Assembly: GCA_021157925.1 (NCBI GenBank)
Contig: JAGGVR010000149.1
Span: forward strand, 1 to 49,236
DNA length: 49,236 nt
Origin: Staphylothermus sp.
GTDB lineage: Archaea > Thermoproteota > Thermoprotei_A > Sulfolobales > Desulfurococcaceae
Reading direction: 5' to 3'
The notes beneath the pieces are model-generated. The model saw only the letters and a program-made list of their open reading frames with translations, was not told the DNA's origin and made no database searches. Shown here piece after piece: positions 1 to 49,236 of the stretch (the first letter of the stretch is position 1; each line of letters opens with the position of its first letter). The position numbers and the translations under genes are program-made.

Positions 1-152
1 CCGAGAACCGTAAACATGTACAAAAAGCAATACTAGCATTGCTTATTCCATAAACTAAATTATTACCTCACCAGTACATGTACTAAATTAGATTTTTAAA
101 TGCTTAGTAAATAATTTATCCTAATAGCTTTAATGACAATGGTGTACGTGGA

Positions 153-2540
153 ATGGCGAGGCAACTCTACAAGTTTACTGATAAGATCTACAGATTCCTC
201 GACAAAAAACCTGTACTTAAAACCTATTTAAAAATAATCATCTTAATAATTCTGATCGGGTTTGGACTATATCTACGTGCATTACCAGCTTTTAAGTATG
301 GACTAGAGCTCCACGCAAACGATCCATGGATAGAATACTGGCAAGCAAACTATACCTACACGCATGGACTAGCGTCATGGTATACTTTGACTAAACAAAA
401 CCCAGCAACACACATATTCTGGTATCCATGGGGAAGAGATTTTATTACATCAAGCTATCCTGGAACACCTATATGGACTGCAGCAACTTATTACTTAGTA
501 TCCTTTACAGGATTAAATATTAAAGAATGGATTATTCTCCAACCTCTCGTATTTGCCGCGATCGCGATGGTAGCTATCTACTTAGCAGCAAACGAGATAA
601 GTAGAGGAAACACATTTGCAGCAATTCTTTCTGTATTTATCTATGCAGTAGTTCCAGCAGCTAGTGATAGAAATATTGTAGGATTCGTAGAAAAAGAGGG
701 AATAGCCATAGGATTCATATTCTTATTCATCTACTTCTATTCAAAACTAACAAAGTCGTTAAGAAGTAGAACAGACAATATAACATTGTTAAAATATGCT
801 ATTCTATCTTCTCTTACAATGGCTTCCGTTGGTTGGTTCTGGGGAGGATTCGTATACGTATTTGGCAGCTTTATATTATTCCTATTAATATATCCGTTGT
901 TTGGGGCTAAGGATATTGATAATAGATTCATGAAATATAATTTGTTAATCATTGTATTATCGTTATTATTTGTAGGATTATCACCCAATATAATGCATAT
1001 TATGGGCTTCTATCCGTTTAGACTATCTATTGGCGCAATGCTGATAGGATTACTCATATTCCCGATACTCTTCTATATCCTATATACAGAGCATAAAAAA
1101 ATAGGATTACGTAAACCATTACTAACACCAGCAAGGTATTTCATATTATTAGTATTTACTGCAATTGTAGGAGTAGTTCTTATATCAACAGGTATAATTC
1201 ATATTGGAGCAAGATATGCATGGGCGCTCGGACTACATTTTATTAATGCTCCTCCTCTAGTACAGAGTATCGAAGAGCATCAACCAGCACTTCAAGCAAA
1301 TGGACCGATTGGGATCCTGACAACATGGGGTACTGGATTAACATGGTTATTCTTTGCTTCACCATTGTTTATGGCTATACTTGGAGCGATTTATCTACTA
1401 TATAAGGGAGAGCCTGACAGAGTATACCTGGCTATTGCATTCCTAATAGCCTTTTATGCTTACATGAATGCTACATATTTTGAAGCTACAGCGGCCGCGT
1501 TCGGGTTATTAGTAGCAGGAGTCTTTACTGGGTATCTTGCTTCAAAAGCTATACCGAGCAGAGAAGAAGTGATCTTATGGAGGAGGGGTAGAATAAGAGT
1601 TAGCACAAAATCAGAGTTCAGAACACTTGCGGGAATATTATTAATATTCGTACTAATTAATTTAGGATTCAGTGCTGCTTATACATACGATAATCATAGC
1701 AAAATGATTTATTCCATAATGTCTGGTTATGCCCCTGTTGGTGCAAGAAACGATGCTTGGTATAGATTAATTGATTACATTAATAAGAATTTAAGCAAGG
1801 ATTCTGTCATCATAGCTTGGTGGGATTATGGATACCCAATATCAGTAAATACTCATAGAGCGACAGTTGCTGACGGTGCTACTTTGAATGGTACTCAGAT
1901 ATCTATTCTTGCAAAAATACTAACGGCTAAAAATAGTACTGAAGCAGTTAATTTAATGAAGAAACTCAAGGTTCCATTCAATAAGACATATATAATGGTA
2001 TTTGATGTCTTCCGGTTTGTCAGGAGAGAAAATAATACATACCTTGTAGTACCAGTTGTAACGAGAATAGGTGGTATAGTGGGTATGATAGATATACCAA
2101 AGAGTATCTGGATGATAAGGATCGGAGGTAGAGATCCAGGCAATTACTTATATCTTTACGTTGCTGGACAAAACAATGTATTCATATCACCGAGATTCGA
2201 TGATCCCGAGAACCTGCCACTAATATATAAATTATTAGTTGACGGCATACTCTACCTTAATACTCTGGATAAGAACCATACATACTACTTTGCATGGTAT
2301 ACTGGCTCAGTTACGGAACTAAGTTACCAATATAATATCGTTAGGGAAAGACTAGGGATCAAGTATGAAGTATATGTTACTTCGACTAGAACACTAATGC
2401 CTATTGAGAGACCATTGGTAAACGATCCATATATTAAACCATATATAGTTATAGCAAGACCATTCGAAGGATTATCTTCTGGAGATACATCCTTGGTCGA
2501 GGTAATAGTGCTTTACCAGGTTGTTATGCCTAGCAAATAA
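153..2540 (+). CDS. aglB: Oligosaccharyl transferase STT3/AglB subunit
   Basis: 795 aa, many TM segments, WWDYG catalytic-region motif (AWWDYGYPI) after the TM region. Confidence 0.93.
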   Translation: MARQLYKFTDKIYRFLDKKPVLKTYLKIIILIILIGFGLYLRALPAFKYGLELHANDPWIEYWQANYTYTHGLASWYTLTKQNPATHIFWYPWGRDFITSSYPGTPIWTAATYYLVSFTGLNIKEWIILQPLVFAAIAMVAIYLAANEISRGNTFAAILSVFIYAVVPAASDRNIVGFVEKEGIAIGFIFLFIYFYSKLTKSLRSRTDNITLLKYAILSSLTMASVGWFWGGFVYVFGSFILFLLIYPLFGAKDIDNRFMKYNLLIIVLSLLFVGLSPNIMHIMGFYPFRLSIGAMLIGLLIFPILFYILYTEHKKIGLRKPLLTPARYFILLVFTAIVGVVLISTGIIHIGARYAWALGLHFINAPPLVQSIEEHQPALQANGPIGILTTWGTGLTWLFFASPLFMAILGAIYLLYKGEPDRVYLAIAFLIAFYAYMNATYFEATAAAFGLLVAGVFTGYLASKAIPSREEVILWRRGRIRVSTKSEFRTLAGILLIFVLINLGFSAAYTYDNHSKMIYSIMSGYAPVGARNDAWYRLIDYINKNLSKDSVIIAWWDYGYPISVNTHRATVADGATLNGTQISILAKILTAKNSTEAVNLMKKLKVPFNKTYIMVFDVFRFVRRENNTYLVVPVVTRIGGIVGMIDIPKSIWMIRIGGRDPGNYLYLYVAGQNNVFISPRFDDPENLPLIYKLLVDGILYLNTLDKNHTYYFAWYTGSVTELSYQYNIVRERLGIKYEVYVTSTRTLMPIERPLVNDPYIKPYIVIARPFEGLSSGDTSLVEVIVLYQVVMPSK

Positions 2541-2557
2541 TATAGAAGAATAAGCGT

Positions 2558-2576
2558 GGATTAATTAATCCTTTTT
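2558..2576 (+). terminator. Palindrome GGATTAATTAATCC followed by T-rich run, possible terminator
   Basis: Perfect 14-nt palindrome then TTTTT just after the aglB stop. Confidence 0.35.
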
Positions 2577-2622
2577 CTTAAAACTGTATCCATAAACAAT
2601 AATTTTCTAGGGTGTAGAGACG

Positions 2623-3174
2623 TTGCTATTTAGACGTAAAAAGATCAACCCATATAAAGAAACACTTTACGCTATTTATCATGCTAAAAACGGTATTAGT
2701 CGTATAGAGGCATTAATTGATAGAATAAATGCCCGTAGGAGAAAAATGCTTGAAATAGCTGCTCAACTAGAGATGAGAGGTGAGACATTTTTAGCTAAGA
2801 GATACGCAGCTGAAATAGCTAAACTAGATAAAATAAGTTCACGTTTAGCTGATTTAAAACTTGTTTTAGAAAAAGTTGTTCTCAGCCTTGAATATGCTAT
2901 GACTATACATAATTTTAGAGGGATAGCGAGCCAAGTATTATCGATCACAAAGGAATTAAAGAAATTACCAGAGTCAACAATACCAGATCTGGGACTAGTC
3001 TTTGCTAACCTAGAAGTGTCTTTGAGAAACCTAGAAGATCTCGACTATAATATTCCAGATATAGAGTTCAATGCACCAACAACTGATGTTGATGCTGAAC
3101 GTGTACTTTATGAAGCTAGAGAGATTGTTAGAAAGAAGCTTGAAACAGAACTTTTATCTACACAGGAAGACTAA
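2623..3174 (+). CDS. Snf7/ESCRT-III-like (CdvB family) protein, TTG start
   Basis: Basic N-terminus, long charged helices with CdvB-like 'AKRYAAEIAKLDKISSRLADLKLVLEKVVLSLE'. Confidence 0.75.
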   Translation: MLFRRKKINPYKETLYAIYHAKNGISRIEALIDRINARRRKMLEIAAQLEMRGETFLAKRYAAEIAKLDKISSRLADLKLVLEKVVLSLEYAMTIHNFRGIASQVLSITKELKKLPESTIPDLGLVFANLEVSLRNLEDLDYNIPDIEFNAPTTDVDAERVLYEAREIVRKKLETELLSTQED

Positions 3175-3175
3175 G

Positions 3176-3856
3176 CTATAATTCTACGACATATTGTTTC
3201 TTCTCTTTCAGAATCGCTATTTTAATATTTAGCTTATCAATTACCTTGTTAAGCATGCTTTGTTTGATCTTATTCACTAAATTAGATGGGGCCGTAATTA
3301 TGTGTTCATTGTATTCAGTATTTAGTAGTGATGAACCAATAGCATATGCCAATGCTTTCATCTGTGTAGACGGGTCTATTGACGGGTCTATAACCCATAC
3401 ACCTATTTTCTTTCCATTCATTTTAGCAATAATATCTGGTGCTAATGGTTTACGATGATACCTGTTCTCATGTGCCTCGAAACCCTTTGTCTGAAGATCC
3501 TCTATTACTTGTGACAATACATACTTCCTAGTTGGTATAAACCTATGTTGTTCCAAGTATTTTTCTAAGGGACCATGAGTTTCCGGATCATATAATGTGT
3601 ATCTACCTCTAGCTATTCTGAACAGGAATAATTTATCAGGATCCCTATATCTATCTTTGCTATTACTATTAACAGTGACTAGATCTATTTCGAAGTCAAG
3701 ACTGGTCTCCGGCCTGCTTGGGTCGAGTTTTTTAGCGTATTTTGTGAGCTCTTTTCTGGTAAATGACGTTTTACCCATTCTTACTAATTCTTCAGCAGCT
3801 TCCTTCAATATCATCCAATTGGGTTTCTTATAGACATTCCCATTATTGAATTCCAA
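3176..3856 (-). CDS. Conserved protein: N-terminal winged-helix-like domain plus C-terminal PDDEXK-like fold (possibly inactive)
   Basis: N-terminal 'VTVNSNSKDRYRDPDKLFLFRIARGRYTLYDPETHG' resembles restriction-associated wHTH domains; C-terminal 'PDIIAKMNGKKIGVWVID'. Confidence 0.5.
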   Translation of the reverse strand: MEFNNGNVYKKPNWMILKEAAEELVRMGKTSFTRKELTKYAKKLDPSRPETSLDFEIDLVTVNSNSKDRYRDPDKLFLFRIARGRYTLYDPETHGPLEKYLEQHRFIPTRKYVLSQVIEDLQTKGFEAHENRYHRKPLAPDIIAKMNGKKIGVWVIDPSIDPSTQMKALAYAIGSSLLNTEYNEHIITAPSNLVNKIKQSMLNKVIDKLNIKIAILKEKKQYVVEL

Positions 3857-3968
3857 GACATTTCCCCCTCTACAATAACAGTTTAAACTGGTATATATAA
3901 ATTAATGCAAAGAAACAGAAAATTAGATACATAAGAAAAGGAAAAATAGGGGAATTATGGGAAGTATA

Positions 3969-4838
3969 TTACTTGTTGTTTTTCTCAAGTCTATTAATTA
4001 GTCTTATTGCTAATTCATGAATAGCTTTTGCTGCATCTGCTTCTGGATATTCTATGTAATATGGTACTCCTTTATCCAATGCTTCCCCTATGAAGGGATC
4101 TAGGGGGATTCTTGCCAGTAATTCAGTATTGTATTTCTTTGCTAGTTCTTCGCCTGTACTTTTCCCTAGTAATTGATATACTGATCCACACTTGGGGCAC
4201 TTAAAATAACTCATGTTCTCAACTAGACCTAATAAATTCACATCATTATTTATGACGAAATTAATTGCTTTAGCAACAATTACTTCTGATAAGACGCTGG
4301 GAGCCGTAACTACTATTGCTCCATCTAAGTCGTTTATTACTTGTACAATGGTTATGGCTTCATCTCCTGTGCCCGGGGGTAGATCTATTATTAAGAAGTC
4401 ATTTTCTCCCCAATTCACCTTAGCTAGTAACTCTGTTATGGCTTTAGATACTAAGGGTCCGCGCCAAACTATTGGTACATCAGGAGATTCAAGCATTAGA
4501 TTAGTGGCTACTACTTTTACGCCAAGAGGACCGGGAGTTGGCTCTATCCCTCTCTCACTAGCATATAATCTATGTCCATGCATCCCCAAAACAGTTGGTA
4601 TTGATGAACCATGAATATCTGCGTCAAGCAGAGCTACTTTATAGCCTTCACTAGCAAGGGCTAGTGCTAACATTGAGGATACAAAGGTTTTCCCAACACC
4701 ACCCTTACCGCTAAGAACAATTATTTTATGACGTGTTTTACTTAGTCTTTCTCTAGCATCATTTATTAGTTTAAAAACAGAAGTGAATTGCTTTGGTTGT
4801 CTGTCTTGATTTAGGTTATAACCCATAAGCACCACCAC
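3969..4838 (-). CDS. Mrp/NBP35-family P-loop ATPase (Fe-S carrier)
   Basis: Walker A 'LSGKGGVGKTF', 'LLDADIHGSSIPTVLG', 'DLPPGTGDEA', CPKC near C-terminus. Confidence 0.93.
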   Translation of the reverse strand: MVVLMGYNLNQDRQPKQFTSVFKLINDARERLSKTRHKIIVLSGKGGVGKTFVSSMLALALASEGYKVALLDADIHGSSIPTVLGMHGHRLYASERGIEPTPGPLGVKVVATNLMLESPDVPIVWRGPLVSKAITELLAKVNWGENDFLIIDLPPGTGDEAITIVQVINDLDGAIVVTAPSVLSEVIVAKAINFVINNDVNLLGLVENMSYFKCPKCGSVYQLLGKSTGEELAKKYNTELLARIPLDPFIGEALDKGVPYYIEYPEADAAKAIHELAIRLINRLEKNNK

Positions 4839-5038
4839 TGATTATCAACTATATAACACGCTTATACATAGTTTTAAAACTAGTGTTTACAAATGAACAA
4901 TAACTGTTAAACTGTTAACAAGAATAATATTTTATCATGTAACAACTGTATATACATGGTAAAAGAATCAATGAGAACAACAGACTTGAAAAACATTTTA
5001 TCTATGAGGAGTTGAGGAGGCTGGTATGGTGTGAACGA

Positions 5039-6226
5039 ATGAGTGAAGAAAAGGGATACGAGATTGCTTCCATTAAAGCTTTAAAACAACAAGTCTTCAG
5101 TATAACAATTCAATCTATAGGCGGATTCGTTTCCACGTTTATTTTTGGATTATATAGGTTCTTCTTAAAGAAACACCCATGGGTTTTAGCAATAAATCCG
5201 CCTTTAAAGGATCTTCATGGTAATATTTATTCAAGTTTCCTATCCAGGCTTAATAGTGGTTTACACATTGGATTAATTAAACCTAGTATGAGGGATAGAA
5301 TAGTTCTAAGCAATATTTTGATCGTTCTGTTTACCCAAATGTTTTCCGGGGTATTGATTGTTTTTATTACGTGGTTAATAATTGGAGGAGACCTCTTATT
5401 AATTTTTGAAACGGTTATTCCTGCAATCGCTCTTGTTTCTCTACTAATGTATCCTTTCTCATCTTATTTCTCGATATATAGTTACAGGAAAGGATATGAT
5501 CCGGAGAGTCTATTATTACCTATAGTCATGATGATCGCTGACGTGATAACAACTCCCGTTCTTGTGGGCTATGCTATCATTGTTGAATCAATAGATATTT
5601 TCCTAAGGCATTTTCTATTTATAATAGCTTCAGCGGTCGTTATCATAGTATTGATATCAGCATTTAGGATAAGAACAACTAAAACACTTAGAATACTTCA
5701 AGAAAGCCAATTAATATTGATAAGTTGCTTTTTACTCGACATTGGTGCAGGAACGGTATTTGCATTCAATATCGATTTATTAGTTAAAAACCCATTCATA
5801 TTACTAACTGCACCAGTATTTAACGCAATAAGCGGTTCTATCGCCTCCATGTATGCTGTTAGACAAAACGTTATGTATCATCTCGGACTCACAAGCCTAA
5901 AGCCAGGATTTGATAAGTTAAAATATATTCCCTACATGTACATTATAATGTTATATGGTACAACAGTTGTCGGTTCAATAGGATATGCACTAGCAACCAT
6001 TATAAGCAAAGAATCTCTTCTCCCTCTCTGGATAGATTTGTTCTTAATAATAGTAACTGGATCAGTATCTGTCCCAATACTATGGGTTCTTATACAATTA
6101 CTAGCATATTTATGCTTCAAGATCGGTTTTGACCCGGATAATGTAATGGTGCCACTTCTAACCAGCATAGTTGATTTCACCGGCTCAATCATATATATTG
6201 GGATCGCACAATTGATAATTGGTTAA
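5039..6226 (+). CDS. MgtE/SLC41-like divalent cation transporter, two internal repeats
   Basis: Two copies of the MgtE-type motif ('NPPLKDLHGNIYSSFLSRLNSGLHIG' and 'TAPVFNAISGSIASMYAVRQNVMYHLG'); ATG chosen over upstream TTG. Confidence 0.75.
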   Translation: MSEEKGYEIASIKALKQQVFSITIQSIGGFVSTFIFGLYRFFLKKHPWVLAINPPLKDLHGNIYSSFLSRLNSGLHIGLIKPSMRDRIVLSNILIVLFTQMFSGVLIVFITWLIIGGDLLLIFETVIPAIALVSLLMYPFSSYFSIYSYRKGYDPESLLLPIVMMIADVITTPVLVGYAIIVESIDIFLRHFLFIIASAVVIIVLISAFRIRTTKTLRILQESQLILISCFLLDIGAGTVFAFNIDLLVKNPFILLTAPVFNAISGSIASMYAVRQNVMYHLGLTSLKPGFDKLKYIPYMYIIMLYGTTVVGSIGYALATIISKESLLPLWIDLFLIIVTGSVSVPILWVLIQLLAYLCFKIGFDPDNVMVPLLTSIVDFTGSIIYIGIAQLIIG

Positions 6227-6259
6227 CATAGAGAAGATATTTAATGAGGCGACAGACTT

Positions 6260-7225
6260 TTGAAGAAAAAATGCAGCATAGCACCCGGTAAAATAATATT
6301 ATTTGGAGAACACTTCGTTGTTAAAGGATGCCCGGCACTAGTAACTGCTGTAAACTTGTACGCTAAAACATGTATAGAGGAAAGAAACGATAACAAACAC
6401 TACCTATACTCGCACCAACTAGGTAAAAAAGTAGATCTGGACTCTAGCCAAATAGATAAATGGGCTCGATCTTTTAAAACTATATACCAACTTGTATCTG
6501 AGAAATACGGTAAACTCAAGGGATTTAATGCAATAATAGATTCAGAAATACCGATGGCTGCTGGAATGGGCTCATCTGCTGCAACAGCTGTTTCATTTAC
6601 TCACGCATTATTATCATTTATCGATAATAAACCAAGTAAGGAACTAGTAAACAAGATCGCTTTTGAAGCAGAAAAGAAAGTACATATAAAACCTAGTGGC
6701 ATAGATAACACCATAGCCGTATATGGTGGATTAATCTATTACAAAAAAGGAGAAATTAAACCATTAAATATTGAGTGGCCCAGAGAATACTCCTTAATAG
6801 TTGTTGATACCGGAGTAAAGAGAGACACAGGTTTTGTTGTCAAAGACGTCTTAGAAAGATATGATAGAAATCTTGAAATAATGGAAAAGATATATGAAGT
6901 AGCCTCTATAATCACAAACAAGGCACTAGAATATATTAGGAACAAGAACTTTAAACAACTAGGAGAACTAATGAATATAAACCATGGACTGCTAGTAGCA
7001 ATAGGAGTCTCGATCCTTGAAACAGAAATTATAGTTCATAAGCTCCTATCTCTCGGAGCACTTGGAGCAAAAATAAGTGGCGCAGGAAGAGGAGGAATTG
7101 TTTATGGAATTATTGATAAAGAACACGTTGAAAGAATAGTTAAAGCATTCAAGAAAATTGGATACAATGCTTTTGGACTACAACCCGTTAAAGAAGGGGT
7201 ACAGGAGATAAACAAAGATAAATAA
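6260..7225 (+). CDS. mvk: Mevalonate kinase (GHMP family), TTG start
   Basis: APGKIILFGEHFVV, 'PMAAGMGSSAATAVS', 'GAKISGAGRGG'. Confidence 0.92.
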   Translation: MKKKCSIAPGKIILFGEHFVVKGCPALVTAVNLYAKTCIEERNDNKHYLYSHQLGKKVDLDSSQIDKWARSFKTIYQLVSEKYGKLKGFNAIIDSEIPMAAGMGSSAATAVSFTHALLSFIDNKPSKELVNKIAFEAEKKVHIKPSGIDNTIAVYGGLIYYKKGEIKPLNIEWPREYSLIVVDTGVKRDTGFVVKDVLERYDRNLEIMEKIYEVASIITNKALEYIRNKNFKQLGELMNINHGLLVAIGVSILETEIIVHKLLSLGALGAKISGAGRGGIVYGIIDKEHVERIVKAFKKIGYNAFGLQPVKEGVQEINKDK

Positions 7226-7308
7226 TATTCTAGTAAATTCATTATGATATATGGGATGAAGAGGTAAACCGGATGAACAGATGATTAAACTCCCATGGGC
7301 TGACCGTA

Positions 7309-7731
7309 TTGGTTTCTAATGTCTTAAACATTAAGCATTTAGATCCAGAACATCTATTATTAAAAATATATGGTTACCTATCACATTACATGATGAAGTT
7401 ATATGAATACAATAATGAAGCAAAGAAGCATGGATTCTATTTAAAACCAGTACATATAGTTGTTAAGAAGAATAGTAGTGGAGATAAATTAAAGTATTAT
7501 TACTTTGGCAGATACTGGTATAAAATAATACCCGTTAAGAGAAAGAATCGAAGATCAATCAAATGGGTTTATGTAGGAAGGAATAAACCATTAAATAATC
7601 TTCCAGATCCTCCAAGAAACCCGTTAGAAGGACTAGTTATCAAGATCAGTAATGAAAGAATAGAAATAATATCGTCAAACAAGAATATACTGGAAAACAT
7701 AAAAAAGCTATTAAAAGAAGCTTCACAATGA
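7309..7731 (+). CDS. Conserved hypothetical protein
   Basis: 140-aa ORF, stop overlaps start of the downstream amidohydrolase; start uncertain. Confidence 0.6.
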   Translation: MVSNVLNIKHLDPEHLLLKIYGYLSHYMMKLYEYNNEAKKHGFYLKPVHIVVKKNSSGDKLKYYYFGRYWYKIIPVKRKNRRSIKWVYVGRNKPLNNLPDPPRNPLEGLVIKISNERIEIISSNKNILENIKKLLKEASQ

Positions 7732-9029
7732 ATGGTGACAATATGGGAATATTGATAAGAAATGCTAGATTCATAGTATCTCCACTAGAGAATTATGGAA
7801 TAAGCATACTTGAAAACAAGAATATATTCATAGAAGATAATAAGATCGAATGCATAGGCGACAAATGTGGAGATAAAAAAGACATGGTGATCGATGCTTC
7901 TAAACACATAGTTATTCCAGGTTTAATAAATGCACATACACATGCAGCAATGATTTTCCTCAGAGGCTCTTTACCAGATGCAGAGTTCTGGGAGTGGATA
8001 CCACGAATTACTGATATCGAGGGAAAACTCATTAACAAAGAACTCGTTTTCCACGCTAGCAGACTAGCTTGTCTAGAAATGCTAGTAAACGGCATAGTTG
8101 GATTCATAGATATGTATTACTATCCCCTAGAAACTCTTAAAGCCTGCCAAGAATACGGCTTATTCATAGCCACAGGCCCCATTTATAAAAAGGAGAAAAG
8201 ACAACAAATAGAGAAATTCTATAGAGAAGCAAGGAAATATCGAAATCATATACCCATTGTAAACATTCATAGCCTATACTCACAACCTGAAGAAGAACTA
8301 TTGGAAGCACATGCCTTCTCTCTTGAAAAAAATATTCGTTTACAAATACATGTATCAGAAACTAGGAAAGAAGTATTCATGTTAAAGAAGAAAACAGGGT
8401 TTTGGCCCGTAGAATATATGTATAAGAAAAAACTACTCGATAAAAATACTATTCTAGTGCATGCTAACTGGTTAACTAGCACCGAGCTAGAATATGTTGC
8501 TGAGAAAAGATCATATATAGTTACATGTCCTCATACATCTATGCGTTTAGCAGAAGCAGGATTCACACCAGTCTACGAGGCATTAGAAAAAGGAATTATT
8601 CTAGGAATAGGGACCGATGGTAGCAGTGGTGATAGATATAATATCCTAGATGAAATGAAAGAACTTGCTTTATTCTATAGACATAATTACTGGGACACAA
8701 GATTATCTATTAAATACGTTTATTCACACCTAGTTCTAAACAACTATAAGATCGTTGGGGTGAAAGGAGGAATAATAAAACCCAGATATCCAGCTCACAT
8801 AACCCTTCTAAGAATAGATCCTATTAAACATACACCATTAAAGAAAGATAATGTGCTAGCAAGACTGATTTTATCAAGCGAATTCTACGTGGATTACACT
8901 ATTATAGACGGTATTATTAGGTACAATTCAAGTCTTTTTGAAGAATACATTGACAAAGTTAAGAATAGTCTTCAATATATCGAAAGAGTTGCTGATAAAA
9001 TAGATTATGAGAAAGGTGTTGCTAAGTGA
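7728..9029 (+). CDS. Amidohydrolase, MtaD/SAH deaminase-like
   Basis: 'PGLINAHTHAAM', 'IHVSETRKE', 'VHANWL', 'GTDGSSGDRYN'. Confidence 0.85.
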   Translation: MNGDNMGILIRNARFIVSPLENYGISILENKNIFIEDNKIECIGDKCGDKKDMVIDASKHIVIPGLINAHTHAAMIFLRGSLPDAEFWEWIPRITDIEGKLINKELVFHASRLACLEMLVNGIVGFIDMYYYPLETLKACQEYGLFIATGPIYKKEKRQQIEKFYREARKYRNHIPIVNIHSLYSQPEEELLEAHAFSLEKNIRLQIHVSETRKEVFMLKKKTGFWPVEYMYKKKLLDKNTILVHANWLTSTELEYVAEKRSYIVTCPHTSMRLAEAGFTPVYEALEKGIILGIGTDGSSGDRYNILDEMKELALFYRHNYWDTRLSIKYVYSHLVLNNYKIVGVKGGIIKPRYPAHITLLRIDPIKHTPLKKDNVLARLILSSEFYVDYTIIDGIIRYNSSLFEEYIDKVKNSLQYIERVADKIDYEKGVAK

Positions 9030-9259
9030 AGATCTCTCCGAGAAAATATTATTACCTCGGATTATTTGCTGTAATATCCACACTAACTGCTTCACTACTT
9101 TCACTTTATGTCTACATAGTATACCACAAAAACAATTATTTATACTACTTTATATTCTGGCTCATAATATGTTTCATCGATATAATTGTCTGGAGAAAAC
9201 CACCTAAACAAGAAGAAGAGAAGTTATCTCTTGAACAAAATATCCCAGAAAATCCTTGA
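9026..9259 (+). CDS. Small two-TM membrane protein
   Basis: 77 aa, overlaps upstream stop by 4 nt, two hydrophobic segments; 3' end overlaps the convergent nitrilase gene. Confidence 0.55.
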   Translation: MKISPRKYYYLGLFAVISTLTASLLSLYVYIVYHKNNYLYYFIFWLIICFIDIIVWRKPPKQEEEKLSLEQNIPENP

Positions 9260-10039
9260 TTTATCAATTACTGGAATAGTTTTCCTAGCTTCTTCAACAA
9301 CCTCAGGCTTTATAGCCCATTCAATATATCCCGGTTTAAACCCCATATCTACTTCTCTAAAGCCATATGGGTTGAACACACCGCTTCTACCAACGTATAG
9401 TTCTCCAGTATGATCAGATAATATGATATACATGGTGTTTTCATGACTTCTAGCTTTACCAAGGATATCTAGTATTTCTTCTTTTAAATATCCCTTAACC
9501 CATCCTGAATGAACAAATACTCCGTAGGCATTATTTCTTGTATAAGTCCTAAATAGTTCTGGAAATCTGAGATCGAAGCATATGGCTACATAGAATAGGT
9601 ATTTACCTAGATAAATACCCTTAGATAAAGAGTTTCCAGGTATGAAGTAATCAGATTCTCTATATCCATAAGCATCGAATAAGTGGATTTTACTATAGAC
9701 TTTACTAGTTCTTCCACTTGGCTCTATCAATACACTAGTACTCATGGTTTTCGGTTTTATGTCGGTTTTTTCTATTATATGAGCAAGAATATTCGTATCT
9801 AGAGAACTTGCTAGATCAGATAATCTTGCAATGAATGAACTATCTTCTAATGATTCTGACCTATTGTAGACATCTAATGGTTTTAGACCTGCTAATATGT
9901 TGATCATCGAGTATTCGGGCAGTAAAACAATATCTGCCTCTCTATAGTGTTTCGATAAGATCTCTTTTATCTTTTCATAATTTTTTCGAGGATCAGCCTT
10001 GAATTCATCTTGTACAATACCAACTATTATTTCATCCAA
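9224..10039 (-). CDS. Carbon-nitrogen hydrolase (nitrilase superfamily)
   Basis: E/K/C triad context: 'LLPEYSM', 'SKIHLFD', 'ICFDLRFPELFR'. Confidence 0.9.
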   Translation of the reverse strand: MDEIIVGIVQDEFKADPRKNYEKIKEILSKHYREADIVLLPEYSMINILAGLKPLDVYNRSESLEDSSFIARLSDLASSLDTNILAHIIEKTDIKPKTMSTSVLIEPSGRTSKVYSKIHLFDAYGYRESDYFIPGNSLSKGIYLGKYLFYVAICFDLRFPELFRTYTRNNAYGVFVHSGWVKGYLKEEILDILGKARSHENTMYIILSDHTGELYVGRSGVFNPYGFREVDMGFKPGYIEWAIKPEVVEEARKTIPVIDKSRIFWDILFKR

Positions 10040-10092
10040 TTTAACAATACCACCAATTCCTAATGAGCTTTGTTACTATTAATTATTGTTTT

Positions 10093-10434
10093 TTAAGCTG
10101 AACCCTGACCTAATAGTTTTTTTATCTCATTTGTTGCATTTCTTGTCAATATCTCGTTGAGGTCAAATACCTCGATCTTAACATCTTTTATTACAAATCT
10201 ATTGTCTTCGACCTCATATTGGAGAATAATATTCACTACCGCATCTTTGGGTACTTCGAACTTTTCAACAAGAATATTGTATATTTTTGCATTGATATCG
10301 CTTATTATATTATTGATTTCTTTGGCATCTAGCTTCTTTTGTTTATAATAGTCTCTTAGTGCTGCATTCACCACTCTCCTAAGTTTTAATGCATAACCAC
10401 TCAATCTTATAGGACCAGTTCTAACTTCCGGCAA
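10093..10434 (-). CDS. Conserved archaeal protein of unknown function
   Basis: 113-aa ORF with coding-like composition. Confidence 0.6.
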   Translation of the reverse strand: MPEVRTGPIRLSGYALKLRRVVNAALRDYYKQKKLDAKEINNIISDINAKIYNILVEKFEVPKDAVVNIILQYEVEDNRFVIKDVKIEVFDLNEILTRNATNEIKKLLGQGSA

Positions 10435-10510
10435 CTCTTTTTACACCTATTATATATTATTGATCAAGGATGGATTATAGTTTTTCGTTAAGAAATTGTC
10501 TGGGTGAATA

Positions 10511-10975
10511 TTGTTGTATAAATATCCTAGATTAATAGATGTTAATGCAAAATCAAAAATCTTCAGAAATAAGGAGAAATTACTGATTATAGGTAGATGT
10601 CTCGAGATTGAACACCCTGATATTATTGAGGAATTCGTAAAACAAGGATATGGTGTGCTCAGCGTTTGTATTGAAGCAGAACATGTTAATATGGTGGGAT
10701 TTAAGCTTGCTGGAATACTTGCTAGAGGAGACTACAAAGAGGTTTCTGTATTAACAGTTGATGGTAGTATGCATTGCACACAACTACACTGGATGATTGA
10801 AGAAGTTTTTAAGATTCTAGGAAGAAATAATATTATTCGTAGACACTTTGTAATATATAAGGGAAAAGTTTTCGAAGTCTCACCTAGATCTGTAAAAATC
10901 AGTAGATACTTATATAAAATTAATAAAGTTATTAATGGAGGAACGGTATTTAATGAGCAAACCAAGAATAGATGA
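10511..10975 (+). CDS. Conserved hypothetical protein
   Basis: 154-aa ORF, 'GVLSVCIEAEHVNMVGFKLAGILARGDYKEVSVLTVDGSMHCTQLHW', TTG start. Confidence 0.6.
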   Translation: MLYKYPRLIDVNAKSKIFRNKEKLLIIGRCLEIEHPDIIEEFVKQGYGVLSVCIEAEHVNMVGFKLAGILARGDYKEVSVLTVDGSMHCTQLHWMIEEVFKILGRNNIIRRHFVIYKGKVFEVSPRSVKISRYLYKINKVINGGTVFNEQTKNR

Positions 10976-11732
10976 ACTAGTAAAAGGACTAGACATCATT
11001 GCTAGGAGGTTTTTAGCGTATAAAAAACTAAGTGATGTATATTGGGCTACTTCAGTATTTCTAATAATATATGTTTTACTAGTATTTATTGATCATTTCA
11101 TTAGCTTTAATAAAGCATATATATCTATTCTAGAATATCTTACTGGTTTTATTGGATCAACTAGTGTAGTTATACTAACAGGTACGTTGTTGAGCAGAAT
11201 TAATAGCCATATAGAAATGAGCAAATTGTTCCACTCACAACTAGGCGATATAATGAGAATTATTAGAGAGGAAGAATCTATTGATCTTGTTGAGAATATA
11301 AATGTATTGCTTGGGGTAAACCAGTTCCCATTAGAATATATTCCAGCTATGCTTATACCAGCATATATTTCCCTACTAATTGACCTGTGCTGGCTAAAAA
11401 TATTATTTATCATTATATTTATAGCGATCGATGTGTTAACTCTTTACGTTGGTATATCGAAATTTAATTTACACATAGTTCTTGAAAACAAAATCTTTAA
11501 CAATACTGTAGAACTAACCGGGTTGGATCTCGAAATGCAATATAAAGGCTGTGTATTTAATATTCTTGAAGCGTTGCTATCCATAGTATCTCTATCATTA
11601 TTTTTAGTGTTTAAACTATACAAGCTAGATAATCTCTTAAATAATCACATAGATCAACATAGGATATTTTATAGAGAGTTAAAAATCAAGATTCTGAGAA
11701 AAAAACAAACAAGTGATAATATTACTATTTAG
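10953..11732 (+). CDS. Integral membrane protein, unknown
   Basis: TM-rich ORF; ATG 10953 preceded by GGAGG-like SD. Confidence 0.6.
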   Translation: MSKPRIDELVKGLDIIARRFLAYKKLSDVYWATSVFLIIYVLLVFIDHFISFNKAYISILEYLTGFIGSTSVVILTGTLLSRINSHIEMSKLFHSQLGDIMRIIREEESIDLVENINVLLGVNQFPLEYIPAMLIPAYISLLIDLCWLKILFIIIFIAIDVLTLYVGISKFNLHIVLENKIFNNTVELTGLDLEMQYKGCVFNILEALLSIVSLSLFLVFKLYKLDNLLNNHIDQHRIFYRELKIKILRKKQTSDNITI

Positions 11733-13707
11733 GATAGATTATTTCCCCAATATTTTCAGGTATCTTATATCCGGGAAGTCTTTTAATAAGTTCCTCCAGT
11801 ATCGCCTTATTTTCTCTTAATACATGTATAAATTGTTGAACAAGCTCTTTATTTTGACTTGTTTTGTTGATTAAAAAGTCGTAGTTTTCCCATGTAAGAG
11901 GAATGAAGTCTAGATCATACATTTTCGCAGCAACCTCAACACCTATACCTACGTCAGCACGACCATGCTTTACTGCTGCCGCTACTGCTGTATGGGTCTT
12001 TACTTCATAGGTGTATCCATTGATTTTCTTTACTAATTCTTCGAAAACCATATTCCTCTTAAATGCTATTTGTTTAAGCTTATAATCCAAGTATACCCTT
12101 ATACCTGATCCCTTAGTCCTATTCACTATGACTACGTCTTCTCGCAGGAAATCCTCTATATTCTTGATGTCTTTCGGATTTCCTTTTCTAATAATTAATC
12201 CGATTCTTCTCATATATCCCCTAAGAAGGATTGTTCTATCTTCTAATCCATACTTCTTTATAAACGGGATATTATATTCTAGGGTTTCTTCATCTAACAA
12301 GTGTATTGGAGCGATATCTGCTTCTCCTCTCTTAATAGCTATTAAACCACCTGTACTACCAGTCGGTATTATCCTTGTCCTATCGACTATATTTGTAGCT
12401 CTCAAGAGCTCATATAATAATACATCATTACTACCTATGATGACCAGTTCTGGGAGTTCAGTTATCTCCCTAAACAAATAAACATCCCACTCAGTGTCTT
12501 CAAGCACCATATCACTTGTTTCAGGGAGTTTTAAGTATCCATCACCCATTATTAGAGGAGTAATGCTACCACTTTTTAGAGAGACTGGATATGCTACTAA
12601 GCCTTTTTCACCCTTAATGATCGATACTGGTAATAACCATGTCTTACCTAAGGGTTTCTTTATACGATATGGGAGTTTTGCTTTAACTATGTGTAATCTC
12701 TTATTCCTCATACCGAGTAGTTTTTGTATTATTGGCACAACCAACTGGTCAAAGATCATGTAGCACGAAAGCGGAAAACCAGGTAATCCGATCAACAGCT
12801 TATTACCCACTACTGATACAACTGTTGGTTTACCAGGTTTTACTTTTAAACCATGTATTATTATTCCTGGCTCACCAAGATTATCAAATACCTTGTATAT
12901 TAAGTCTCCAAAACCAGCACTTGTTCCACCACTTGTTATCACGATATCTGCCCAATCAAGAGCCACAATTATTTTTCTTTTAATTTCTTCATAGTTATCC
13001 GGTAATTTCCCCATAAAAACAGCATCTGCTCCCAATTCCCTTAGTTTGCTTGTCACCAAGTAGCCATTTACATCATATACTTTTCCTGGTTCTAGAGGAT
13101 TTCCAGGCAGTATTACTTCGTCACCTGTTGAGTAAACAGCTATCTTTGGTTTCTTATACACTTTAACCTTGTGAATACCCAGACCTGCTAAGAAACCGAT
13201 CAGGTTACCATCTATTAATGTACCTTTTAATACGACAAGATCACCCATAGATACGTCACTACCTGTTGTAGCTATATTTTCACCAGGATAAGAAGATCTA
13301 TAAATTACTACTCTATCGTTACTTATCCTCTTTGTATATTCAACCATTACTACAGAATCAGCTCCTCTAGGAATCATGGCCCCCGTTGATATTTCAATAG
13401 TTTCTCCTCTTCTAATACTTTGAGAAGGATGTTCACCAGCTGATATTTTTCCTTTAACCTTGAGATCCACTGGATGAAGATCATCCGCTCCAGCTACATC
13501 TAAGCTATTAACAGCATATCCATCAACTTCGCTTCTATCGAAAGGTGGATGATCTATGGGAGAATAAATATCTGTTGCAAGAACTCTTCCCAACGCATTG
13601 ATCAAATCTACTTCTTCGATACCAAGCGGCTTTAGCGGATAATATTTATCTATAATCTTGAGGGCTTCTTCAAGACTAACTAGTTCATGAAAGATCTTTC
13701 TCGACAT
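11725..13707 (-). CDS. moeA: Molybdopterin biosynthesis protein MoeA fused to periplasmic-binding-like (LysR substrate-binding-type) domain
   Basis: 'DRSEVDGYAV', 'ISTGAMIPRGADSVVMVE', 'TSGGTSAGFGD', 'GLPGFPLSCYMIF'; C-terminal 'GSTGGLIAIKRGEADIAPIHLLD...'. Confidence 0.92.
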   Translation of the reverse strand: MSRKIFHELVSLEEALKIIDKYYPLKPLGIEEVDLINALGRVLATDIYSPIDHPPFDRSEVDGYAVNSLDVAGADDLHPVDLKVKGKISAGEHPSQSIRRGETIEISTGAMIPRGADSVVMVEYTKRISNDRVVIYRSSYPGENIATTGSDVSMGDLVVLKGTLIDGNLIGFLAGLGIHKVKVYKKPKIAVYSTGDEVILPGNPLEPGKVYDVNGYLVTSKLRELGADAVFMGKLPDNYEEIKRKIIVALDWADIVITSGGTSAGFGDLIYKVFDNLGEPGIIIHGLKVKPGKPTVVSVVGNKLLIGLPGFPLSCYMIFDQLVVPIIQKLLGMRNKRLHIVKAKLPYRIKKPLGKTWLLPVSIIKGEKGLVAYPVSLKSGSITPLIMGDGYLKLPETSDMVLEDTEWDVYLFREITELPELVIIGSNDVLLYELLRATNIVDRTRIIPTGSTGGLIAIKRGEADIAPIHLLDEETLEYNIPFIKKYGLEDRTILLRGYMRRIGLIIRKGNPKDIKNIEDFLREDVVIVNRTKGSGIRVYLDYKLKQIAFKRNMVFEELVKKINGYTYEVKTHTAVAAAVKHGRADVGIGVEVAAKMYDLDFIPLTWENYDFLINKTSQNKELVQQFIHVLRENKAILEELIKRLPGYKIPENIGEIIYPK

Positions 13708-13809
13708 AACTATTCACTACCTATAAACAAGCAATTTCTCGGTCTAGATATTTTATAACACATTTTAAAATGTATTAATCTTTATAGTAGGGTAAGGTGC
13801 TTCGACGAA

Positions 13810-15969
13810 TTGAAAGTAGAGAAGCTTGTAGAATATGGACTGTCTAGAGAATATATTGAAACATTACTACGAAATGGTATTGATAAACTTAATCCGGTCC
13901 AAAAACAAGCTATTGAGAAAGGCCTATTTACTGACAAAAACCTCGTTGTAGTCGCTCCAACGGCTAGTGGTAAAACTCTAGTAGGGGAAATGGCTTTAGT
14001 TAAGAAAGCCTACGAGAAAAAGATCGGGTTATACCTCGTCCCCCTTAGAGCACTAGCTTCCGAGAAATACTATGATTTCAAAAAGCTTGAAAAACTTGGT
14101 TTTAGAATAGGAATAAGTACTGGTGATTACGAGTCACCAGCTGAGTATTTAGGGAGATACGATATTATTGTTGCAACATATGAGAGATTCGATAGTCTAT
14201 TGAGACTCAAGCCTTCATGGCTGAGAAGGATAGGTACCGTAGTAATAGATGAACTACACATGATAGGGGATGATGAAAGAGGCCCTATTTTAGAAATGAT
14301 TATTGCAAGATTACTTAGGACAAATATACAAGTAATAGGTTTATCAGCCACTATAGGTAATCCTCTAGACCTGGCCAAGTGGATTGATGCCGAACTAGTT
14401 GACGTCCCATATAGACCTGTTAAACTAGTTGAAGGTATATATGATCGTAAAAAACACAAAATACTATTCATGGATGGAAGAGAAGAAAAAATAGTACATA
14501 AAATAGGTAACGCTGCCCTTAATATTGCTCTTCAAAGCATTTCGGCAGGGATTCAAGTCCTCGTATTTGTTCATAACAGAAGGAAAACTGAGGAATGGGC
14601 GTATAAGCTCACAGAGCACATGGGGTTGTTCCAACACCTCATAGATAAAAGAAAAGTGGATGAGCTTCTTAAAAAATTGAAAGAATCTCCTAGTCGTGTT
14701 GAGAGAGAAAAACTAGAATACTTGATAGAGAGAGGAGTAGCTTATCATCATGCTGGACTAAGTAATATTGCTAGAAAAGTTGTTGAAGAAGGGTTTAGGA
14801 ACAGGGTTATCAGAATCGTGTTTGCAACACCGACGCTTGCTGCAGGAGTAAATTTACCGGCGAGGAGAGTATTGGTATCTATTAAGAGATATAGTCCATT
14901 AAGGAGAAAAACAGTCAACATCCCTATTTATGAATATAAACAAATGGCTGGTCGTGCGGGAAGGCCGAAATTTGATCCTTTCGGAGAAGCAATAATTTAT
15001 GATGCAAATAATAACTCAGAAGCAATGAAGTATATTAGATCTCCTCCTGAACCAATATATAGTAAGTTAAATAACGAGAGAAGCCTTAGAATACACACTT
15101 TGTCACTAATTGCTTCCGGAGACGCTAATGAAATGAACGAACTCATGCAAATATATAAGAATACGCTCTTCTACAAGCAATACGGAAATTTAGAAAATCT
15201 AAAACTAACAATTGACAAAGTACTTGACGAACTAGCTCAGTGGGAAATGATAAGATTCATTCGAGATAAAGAATTCTACGCTACTAGCCTCGGAGTAATA
15301 ACTTCTAAGACATACTTAGATCCCTTATCTGTCAATATGTTCATAAAGAACTTACCAGAGAAACCAAGAGAGCTCTATTTACTCTTCCTCATAACAATGA
15401 CTCCTGACTATATGAGGAGTAAACCATATATTAACAGTAGGCTCGTCGACTACTATGAGAATGAAGCAATTATTCTTGCAGAAGACAACATTATACCTAA
15501 ACCAGAGAATTTCATGGGCGAATATTATAATTACTATATGTATAAGTTATGGGCTCAAGCATTTGTACATGCCAGGATGCTGCATGACTGGATCAATGAA
15601 GTAGATGAAGATACTATTAGTGAAAAATACGGAATAGGGCCTGGAGATATATACTCTGCAAGAGATACTGCTTCATGGATTGCTGGTGCTTTAAGCAAAG
15701 TTGCACGAACAATGAATTTATTGAGTTTAGGGGAAGCACTTGACAAGCTAAGTATTAGATTAGAATATGGTGTCAAGGAAGACGCACTAGAACTCATAAA
15801 GCTCCAGGGAATTGGAAGAGTTAGAGCAAGAACACTAATAAATCACGGAATAAGAACACTAAAAGACCTAGCTAAAACACCTCCATCAATTCTCGAGAAA
15901 CTTCCTGGCTTCGGGCCGAGAGTAGTTAAATTTATTTATGAACAATTAGAAATTTTGAAAATAAAGTGA
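13810..15969 (+). CDS. hel308: Ski2-like DNA helicase Hel308
   Basis: 'VVAPTASGKTLVGEMAL', 'DELHMIGD', 'GLSATIGN', 'QMAGRAGRP', C-terminal HhH. Confidence 0.95.
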   Translation: MKVEKLVEYGLSREYIETLLRNGIDKLNPVQKQAIEKGLFTDKNLVVVAPTASGKTLVGEMALVKKAYEKKIGLYLVPLRALASEKYYDFKKLEKLGFRIGISTGDYESPAEYLGRYDIIVATYERFDSLLRLKPSWLRRIGTVVIDELHMIGDDERGPILEMIIARLLRTNIQVIGLSATIGNPLDLAKWIDAELVDVPYRPVKLVEGIYDRKKHKILFMDGREEKIVHKIGNAALNIALQSISAGIQVLVFVHNRRKTEEWAYKLTEHMGLFQHLIDKRKVDELLKKLKESPSRVEREKLEYLIERGVAYHHAGLSNIARKVVEEGFRNRVIRIVFATPTLAAGVNLPARRVLVSIKRYSPLRRKTVNIPIYEYKQMAGRAGRPKFDPFGEAIIYDANNNSEAMKYIRSPPEPIYSKLNNERSLRIHTLSLIASGDANEMNELMQIYKNTLFYKQYGNLENLKLTIDKVLDELAQWEMIRFIRDKEFYATSLGVITSKTYLDPLSVNMFIKNLPEKPRELYLLFLITMTPDYMRSKPYINSRLVDYYENEAIILAEDNIIPKPENFMGEYYNYYMYKLWAQAFVHARMLHDWINEVDEDTISEKYGIGPGDIYSARDTASWIAGALSKVARTMNLLSLGEALDKLSIRLEYGVKEDALELIKLQGIGRVRARTLINHGIRTLKDLAKTPPSILEKLPGFGPRVVKFIYEQLEILKIK

Positions 15970-16085
15970 TTTCTAAAATTATACAGTTCAAAGAAATAAG
16001 ATATAAACCATTCTTGATATAATATTAACAAATAGAGTTCAGAGTATTTTATAAAAATAAATAATGTCTCAATAGGTGATAAATC

Positions 16086-17477
16086 ATGAATGATGCATGG
16101 AATGAGATAGTGAACGCTGTGAACAATGCTATTACTCAAATGATCCAATACTTGCCAAGACTAATCGGAGCAATAGTAATAGTTTTATTTGGGTATCTTG
16201 TTGGTCTAATGGCAAAGAAAGCAACAGTCATCATTGTTAATAAATCTCTCGAAAAACCCTTAGAAACAACACGGATAGGTAAGTCTTTGAAAAAGTCAGG
16301 AATAGATCTTGGTGGACTAATTGGTACACTAATAATGATATTGATCATAGTCTTATCAATAGTAGCAGCTATTGATGTATTGAAATTAACGGGTAATATT
16401 GGGGTTTTAGCATCAAATATAGCTATTGCAGTATTAAATATAACGGCCGGGATCACAATACTGGCTATAGGTATACCGTTGTCACTAATATTCGCAGAGT
16501 ATATAGCAAGGTTCTTTGGAGGAGCTTTTCGTGAAAAACATGAATTAGCAGTATCACTAATATATGACGTGTCAGCACTTGTACTAACAGTTTTCGTAAT
16601 AAGTCTGGCAGTATATGTAATGTTTCATTACACTCAATTACTAGACTATTTAGTTGTCTCAGCACCTGGTTTCATTGCAGCAACAATAACGTTATTTATA
16701 GGCTACGTGATTGGAGACTCTGTTGGAAAGATCGTGAACAAAATAATTGACTCAATAGTTGAGAAGCCCTTGAAGTCAACCGATATTGGGAGAGCTATTT
16801 CAGAAATGAATATCGATTTATCAAACTTGATTGGAGGATTAACTAAGGCGTTCGTTATTGTCGTATCCATCGTTGCAGCCGTGGAGTTTGTAAACATCGG
16901 GGGAATAACAGGAGATTTAATATACCAGATAGCTATTTATCTGCCAAGACTCATAGGCGGTATAACCCTGTTGACATTAGGGCTGATACTCAGCATAGCT
17001 TTGGCAAAATATGTCGGCAAATTCCTACATGCTGTCTTCAAAGAGAAGTACTCATCCCTAGCTAGTTTAGGAGAAAATCTAATATTGTTAGGTCTGGTAA
17101 CAGTCATTCTAACAATATCATTGAATATAATGATGCTTGAAGGCTCGCTAGTTTATCCATTAATAATGGGCATACTAATCATTATTACAGGAATATACGT
17201 TGCAGGAACCGTGGGATCACTACTAAGTCAATCATATCCTACATTTAAGAGACTAGTCCCATTCATAGAATCAATAGTGATCATATTATTTGTAATAATA
17301 GGCGCTAGTGGAATATTCTCACAATTCACTAACACGATATCAGTAATAACAATATTAGCATGGGGTATTAGTATGGCTTTTGCACTAATGCTGATACCGA
17401 TAATCTTCTACTACACGAGACTAGCATGGAGAGAAGCATCTAGAGAACAAGGAGAAAAAAGTAGTGAGCACAAATAG
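16086..17477 (+). CDS. Membrane protein with repeated MscS-type conserved TM helices
   Basis: Two homologous units 'LPRLIGAIVIVLFGYLVG...EKPLETTRIGKSL' and 'APGFIAATITLFIGYVIG...EKPLKSTDIGRAI'; no MscS beta domain seen. Confidence 0.75.
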   Translation: MNDAWNEIVNAVNNAITQMIQYLPRLIGAIVIVLFGYLVGLMAKKATVIIVNKSLEKPLETTRIGKSLKKSGIDLGGLIGTLIMILIIVLSIVAAIDVLKLTGNIGVLASNIAIAVLNITAGITILAIGIPLSLIFAEYIARFFGGAFREKHELAVSLIYDVSALVLTVFVISLAVYVMFHYTQLLDYLVVSAPGFIAATITLFIGYVIGDSVGKIVNKIIDSIVEKPLKSTDIGRAISEMNIDLSNLIGGLTKAFVIVVSIVAAVEFVNIGGITGDLIYQIAIYLPRLIGGITLLTLGLILSIALAKYVGKFLHAVFKEKYSSLASLGENLILLGLVTVILTISLNIMMLEGSLVYPLIMGILIIITGIYVAGTVGSLLSQSYPTFKRLVPFIESIVIILFVIIGASGIFSQFTNTISVITILAWGISMAFALMLIPIIFYYTRLAWREASREQGEKSSEHK

Positions 17478-19071
17478 TTTTTTACCTACTCATAAGCTTT
17501 TTTCTCATGGGTACAAGGTATTGTTCAAGAAAGTAATCATTCTAGACGGATATACAGATGAACCGGCAGGGTTAGGTGTTCCACCCTATATTAATACTTA
17601 CCCAAGACTCATTGCTGGAGCTATATGGGTTGTTGATAAAACTATACATGTAAAATATTGGACAATAGACACAGTGAGATCAAATCTAAACAAGTTCATC
17701 CAAGAAGCCACTCAATCAGACATGATAGTCTTTATCGCAGGACCCGAAGTACCAGGAAAATATATTGGAGGAACACCACTAAGATTCAATGAAGTAGAAA
17801 AACTATGTTTCCTACTCAGAGATAAGACCAAGATACTGGTTGGACCAGCTGCTAGGTATGGGTTCGGAGGAGGAGGTGGAACAATAGCTGTTGAGAGAAT
17901 AAGGCTTAAGAAATATTTTGACGAACTAGTCATAGGTGATCCAGAGATATATTTCTACGAGTCAGCAAAATATGGATTAGAAAGAGCCGATCCATATAGG
18001 ATGAGGGAAACATATGACCTGGCAAATCAAGCCTTCATATATGGGTCAAGAATAATTAAGCAGCATCCAAACTATGGATGGAACCTCATAGTAGAGATAG
18101 AGACTTTCAGAGGATGCCCCAGGTATATTACAGGTGGATGTAGTTTCTGCATAGAGCCGAGATATGGTAAGCCTCTCTACAGGAGACCAGAAGATATTGT
18201 AAGAGAAATAAAACAACTCTATAATTTTGGAGCTCGTCATTATAGGTTAGGGAAACAACCAGATATACTAGCATATATGGCTAAAGATACAGGAACAAAA
18301 GAATTTCCCGAACCTAATACAGATGCTTTAAGAAAATTATTCCTAGGAATAAGAAATAATGCACCAGGACTTCGAGTGCTCCACATAGATAATGTAAACC
18401 CAGGAACAATAATCCATAACAAGTCAAAAGCAATTGAAGCCATGAAAATAATCATAAAATACCATACACCAGGAGACGTAGCAGCTCTCGGAATAGAATC
18501 ATTTGATCCAAGAGTAGTTAAGATGAATAACTTAAAGGTGACACCAGAAGAAGCAATAGAAGCTATACGCATAATAAACCAAGTAGGATCGCATAGGGGA
18601 TGGAATGGATTACCCCATTTATTACCAGGGATAAACCTATTATATGGATTACCTGGAGAAACAAAAGAAACATATATATTGAATTATGAATACCTATCCA
18701 GACTTCTTCAAGAGAACTTATTGGTGCGAAGAATCAATATACGGAAAGTAACTGTTTTAGAAAACACTCCTCTATGGCTTAAGAAAAATACCGTATATAA
18801 ATTACTGAGAAAACATCAAGGACTATATACTAAGTATAGGCTGAAAATAATGAACAATATAGATAAGCCAATGTTGAAGAAAATACTTCCTCCAGGTACT
18901 CTAATGAGATACTTATACGTTGAGAAACAAGTAGGAAACCACGTTATAGCAAGAATGCCTGGCAGCTACCCAATAGCTGTCAAGATACCATATAGTCTCC
19001 CCCTAAGAAAAATAATTGATGCAAGAATAAAGAGTATCGCAGCTAAAAGTGTATTAGCTGAACCAGTATAG
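17464..19071 (+). CDS. Radical SAM protein (COG1031-like)
   Basis: 'ETFRGCPRYITGGCSFCIEPRYGKP', 'LLPGINLLYGLPGETKETY'; GTG start overlapping upstream gene. Confidence 0.85.
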   Translation: MSTNSFLPTHKLFSHGYKVLFKKVIILDGYTDEPAGLGVPPYINTYPRLIAGAIWVVDKTIHVKYWTIDTVRSNLNKFIQEATQSDMIVFIAGPEVPGKYIGGTPLRFNEVEKLCFLLRDKTKILVGPAARYGFGGGGGTIAVERIRLKKYFDELVIGDPEIYFYESAKYGLERADPYRMRETYDLANQAFIYGSRIIKQHPNYGWNLIVEIETFRGCPRYITGGCSFCIEPRYGKPLYRRPEDIVREIKQLYNFGARHYRLGKQPDILAYMAKDTGTKEFPEPNTDALRKLFLGIRNNAPGLRVLHIDNVNPGTIIHNKSKAIEAMKIIIKYHTPGDVAALGIESFDPRVVKMNNLKVTPEEAIEAIRIINQVGSHRGWNGLPHLLPGINLLYGLPGETKETYILNYEYLSRLLQENLLVRRINIRKVTVLENTPLWLKKNTVYKLLRKHQGLYTKYRLKIMNNIDKPMLKKILPPGTLMRYLYVEKQVGNHVIARMPGSYPIAVKIPYSLPLRKIIDARIKSIAAKSVLAEPV

Positions 19072-19165
19072 ACCATCGAGGATACCAGATTGATCCACGA
19101 AATATATTTAGTTTTAAGACACTATAGGAAAAAATGAACAATAAATAATAAATAAAAACAAGGTA

Positions 19166-19444
19166 ATGGTTCGTCGGTCCTTGGCAGGAATTATTTTCAT
19201 CAAAGTAGACTCAGGTAAAGAAAAAACAATACTGGATAAAGTATGCTCGATCAATAACATAGAAAAAGTCTATAGAACATTCGGAGATTACGAGATAATA
19301 GCTATAACAAAAGACATAGGACTAGAAGATCTAAGGAAAACTGTCGAGGAAATTAGAAGAATGGAAGGGGTATTATCAACAACAACCATGATAATTGTTG
19401 AGAAATACATTAAGCACAAGAAAAACCTTAACAAATCTATTTAA
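19166..19444 (+). CDS. Stand-alone Lrp/AsnC ligand-binding (RAM) domain protein
   Basis: 'GIIFIKVDSGKEKTILDKVCSINNIEKVYRTFGDYEIIAI', no HTH. Confidence 0.8.
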   Translation: MVRRSLAGIIFIKVDSGKEKTILDKVCSINNIEKVYRTFGDYEIIAITKDIGLEDLRKTVEEIRRMEGVLSTTTMIIVEKYIKHKKNLNKSI

Positions 19445-19445
19445 T

Positions 19446-21230
19446 TCACACAGGGTATTTTGAAGCATAGCTTTTATTTACAACTTTGATCTTTAATTGT
19501 CCATCAATAATATCAATAAGTATTTCTGGATATCCAGACAACATATTATGATTCATTCCTAGCATGTCTTGATAAGCTCCTGTCTCTAGAAAGGCTAAAT
19601 AGTACTTCTCCCCCTTTCTAGGTATATGTAAAGGAATACCATTTAATTTAACAAGCATATTTGGGACATAGAGTAATTTTTTATCAGTACTAGTTAAGAG
19701 ATCAAGTGGGATAAGTTTCTCCTTAAATGGTTTCTCTACATATGAGTAGAAATCACCATATTCACCCATACTATCACAAGTGAGATCACTTAGAATTGCC
19801 AGAATCTCTGGCTTCTTCAACAGTCTAGATAATGGAACTACTTGAAAATATTGATCAACTACTATTTTATCAGGTATATGATTAAATACTGAGAAAGATA
19901 CAAATACTCTCATAGAAGGAGTGATCAAATATTCTAGTAATGGGCTCGGGTATTTAATATATTCAATGAACTCATCAAGTCTCATCCTACTAAATAATTC
20001 TTCAATCTTTTTTGAAACTTCGTACTCGATACTTGTGATCAATTTTTCCAATAATATTCTATTCTCTTTACTAGCTTCTGTTCTTGATGTTAAACGAGTT
20101 ATAACTTCTCTTATCTTCCTCAAGACATTATTTAATTCTTTTAAATTCCCAGCCTTTCTTATTTCATCTATTATCCCATATCCCACGTCTTCATATATAC
20201 GAGGCCTCGCTCCATACGGTCTTACATCAATTACCTTAGATACAGTTATTCTATGTGGTGCAACAATATATCTACCGCCTTCAAAGACTATTTTAGCATC
20301 AAATTTTTCGAGACCCATTGTCTTTTCTACAATAAGTTCAGCGTATTCTTCTAATGTATAATCCGGTGAGAACCCAGAACCTTTCTTGAAATGAGTATAT
20401 GGATATGCAAGTCCTCCTCCAAAATCTATATAGGTTAGATTGTCTAGTCCTATTTTTCTCAAGTAAGTATAAATAGAAACCGTTTCTCCAATAATCTTAT
20501 CTAGGTCTTCTAACGAAGGTATTTGCGAACCTGCATGCACATGAAGAAGAACAGAGCGATCATATAAGTACTCGTATTTATCAATAATGTTTTCAAAGTC
20601 AATTAATGATATTCCAAATTTTGAATACAGTCCACTACTTTTGCTCCATGGGCTCCTAGTAGTGGATAATAACTTAATCCTAATACCTATTTTTAATTCG
20701 GGGTATTCCTTTAAGATTTCTACGTCTCTCTCACTTTCAATATCAACTATTATTTCCCAGTTATTTTTCATATCAATCAGTTTCTCTATGAATGCCTTAT
20801 CCTTAACACCATCAACCACCAGTAGTCTAGGCTTCTTATTACTATAATTGCTTATGAGTTCAGCTTCTGGTATAGTGCCTATATTAAACCCCCAGTTGTA
20901 TTTTTCTCCATGACTCCATATTGTATCAATAACTATTTTCGAGGAATTCGATTTTAATGGATATATTGGAATGAATCCCAGTTTGGAATTATGTTTTTTC
21001 ATGGCTCTGATGAATACCTCTACTACTTGAACCATCATTTTCCTTATCAGGGGCAGTATTCTTATATGTGCACCTGGAAGATCATTTTTAGTTATAAGCT
21101 CATAGAGATCTATTTCATGGTTTCCTATTTTGAGTATTAGGTGACCCTCATCACTTATGTCTAGATACTGGATTCTCATATCCCCAGTTAACCCATAAAG
21201 ATTCCTAGCGATCTCCTTACCCCAAACCAT
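19446..21230 (-). CDS. PLP-dependent arginine decarboxylase-like (SpeA family)
   Basis: 'YPLKSN' PLP-lysine region, 'HVHAGSQ', 'DFGGGLAYPY', 'DLTCDSMGEYGDF', 'ETGAYQDMLGMNHN'. Confidence 0.8.
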   Translation of the reverse strand: MVWGKEIARNLYGLTGDMRIQYLDISDEGHLILKIGNHEIDLYELITKNDLPGAHIRILPLIRKMMVQVVEVFIRAMKKHNSKLGFIPIYPLKSNSSKIVIDTIWSHGEKYNWGFNIGTIPEAELISNYSNKKPRLLVVDGVKDKAFIEKLIDMKNNWEIIVDIESERDVEILKEYPELKIGIRIKLLSTTRSPWSKSSGLYSKFGISLIDFENIIDKYEYLYDRSVLLHVHAGSQIPSLEDLDKIIGETVSIYTYLRKIGLDNLTYIDFGGGLAYPYTHFKKGSGFSPDYTLEEYAELIVEKTMGLEKFDAKIVFEGGRYIVAPHRITVSKVIDVRPYGARPRIYEDVGYGIIDEIRKAGNLKELNNVLRKIREVITRLTSRTEASKENRILLEKLITSIEYEVSKKIEELFSRMRLDEFIEYIKYPSPLLEYLITPSMRVFVSFSVFNHIPDKIVVDQYFQVVPLSRLLKKPEILAILSDLTCDSMGEYGDFYSYVEKPFKEKLIPLDLLTSTDKKLLYVPNMLVKLNGIPLHIPRKGEKYYLAFLETGAYQDMLGMNHNMLSGYPEILIDIIDGQLKIKVVNKSYASKYPV

Positions 21231-21360
21231 ACCCCTTTCTACCTTGGAAATATTCTAACATATTATTGCATCTAGAGAAAAATAAACTCTTACCCAGAGA
21301 GAAGTGTATCCTATTATTTATCATCTAAACCAATCATAGATTATCTATGTAGAAACGTGG

Positions 21361-22083
21361 GTGAACAATATGGATATTAATGTAAAGGAAAGAGTTCAAG
21401 CATATATTACTAATGTCGAGAAAGCACTAGACCAGATCAAGGAGAAAGACATAGATGATAAGTACAAGACGCTAGTAGAGCTAGCAGAGACTTACCTATC
21501 GGATGCCAAGTATTATTATGAAAAAGGAGACTATATTACTTCACTAGCGTGCATAGCATATGCTGAAGGATTAATTGATTCATTACGTTTTATCGATGTA
21601 CTTAATATTAAGTGGGAGGCCTTGTCCAGTTTACTTAAAAGACCGAGAGTCCTAGTAGCTGGTGGTTTTGAGATCATCCACCCAGGCCATATTTATTTAT
21701 TCAAGAAAGCATGGGAGCTTGGAAGAGTATATGTTGTAATTGCTAGGGATAAGAACTTCTATAAATTCAAGAAGAGACAACCCATTATACCTGAAGAGCA
21801 GAGAAGGAAAGTTGTAGAGAATATTAAGTATGTACATAAAGCTGTTCTAGGTGATGAAGAGGATTATCTTAAACCAGTTGAAGAGATCAAGCCAGACATC
21901 ATCCTTTTAGGCCCAGATCAATGGCCAGCTGAAGAAAAATTATTAAGAGAACTTGAGAAAAGAGGCTTATCTAACACTCGTATTGAGAGGTTAAATAAAA
22001 GACTTGATAACGATCTCTATAGTGTTAGTAAGATAATTAAAAAGATCCTACTAGTTCATGGATGTGTATCTGAACAAAAATAA
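21361..22083 (+). CDS. DUF357-like N-terminal domain fused to cytidylyltransferase (archaeal FAD synthase-like); start may be ATG 21370
   Basis: 'VLVAGGFEIIHPGHIYLFKKA' HxGH motif; 'LAETYLSDAKYYYEKGDYITSLACIAYAEGLIDSL'. Confidence 0.82.
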   Translation: MNNMDINVKERVQAYITNVEKALDQIKEKDIDDKYKTLVELAETYLSDAKYYYEKGDYITSLACIAYAEGLIDSLRFIDVLNIKWEALSSLLKRPRVLVAGGFEIIHPGHIYLFKKAWELGRVYVVIARDKNFYKFKKRQPIIPEEQRRKVVENIKYVHKAVLGDEEDYLKPVEEIKPDIILLGPDQWPAEEKLLRELEKRGLSNTRIERLNKRLDNDLYSVSKIIKKILLVHGCVSEQK

Positions 22084-22806
22084 CTACTTCACAGTCTTCT
22101 CCTTAAATAGTTTCAAGCGCTCAACTCTCTGAGACTCGTACGTTTCTGCCTTCTTAATAGCTATTTTTCGTAATTCATTAATATCTACTCTTGGATTATA
22201 CCATTCCTTTCTCTCCTTCAACATTTTCGCTGCAATCGTTACTATATAACCTACATTGTACGAGTCTCTAACAGCTTGTTCATCTTCTAAGACATCCTCT
22301 ATCGTATGATGATATGCAAGACCCCACGCTGGTATATGAACACCCATACTATTTATAACAGCCATTACATGGGCTATTGCTAATAGACTCCCGCTATCAT
22401 TTCCACTAAATATAAAGCCAGCAACTTTTCCTTCAAGCAAGCTCTTACCAATATGCACGATCATATTTTCGAGACTCGTTAGCCTATCAATAAATGTCTT
22501 CAGCTTCCCAGAAACAGAATACCAATAAATAGGCGATATTATTATAAAGCCATCACTATGAATAATCTTTTCACCTAGCTTATTGAAGTCATCGTCATCA
22601 ATAATGCATGGAAACCTACAGACCTTTTGATCATCCGAAACGCATCCAAGACACTCCTTAATGTTATAGTCGTAGAGGAATATCTCCTCTGCCTCACCAC
22701 CAGCATCTAGTATTCCTTTCTCAGCTATAGCCATTAATTTTGTTGAAGCCCCATATTTTCTCGGAGAACCATTAATTAACAAGATCTTAGGCTTCATATA
22801 ATCCAC
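22084..22806 (-). CDS. NADPH-dependent FMN reductase/flavodoxin-like protein
   Basis: 'LLINGSPRKYGASTKLMAIAEKG', 'SPIYWYSVSGKLKTFIDRL'. Confidence 0.85.
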   Translation of the reverse strand: MDYMKPKILLINGSPRKYGASTKLMAIAEKGILDAGGEAEEIFLYDYNIKECLGCVSDDQKVCRFPCIIDDDDFNKLGEKIIHSDGFIIISPIYWYSVSGKLKTFIDRLTSLENMIVHIGKSLLEGKVAGFIFSGNDSGSLLAIAHVMAVINSMGVHIPAWGLAYHHTIEDVLEDEQAVRDSYNVGYIVTIAAKMLKERKEWYNPRVDINELRKIAIKKAETYESQRVERLKLFKEKTVK

Positions 22807-22966
22807 CCATACATAGTTTTTGATGAATAAGGCAATGATGGAAACAGCAATATTTATACGGTAGTAGCGATCAGCTATACTATTTCATTAAATACTTTAA
22901 AAGAATATTTTATTTCTTTTCTAGGGATATATTGTTTATGATCAAACAAAAAATAATTAGTTAAAC

Positions 22967-23227
22967 TTACTTCCTAGTACCTTCAACAATAACCATTGTA
23001 TTAGTTGTTCTTATCTCTGGTATTCGTCTTATTCTCGAAATTATTATTTGGCGGATTTTCTCTAAACTATCTGCCTCGATCTTAGCGATAATATCATAAA
23101 TACCATACACTATGTAAACTTCCTTTACTTCAGGGATTTTGTAGAGTTCTTCAAATACTTTCATTTCCGAGCCTATTACTGTTTGTATAAAGATAAATGC
23201 TCCTGTTTTCAATTCTTTACACCCCAA
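22967..23227 (-). CDS. Stand-alone Lrp/AsnC ligand-binding (RAM) domain protein
   Basis: 'GAFIFIQTVIGSEMKVFEELYKIPEVKEVYIVYGIYDIIAKIEA'. Confidence 0.82.
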   Translation of the reverse strand: MGCKELKTGAFIFIQTVIGSEMKVFEELYKIPEVKEVYIVYGIYDIIAKIEADSLEKIRQIIISRIRRIPEIRTTNTMVIVEGTRK

Positions 23228-23246
23228 ACTTAATCTGCCTACAAGG

Positions 23247-23320
23247 ATACTCAGTAACGCCGACCATCTTCATCGAATAAATGAACAGTCTCCGACACGG
23301 GTTCGCTCATCATCAAGTAT
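23247..23320 (-). ncRNA. Candidate C/D-box guide sRNA
   Basis: Minus strand: AUAC stem, C box UUGAUGA (overlapping AUGAUGA), D'-like CUGU, C'-like CGAUGAA, 14-nt guide GAUGGUCGGCGUUA, D box CUGA, then GUAU closing the stem; intergenic. Confidence 0.6.
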
Positions 23321-23415
23321 TATTTTCACACTTGGATACTTATTACTGTTATGAACAAGGCACTATTCAGTAAGAACAAAGCATGAAATAATATGTAATT
23401 ATTCTTGTTCTCCTA

Positions 23416-24303
23416 TTATCCTATAAACATAATGACTGGTATTATCCCTAGTGTTATCAGTGTAAGAATCATGGTTATTGACGCTACAACTTCTGGTTTC
23501 CAACCATATATTCTTGCTATGACAGTATTCATTACTGCTGGTGGTAGGAAGGATAAGACCATTATTTCCTTATAGTAGAGCAGAGGTATCGGAACAAGAA
23601 GTAACAGTATATAATGTATTAGAGGACTCACTCCCAGTCTCCATATCGAGGTAATGTAGAGAACTTCCATATACTCTCTCACATGTCCGAGAGTTAATGG
23701 TAACGTATATCCTAATACATAGACTGCGCCATAACTGAGAATAGTGTGGAATGGTGATAGTATAAATGCTATTGACAAGTATTGTCTATAAATAGTATAA
23801 TGTATTAGCGTACCTAATATGAAACCGTATAAGACCGGTATTTTTGCAACAGAGTATAAAATATTTTCACGTCCACCCGCGAGTAGTCCTGCAACACTTA
23901 TGTGTAATACAAATATTATCAAGCTATACATAGCTGCCGCTGATATATCATTATAAAGAAGTAATAGTACGGGAAAACCCAGAAATACATTGTTTTGAAA
24001 AATGCTCATTAGTAAAACTGCTTTTCTCAATGCTCCATTCTTCTTGAATGGTATAAATAATAATACCACTATACTGATAACAACATATGTGACGGATACA
24101 ATCAATATGCTTAGATCTGCAAGTTCTAGTCCTCGTCTAGCAAATGTATCTATGAATACAAGTGGTAAGATTATATAGTATATTATTTTGCTAAAGAACT
24201 GAACAGAATGATCGATTAATTTATATTTACCAAGTAAATATTTTGTAAAAACACCTAGACCTATAAATAAAAATAAACCTGCAATAGTTATTAATGGATC
24301 CAC
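23416..24303 (-). CDS. Auxin efflux carrier (AEC) family permease
   Basis: TM-rich, 'FQNNVFLGFPVLLLLY', 'FLPPAVMNTVIARIYG'. Confidence 0.78.
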   Translation of the reverse strand: MDPLITIAGLFLFIGLGVFTKYLLGKYKLIDHSVQFFSKIIYYIILPLVFIDTFARRGLELADLSILIVSVTYVVISIVVLLFIPFKKNGALRKAVLLMSIFQNNVFLGFPVLLLLYNDISAAAMYSLIIFVLHISVAGLLAGGRENILYSVAKIPVLYGFILGTLIHYTIYRQYLSIAFILSPFHTILSYGAVYVLGYTLPLTLGHVREYMEVLYITSIWRLGVSPLIHYILLLLVPIPLLYYKEIMVLSFLPPAVMNTVIARIYGWKPEVVASITMILTLITLGIIPVIMFIG

Positions 24304-24350
24304 TTCTCCAGCTCCCTATCAACACATTTTCCTTATATGCTGAGGGCTCC

Positions 24351-25100
24351 TTACTCTACTTCAGCAAATCTGATCTCGTCTCCTCCCCACAACTCTAGCT
24401 TAACAGGTGACTCATATATTACTTCTCCATTATCACTCAAGATCCTAATTAGGGCTTTTAATGGCATTTCATTAAAACTAACAGTTACTCCACATATCCC
24501 AGCGTGTGCCACACATCTTTTCCTATTTGTTTCTTCCGGTAACACTTCGACAATGTAGTTATCAGGTATTCCGGTAAAGAATATCTTATCTCCTATGCTG
24601 TGATAGAATCTCTCCTTCGGTATGACTCCGGGTTCTCCTTCAGGGGGTATCCATCCTAGAACTGCTTGTGCAAAAGCATATCTATTATAGAAATAGTATT
24701 TGAGCCTATGATAGCCTTCTCTTAGTGGGAGTGGTTGACTAACATATGTTGTAGGAGGTTGGTCTTTCCATGCATTAATGATCAGTTTATTGTCTAGCCA
24801 TACTCTACTACCATCATCTGTCGTTACATAAAATCTGTAAACACCTGGTTTATCAATATATATAAAACCGAGCCAAGCAACAGCAAAGAACTCTGCTGGA
24901 ACACCAGGTGATGGTCTATCCCACCAAATATAGTTTATCCATGGAGATATATCTTCCTTGATAGGTTTTAAAGACAATAAGTCGTCAGGTGGATTATCTC
25001 CATGCCATGTATAGTAATAAGTTTTTAAACCAGGCATGAGCCCTTCCTTGACCTTTATCAACACATATTTCTTAGCCAAACTAAGCCTCCTCTCAAACAT
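24351..25100 (-). CDS. PA14-domain protein
   Basis: 'AWLGFIYIDKPGVYRFYVTTDDGSRVWLDNKLIINAW...LREGYHRLKYYFYNRYAFAQAVLGW'. Confidence 0.8.
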   Translation of the reverse strand: MFERRLSLAKKYVLIKVKEGLMPGLKTYYYTWHGDNPPDDLLSLKPIKEDISPWINYIWWDRPSPGVPAEFFAVAWLGFIYIDKPGVYRFYVTTDDGSRVWLDNKLIINAWKDQPPTTYVSQPLPLREGYHRLKYYFYNRYAFAQAVLGWIPPEGEPGVIPKERFYHSIGDKIFFTGIPDNYIVEVLPEETNRKRCVAHAGICGVTVSFNEMPLKALIRILSDNGEVIYESPVKLELWGGDEIRFAEVE

Positions 25101-25148
25101 TCACTCATATATAGAGTATTATTGGTCGCAAGAATATTAAAATAGTAC

Positions 25149-25562
25149 GTGAAGCACAGACAATTAATACAGTGTATCAAGATGAAGATAACGATTAAAT
25201 TCAAAATATTATATCCTCAAGGAGAAGTAGTAACTTGCTATGGATACTTACATCAGAAAGGATATATGAAAGCAAAACAAACACATCTGGACCTATCCCC
25301 AACATGTGATAAAGAAGGGCTACTAAGTGAACTTGGTTTTAAGCATGGATTAAGACTAATATGCAATAATTATAGAAACGGTATATGCTTATTCATCGAT
25401 TTCCTAAACAACTACATATGTATAGAGCCAGTGAAAGAAAACATTATAATTAGTTGTGGTGAAAAGAAAATATTCTTAATGATCACTAGATCGGGAAACA
25501 TATATTTAGGACCAATTACATTGAAAAAGAAAACACTAAAAATAGATAATGAACAATCATGA
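25149..25562 (+). CDS. Hypothetical protein
   Basis: 137-aa ORF; internal ATG 25182 possible. Confidence 0.45.
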   Translation: MKHRQLIQCIKMKITIKFKILYPQGEVVTCYGYLHQKGYMKAKQTHLDLSPTCDKEGLLSELGFKHGLRLICNNYRNGICLFIDFLNNYICIEPVKENIIISCGEKKIFLMITRSGNIYLGPITLKKKTLKIDNEQS

Positions 25563-25624
25563 TTTGCTTCTTAGTCTTTTATGTTATTAGGACAAGATAT
25601 TAGTAATGAAGGAGGGATTATAGA

Positions 25625-26413
25625 TTGGCTGTTATTAATGCTAGTTTAATAAATAAGATAATAAATAGTAAACCGTTCCTAAGAAAAGCATACTACACAC
25701 TCATAAATGATCCAGAAGTACAAGTTCTATGGGAAATGGCTAATATAATGGCTGTCAAAAGACTAAAGTATAACGACCACGGCCCTGTTCACGCGAAAAT
25801 AGCTGCTGGAGCATCGTTATATCTTTACCAATTACTCTTAGATAAGGGAGTAGAATCAACACTTTTAAGAGATAATATTGTAGATAACCCCGACTATGCA
25901 TGGCTCGTTCCACTTTATGGGGCCCTATTACATGATATAGGTAATGCTATCCATAGAGACCTTCATGAAAAAACAGGTGCTCTACTAGCTAAGTCAATAA
26001 TAGATAGAGCACTAGAGAAAACAATCGATAAATACGATCAGAGAATAAAGTTAAGACAAGAAATAATGCACAGCATCCATTGTACAGCATATGATGTTGA
26101 GTGTTTAACTATAGAAGCTGGTTGTGTAGCTGTGGGTGACGGACTAGATATGGCTGAAGGAAGAGCTAGAGTACCCTATAGATTAGGAGGAGTATCAATA
26201 CATAGCATATCGGCGCTAAGCATTAAGAAGGTAGAGGTAATTCCTGGAGAAACTACTCCTATAAAAATAATGGTTTATATGAGTGAAAGAGCTGGCATAT
26301 TCCAGGTGGACGAAGTATTAATGCCTAAGCTCAGGACAACGCCTCTTAAAGAATATGTTGAGATCTATGCAATAGTGGATGGAGAAACGCTTAAGACATA
26401 TACACCGAAATAA
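25625..26413 (+). CDS. HD-domain phosphohydrolase
   Basis: 'HGPVHAKIAAG', 'GALLHDIGNAIHRDLHE', 'VGDGLDMAEGRARVP'. Confidence 0.85.
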   Translation: MAVINASLINKIINSKPFLRKAYYTLINDPEVQVLWEMANIMAVKRLKYNDHGPVHAKIAAGASLYLYQLLLDKGVESTLLRDNIVDNPDYAWLVPLYGALLHDIGNAIHRDLHEKTGALLAKSIIDRALEKTIDKYDQRIKLRQEIMHSIHCTAYDVECLTIEAGCVAVGDGLDMAEGRARVPYRLGGVSIHSISALSIKKVEVIPGETTPIKIMVYMSERAGIFQVDEVLMPKLRTTPLKEYVEIYAIVDGETLKTYTPK

Positions 26414-26551
26414 TCTATCTCGAAATTTTTAATTAAGTTATATTTTCTGGTCGTAAAATCCTTATAAATAATACCATTATGTATACACGATTTCCATTTT
26501 AGCAAGGAATAATTTTAAATACCTTTCTAAGCTCATAGACACTACGCAAGG

Positions 26552-27904
26552 GTGATAAAGGGATGTGTTTTAACTGAGTCTAAATCTGGGTATAAATCCT
26601 CTCCTACACCTATATTCAAACCTATATTCTCCAAATACAAAAGAACAGTCCTTCTGAAAGAAGTAAGCGAAGGCAGATACGAATTAATAGCATGGATCGC
26701 CAAGAAAAAAGAAGACTCAATCATCCTGAGAGATCCAAGTGGGATCAGGAAGTTCAGAGTAATAGGCGAAAAATCAAAAGAACTACTAAAACATCCTTTA
26801 GAGACACTATTGTGGATAAAATCTCGTATTAAAGAAGGAACGTTAGAAGTGCTTGATTACGAAATAATACACAAGCCTTATGAAGAGAGAAGATTTGACT
26901 ACATGGAAATAGGTGAAATAAGTCTAGAGGAATTCGCCAAGTATTCTCCATGGATACTAAGAAACCCGAAATACGCGGCTTCAACCAAATTATTATTCCT
27001 TATAACAAGGTATAGTCGAGAATTTCTCTATGGAGAAGACTTCGTAGAACTATTACCTCCTATGATCAGTATTGTAAGCGATCCTGGATTAAGAGGGGCT
27101 AAGAAATTAAAAACAAAGTTCTATGGTGTAGAGTATGAATTAACAAGTAGTGTCATAATGTATAAACAAGCGAGTGCAGCAGTATATGAGAAAGTATTCT
27201 TCACAGCCAGAAACATTAGGGAAGAACCGCCAGAGAATATTAAAACAGGTAGACACCTGTCAGAGTTCACACAATTAGACATAGAATGGGCATTGAGAGA
27301 TATAGAAGACGTGATAAAACTAGCAGAGCATCTAATCTATACCGTGACAAAACTAGTCGCAGATAATCACAGTGAATTAATATACATGATTGGTGAAAGA
27401 AAAGAACCAATGGTCTTGAAACCACCATTTCCAAGAATAACATATGATGAAGCCCTTGACTTAGCGAAGAAGCTCGGATATAGTGTTAAATGGGGCAAAG
27501 AATTAAGCCATGAAGAAGAAACTGCTATAGCAGAATATTTCGGCACACCAGTATGGATCATAGGATACCCGATAATTAGTAGAGGATTCTATTACTTACC
27601 CAACCCCGAGGATCCAAAATATAACCTCGACTTTAACTTATTATTGCCAGAAGGTTATGGAGAAGTAATAGATGGAGGTACTAGAGAGTACCGCTATCCA
27701 CAAGTGGTTGAGCGTCTCAAAATGCTTGGAGAACCGCTTGAGAAATATACATGGTTCATAGAACTGGTAAAACAAGGAGGAATACCACCTAGTAGCGGGT
27801 GGGGATTAGGGCTTGAAAGATTCACGAGATTCATAGCAGGACATAAACACGTAGCCTATGCGACTCCATATCCAAAACTACCAGGTATAACGCTATCGCC
27901 ATAA
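26552..27904 (+). CDS. Class II Asp/Asn-tRNA synthetase-like protein (possible archaeal asparagine synthetase-type paralog)
   Basis: OB-like N-terminus, 'VIMYKQASAAVYEKVFFTARNIREE...TGRHLSEFTQLDIEWA', motif 3 'SGWGLGLERFTRF'; GTG start. Confidence 0.8.
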   Translation: MIKGCVLTESKSGYKSSPTPIFKPIFSKYKRTVLLKEVSEGRYELIAWIAKKKEDSIILRDPSGIRKFRVIGEKSKELLKHPLETLLWIKSRIKEGTLEVLDYEIIHKPYEERRFDYMEIGEISLEEFAKYSPWILRNPKYAASTKLLFLITRYSREFLYGEDFVELLPPMISIVSDPGLRGAKKLKTKFYGVEYELTSSVIMYKQASAAVYEKVFFTARNIREEPPENIKTGRHLSEFTQLDIEWALRDIEDVIKLAEHLIYTVTKLVADNHSELIYMIGERKEPMVLKPPFPRITYDEALDLAKKLGYSVKWGKELSHEEETAIAEYFGTPVWIIGYPIISRGFYYLPNPEDPKYNLDFNLLLPEGYGEVIDGGTREYRYPQVVERLKMLGEPLEKYTWFIELVKQGGIPPSSGWGLGLERFTRFIAGHKHVAYATPYPKLPGITLSP

Positions 27905-28075
27905 AACAACAAAATATATCTCCTCATATTATTGGGTAAGAACATGGATGCAGCTAAGTAATATTTTTACATAATACTATATCTTCCTATTATTACTTTT
28001 TTATATTATAATCTTCATTTCTATTCAATTGTATAATGCTTTCTAGAATGAATTATTCCTAGAGGTGTGCTGTCC

Positions 28076-29803
28076 ATGAACAAGCATAGCAAGATACTCT
28101 TGATAATGATTCTTGCAGTAATCATGGGTGGTATAGTATATTATATATCGCCTCCTGATTGGCCAGCGAATGGAGAATATGTTGCTAACATCTATATTAG
28201 GGGGAATAAAATCGGTGAATTACATTTCACTATTTCAGATAAAAATCTAGAACAAAACTTTACCTTCAACAACATGATTGTAAACATAATCCTAAAATCA
28301 CCTGGAAAAATAGCCGTTGGGGAGCCACTAGTATTTGAGATAATGTGTTATGAGGGCAATAAGCCAGTAAAAATAGAGATCAAGGATGTTAAGATAGAGA
28401 TCATTACTCCTGATAACAATAAATACACTTTCTTCCCAAGTAGTAAGGAGGACTATACAATAATAGCTTCGATCCAGCCTTACATACATGCTAAAGAAGC
28501 AGGTTTTGTTTTCGGCTCAGCGATTGTATTGTTTGCAGCAGCTTCAATAATACACTATATTATAACTGGATTGTACGTTACTATATCATTAGTACTCATC
28601 GGTATCCAGCCGATGAAAACAGCTTACCAATACTATATGGCACCACTAATAATGGTCTTTATTGCCGGTAGTGCCATGGAGCTAGTTATACGCGAAAGAG
28701 GGCTAGACGTACGCGTTGCAAGGCTATTATCAAGAATAGGGAGAGGACCATTTACATTAATACTAGGGGTTAGTTTCCTTGGAAGCTTTCTCAGCATGTG
28801 GATGAGTAATACAGCCGCAACATATGTGATGTTACCCCTAATTGCAGCTTTACTTGCTGGTATAAGAGATAAGGCTGAGAAATATTCATCAATAGTTATG
28901 GTATCGCTGGCAATGGGTGCAAGTATCGGCGGAACAGCAACACTCATAGGAACACCGCCCAACCTAATAGCAGCCGAGTTCCTGAACAAGTTCGCATATG
29001 GATATGAAGCTATAGGCTTCTATAAATGGTTACTAATTGGCTTACCTGCATGGTTTATCGGATTCGGTATCGGAATAGCATTAGCAGTAATGTATGCTAA
29101 GATAGTGGCCAAAGACGAGCTCAGTATAGTTGCAGAAGAATTGAAGAAAATGAGGAAAATGAAAGGAAAGCCATGGAGTAAAATAGAGGTAATAGCTCTA
29201 ATAGAGCTATTGATCCTAGTTGCTCTATGGATAACGGAGCCTATCCATGGAATCAAGACAGGAATAGCAGCTGGAATTGGTATATTATTGTTCTTTGCTA
29301 CAGGAATACTTAATCCCAAGGAGCATTGGAAGAAACTAGCATGGGACTTAATGGTATTATTTGGTGCAGGATTAACATTAGGATCAGGCTTAATGAAAAG
29401 CGGGTGGGCAAACTATCTATTATCACAGCTCCACGGCATAGAATCGCTTGGATGGACAGCGTTCTTCATTATAGGTTTCACAGCATATATTATAGGAACA
29501 TTTATATCAAGCCATACCTCAGCATCTGCTTTCGTAGCACCATTGACAATACCATTAGGAATGACTATAGCAGCCGGCTTAGGGCTTTCACCAGCAACTG
29601 GTGCAGCACTGGCGACTGTGGTTGCGATCGTGAGCTTAAACAATGCTATCGCATTACCAATATCGACACCGCCTTCAGCAATAGTATATGCTAGTGGTAA
29701 AGCTAGGATAAAAGACCTGATCATATATGGGTTCTTGTTCGGAATAATAGCGAATGCTGTAATAATTGCTCTGCTTGTAAAATACTGGGCAATGATATTG
29801 TAA
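28076..29803 (+). CDS. SLC13/DASS-type anion symporter with N-terminal extracytoplasmic domain
   Basis: 'MSNTAATYVMLPL', 'GTATLIGTPPNLI', 'SSHTSASAFVAPL'; ~125-aa polar region after first TM. Confidence 0.82.
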   Translation: MNKHSKILLIMILAVIMGGIVYYISPPDWPANGEYVANIYIRGNKIGELHFTISDKNLEQNFTFNNMIVNIILKSPGKIAVGEPLVFEIMCYEGNKPVKIEIKDVKIEIITPDNNKYTFFPSSKEDYTIIASIQPYIHAKEAGFVFGSAIVLFAAASIIHYIITGLYVTISLVLIGIQPMKTAYQYYMAPLIMVFIAGSAMELVIRERGLDVRVARLLSRIGRGPFTLILGVSFLGSFLSMWMSNTAATYVMLPLIAALLAGIRDKAEKYSSIVMVSLAMGASIGGTATLIGTPPNLIAAEFLNKFAYGYEAIGFYKWLLIGLPAWFIGFGIGIALAVMYAKIVAKDELSIVAEELKKMRKMKGKPWSKIEVIALIELLILVALWITEPIHGIKTGIAAGIGILLFFATGILNPKEHWKKLAWDLMVLFGAGLTLGSGLMKSGWANYLLSQLHGIESLGWTAFFIIGFTAYIIGTFISSHTSASAFVAPLTIPLGMTIAAGLGLSPATGAALATVVAIVSLNNAIALPISTPPSAIVYASGKARIKDLIIYGFLFGIIANAVIIALLVKYWAMIL

Positions 29804-29850
29804 TGATAAAAAATGAATAACCATAATTATGTTTTTACAAAATATGCTTA

Positions 29851-30099
29851 TTAATCTATATAGCCTAACGCTCTTAATCTCTCCTTAACTTTTTCCTCAT
29901 CTTCCTTACTCATTACTTCTCCTTCAAAATCACTTGTTTCAACTAATTGTTCAAGCACATAGATTATGAACTCTCTTATGTCTTTAAATCCCGTATCCTC
30001 TGCTTCCTTGACAAGTTTCTCATAAAGTGTCTTAGGTATACTTATCTTAACTTCTATTTCTTCTTCCATCTTGATCAGCTCCATGCATACCTTACTCAT
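29851..30099 (-). CDS. Ribbon-helix-helix-like small protein (RHH-B)
   Basis: 'EVKISIPKTLYEKLVKEAEDTGFKDIREFIIYVLEQLV'. Confidence 0.75.
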   Translation of the reverse strand: MSKVCMELIKMEEEIEVKISIPKTLYEKLVKEAEDTGFKDIREFIIYVLEQLVETSDFEGEVMSKEDEEKVKERLRALGYID

Positions 30100-30132
30100 A
30101 ACATATTGTATTAATGAAGGGATTAGTAAAAA

Positions 30133-31281
30133 TTAGTGGACAAATGGGTCTTTAAACTTTAGTATAGTCTCCGCGACTTCGGGTCTCATCATGTATTCGG
30201 GCGGGATCTTTCCTTCCATGATCATTTTTCTTAGCTTAGTACCACTAATCTTAATCCTGTACTCGTCTCCATGAGGGCATATTTTCTCATTAGCCATGCC
30301 ACCACATTTACGACAATAAAATGCCTCTCTAATGAACAGGGGTGTGATCCCTAGGTCTGGGAATTCATCAAATATTTCCCAGGCCTCATAAGGTCCATAG
30401 TAGTCTCCAACTCCCGCATGATCTCTTCCAACTATAAAGTGGGTTGCTCCAAAATTCTTCCTCACAATAGCATGATGAATAGCTTCTCTAGGACCAGCAT
30501 AGTTCATATTCATTAATAACCCTGCTAGAACAACCACGTTTTTCGGATAATAATGCTTGATCAAAGCCTCATATGCTGCAAAGATCACTTCATCTCTATA
30601 ATCACCGGGTTTTTTCCAACCTACGAGGGGGTGGATCAATAATCCGTCAGCAAAGGTTAGGGCTGCCTTTTGCACATATTCGTGTCCTCTATGTGGTACA
30701 TTTCTTGTTTGGAAAGCAACTATAGTTCTCCATTTCTTTTCCTTGAACAAGACTCTCGTCTCTATTGGCCAAAGAATCCTGTTCTCAAGAGGATGTTTTA
30801 TCTCATTCAATAAGTCAATAGTGCCACCAATCAATAGTTCTTTACGATTATATGTCTTAGATACGCCTGGATGATTCGGATCTGTTGTCTTATACACTTG
30901 TCTAGCATATTCTTTCTTGTCCCACCCATATATCTCCTCAATTTTCATAATAGCTATTGGTTCCTCATTATATCTGAGAATAATATCGTCTCCTTCTTTT
31001 AACCCACTGATCTCCTCAGGATCAACATCTAAAACTATGGGAATAGTCCATGGTAGATCATTTGTAAGCCTCATATCATATAGTACGTTAATGTAGTCTT
31101 CTTGAAACAGAAAACCCTCCAAAGGACTAAATACTCCATGAGCAATATCCATAACATCAATTACTCTTTCAAAACTGATACTTATCGATGGTAATTCTGA
31201 AGCCTCGCTAAGGAGTATTTCTCTTTTTTTACCAGTTAATATCTTATTAATTAACCTCCCTCCGTGGGGACGAGGAATCAT
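30133..31281 (-). CDS. sat: Sulfate adenylyltransferase (ATP sulfurylase)
   Basis: 'FQTRNVPHRGHEYVQKAAL', 'HFIVGRDHAGVGDYYGPYEA', 'ISGTKLRKMIMEGKIPPEYMMRPEV'. Confidence 0.97.
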   Translation of the reverse strand: MIPRPHGGRLINKILTGKKREILLSEASELPSISISFERVIDVMDIAHGVFSPLEGFLFQEDYINVLYDMRLTNDLPWTIPIVLDVDPEEISGLKEGDDIILRYNEEPIAIMKIEEIYGWDKKEYARQVYKTTDPNHPGVSKTYNRKELLIGGTIDLLNEIKHPLENRILWPIETRVLFKEKKWRTIVAFQTRNVPHRGHEYVQKAALTFADGLLIHPLVGWKKPGDYRDEVIFAAYEALIKHYYPKNVVVLAGLLMNMNYAGPREAIHHAIVRKNFGATHFIVGRDHAGVGDYYGPYEAWEIFDEFPDLGITPLFIREAFYCRKCGGMANEKICPHGDEYRIKISGTKLRKMIMEGKIPPEYMMRPEVAETILKFKDPFVH

Positions 31282-31304
31282 TTATGATCAACCCCATATA
31301 CGCT

Positions 31305-31544
31305 TTAAATATAGCCTAGCTTCTTGAGCTTCTCAATGATCTTCTGCTTATCTTCTTCAGTAAATGGTTCCTCATACTTTGATTCTTCATGAGAAGCAAC
31401 CACTTCGCGCAACACATAGGTAACGTATTGGGATACGCTAGTGAATCCAGTGCCTTCAATAAGTTTCTTTATCCTATTATATAGTGTTAATGGAATAGAG
31501 ACAGTTGTGTATTTAACACGCTTTTCTTTATCAGTCAATCCCAT
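31305..31544 (-). CDS. Ribbon-helix-helix-like small protein (RHH-A)
   Basis: 'YTTVSIPLTLYNRIKKLIEGTGFTSVSQYVTYVLREVV', paralogous to RHH-B. Confidence 0.75.
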   Translation of the reverse strand: MGLTDKEKRVKYTTVSIPLTLYNRIKKLIEGTGFTSVSQYVTYVLREVVASHEESKYEEPFTEEDKQKIIEKLKKLGYI

Positions 31545-31586
31545 AACACCCTTGTTTACTAACCTGGATTATTGACAGAATATTTT

Positions 31587-31606
31587 ATTAATTAGATATA
31601 ATTAAT
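31587..31606. promoter_or_regulatory. Inverted repeat ATTAATTA-GATA-TAATTAAT in divergent promoter region
   Basis: Perfect 8-nt arms, 4-nt spacer, between RHH-sat-RHH and cysC. Confidence 0.4.
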
Positions 31607-31677
31607 ATTTTCCCATGACCCAATAACCTATAGAGGCAATAATCTATTCAAACAACTGGCTTAGAGTTGATGAATAA

Positions 31678-32226
31678 ATGAAATGCATAGATAAAGGCCT
31701 TGTAATATGGCTTACAGGTTTACCAGGTAGTGGTAAAACAACAATAGCTAATAAAGTAGCCTCTATTCTACGAGAAAAAAGATATAGAGTAGAAGTAATT
31801 GATGGCGATTGGGCAAGAAAAACAATTAGCTTAGGAGCAGGATATACACGAGAGGAGAGAAAGATGCACCTACATAGAATAGCATGGGTTGCCAGACTCT
31901 TAGCAAGAAACGGCGTTATAGTAATATGTAGCTTTGTATCCCCATATAGAGACGTTAGGAAAATGATTAGAGAAATAATAAGCGAAGAAGCCCCCTTCAT
32001 AGAAGTCTATGTAAAATGTCCACTAGAAGAATGTATTAGGCGAGACCCTAAGGGACTATATAAAAAAGCACTTCGTGGAGAAATCAAACACTTCACAGGT
32101 ATTAGCGATCCATACGAAGAACCATTAAATCCTGAAATAACCGTAGACACGGTGAATAACAGCGTTGAAGAAAACGCCTCGACTATAATCAATTACTTAT
32201 CAGAGAATTTTGGCATAGATCCATAA
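31678..32226 (+). CDS. cysC: Adenylylsulfate (APS) kinase
   Basis: 'VIWLTGLPGSGKTTIANKVA', 'VIDGDWARKTIS', 'VICSFVSPYRDVRKMIRE'. Confidence 0.95.
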   Translation: MKCIDKGLVIWLTGLPGSGKTTIANKVASILREKRYRVEVIDGDWARKTISLGAGYTREERKMHLHRIAWVARLLARNGVIVICSFVSPYRDVRKMIREIISEEAPFIEVYVKCPLEECIRRDPKGLYKKALRGEIKHFTGISDPYEEPLNPEITVDTVNNSVEENASTIINYLSENFGIDP

Positions 32227-32428
32227 GCTATACTTTCAATCAATGGTTCTATTTAAAACCAATTATGAAGACAATCCAAAATACAAAAGCTATGTTTTTA
32301 ATAAGAAACACAACCGAAGATCCCAACGAATCTAATAAGTTACGACTATAACTCAAGTAAGTCTTACTAAGCTAAGTAAAAGAATAAAATTTTATAATTC
32401 TATATGGTTTAAATGCACTCACTTGTTT

Positions 32429-33793
32429 ATGCGAGGTATTAATGATTTGAGAAAAGCAATTGTCATCGGTTTGGATTGTGCTCCTCCAAGAATACTCTAT
32501 GACGAATTAATAGATGAGTTACCAAATCTGGGCGAACTGGTGAGGAATGGACAAAGATACATTATGAAATCTAGTCATCCACCAATAACTATCCCAGCAT
32601 GGATGGTTATGGCTACGGGAAAAACACCTGGAGAACTCGGTCTCTATGGTTTCAGACACAGGATCCCTGGAACATATAATGAAATATATATTGCAGACTC
32701 AACTAAGGTGAAAGAAGAACCTATTTGGGTTACCTTAGGGAAGAAAGGATATAATAGTATAATAATTGGTTTTCCGCCCAGCTACCCGCCAAGACCGATC
32801 AAAGGATACTTGATTAGCGATTTCATTACACCAGATCACACTAAGAGATACACGTGGCCGCCATGGCTTAAGAACGAGATAGAAAAGTATTTCGGACCAT
32901 ATATTTTCGACGTCGTTTTCCGCACAGAAGACCGAGACAAGGTTAAGAGAGAATTATGGAAGATGACAATACAGCACTTCAAGGTAATAAGGTACTTGTT
33001 GAAAAACAAAAAATGGGACTTCACATGGTTTGTAGAAATAGGGACAGATAGGCTCCACCATGCTTTCTGGAAGTATTGGGATAAGAACCATCCAAAATAT
33101 ATTCCTGGGAATAAGTACGAAGACATAATTCCAGAGTATTATAAACTAATAGATAAAGAAATCGGTGAATTAATGAAAATACTATCCAAAGACGCATTGA
33201 TATTCATAGTATCGGATCATGGCGCAAAAGCGATGAAAGGAGCATTCGCTGTTAATCAATGGCTTGAAGAAAAAGGATACTTGAAACTTAAGAAGAAACC
33301 AGAGAAGCATGGAACGGATCTCAAGCCAGATATGATTGATTGGGAACACACAAAGATATGGGCATGGGGAGGATACTATTCGAGATTCTTCATAAACATC
33401 AAAGGAAGAGAGCCAAAAGGAATAGTTGATAGGGAAAATGTCCCAAATCTGATAGAGGAACTAAAAGATGAACTAAAGAAACTAAAAGGACCAAATAATG
33501 AGGTGTGGGATAATCTAGCCTATACACCTAATGAACTCTATCCTGTTGTAAGGGGTGATCCACCTGATGTTATTGTATATTTTGATAACCTATCTTGGAG
33601 AGCTGCGGGAACTGTTGGTTGGCCTAGTTATTACTTAGAGGAAAACGATAAAGGCCCCGACGACGCTGTTCATGATTGGTACGGTGTATTCACAATATAT
33701 GATCCCGAAAATACAATTGAGTCGGGCAATAAAGGAATTATAGAAATACATGATATTAAGGATAAAATGCTTCAATTGATCCTTCAAAAATAA
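32429..33793 (+). CDS. Type I phosphodiesterase/nucleotide pyrophosphatase (alkaline phosphatase superfamily)
   Basis: 'VIGLDCAPPRIL', 'HPPITIPAWMVMATGKTPGELGLYGF', 'VSDHGAKAMKG'. Confidence 0.9.
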   Translation: MRGINDLRKAIVIGLDCAPPRILYDELIDELPNLGELVRNGQRYIMKSSHPPITIPAWMVMATGKTPGELGLYGFRHRIPGTYNEIYIADSTKVKEEPIWVTLGKKGYNSIIIGFPPSYPPRPIKGYLISDFITPDHTKRYTWPPWLKNEIEKYFGPYIFDVVFRTEDRDKVKRELWKMTIQHFKVIRYLLKNKKWDFTWFVEIGTDRLHHAFWKYWDKNHPKYIPGNKYEDIIPEYYKLIDKEIGELMKILSKDALIFIVSDHGAKAMKGAFAVNQWLEEKGYLKLKKKPEKHGTDLKPDMIDWEHTKIWAWGGYYSRFFINIKGREPKGIVDRENVPNLIEELKDELKKLKGPNNEVWDNLAYTPNELYPVVRGDPPDVIVYFDNLSWRAAGTVGWPSYYLEENDKGPDDAVHDWYGVFTIYDPENTIESGNKGIIEIHDIKDKMLQLILQK

Positions 33794-33808
33794 GGAGGTT
33801 GTTTAGTT

Positions 33809-35563
33809 ATGGTTAAGATAATAGATACTACTCTACGTGATGCACATCAATCATTATTGGCTACAAGACTTAGAACACGAGACATGCTAAAATTCGTCGA
33901 CTTAATAGACCAAGCAGGATTTTACAGTTTAGAAGTATGGGGAGGAGCAACGTTTGATTCAGCAATAAGGTATTTGAGAGAAGATCCTTGGGAGAGACTA
34001 AGAATTATAAGAGAGCACGTAAAGAATACAAAGTTACAAATGCTTCTTAGAGGACAAAACCTAGTTGGCTATAGACATTATCCAGATGATGTAGTTGAAA
34101 AATTCGTTGAACTAGCATATAAGAATGGAATTGATATATTCAGAGTTTTCGATGCATTAAATGACGTAAGAAACATGAAGACAAGTATCAAGAAAGCAAA
34201 AGAAGTCGGAGCAATTGTACAAGGTTCTATGTGTTATACTATCAGCCCGGTACATACCATTGATTATTATCTAAGGCTCGCAGAAGAGCTTCTCAGTTTA
34301 GAAGTGGATATAATAACAATTAAGGACATGGCTGGAATACTGGAACCAGAAAAAGCATATGAACTAGTAAGCCTCCTAAAGAAGGAATTCAAAGTACCAG
34401 TCAATGTACATACTCACTCCACAGGAGGCCTAGCTGTAGCAACATATTTGAAAGCAGTAGAAGCTGGAGCTGACTATATAGATACAGCGATATCACCATT
34501 AGCATTTGGAACTGCACAGCCTGGTATACAATCAGTATACTATGCTTTACCAAGTGAGCACAAACCAAGTATCAACTTGAACATAATAAACAAGATTTCA
34601 AGGATTCTTCGACAACTAATAGAGGAAAAATACCTTCATTTACTCAACTGGAGAATCCTCCTACCAAACCCAGACGTAATAATACACCAGATTCCGGGAG
34701 GAATGTTCTCAAACCTAATAGCACAGCTAAAACAACAAAACGCTCTAGATAAACTTGATAAAGTATTAGAGGAAGTACCCATTGTAAGAGAAGAACTCGG
34801 ATGGCCACCCCTTGTAACCCCATTATCCCAGATCGTTGGTACACAAGCAGTACTAAACGTACTATTCGGTAGATACAAGATCATTCCAAAAGAAACAAAA
34901 GACTATGTAAAAGGATTATACGGAAGACCACCAGCCCCCATTAAAGAAGAAATTAAGAAACTCATCCTAGGCGACGAAAAACCAATAACTACGAGACCAG
35001 CAGACCTACTAGAACCCATGCTTGATAAATGTAAAGAATTCGTAATAGAAAAAGGATACTATGAAAAAGAAGAAGATATCCTAACCTATTGCTTATTCCC
35101 AGAAACAGCTATTGAATTCTTCGAAGCTAGAAGAAAAGGACTTATCGAGAAACCGCTTACAGAGGAGAAACCTAGAAAAACAGTTAAGATCATTGTAAAT
35201 GGCAAAGAATACATTGTAGGCGTAGAGGGCATAAACATAGAAATAGTGAAAACAATGACGCCTCCAACTATATCGCCAGCAATGACAATATCCCGGTTAG
35301 AAACTATTCCTAAGCAAACCAGTCAGAACCAAGAAAACATAAAAGGGCATCCACTTAAATCACCAATGGCAGGAAAGATACTAAAAATACTCGTTAGAGA
35401 AGGCGATACTGTTAAGAAAGGGGATAAAGTCATAGTCTTGGAGTCAATGAAGATGTCAACAGACATTCTAGCACCAATAACTGGGAGAGTGGAAAAAATA
35501 TTAGTTAAAGAAGGCGATAACGTCGAGGCCGGCGACGTGCTTTTAACAATAACTCCTCAGTAA
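33809..35563 (+). CDS. Oxaloacetate decarboxylase alpha/pyruvate carboxylase B-type carboxyltransferase fused to biotin carrier domain
   Basis: 'IIDTTLRDAHQSLLATRLRT'; C-terminal 'VLESMKMSTDILAPITGRV'. Confidence 0.93.
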   Translation: MVKIIDTTLRDAHQSLLATRLRTRDMLKFVDLIDQAGFYSLEVWGGATFDSAIRYLREDPWERLRIIREHVKNTKLQMLLRGQNLVGYRHYPDDVVEKFVELAYKNGIDIFRVFDALNDVRNMKTSIKKAKEVGAIVQGSMCYTISPVHTIDYYLRLAEELLSLEVDIITIKDMAGILEPEKAYELVSLLKKEFKVPVNVHTHSTGGLAVATYLKAVEAGADYIDTAISPLAFGTAQPGIQSVYYALPSEHKPSINLNIINKISRILRQLIEEKYLHLLNWRILLPNPDVIIHQIPGGMFSNLIAQLKQQNALDKLDKVLEEVPIVREELGWPPLVTPLSQIVGTQAVLNVLFGRYKIIPKETKDYVKGLYGRPPAPIKEEIKKLILGDEKPITTRPADLLEPMLDKCKEFVIEKGYYEKEEDILTYCLFPETAIEFFEARRKGLIEKPLTEEKPRKTVKIIVNGKEYIVGVEGINIEIVKTMTPPTISPAMTISRLETIPKQTSQNQENIKGHPLKSPMAGKILKILVREGDTVKKGDKVIVLESMKMSTDILAPITGRVEKILVKEGDNVEAGDVLLTITPQ

Positions 35564-35629
35564 ATATAGAACCTAAGAGGTATTTCTTTAAATTACATTA
35601 CGGTCAATTATATCATTAGGTGGAACTAA

Positions 35630-36244
35630 TTGTATAGAAAAACCCAATTAAATATTTACCTACTAATGGCAGTTATTATAGTGATCGCTCTAGTAGCATC
35701 TATTTACAACTATACAACGATCCTTAACGAATACAATAGTTATAAAGAAAGAACCTATAATCAAAACATGAAAATCCTCTTTAATTTAATCAATGAACTC
35801 TCTACTAGATATGATTGGATTATAATAAGATTAGAGAACATGAGCATTATTGGCGGAGATCCTGTTTATTCAAGAACTGATAGAGAAATAATCCTAGTGT
35901 CTTCTATGGATGCTGATTTTATATCAGGTCTTGCAAGTGATGTAGCACTAAATAATGACTTACATGAACTAAGTAATGCATTATCTAATATTCAGTTAGC
36001 GTCGCACATGATTCATCAAAAAATGCTTGTTAATGAGAAACAAACGTTTATAGTTCTTCTGAACGATAAAGACTTATTGAAATCAATCATTAATGATCTT
36101 AATACTCTATGGAAGCAGTATCGAAATTTCACTACCTCGGGAAGTATTGATGAAAACGAAGTTAAAAGAATATCATATGAATTATTAAAAACTTCGGATA
36201 AACTTGTAGATGATCTAGACAAGATTCCCGCTATTGTTAAGTAG
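35630..36244 (+). CDS. Hypothetical membrane-anchored protein
   Basis: N-terminal TM then helical soluble region, 204 aa. Confidence 0.55.
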   Translation: MYRKTQLNIYLLMAVIIVIALVASIYNYTTILNEYNSYKERTYNQNMKILFNLINELSTRYDWIIIRLENMSIIGGDPVYSRTDREIILVSSMDADFISGLASDVALNNDLHELSNALSNIQLASHMIHQKMLVNEKQTFIVLLNDKDLLKSIINDLNTLWKQYRNFTTSGSIDENEVKRISYELLKTSDKLVDDLDKIPAIVK

Positions 36245-36245
36245 T

Positions 36246-37586
36246 TTATACTTTTTCTATTAGTGCATAAAAGAACCCTATTGTTTTGTGACGGTGTGGA
36301 AAAGCCCTCATAGTTCCAGGTAAGAATCCTGGATCATATGGTTTTTTAAGTGGAACTAACTTTGCTTCTCCTTTATGCCTTTCCAAGAACATAGAAATGA
36401 CGTCTTCATTTTCTTCTCTCAACATGCTACATGTACAGTAAAGTATCTTCCCTCCTTTCTTAAGGAGCTTCCACCCTGCTTCCAACATCTCAATCTGGAG
36501 AGATTGGAGCTCATAGACTTTTTCTTCCCGCAACCTCCATCTTAGATCAGGGTTCTTCATTATTGTGCCATCACTACTACATGGAGCGTCTAAAAGCACC
36601 CTATCAGCTATTTCTTCTCCTAGAACATCCGGTGCTTTTCTAGCATCTTGTTTTATAATCTTAACTATTTCTATGCCAGTTCTTCTGAGGATTTCCTTCA
36701 TTCTCTGAATACGTTTATCATCAATATCAAAAGCATATATTATTCCATTATTCTTCATTAACTCGGCCATATGTTCGGTTTTGCCACCAGGCGCCGCCGC
36801 TAAGTCTACAACAGTCATGCCTGGTTCTGGTGCAAGGAGAATAGAGGCAATGGCTGCGGCTTCTTCTTGTATAATTATCAATCCTTTCCTCCATAGCTTT
36901 GACTTTTCGAAATTAAATGGACCCGGAAATCTCAGAACGGTTGGAATTACTCTAGACTGTTTTGCCCATTTAACTTGTTTTCTTAACTCTTTGATAACGT
37001 ATTCAACTGTTGTTTTAAGGGTATTTACACGAACTGATAATGGTAATTGTTGGTCAAGGGATTTGAGTAGCTTATCAGCTTCTTCATCCATTAATTGCTT
37101 TATTCTATCAATGTACCATTTGGGTAACATATATTCGAAGACTTCTTTCTCAATACTTGATGGTTTATACTTGTAATTAGTATTCAAGATCCTATCGTAC
37201 AATCGAGTATAATACATACCAATGTATGGATGCGTCTTGCTTGATAAGAGCTTCGCAACACTATTTCTCAAGTACTTTAAAGTTCTCTTGGATGGATCGT
37301 GATAAAACCTTATTTCTAATAGTACTCTAAGTGCTGATCTTAGCCATGGATCCAATACGTATGGGTTAACTCCTACTAAGTCTTTGATAATTATATCAAG
37401 TATACCTAACCTCTTCATAATCCCATAGAAAATAGCTGTTAGCAAAGGGTCTCTTGGAGAGCCAAGATAACCATATTTACTAAAAGCTCTTCTTTTAGCA
37501 TCTTGACTAGGTTTAATTCTTTCTGATAGCCTCACAGCCTCAACCAGCGCCAATACCATTTTCTTCTCTAAGTCTAGCTTTGCCAT
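36246..37586 (-). CDS. NOL1/NOP2/Sun (NSUN)-family RNA m5C methyltransferase
   Basis: 'VVDLAAAPGGKTEHMAELM', 'LLDAPCSSDGTI', 'GKILYCTCSMLREENE'. Confidence 0.93.
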   Translation of the reverse strand: MAKLDLEKKMVLALVEAVRLSERIKPSQDAKRRAFSKYGYLGSPRDPLLTAIFYGIMKRLGILDIIIKDLVGVNPYVLDPWLRSALRVLLEIRFYHDPSKRTLKYLRNSVAKLLSSKTHPYIGMYYTRLYDRILNTNYKYKPSSIEKEVFEYMLPKWYIDRIKQLMDEEADKLLKSLDQQLPLSVRVNTLKTTVEYVIKELRKQVKWAKQSRVIPTVLRFPGPFNFEKSKLWRKGLIIIQEEAAAIASILLAPEPGMTVVDLAAAPGGKTEHMAELMKNNGIIYAFDIDDKRIQRMKEILRRTGIEIVKIIKQDARKAPDVLGEEIADRVLLDAPCSSDGTIMKNPDLRWRLREEKVYELQSLQIEMLEAGWKLLKKGGKILYCTCSMLREENEDVISMFLERHKGEAKLVPLKKPYDPGFLPGTMRAFPHRHKTIGFFYALIEKV

Positions 37587-37701
37587 GCCACACTAGACCT
37601 TGCTCATATTATTACTTTACCATATGAATAGAGAAGTAATACAAGATTATATTTCTTGTAAAACAATAACTAGTTTCATAGTTGGAAAATAATCATTTGA
37701 C

Positions 37702-38505
37702 GTGATCCCCATGTATAAAACTCCTAAAAAATACAACTATACCCTATTCATTAGCTTCGATCTAGACATTGACTCCGCCGAGCATTACAAAGGCGCTGAT
37801 CCTATTTCTATTAGTAGAGGTAGATTCACTGCAAAGAGAGGATTATACAAAGTATTAAAGACACTTAGGAAGTACAGCGTTAAAGTAACATTCTTTGTGC
37901 CTGGATGGGTTGCTGTCAATTATCCTCATTTAATAAAACTAATTGTTGACGAAGGACACGAAGTAGCTGCCCATGGCTACATACATGAGAGACTCGATGA
38001 ATTCAAAGATAGATTTTACGAGGAACAACTTTTCAATAGAATGATAAATTCTATAGCGGTTTTCACAGGCTATAAGCCTCTCGGTTTCAGAGCTCCTTAT
38101 TGGAGATTTAGCAACAATACACTAAGTATATTGATGAAAAAAGGCTTCCTATATGATAGTAGCTTAATGGATGATGAATACCCATATGTGATCACCATGA
38201 ATGAGTACTCCATTGTAGAGTTACCAGTTGATTGGAGACTAGACGATTGGCCCTATTTAGAATACTATAGGACTCTTACACCGAGAGAACTATTAGAAAT
38301 GTGGCTTGAGGAAATAAAGCACGCTGAGAAAAACCGTGGGTATGTTTCATTAACAATGCATCCTCAATGCATAGGGAGAGGGGCTAGAATAAGAGTCTTA
38401 GAAGAAATACTGAGTTATGCTGTAAAAACAAATGCTTGGATACCTACTGGTAAAGAATTAGCAGAGTATGTTGTTAAAACTATTAGCCACGAGAGTAATA
38501 GTTGA
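37702..38505 (+). CDS. Polysaccharide deacetylase family protein; start may be ATG 37711
   Basis: 'SFDLDID', 'KVTFFVPGWVA', 'EVAAHGYIHE', 'GFRAPYWRF'. Confidence 0.9.
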   Translation: MIPMYKTPKKYNYTLFISFDLDIDSAEHYKGADPISISRGRFTAKRGLYKVLKTLRKYSVKVTFFVPGWVAVNYPHLIKLIVDEGHEVAAHGYIHERLDEFKDRFYEEQLFNRMINSIAVFTGYKPLGFRAPYWRFSNNTLSILMKKGFLYDSSLMDDEYPYVITMNEYSIVELPVDWRLDDWPYLEYYRTLTPRELLEMWLEEIKHAEKNRGYVSLTMHPQCIGRGARIRVLEEILSYAVKTNAWIPTGKELAEYVVKTISHESNS

Positions 38506-38535
38506 TAAGGGATACAAAAACCTGTGTGATCAGAA

Positions 38536-39804
38536 ATGATTAATGTTGAAGAAATCAGGAAAGACTTCCCAATACTACAGAGAAGAATTAGGGGTCGTAG
38601 ACTTGTATACTTTGATAACGCTGCGACTACTCAAAAACCTATTCAAGTAATAAATGCTATTGTTGAATACTATTCTAAACACAATGCTAATGTACATAGA
38701 GGACTACACACTCTCAGCCAAGAAGCTAGCGAAATGTATGAAGAAGCACACGAGGTCATAGCAAAGTTTATCAATGCTTATTCATGGGACGAAGTTATTT
38801 TCTGTTTTAACACAACAGATGCTATGAACATTGTTGCTTATGCATGGGGATTTAAGAATCTTAGAGAAGGAGATGAGATTGTTCTAACCGTAATGGATCA
38901 TCACAGTACAATGCTTCCATGGAGAAATGTTGCAAAGTTCAAGAAAGCAGTAATTAAATACGTTGACATAACTGATGATGGTTACTTAAACTATGAAGAC
39001 TTGGCACAGAAAATCACTGAGAAAACAAAAGTGGTTGTGTTCCCCATAATGAGCAATGTTGTAGGTACAATAAACGATGCAAAGAAAATAGTTAAGTTAG
39101 CACACGAAGTTGACGCAATAGTTGTAGCTGATGGTGCACAAAGCGTTCCACATATGCCCACAGATGTAAGGGATATGGGTATAGATTTCCTAGGATTCAG
39201 TGGACACAAAATGCTTGGACCAACAGGTACAGGTGTTCTATGGGGGAGAAGGGATAGACTCGAAGAAATGATGCCCTTCAAAGTAGGTGGAGACACTATA
39301 AAAGACGTTACACTCGAAGACGTTATATGGCATGACCTTCCCTGGAGATTTGAAGCAGGAACACCAAACATTGCCGGAGGCATAGGCCTTGCCGAAGCCG
39401 CAAAATACTTGATGCGTATAGGAATGGATAATGTTAGACAACATGAGAAAGAACTGGTTGAGTACACATTCAAGAGATTCGAAGAACTTGGAGAAGACAT
39501 AACAATATATGGTCCAAGAAACCCAGAGGATCGGGGAGGAGTTATATCATTTAATATAAAGGATCTGCACCATCATACTGTTGGTAGAGCACTAGATCTG
39601 TTCGGAATAGCTGTTAGGACTGGAATGCATTGCGCACACCCGCTCCACTATAGGCTAGGGATAAAAGGTACTGTTCGTGCAAGCTACTATATATACAATA
39701 CTAGAGAGGAAATAGACTACCTCATAGAAGCTCTTAAACAAATAATAATGTTGAGAGAAGCTCTTAAACACCAACCCGTAGAAGAAGTATGTACAGGAAC
39801 GTAA
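38536..39804 (+). CDS. sufS: Cysteine desulfurase (SufS-like)
   Basis: 'YFDNAATTQKP', 'HHSTMLPWR', 'GFSGHKMLGPTGTGVLWGR', 'RTGMHCAHPL'. Confidence 0.95.
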   Translation: MINVEEIRKDFPILQRRIRGRRLVYFDNAATTQKPIQVINAIVEYYSKHNANVHRGLHTLSQEASEMYEEAHEVIAKFINAYSWDEVIFCFNTTDAMNIVAYAWGFKNLREGDEIVLTVMDHHSTMLPWRNVAKFKKAVIKYVDITDDGYLNYEDLAQKITEKTKVVVFPIMSNVVGTINDAKKIVKLAHEVDAIVVADGAQSVPHMPTDVRDMGIDFLGFSGHKMLGPTGTGVLWGRRDRLEEMMPFKVGGDTIKDVTLEDVIWHDLPWRFEAGTPNIAGGIGLAEAAKYLMRIGMDNVRQHEKELVEYTFKRFEELGEDITIYGPRNPEDRGGVISFNIKDLHHHTVGRALDLFGIAVRTGMHCAHPLHYRLGIKGTVRASYYIYNTREEIDYLIEALKQIIMLREALKHQPVEEVCTGT

Positions 39805-39871
39805 TTAGTATGAGGGAATCGTTTTAATTAAGAAAAATATTTATTATAAAAAATTAATGTTTTTAGTCTCT

Positions 39872-40042
39872 TTACTCCTTAACTGGCCCTAATATTCTGG
39901 CAAATTTCTTGCCAGTGTAGGGGCTAACAGCAAATGCGATCTTTATCTTTCCTCTCTTAGTCTCCTTGATTACTACCTCGTACTTGTCTGTCTCGAAGTA
40001 TTTCTTTGCCTTTAAGTCGAAGAATCTTAGCTTCTCGGGCAT
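39872..40042 (-). CDS. 56-aa basic conserved-looking protein, not in ORF track
   Basis: Reading by hand: MPEKLRFFDLKAKKYFETDKYEVVIKETKRGKIKIAFAVSPYTGKKFARILGPVKE; SD-like GGTGAGAGG upstream. Confidence 0.75.
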   Translation of the reverse strand: MPEKLRFFDLKAKKYFETDKYEVVIKETKRGKIKIAFAVSPYTGKKFARILGPVKE

Positions 40043-40105
40043 TTCCTCTCACCCTATCTTCCATTACATTTTTTTCTATTATAATAATAATATGCTTTCC
40101 AAATT

Positions 40106-40174
40106 AAAATTTTATGGTTTGGTATAAATCAGTTATATATACTCTATACTTTTTTGTAAAAACCATAAAATTTT
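40106..40174. repeat. 15-nt inverted repeat AAAATTTTATGGTTT / AAACCATAAAATTTT with 39-nt spacer
   Basis: Arms 40106-40120 and 40160-40174, upstream of the 56-aa gene. Confidence 0.7.
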
Positions 40175-40294
40175 ATGATACAGTTAATGATGTTATTTTT
40201 CAAAAAGGATTAATAAGATCCTGTAATGGCCTATATGATTTTATAATAATGTATCTTGTCATTATACAGTGTTATAAAAATGATCAATTCAACG

Positions 40295-41146
40295 CTACAT
40301 TGCACCAATAGCCTTTACACCATACTTCCTTATATAATTTGTTGAATATCTTATTATGAGTATCGAAATCATTAACAATACTATGAGGTATAAGGTTCCA
40401 AATACTATTGTCTTACTTAGACCTAATAATGGTGTTAATCCTGTCGCACCAAACCTTTCTAGTTCTGCGGCATAGGTATATGGTATTAGAAATGCTATTA
40501 TTCTCATCTGGGCAGGCATTTTAGTTAACGGCACACCTATTCCGCCGATAATATATACAACTATGTTTAAGACATCAAGCATAATACCCGGTATTCTTAG
40601 TCTCAACCCTATTGATGATAATATAAGCGAGTAAAAAAGTGCATAGAGCATTATTAATACAAATGAGAACAATAAGTAGAATGGATTAAATATTTTGAAT
40701 ATATTAATTCCTGTTAACTCATAATAGATTATCCCTACAACGGGTATTGCAACAATAGTTACTATAGTAGCTGTTATTATACGACCAGCTATAAGAGTCA
40801 TAGGATTCGTGTTTCGTACTATGTGTTCTTCAACTATTCCAATCTCAAGCAAGAATCTTATCCAATTACCAACAATCCATACAGTGTTATTCATAGAGCT
40901 CCATAATGCTACTCCCCAGAAAGTAATAACCGCCATAGTCTTGAAATCTTCACTTGGGATAAAAGTTAGTGTTCCAAGCATGAATAATAAGTACCAGATC
41001 ATATCTGTTACTATCATGTTTAAGAAACCGTATTTATACCTATGGAGTCTCGTCAAGTGAAGCCATAAAATAGCATATATTTTGATACAGATGCTTTCCA
41101 AGACGAGTCCTCTCAAAGAGCCCTTGATCATCATATGATTGGCCAA
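40295..41146 (-). CDS. ABC-2-type transporter permease
   Basis: Six-TM pattern, ABC-2-like 'GIGVPLTKMPAQMRIIAFLIPYTYAAELER'. Confidence 0.75.
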   Translation of the reverse strand: MANHMMIKGSLRGLVLESICIKIYAILWLHLTRLHRYKYGFLNMIVTDMIWYLLFMLGTLTFIPSEDFKTMAVITFWGVALWSSMNNTVWIVGNWIRFLLEIGIVEEHIVRNTNPMTLIAGRIITATIVTIVAIPVVGIIYYELTGINIFKIFNPFYLLFSFVLIMLYALFYSLILSSIGLRLRIPGIMLDVLNIVVYIIGGIGVPLTKMPAQMRIIAFLIPYTYAAELERFGATGLTPLLGLSKTIVFGTLYLIVLLMISILIIRYSTNYIRKYGVKAIGAM

Positions 41147-42531
41147 ATAATATCTGGTTCCTTACATATACCCGTTCTCGAATACAGTTCATATGCGGCT
41201 TTATCTGCTTCCTCTAATACTCTGTCTACATTAAACGTCAATATTTCCCTATTGTACATTACTAGTTTACCATCAATAATACTGTGTTTAACATCTAGTC
41301 CGGTAGCCGAAAATACTAAGTGAGCTATTGGGTTATTCAATGGTCTTAAGTGTGGCTGCCAATAATCAACAATTATTATATCTGCTCTCTTCCCCTTCTC
41401 TATACTACCAACCATATTGTCTATCATTAACGCTTTAGCTCCGTTAATAGTTGCCATTTCTAATACTTCTTCAGCCCGAATAGCTGTGGGGTCTAGCTTT
41501 CTAAGAGTTTGCAATAATGCTGCATGCTTCATTTCCCGAAGCAGATCATAATCGTTATTGCTTGGTCCCCCATCTGTTCCAAGAGCAACGTTTACTCCAC
41601 GGTCAAGCATTTCTCTGATCTTTGCAGCTCCGCTTCCTAGTTTCATATTACAGCATGGATTATGACTAACACTTGTACTTGTTCTTGCAAGAATAGAGAT
41701 CTCGTTATCATCAATCCATATAACATGAACAAGTACAACATTCTTACCAGTTAATCCAATCCATTCAGCAAATTCTACGGGTTTTTTGCCGAATTTCTTT
41801 AAAGTATATTCAACATCCGCTTTAACCTCTGCTAAGTGCATTGTTATGCCAGTTTTTAGTTCACGTGCTTTCTCAGAGATCTTTCTATATAGTTCTACAC
41901 TAACAGCACCAGGGGTTCGGGGACCGAACCATATCCAGATCTTATTGTCCCAGCCATGATACTTGTTGTAAAGTCTCAACGTGTCTTTAAAACTCTTATC
42001 ACCGAGCTCAACTAATCCTTCGTGAAGAATATTTTCTTCTAATGCATAACCAGTCATATCCATGACATGCCTTGCAACAGCCGCCCTGATACCGCTTTCA
42101 TGTATAAATTCAATGATATTGTCAGGACCATATATTCCAACTAGTCCTGTTTCTAGAAATGTAGTAGTACCTGTCCTAATCATTTCAGCGATTACGAGTT
42201 TTGCTGAAACCAGTGCTTCTTCGGGCTTATAATTACCTTGGAGAGGCCATATCCTATCCCTAAGCCACGGGATGAGAGGTTGGTACTCAGCACAAGCTCT
42301 TAGTAATCCTTGAGCTAAGTGTACATGTGTATTAATCAGACCCGGCATAACGATATCTTTTTCAGCATTAATCACGATATCGCTGTAATACCGATACTTT
42401 TTATCCAGTTCTTCTTTCTTACCAATATCTACTATATAACCATCCTCGATAGCGACAGCACCTTCTTTGATAATTCTTCTAGCATTATCCATTGTAATAA
42501 TCCATCCACCACGAATATAGATATCAGCCAT
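41131..42531 (-). CDS. Amidohydrolase, MtaD/chlorohydrolase-type deaminase
   Basis: 'MPGLINTHVHLAQGLLR', 'MHLAEVKADVE', 'LVHVIWIDDNEI', 'ALGTDGGPSNNDYDL'. Confidence 0.88.
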   Translation of the reverse strand: MADIYIRGGWIITMDNARRIIKEGAVAIEDGYIVDIGKKEELDKKYRYYSDIVINAEKDIVMPGLINTHVHLAQGLLRACAEYQPLIPWLRDRIWPLQGNYKPEEALVSAKLVIAEMIRTGTTTFLETGLVGIYGPDNIIEFIHESGIRAAVARHVMDMTGYALEENILHEGLVELGDKSFKDTLRLYNKYHGWDNKIWIWFGPRTPGAVSVELYRKISEKARELKTGITMHLAEVKADVEYTLKKFGKKPVEFAEWIGLTGKNVVLVHVIWIDDNEISILARTSTSVSHNPCCNMKLGSGAAKIREMLDRGVNVALGTDGGPSNNDYDLLREMKHAALLQTLRKLDPTAIRAEEVLEMATINGAKALMIDNMVGSIEKGKRADIIIVDYWQPHLRPLNNPIAHLVFSATGLDVKHSIIDGKLVMYNREILTFNVDRVLEEADKAAYELYSRTGICKEPDIIWPII

Positions 42532-42643
42532 GAATTACACCTTGGAATAAACAAATACTATCATTATTTCTTTAAACAACAAGATAAGTTATTAAAGACT
42601 ATTTGACTAATGATAATAAAAAGGACATCGGTGCATTATCGAG

Positions 42644-44473
42644 TTGGTTCTACCCAGTATATTCAAATACGATGTAGAAGAGAGAATAAATCTTATTAAT
42701 ACCATTATGGGTAGAAAACCAGCTGATATAGTGATCAGTAATGTAAACATAGTGTTAACAACGACTGGAGAGATCCTAGAAGACGCCAGCATAGTAATTT
42801 CTGGCAAGAGAATCGCCGGAATGGGAAAGATAAATGAACTACACAGATTCGTGGGACGGGAGACAATAGTTATTGATGGAGAAAATAACTATGTATTACC
42901 GGGATTTATAGATCCACACGTACATATTGAGTCATCACTATTAACACCACGTGGATTCGCAAAATTAGCACTACGACATGGAACAACAACAATAGTTGCA
43001 GATCCTCACGAGATCGGGAATGTGCTGGGAAGCAGGGGAGTGGAACTATTTGTTGAAGCATCTAAAAACTTACCATTAAAGATACTGATCGATATACCAA
43101 GCTGTGTACCTGCAACAGATCCTTCTTTTGGATTAGAAACAACTGCTAACATTATTGGGATCGATGAAATAGAGAAACTAGCAATGCTAGAGGGAATAAT
43201 TGGTTTAGGAGAAGTAATGGATTATGTAAGCGTGTTAAATGCCAGTAAATACGTGTTGGAAAAAATAAGAATAGCGAATAAGTATGGATTAATAGTAAAT
43301 GGTCATGCACCGCTTTTACAGGGAGAAAAACTAGATGCCTACATAGATGCCGGTATATGGAGCGATCATGAATCAACTACTCTCGTAGAAGCAATAGAGA
43401 AAATAAGAAAAGGAATGTATGTTTTCATAAGAGAAGGCAGTGCATGGAAAGATCTTAAGGCCCTATCACCATTGCTAAAGAACAATAGCATTGATCTAAG
43501 ACTATGTAGTTTTGCATCAGACGATATAAACGTCGTAGACTTGATGGAGAAGGGGCATCTGGATAGAATCATTAATATAGCAATAGAATATGGGATAGAC
43601 CCTGTAAAAGCTATACAGCTAGCAACCATAGGTCCAGCGATAAGGCTTCATCTAGAAGACCATATCGGCGTTATTGGTCCAGCAAGGCTAGCAGACATAG
43701 TCTTTACTAAGAGCATTGAATACATAGAACCACGCACAGTAATAGCGAATGGAGAAATCATATACTATAAAGGAGAATTAAAGAAGCCGCTTCCAGAATA
43801 CAATTACCCAGAATACGCGTTAAACACTGTTAATATAGGCAAAATACCTAAACCAGAAGACCTACTAGTGAAAGTAAATGAGAAAAGGGGAATAGTAAGA
43901 GCCAATATTATCCAAGTAATACCAGGTTCAGCAATTACAAAGAGAGTAGTTGAGGAATTAGTAGTTGAGAATGGAGTATTGCTTCCAGATCCTAGTAGAG
44001 ACATTATACTAGCAACTGTAATAGACCGGCACAAAGCAACAGGAAGTACTGGCAAAGGATTCATTAAAGGACTAGGATTTAAAGCAGGAGCAATTGCTCA
44101 GACAATAGCGCATGATACACATAATCTAATAGTAGCAGGCAGTAATCCCGAAGACATGGTTAAAGCCATAGAATGGATAAAGAATAACCACGGAGGAATA
44201 GTCGTTGTAGATAATGGAGAAGTACTAGCAGGAATACCATTGAGACTAGCAGGACTTATGAGCACAGAAGAACCAGAAAAAGTATATGAAGAATACAAAA
44301 ACTTAACAAATACTCTAATGAAAAAATATGGTCTAGAATTCGAAGCATTCTTCATGACATTAGGACTAGTAGCCCTACCAGTAATACCAGAGATAAGATT
44401 AACTGATAAAGGATTAGTTGATGTTAATGAAGCAAAAATAATACCATTAATAGTAAATGAAGAATCTGACTAA
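42644..44473 (+). CDS. ade: Adenine deaminase
   Basis: 'PGFIDPHVHIESSLLTPRGFAKLALRHGTTTIVADPHEIGNVLG', 'LCSFASDDINVVDL', 'IAHDTHNLIVAGSN'. Confidence 0.96.
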   Translation: MVLPSIFKYDVEERINLINTIMGRKPADIVISNVNIVLTTTGEILEDASIVISGKRIAGMGKINELHRFVGRETIVIDGENNYVLPGFIDPHVHIESSLLTPRGFAKLALRHGTTTIVADPHEIGNVLGSRGVELFVEASKNLPLKILIDIPSCVPATDPSFGLETTANIIGIDEIEKLAMLEGIIGLGEVMDYVSVLNASKYVLEKIRIANKYGLIVNGHAPLLQGEKLDAYIDAGIWSDHESTTLVEAIEKIRKGMYVFIREGSAWKDLKALSPLLKNNSIDLRLCSFASDDINVVDLMEKGHLDRIINIAIEYGIDPVKAIQLATIGPAIRLHLEDHIGVIGPARLADIVFTKSIEYIEPRTVIANGEIIYYKGELKKPLPEYNYPEYALNTVNIGKIPKPEDLLVKVNEKRGIVRANIIQVIPGSAITKRVVEELVVENGVLLPDPSRDIILATVIDRHKATGSTGKGFIKGLGFKAGAIAQTIAHDTHNLIVAGSNPEDMVKAIEWIKNNHGGIVVVDNGEVLAGIPLRLAGLMSTEEPEKVYEEYKNLTNTLMKKYGLEFEAFFMTLGLVALPVIPEIRLTDKGLVDVNEAKIIPLIVNEESD

Positions 44474-44526
44474 GTACATAATAGTTTTTCTCTATTTTCT
44501 TTACTCTTTCTACTTCCTTACTATTA

Positions 44527-45153
44527 TTACTGCTTTTCAGAGTTTTCTCCAAGAAGCCCTAAGCGTTGTTCTATTTTCTTAATCTCATCCTCTTCAAGAG
44601 GCATCATAACGGCTTTATCACTTATAATAGCTGAAACACCCTCAGGGTCAAGAAGCATAATAGTATACTTAATATGTCCGTCCCTTGCTTTTCTTAACAA
44701 ATCTAGTTTCTCAATACATTCTTTTTCAGGAGCATCGGGTTCACTACATAAGAATTCTGTTTTCTCAATGATATCCATAATAAGCCCTTCAATCGTCGTT
44801 ATAAACCCCATAGCTGCTGGCCCGGGATAAATCTCTACTCCAAGCTCTGGTATTATAATAGCAGTTGTAGATGATCTGATCAATATAGCGTTTTCGTCAC
44901 CTGGTTTCTCAACGGTATAAACTATTTTACGGGGACCCTTGCTCTCAGCTAATCTAACATCACTCCACTTGTAACCACAATGATCACATCTACCACTAGA
45001 TATTATTACTTTGCCAACAAGAGGCATATCATATAAGTGTTCTTCTACTTTAAATTCTCTGCCACAAACTGGGCATTTAACGTTGTATTCCAAGATCTTC
45101 TGAATACACTCCATAATATAATCCCTGCTTCTAACCAGTATTACTGCACGCAC
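44527..45153 (-). CDS. ZPR1-type zinc finger protein
   Basis: 'CPVCGREFKVEEHLYDMPLVGKVIISSGRCDHCGYKWSDVR', 'IIPELGVEIYPG'. Confidence 0.88.
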   Translation of the reverse strand: MRAVILVRSRDYIMECIQKILEYNVKCPVCGREFKVEEHLYDMPLVGKVIISSGRCDHCGYKWSDVRLAESKGPRKIVYTVEKPGDENAILIRSSTTAIIIPELGVEIYPGPAAMGFITTIEGLIMDIIEKTEFLCSEPDAPEKECIEKLDLLRKARDGHIKYTIMLLDPEGVSAIISDKAVMMPLEEDEIKKIEQRLGLLGENSEKQ

Positions 45154-45210
45154 TTAATTATAATGCATGTATATAATAAATTAGTTTTGACCAGCGAGGT
45201 ATAGGTAAAA

Positions 45211-46104
45211 TTGCCGTATCTAAGAGTAATAAGATTATTTGATCCATGGAAAAGTCCTTTATGTACTTGTCCGAGAAAATATAGTTTACACCCATATACT
45301 GGGTGCAGCCATTTCTGCCTATACTGTTATGCTACTTCATACATAGGTAGAAGACCAAGTACCCCTAAAAACATGTTTCTAAGAAACCTTCGATCAGATT
45401 TAAAGAGGATCAATAAGAACTTAGTTGTTGAGATAAGTACTAGTAGTGACCCATATCCTCCTGTAGAGAAGTGGTTATTATTAACAAGGAAAACACTAGA
45501 ACTACTTGTTGAACACAAGGTTAAGACATTAATAACAACTAAGGGATCTATCGTCGTCAGAGACATAGATCTATTGTTAATGACGCCATCAGCCGTAATG
45601 ATAACAATAACTACACTAGACAATAGAATAGCTAAGATCATGGAACCAGGAGCTCCAACACCAGACAAACGAGTAGAAGCTGTAAAACAACTTGCTGAAT
45701 CGAAAATACCTGTAGGTGTGAGAATTGACCCCATCATTCCTGGGATCAATGATGATTTCTATTCAATAAAAGAACTAATTGACCAAGTTATTGATGCCGG
45801 CGCAAAACACGTAGTAGTTTCAACTTATAAGGCTAGATGGGATAACTTGAAAAGAATGATCGAGGCTTTTCCAGAGTGTTCAGAGTATTGGCAAAAACTA
45901 TATATTATAGATGGAAAACGTATTCATGGATACATGTATTTAGATAGAAGCCTCCGCGAAAAGATCTTGAAACCGATCATAGACTATGCACAATCAAAGA
46001 AAATAACAATAGCTACCTGTAGAGAAGGATTGGGGCCAGAATATTTCAAAGCACCAAGTTGTGACGGAACACATTTGATAAGATTTCATCCTGGAATGAA
46101 ATAG
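45211..46104 (+). CDS. Radical SAM protein, SplB-like
   Basis: 'LHPYTGCSHFCLYCYATSYIGR' CX3CX2C, 'STSSDPYPPVE'; TTG start. Confidence 0.88.
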   Translation: MPYLRVIRLFDPWKSPLCTCPRKYSLHPYTGCSHFCLYCYATSYIGRRPSTPKNMFLRNLRSDLKRINKNLVVEISTSSDPYPPVEKWLLLTRKTLELLVEHKVKTLITTKGSIVVRDIDLLLMTPSAVMITITTLDNRIAKIMEPGAPTPDKRVEAVKQLAESKIPVGVRIDPIIPGINDDFYSIKELIDQVIDAGAKHVVVSTYKARWDNLKRMIEAFPECSEYWQKLYIIDGKRIHGYMYLDRSLREKILKPIIDYAQSKKITIATCREGLGPEYFKAPSCDGTHLIRFHPGMK

Positions 46105-46180
46105 TGTACCCCGCCCGACCGACCTCCTTCATATCCATCCCCCATAAGGGGTCTCTGGAGGTGTGAGGAGGCGGGGCCTG
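46105..46180 (-). ncRNA. Candidate single-hairpin H/ACA guide RNA
   Basis: Minus strand CCCCGCC-TCCTCAC-ACCTCC-AGAGA-CCCC-TTATG-GGGG-ATGGATATGAA-GGAGGT-CGGTCG-GGCGGGG-T-ACA: 7-bp lower stem, pocket, 6-bp upper stem, k-turn-like loop, ACA 14 nt from upper stem; GC island in an AT-rich intergenic region. Confidence 0.75.
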
Positions 46181-46202
46181 TTTTATTTTCTGTCATATTC
46201 GA

Positions 46203-46211
46203 CTTAAATAA
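46203..46211 (-). promoter_or_regulatory. Possible TATA box (TTATTTAAG) for the candidate H/ACA RNA
   Basis: About 26 nt upstream of the predicted RNA 5' end. Confidence 0.4.
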
Positions 46212-46533
46212 TTAATTTATGAACGCAATTCCACCATGGTATAGTTCAATATAGTATTTGGAGAACTAATTAATTCATATACCTATGACGAACTAATGAA
46301 AAGGGATGTTGACGTTGAAAAAAGTTTATCGAGACACGGCGCATATAATGCTCCTAAAAATGTTAATGCCCTAGTGTTTTACTAGTCCAACTAATACTAA
46401 TGTTAACTCAATAATGATCGGGGTAATACTAGGAATACAACTGTCCATTGAAAACAATGTCCAAAATTTTAATACTTAGATAAACTATGTGAAGTAATTG
46501 TACTAAGCAGACTATAGAAGAGATGATTCTGCC

Positions 46534-47142
46534 TTGGTTGAAGGCTTAGCCCGTAGTGCTATGATTGAAATAGCTACTTTCATAATGAGATCTATAGAGA
46601 TTATTAGTGAAGAAGAAAAGAACAAAATGATCGAGACACTAGTAGACGCCTATAATAGAGGAGCACATATTCTAGTAATGGGTGCCGGAAGAAGTGGTTT
46701 AGTCGGCAAAGCATTCGCTATGAGGCTCCTACATCTTGGGTTCCAAGTATATGTGTTAGGCGAGACAATAGTACCCAGAATCAAAGAAGGAGACGTAGTA
46801 ATAGCTATATCTGGTTCCGGACGCACAAGACTCATTGTTACAGCTGCAGAAGCAGCTAAACATGTTGGTGCAAAAGTAATTGCTTTAACAACCTATCCAG
46901 ACAGCCCATTAGGTAAACTAGCTGATATAGTAGTTAGAGTACCTGGAAGAACAAAGATAGCGAAGGAGGAAGACTATTTTGCCAGACAGATCCTTGGAAT
47001 ACACGAGCCCCTAGCCCCTCTAGGCACATTGTTCGAAGACACTTCTCTTGTTTTTCTAGACAGTGTAGTAGTTGAACTCATGAATAAGTTGGGAAAAACA
47101 GAAGAAGACCTTAGAAACGCACACGCAAACATAGAGCTCTAA
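46534..47142 (+). CDS. hxlB: 6-phospho-3-hexuloisomerase (SIS domain)
   Basis: '[33 protein letters not shown]', '[10 protein letters not shown]', '[15 protein letters not shown]'; TTG start. Confidence 0.92.
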
Positions 47143-47249
47143 ATAAACCATATATTTTTCATTGACCACTTCTCAAATAATCATTGTTCACTTCTGAAAA
47201 TACAATTGTAAATACTAGAACAGCCAAATATTTGAAACAGGTGAATAAA

Positions 47250-47606
47250 ATGGCTGAAGAGCACAAGAAAACCCAAATAAGTGAAATAGAAGAACTAGAC
47301 GCAGTAGCGAAATTCATCGATAAATTAAAGGATTCGCTAAAAGACATACTAAACATGATATTAGAAACAATAAGCGGCAAAAAGATCGGGGAAGACGTAG
47401 CTCAATTCTACGAATCATTAAAAACACGTGGATTACCAGATGAAATTGCTATAAAGCTTACAGAAGAGTACTTTAGGAAAAGAATCGAAGCCATACCATC
47501 ACTAAATGAATTATTCAAGCAATTCACTGGGAGAAGAGGATTTACAAAACCCGATGTAAAAATATTATTTGAAAAAGAAAAACAAGAGGAAAAAGAAGAG
47601 AAATAA
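47250..47606 (+). CDS. Small charged hypothetical protein
   Basis: 118 aa from ATG 47250 preceded by GGTG. Confidence 0.6.
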   Translation: MAEEHKKTQISEIEELDAVAKFIDKLKDSLKDILNMILETISGKKIGEDVAQFYESLKTRGLPDEIAIKLTEEYFRKRIEAIPSLNELFKQFTGRRGFTKPDVKILFEKEKQEEKEEK

Positions 47607-47695
47607 AACCAATCATAATATAGTGAATTTTCCAATTAACAATTTTTTCTTAATATCCATAAACAATGTAGCAAGATCTATTTGAGGGATAAAAT

Positions 47696-48145
47696 ATGTC
47701 CACCAATATTGAGAAACGTCTAGAAAGAATAGAAAATCTTCTAACCAGCTTACTTGCAAGACTGGCAATTCTTGAGGAAAAGCTTAGAACAATGGGTTAT
47801 GACTCATCAGAATTAAAAACTGCTTATCACTTAATGTCTATTTTAAGCATTCCACCTATTTTGGCGCTAGAAGCCTCTAGAAGATTTTACTCGGTTTTGT
47901 CTAGTCATAAAGAATTCCTTGACGAAATAAGTAAATGTATAATCGAAGTATTATCAACATGCGAAGAACTAAGTATTTCAGAAATTACTAGGCGGGTGAA
48001 ATCTCTTAGAGGTAAGTCATCTAGGAGAATTATAGCTGAAAAATTAAGGATGCTAGAAAATTTTGGAATAGTAACTAGTAAAACTTATCCAAACAAAAAG
48101 TTGTATATGCTCACAAAGTGTTTAAGTGAGAAATATGAAAATTAG
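47696..48145 (+). CDS. Coiled-coil plus winged-helix-like putative DNA-binding protein
   Basis: N-terminal coiled coil; 'LSISEITRRVKSLRGKSSRRIIAEKLRMLENFGIVTS'. Confidence 0.65.
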   Translation: MSTNIEKRLERIENLLTSLLARLAILEEKLRTMGYDSSELKTAYHLMSILSIPPILALEASRRFYSVLSSHKEFLDEISKCIIEVLSTCEELSISEITRRVKSLRGKSSRRIIAEKLRMLENFGIVTSKTYPNKKLYMLTKCLSEKYEN

Positions 48146-48431
48146 ACAAATTGAAAAACTAAGATATTACTTTATGCTTTTCGATGTTATTTTAGGAATA
48201 GTATCTAGCTCAATTATTTATCTATTCTACCTTTACATATATATTTTAATTAAGTTAACGTATTACACGATCGTTTTAAGACTTGTACTTATAAAGCATA
48301 GACTACCTAGGAAACTAAGGAAAAAAATTGTATGGATGTATGAAGAAAAACTAACTAAACTACTTTCTCTTGATCTTTTCGAAAATATTCCATTAAGTAG
48401 TTTCTCTAGAAAACGAAAACGCGTAAAATGA
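48126..48431 (+). CDS. Small membrane protein
   Basis: 101 aa, strong hydrophobic stretch, overlaps upstream gene 20 nt. Confidence 0.45.
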   Translation: MRNMKIRQIEKLRYYFMLFDVILGIVSSSIIYLFYLYIYILIKLTYYTIVLRLVLIKHRLPRKLRKKIVWMYEEKLTKLLSLDLFENIPLSSFSRKRKRVK

Positions 48432-48534
48432 TTAATTGATTGCTCAGTTAATATGATAAAATGTATATATAGTAACAACTTATCCTAATTAATGAAGCTG
48501 TTAATGAACCTATATGTTAGGAGGCCTAAGTATC

Positions 48535-49236
48535 ATGTATGACGATTATGCTGTATATGTTGAAAACTTAGTAAAGATATATGGGAAGGGCAGTATTGGT
48601 GTAGATGGTTTGAGCTTTACGGTAAAACCTGGTGAAATATATGGATTAATAGGGCCAAATGGTAGTGGTAAAACAACGACTCTTAGAGTATTAGCAACAC
48701 TGATAAAGCCCACGAGTGGTAAGGCGTATATTTTTGGTGTAGATGTTACCAAAGAACCATTAAAGATAAGGAGAATGATCAATTATTTACCCGAAGAAGC
48801 CGGGGCTTATAGAGATTTAACTGGAATGGATTTTATTAGATTTATGCTTGCACTACGATTTAAGGGAGAAGAACTCGAAAAAGCTATTGATGAGGCTGTT
48901 CAAATTTCGGATCTAGGGCTTAAATTATTCAAACCAATTAGAGGATATAGCAAGGGTATGAAGAGAATACTTGCGTTAAGCGTAGTATTAGCTTCTAAGC
49001 CTAAATTACTAATTCTTGACGAACCGACAACGGGACTAGATGTCGAGAGGAGCCTATATGTTAGGAATCTTATAAGGAAATATAATCAAGAATATGGTGT
49101 CACAGTATTACTTAGTAGTCATAACATGTTGGAAGTAGAATACTTATGCCATAGAGTAGGGATGATCTATAAGGGCAGAATCATTGCCGAAGGCAATATT
49201 GAGGAACTCAAGGCTAAAACCAATAGTAGAAATCTC
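48535..49236 (+). CDS. ABC transporter ATP-binding protein, truncated at window end
   Basis: 'LIGPNGSGKTTTLRVLATL', 'GYSKGMKRILALSVVLASKPKLLILDEPTTGLD'; open to last base. Confidence 0.93.
   Translation, partial: MYDDYAVYVENLVKIYGKGSIGVDGLSFTVKPGEIYGLIGPNGSGKTTTLRVLATLIKPTSGKAYIFGVDVTKEPLKIRRMINYLPEEAGAYRDLTGMDFIRFMLALRFKGEELEKAIDEAVQISDLGLKLFKPIRGYSKGMKRILALSVVLASKPKLLILDEPTTGLDVERSLYVRNLIRKYNQEYGVTVLLSSHNMLEVEYLCHRVGMIYKGRIIAEGNIEELKAKTNSRNL

Follow-up and report, generated by a model that had tools for sequence, protein, structure and literature searches.

The question raised by this locus is whether the GC-rich hairpin that lies right after the stop codon of a radical SAM gene belongs to the end of that gene or is an RNA gene in its own right, read from the other strand of the window (the whole stretch of 49,236 nucleotides of Staphylothermus sp. 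DNA analysed here). We are highly confident that the minus strand from 46177 to 46105 encodes a canonical single-hairpin archaeal H/ACA guide (10/5/9-like) sharing the 23S rRNA target of Pab91, at which Cbf5 would make a pseudouridine.

The predicted guide sRNA is 73 nt long (46105-46177, minus strand, 5' end at 46177), its ends being placed from the structure, and all features of the RNA described below lie on this strand. From 46177 to 46105 it reads GCCCCGCCU CCUCAC ACCUCC AGAGA CCCC UUAU GGGG GAUGGAUAUGAA GGAGGU CGGUC GGGCGGGGU ACA. The lower stem, P1, is formed by GCCCCGCCU (46169-46177) and GGGCGGGGU (46108-46116) with nine of nine positions paired, a count of 9 bp that includes the terminal G.U and U.G pairs. 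The upper stem, P2, is formed by ACCUCC (46157-46162) and GGAGGU (46122-46127) and is fully paired at its six positions, as an earlier note on this DNA had it. Between the stems lie the 5' guide arm CCUCAC (46163-46168), in which CUCAC pairs with a target GUGAG, and the 3' guide arm CGGUC (46117-46121), which pairs with GACCG. Above P2, a k-turn region made up of the non-bulged GA strand AGAGA (46152-46156) and the bulged strand GAUGGAUAUGAA (46128-46139) leads to an apical stem in which CCCC (46148-46151) pairs with GGGG (46140-46143). The box ACA (46105-46107) is separated from P2 by the five guide bases CGGUC and nine stem bases, which gives exactly the spacing of 14 nt that the earlier note had read from the sequence. 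This is the distance expected of productive archaeal guides, in which the ANA box lies 14-15 nt 3' of the upper stem (PMC4652768). Both the sequence and the geometry of the single-hairpin layout are therefore as had been claimed.

The folding check proposed for the minus strand gave a divided answer. The H/ACA fold is obtained at -34.7 kcal/mol when the pocket is constrained to stay open, as it is with the proteins bound, but the unconstrained minimum (-36.5 kcal/mol) pairs part of a pocket arm and so partly closes the pocket, and opening it costs about 2 kcal/mol. The fold z-score of the RNA is -2.6. A descriptor of the exact pocket matches once in the window and never in 200 Markov-resampled windows (one strand each), and the generic 9-bp/6-bp geometry is likewise matched once in the window and in none of 20 resampled windows. 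The covariance model R1 scores the guide at 93.8 bits as its sole match within the window. The signal for a guide RNA is thus far above chance.

Whether this structure is maintained by selection was judged from its homologs. A pocket-pattern search of 119 genomes of the order returned many chance matches together with the 36 structured copies that were used. The homologs of alignment A2 were selected by the pattern CUCAC/CGGUC, which fixed the arms beforehand, and the invariance of the arms among them is therefore partly a matter of construction. The position of P2 was set by distance from the arms alone, and 107 of its 126 cells are paired, whereas 10000 shuffles never gave more than 95. An alignment of 14 sequences has 93.2% of its cells paired, a level reached in none of 500 shuffles; 11 of the 19 pairs have changed on both sides, and pairing falls to 38-55% once the partners are shifted by 1 to 3 columns. 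Compensatory changes affect all four pairs of the apical stem in the same alignment. The earlier note had made the absence of such changes in related genomes a ground for rejecting the guide; they are found in both stems as well as in the apical stem, with homologs in dozens of genomes. The box ACA is invariant in alignment A2.

Of 400 genomes of the phylum, 57 have a covariance model match, and homologs occur in most families of the order, one per genome in every case save the window's own metagenome-assembled genome (MAG). The model was trained on sequences with the same arms, which are not required for a match, and the search recovered CUCAC and CGGU in most matches, the drift being concentrated in the final base of the 3' arm. 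This base is C, U, A or G in the more distant homologs found with the model, giving for instance CGGUA, and two matches (G020 and G030) have AAA in place of ACA. CUCAC is also present in the Pab91 consensus. In the nearest relative (L011) the RNA is identical to that of the window and the flanks differ. Conservation and covariation together settle the reality of the H/ACA RNA. Separately, we considered whether the second copy in the window's own MAG (G000:C134, L091) might be a gene duplication, and rejected this; its contig is a version of the window region at 91-95% identity, most plausibly a strain variant within the MAG.

The genomic surroundings bear on the rival reading of the hairpin as an intrinsic transcription terminator, or as a structured 3' UTR, of the radical SAM gene (SPL/PA0069-like; Pfam PF04055 and PF20903), which occupies 45211-46104 on the plus strand. 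The position of a GC-rich hairpin right after the stop codon, tail-to-tail with the gene, invites this reading, and the adjacency described in the earlier note is real, with the stop codon at 46102-46104 and the last base of the RNA at 46105. In the relatives, however, at 16 of the 37 named loci carrying the radical SAM gene (L012, L014-L023, L026-L029 and L045), the RNA precedes this gene by about 30-200 nt on the same strand, and at other loci the two are not neighbours at all. Moreover, the pocket, ACA spacing, and k-turn are conserved, and covariation keeps the H/ACA layout of the minus strand. Position and conservation in relatives thus already refute the terminator or 3' UTR, to which we assign next to no probability.

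For the guide RNA, then, the tail-to-tail arrangement reflects a radical SAM gene that has been turned round in the window, L011, and L092. A search of relatives confined to the downstream side of the gene recovered only the L011 guide, since at other loci the guide is mostly upstream; at that distance and on the same strand, it may lie in the radical SAM leader or share its promoter. On the other side of the guide in the window is hxlB (46534-47142, plus strand; 6-phospho-3-hexuloisomerase, TIGR03127, 191.8 bits), and an HxlB-like gene also flanks the guide in L087, L089, L090, L092, and L096. L011 has an extra open frame between guide and hxlB (L011 1633-2801), glycerate 2-kinase-like by eye; the window has, at 46260-46400, no more than a piece resembling the end of this frame, as a deletion would leave. 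A TATA-like element, TTATTTAA (46204-46211, minus strand), lies at -34 to -27 from the 5' end of the RNA and is a putative promoter. Upstream of 32 homologs the sequence is A+T-rich from -36 to -27 and drops in A+T from -26 to -21, as expected of an archaeal TATA box. This context supports reading the guide as an RNA gene of its own.

The identity of the guide follows from its resemblance to a known RNA. Rfam returns no match for the region at the gathering threshold, because the cut-off for Pab91 is high. When the covariance search against archaeal H/ACA models advised by the earlier note is carried out, the best Rfam match is Pab91 (RF02795; 40.3 bits, E=2.8e-6), whose core arms CUCAC/CGGUC are the same. 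The score remains below the gathering score of 71 for RF02795 membership, and the homologs, at 33-44 bits, fall below 71 as well. Pab91 of P. abyssi directs formation of Psi2685 in 23S rRNA in vivo and in vitro (PMC6138745). The window guide shares with this Pyrococcus RNA the core arms CUCAC/CGGUC, a 9-bp C-rich P1, a 6-nt/5-nt pocket, and the ACA at 14 nt, and with arms, pocket, and ACA spacing alike, the 23S target uridine is the same. It differs in being 16 nt longer (73 versus 57 nt), in coming from a different phylum, and in having a CCCC/GGGG apical stem and tandem GA modules where Pab91 has a short apical part of 13 nt. The RNA is a divergent Desulfurococcaceae counterpart and distant relative of the proven Pyrococcus guide, of a kind already known.

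Common descent of the two guides is likely. Convergence, a separate origin of the crenarchaeal guides and of Pab91 with the shared pocket dictated by an invariant target, would concern descent only and is compatible with the identification made here; we regard it as rather unlikely. It gains from the low score (40.3 bits against 71), from a match carried mainly by P1, the arms, and ACA, and from an apical part unlike that of Pab91 (57 versus 73 nt), yet the shared 9-bp C-rich P1, arm sizes, and ACA are more simply explained by a single ancestral guide. Both histories are compatible with the present data.

The target predicted in the earlier note was GACCG-U-N-GUGAG. A 23S rRNA gene was sought in the window's own genome (a MAG that is 87% complete) and none is assembled. 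In relatives the 23S target reads 5'-GACCG-U-C-GUGAG-3', to which the pocket is complementary on both sides of an unpaired U. Family-level relatives for which a 23S is assembled have GACCGUCGUGAG, and GACCGTCGTGAGACAGG is present in every family member whose 23S is assembled and in nearly all members of the order that were checked. The prediction is therefore borne out in the relatives, and the same pocket is that proven for Psi2685 in Pab91. By our own count from A2602 the target is E. coli U2593, and the link to P. abyssi U2685 comes from counting of our own, with an offset of 92, and from the pocket being identical. We infer that the guide directs pseudouridine formation at the uridine of 23S rRNA that corresponds to E. 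coli U2593, next to the peptidyl transferase centre. In a more distant genome (the 23S of G320, L170) the target uridine is replaced by C, with GACCGCCGUGAGG, and this genome has a weak model match with a different pocket.

A real H/ACA RNA might instead have another RNA as its main target (an mRNA, a tRNA, or a second rRNA site), or might be an L7Ae-binding decoy that guides nothing. Targets outside the ribosome have been proposed for archaeal H/ACA guides (PMC4652768), and some homologs have imperfect arms, implying that the outer guide pairs are dispensable or that some copies have drifted. Such a role is nevertheless very improbable, if a shade less so than a terminator, given that both arms fit one highly conserved 23S site in the correct register and that the same pocket is proven for this site in Pyrococcus. 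Among the imperfect arms, CCCAC replaces CUCAC in three genomes of genus g6 (G099, G087, and G007; L128-L130), and the 23S of G007 still has GUGAG, which leaves one C.A mismatch with the CCCAC arm.

With the 23S site as target, the remaining question is whether the guide could work with the usual proteins. The k-turn-like junction described in the earlier note is present as a region, but not quite where it was placed. The element common to all aligned homologs is AUGA(A), directly before the 3' strand of P2 and opposite GA, whereas the GA/GA beside the CCCC/GGGG stem, to which the junction had been assigned, is a second, less general module found in only part of the aligned homologs. In alignments A2 and A3, UG of the AUGA element is invariant and GAGA of the opposite strand near-invariant. 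A k-turn above the upper stem is thus represented by the conserved AUGA opposite GA, a predicted L7Ae site. From the pocket to this proximal k-turn there are six Watson-Crick pairs, an A.A, and two G.A pairs, nine in all where exactly 10 stacked pairs are called for, and the distal reading is asymmetric. Profile searches show that the window's own genome encodes Nop10, L7Ae, and Gar1 above cut-off, and Cbf5 is present in pieces on C100 (11366-11907) and C59 (2-565) of G000, for which reason it falls below the whole-protein cut-off of its family. In the cbf5 gene of G000, which a contig end breaks as well, about 23 nt separate profile positions 71 and 72; this interruption resembles the pre-mRNA intron known in crenarchaeal cbf5 (PMC2738675). 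In the proposed mechanism L7Ae would bind the k-turn, Nop10 would form a bridge, and Cbf5 with Gar1 would grip the lower stem and ACA. The arms CUCAC and CGGUC would then capture 5'-GACCG-U-C-GUGAG-3' of 23S rRNA, and U (U2593 in E. coli, U2685 in P. abyssi) would remain unpaired in the active site, where Cbf5 would isomerize it to pseudouridine. By analogy with Pab91, expression, RNP assembly, and modification probably take place in the window organism too.

The distribution of the guide across the order has one conspicuous gap. All four Sulfolobaceae 23S sequences that were read (L187-L190) have GACCGUCGCGAG instead of GUGAG, and a structured CUCGC guide that would fit this target was found in none of 18 genomes of the family, the only matches lacking an H/ACA layout. 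Weak Sulfolobaceae model matches in G033 and G106 were considered as this guide and rejected, having other pockets; they are at best other H/ACA RNAs. The weak Sulfolobaceae matches at L152 153-221 (minus strand) and L153 180-250 (plus strand) have different arms and are possibly other H/ACA guides. The changed target flank, the lack of a structured CUCGC guide in those 18 genomes and the other pockets of the sole model matches together suggest that the guide may have been lost in Sulfolobaceae with drift of the target. The 23S of G008 (L008 1583-1860/L118, on G008:C31) has an intron of about 250 nt inside the target, inserted at GGTTTAGA^CCGTCGTGAG or one base later and with a bulge-helix-bulge-like base. 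The intron splits the 5' half of the target, and the guide can therefore pair in full only once it has been spliced out; in other archaea, group I introns are known at position 2593 (PMC6125680). Taken as a whole, a history in which a Pab91-type guide is ancient in most of the order, was lost in Sulfolobaceae with the flank change GUGAG to GCGAG (E. coli U2596C), and acts in G008 only after rRNA splicing is one that we put forward tentatively, as a possibility somewhat short of an even chance.

Other known guides place the RNA in the same frame. Pae_sR201 and sR202 of Pyrobaculum have a single hairpin, lower stem, k-turn, and ANA box like the window guide (PMC4652768), with a shortened lower stem where the latter has the full 9 bp. 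Eukaryotic H/ACA snoRNAs share its pocket logic and ACA, but the window guide is a single hairpin with a k-turn and has neither H box nor second hairpin. In the literature searched we found no paper naming the guide in Desulfurococcales, and an earlier mention of a crenarchaeal guide to this site is possible; novelty is limited to its being unreported by Rfam 15 at its own threshold. The finding extends a proven Pyrococcus pseudouridine guide to a large part of a crenarchaeal order, and for many uncultured hyperthermophiles it leads one to expect a specific modification next to the peptidyl transferase centre. Two side questions lend themselves to testing, namely the apparent loss of the guide in Sulfolobaceae, which goes with a corresponding change of the target, and the intron-split target of one relative.
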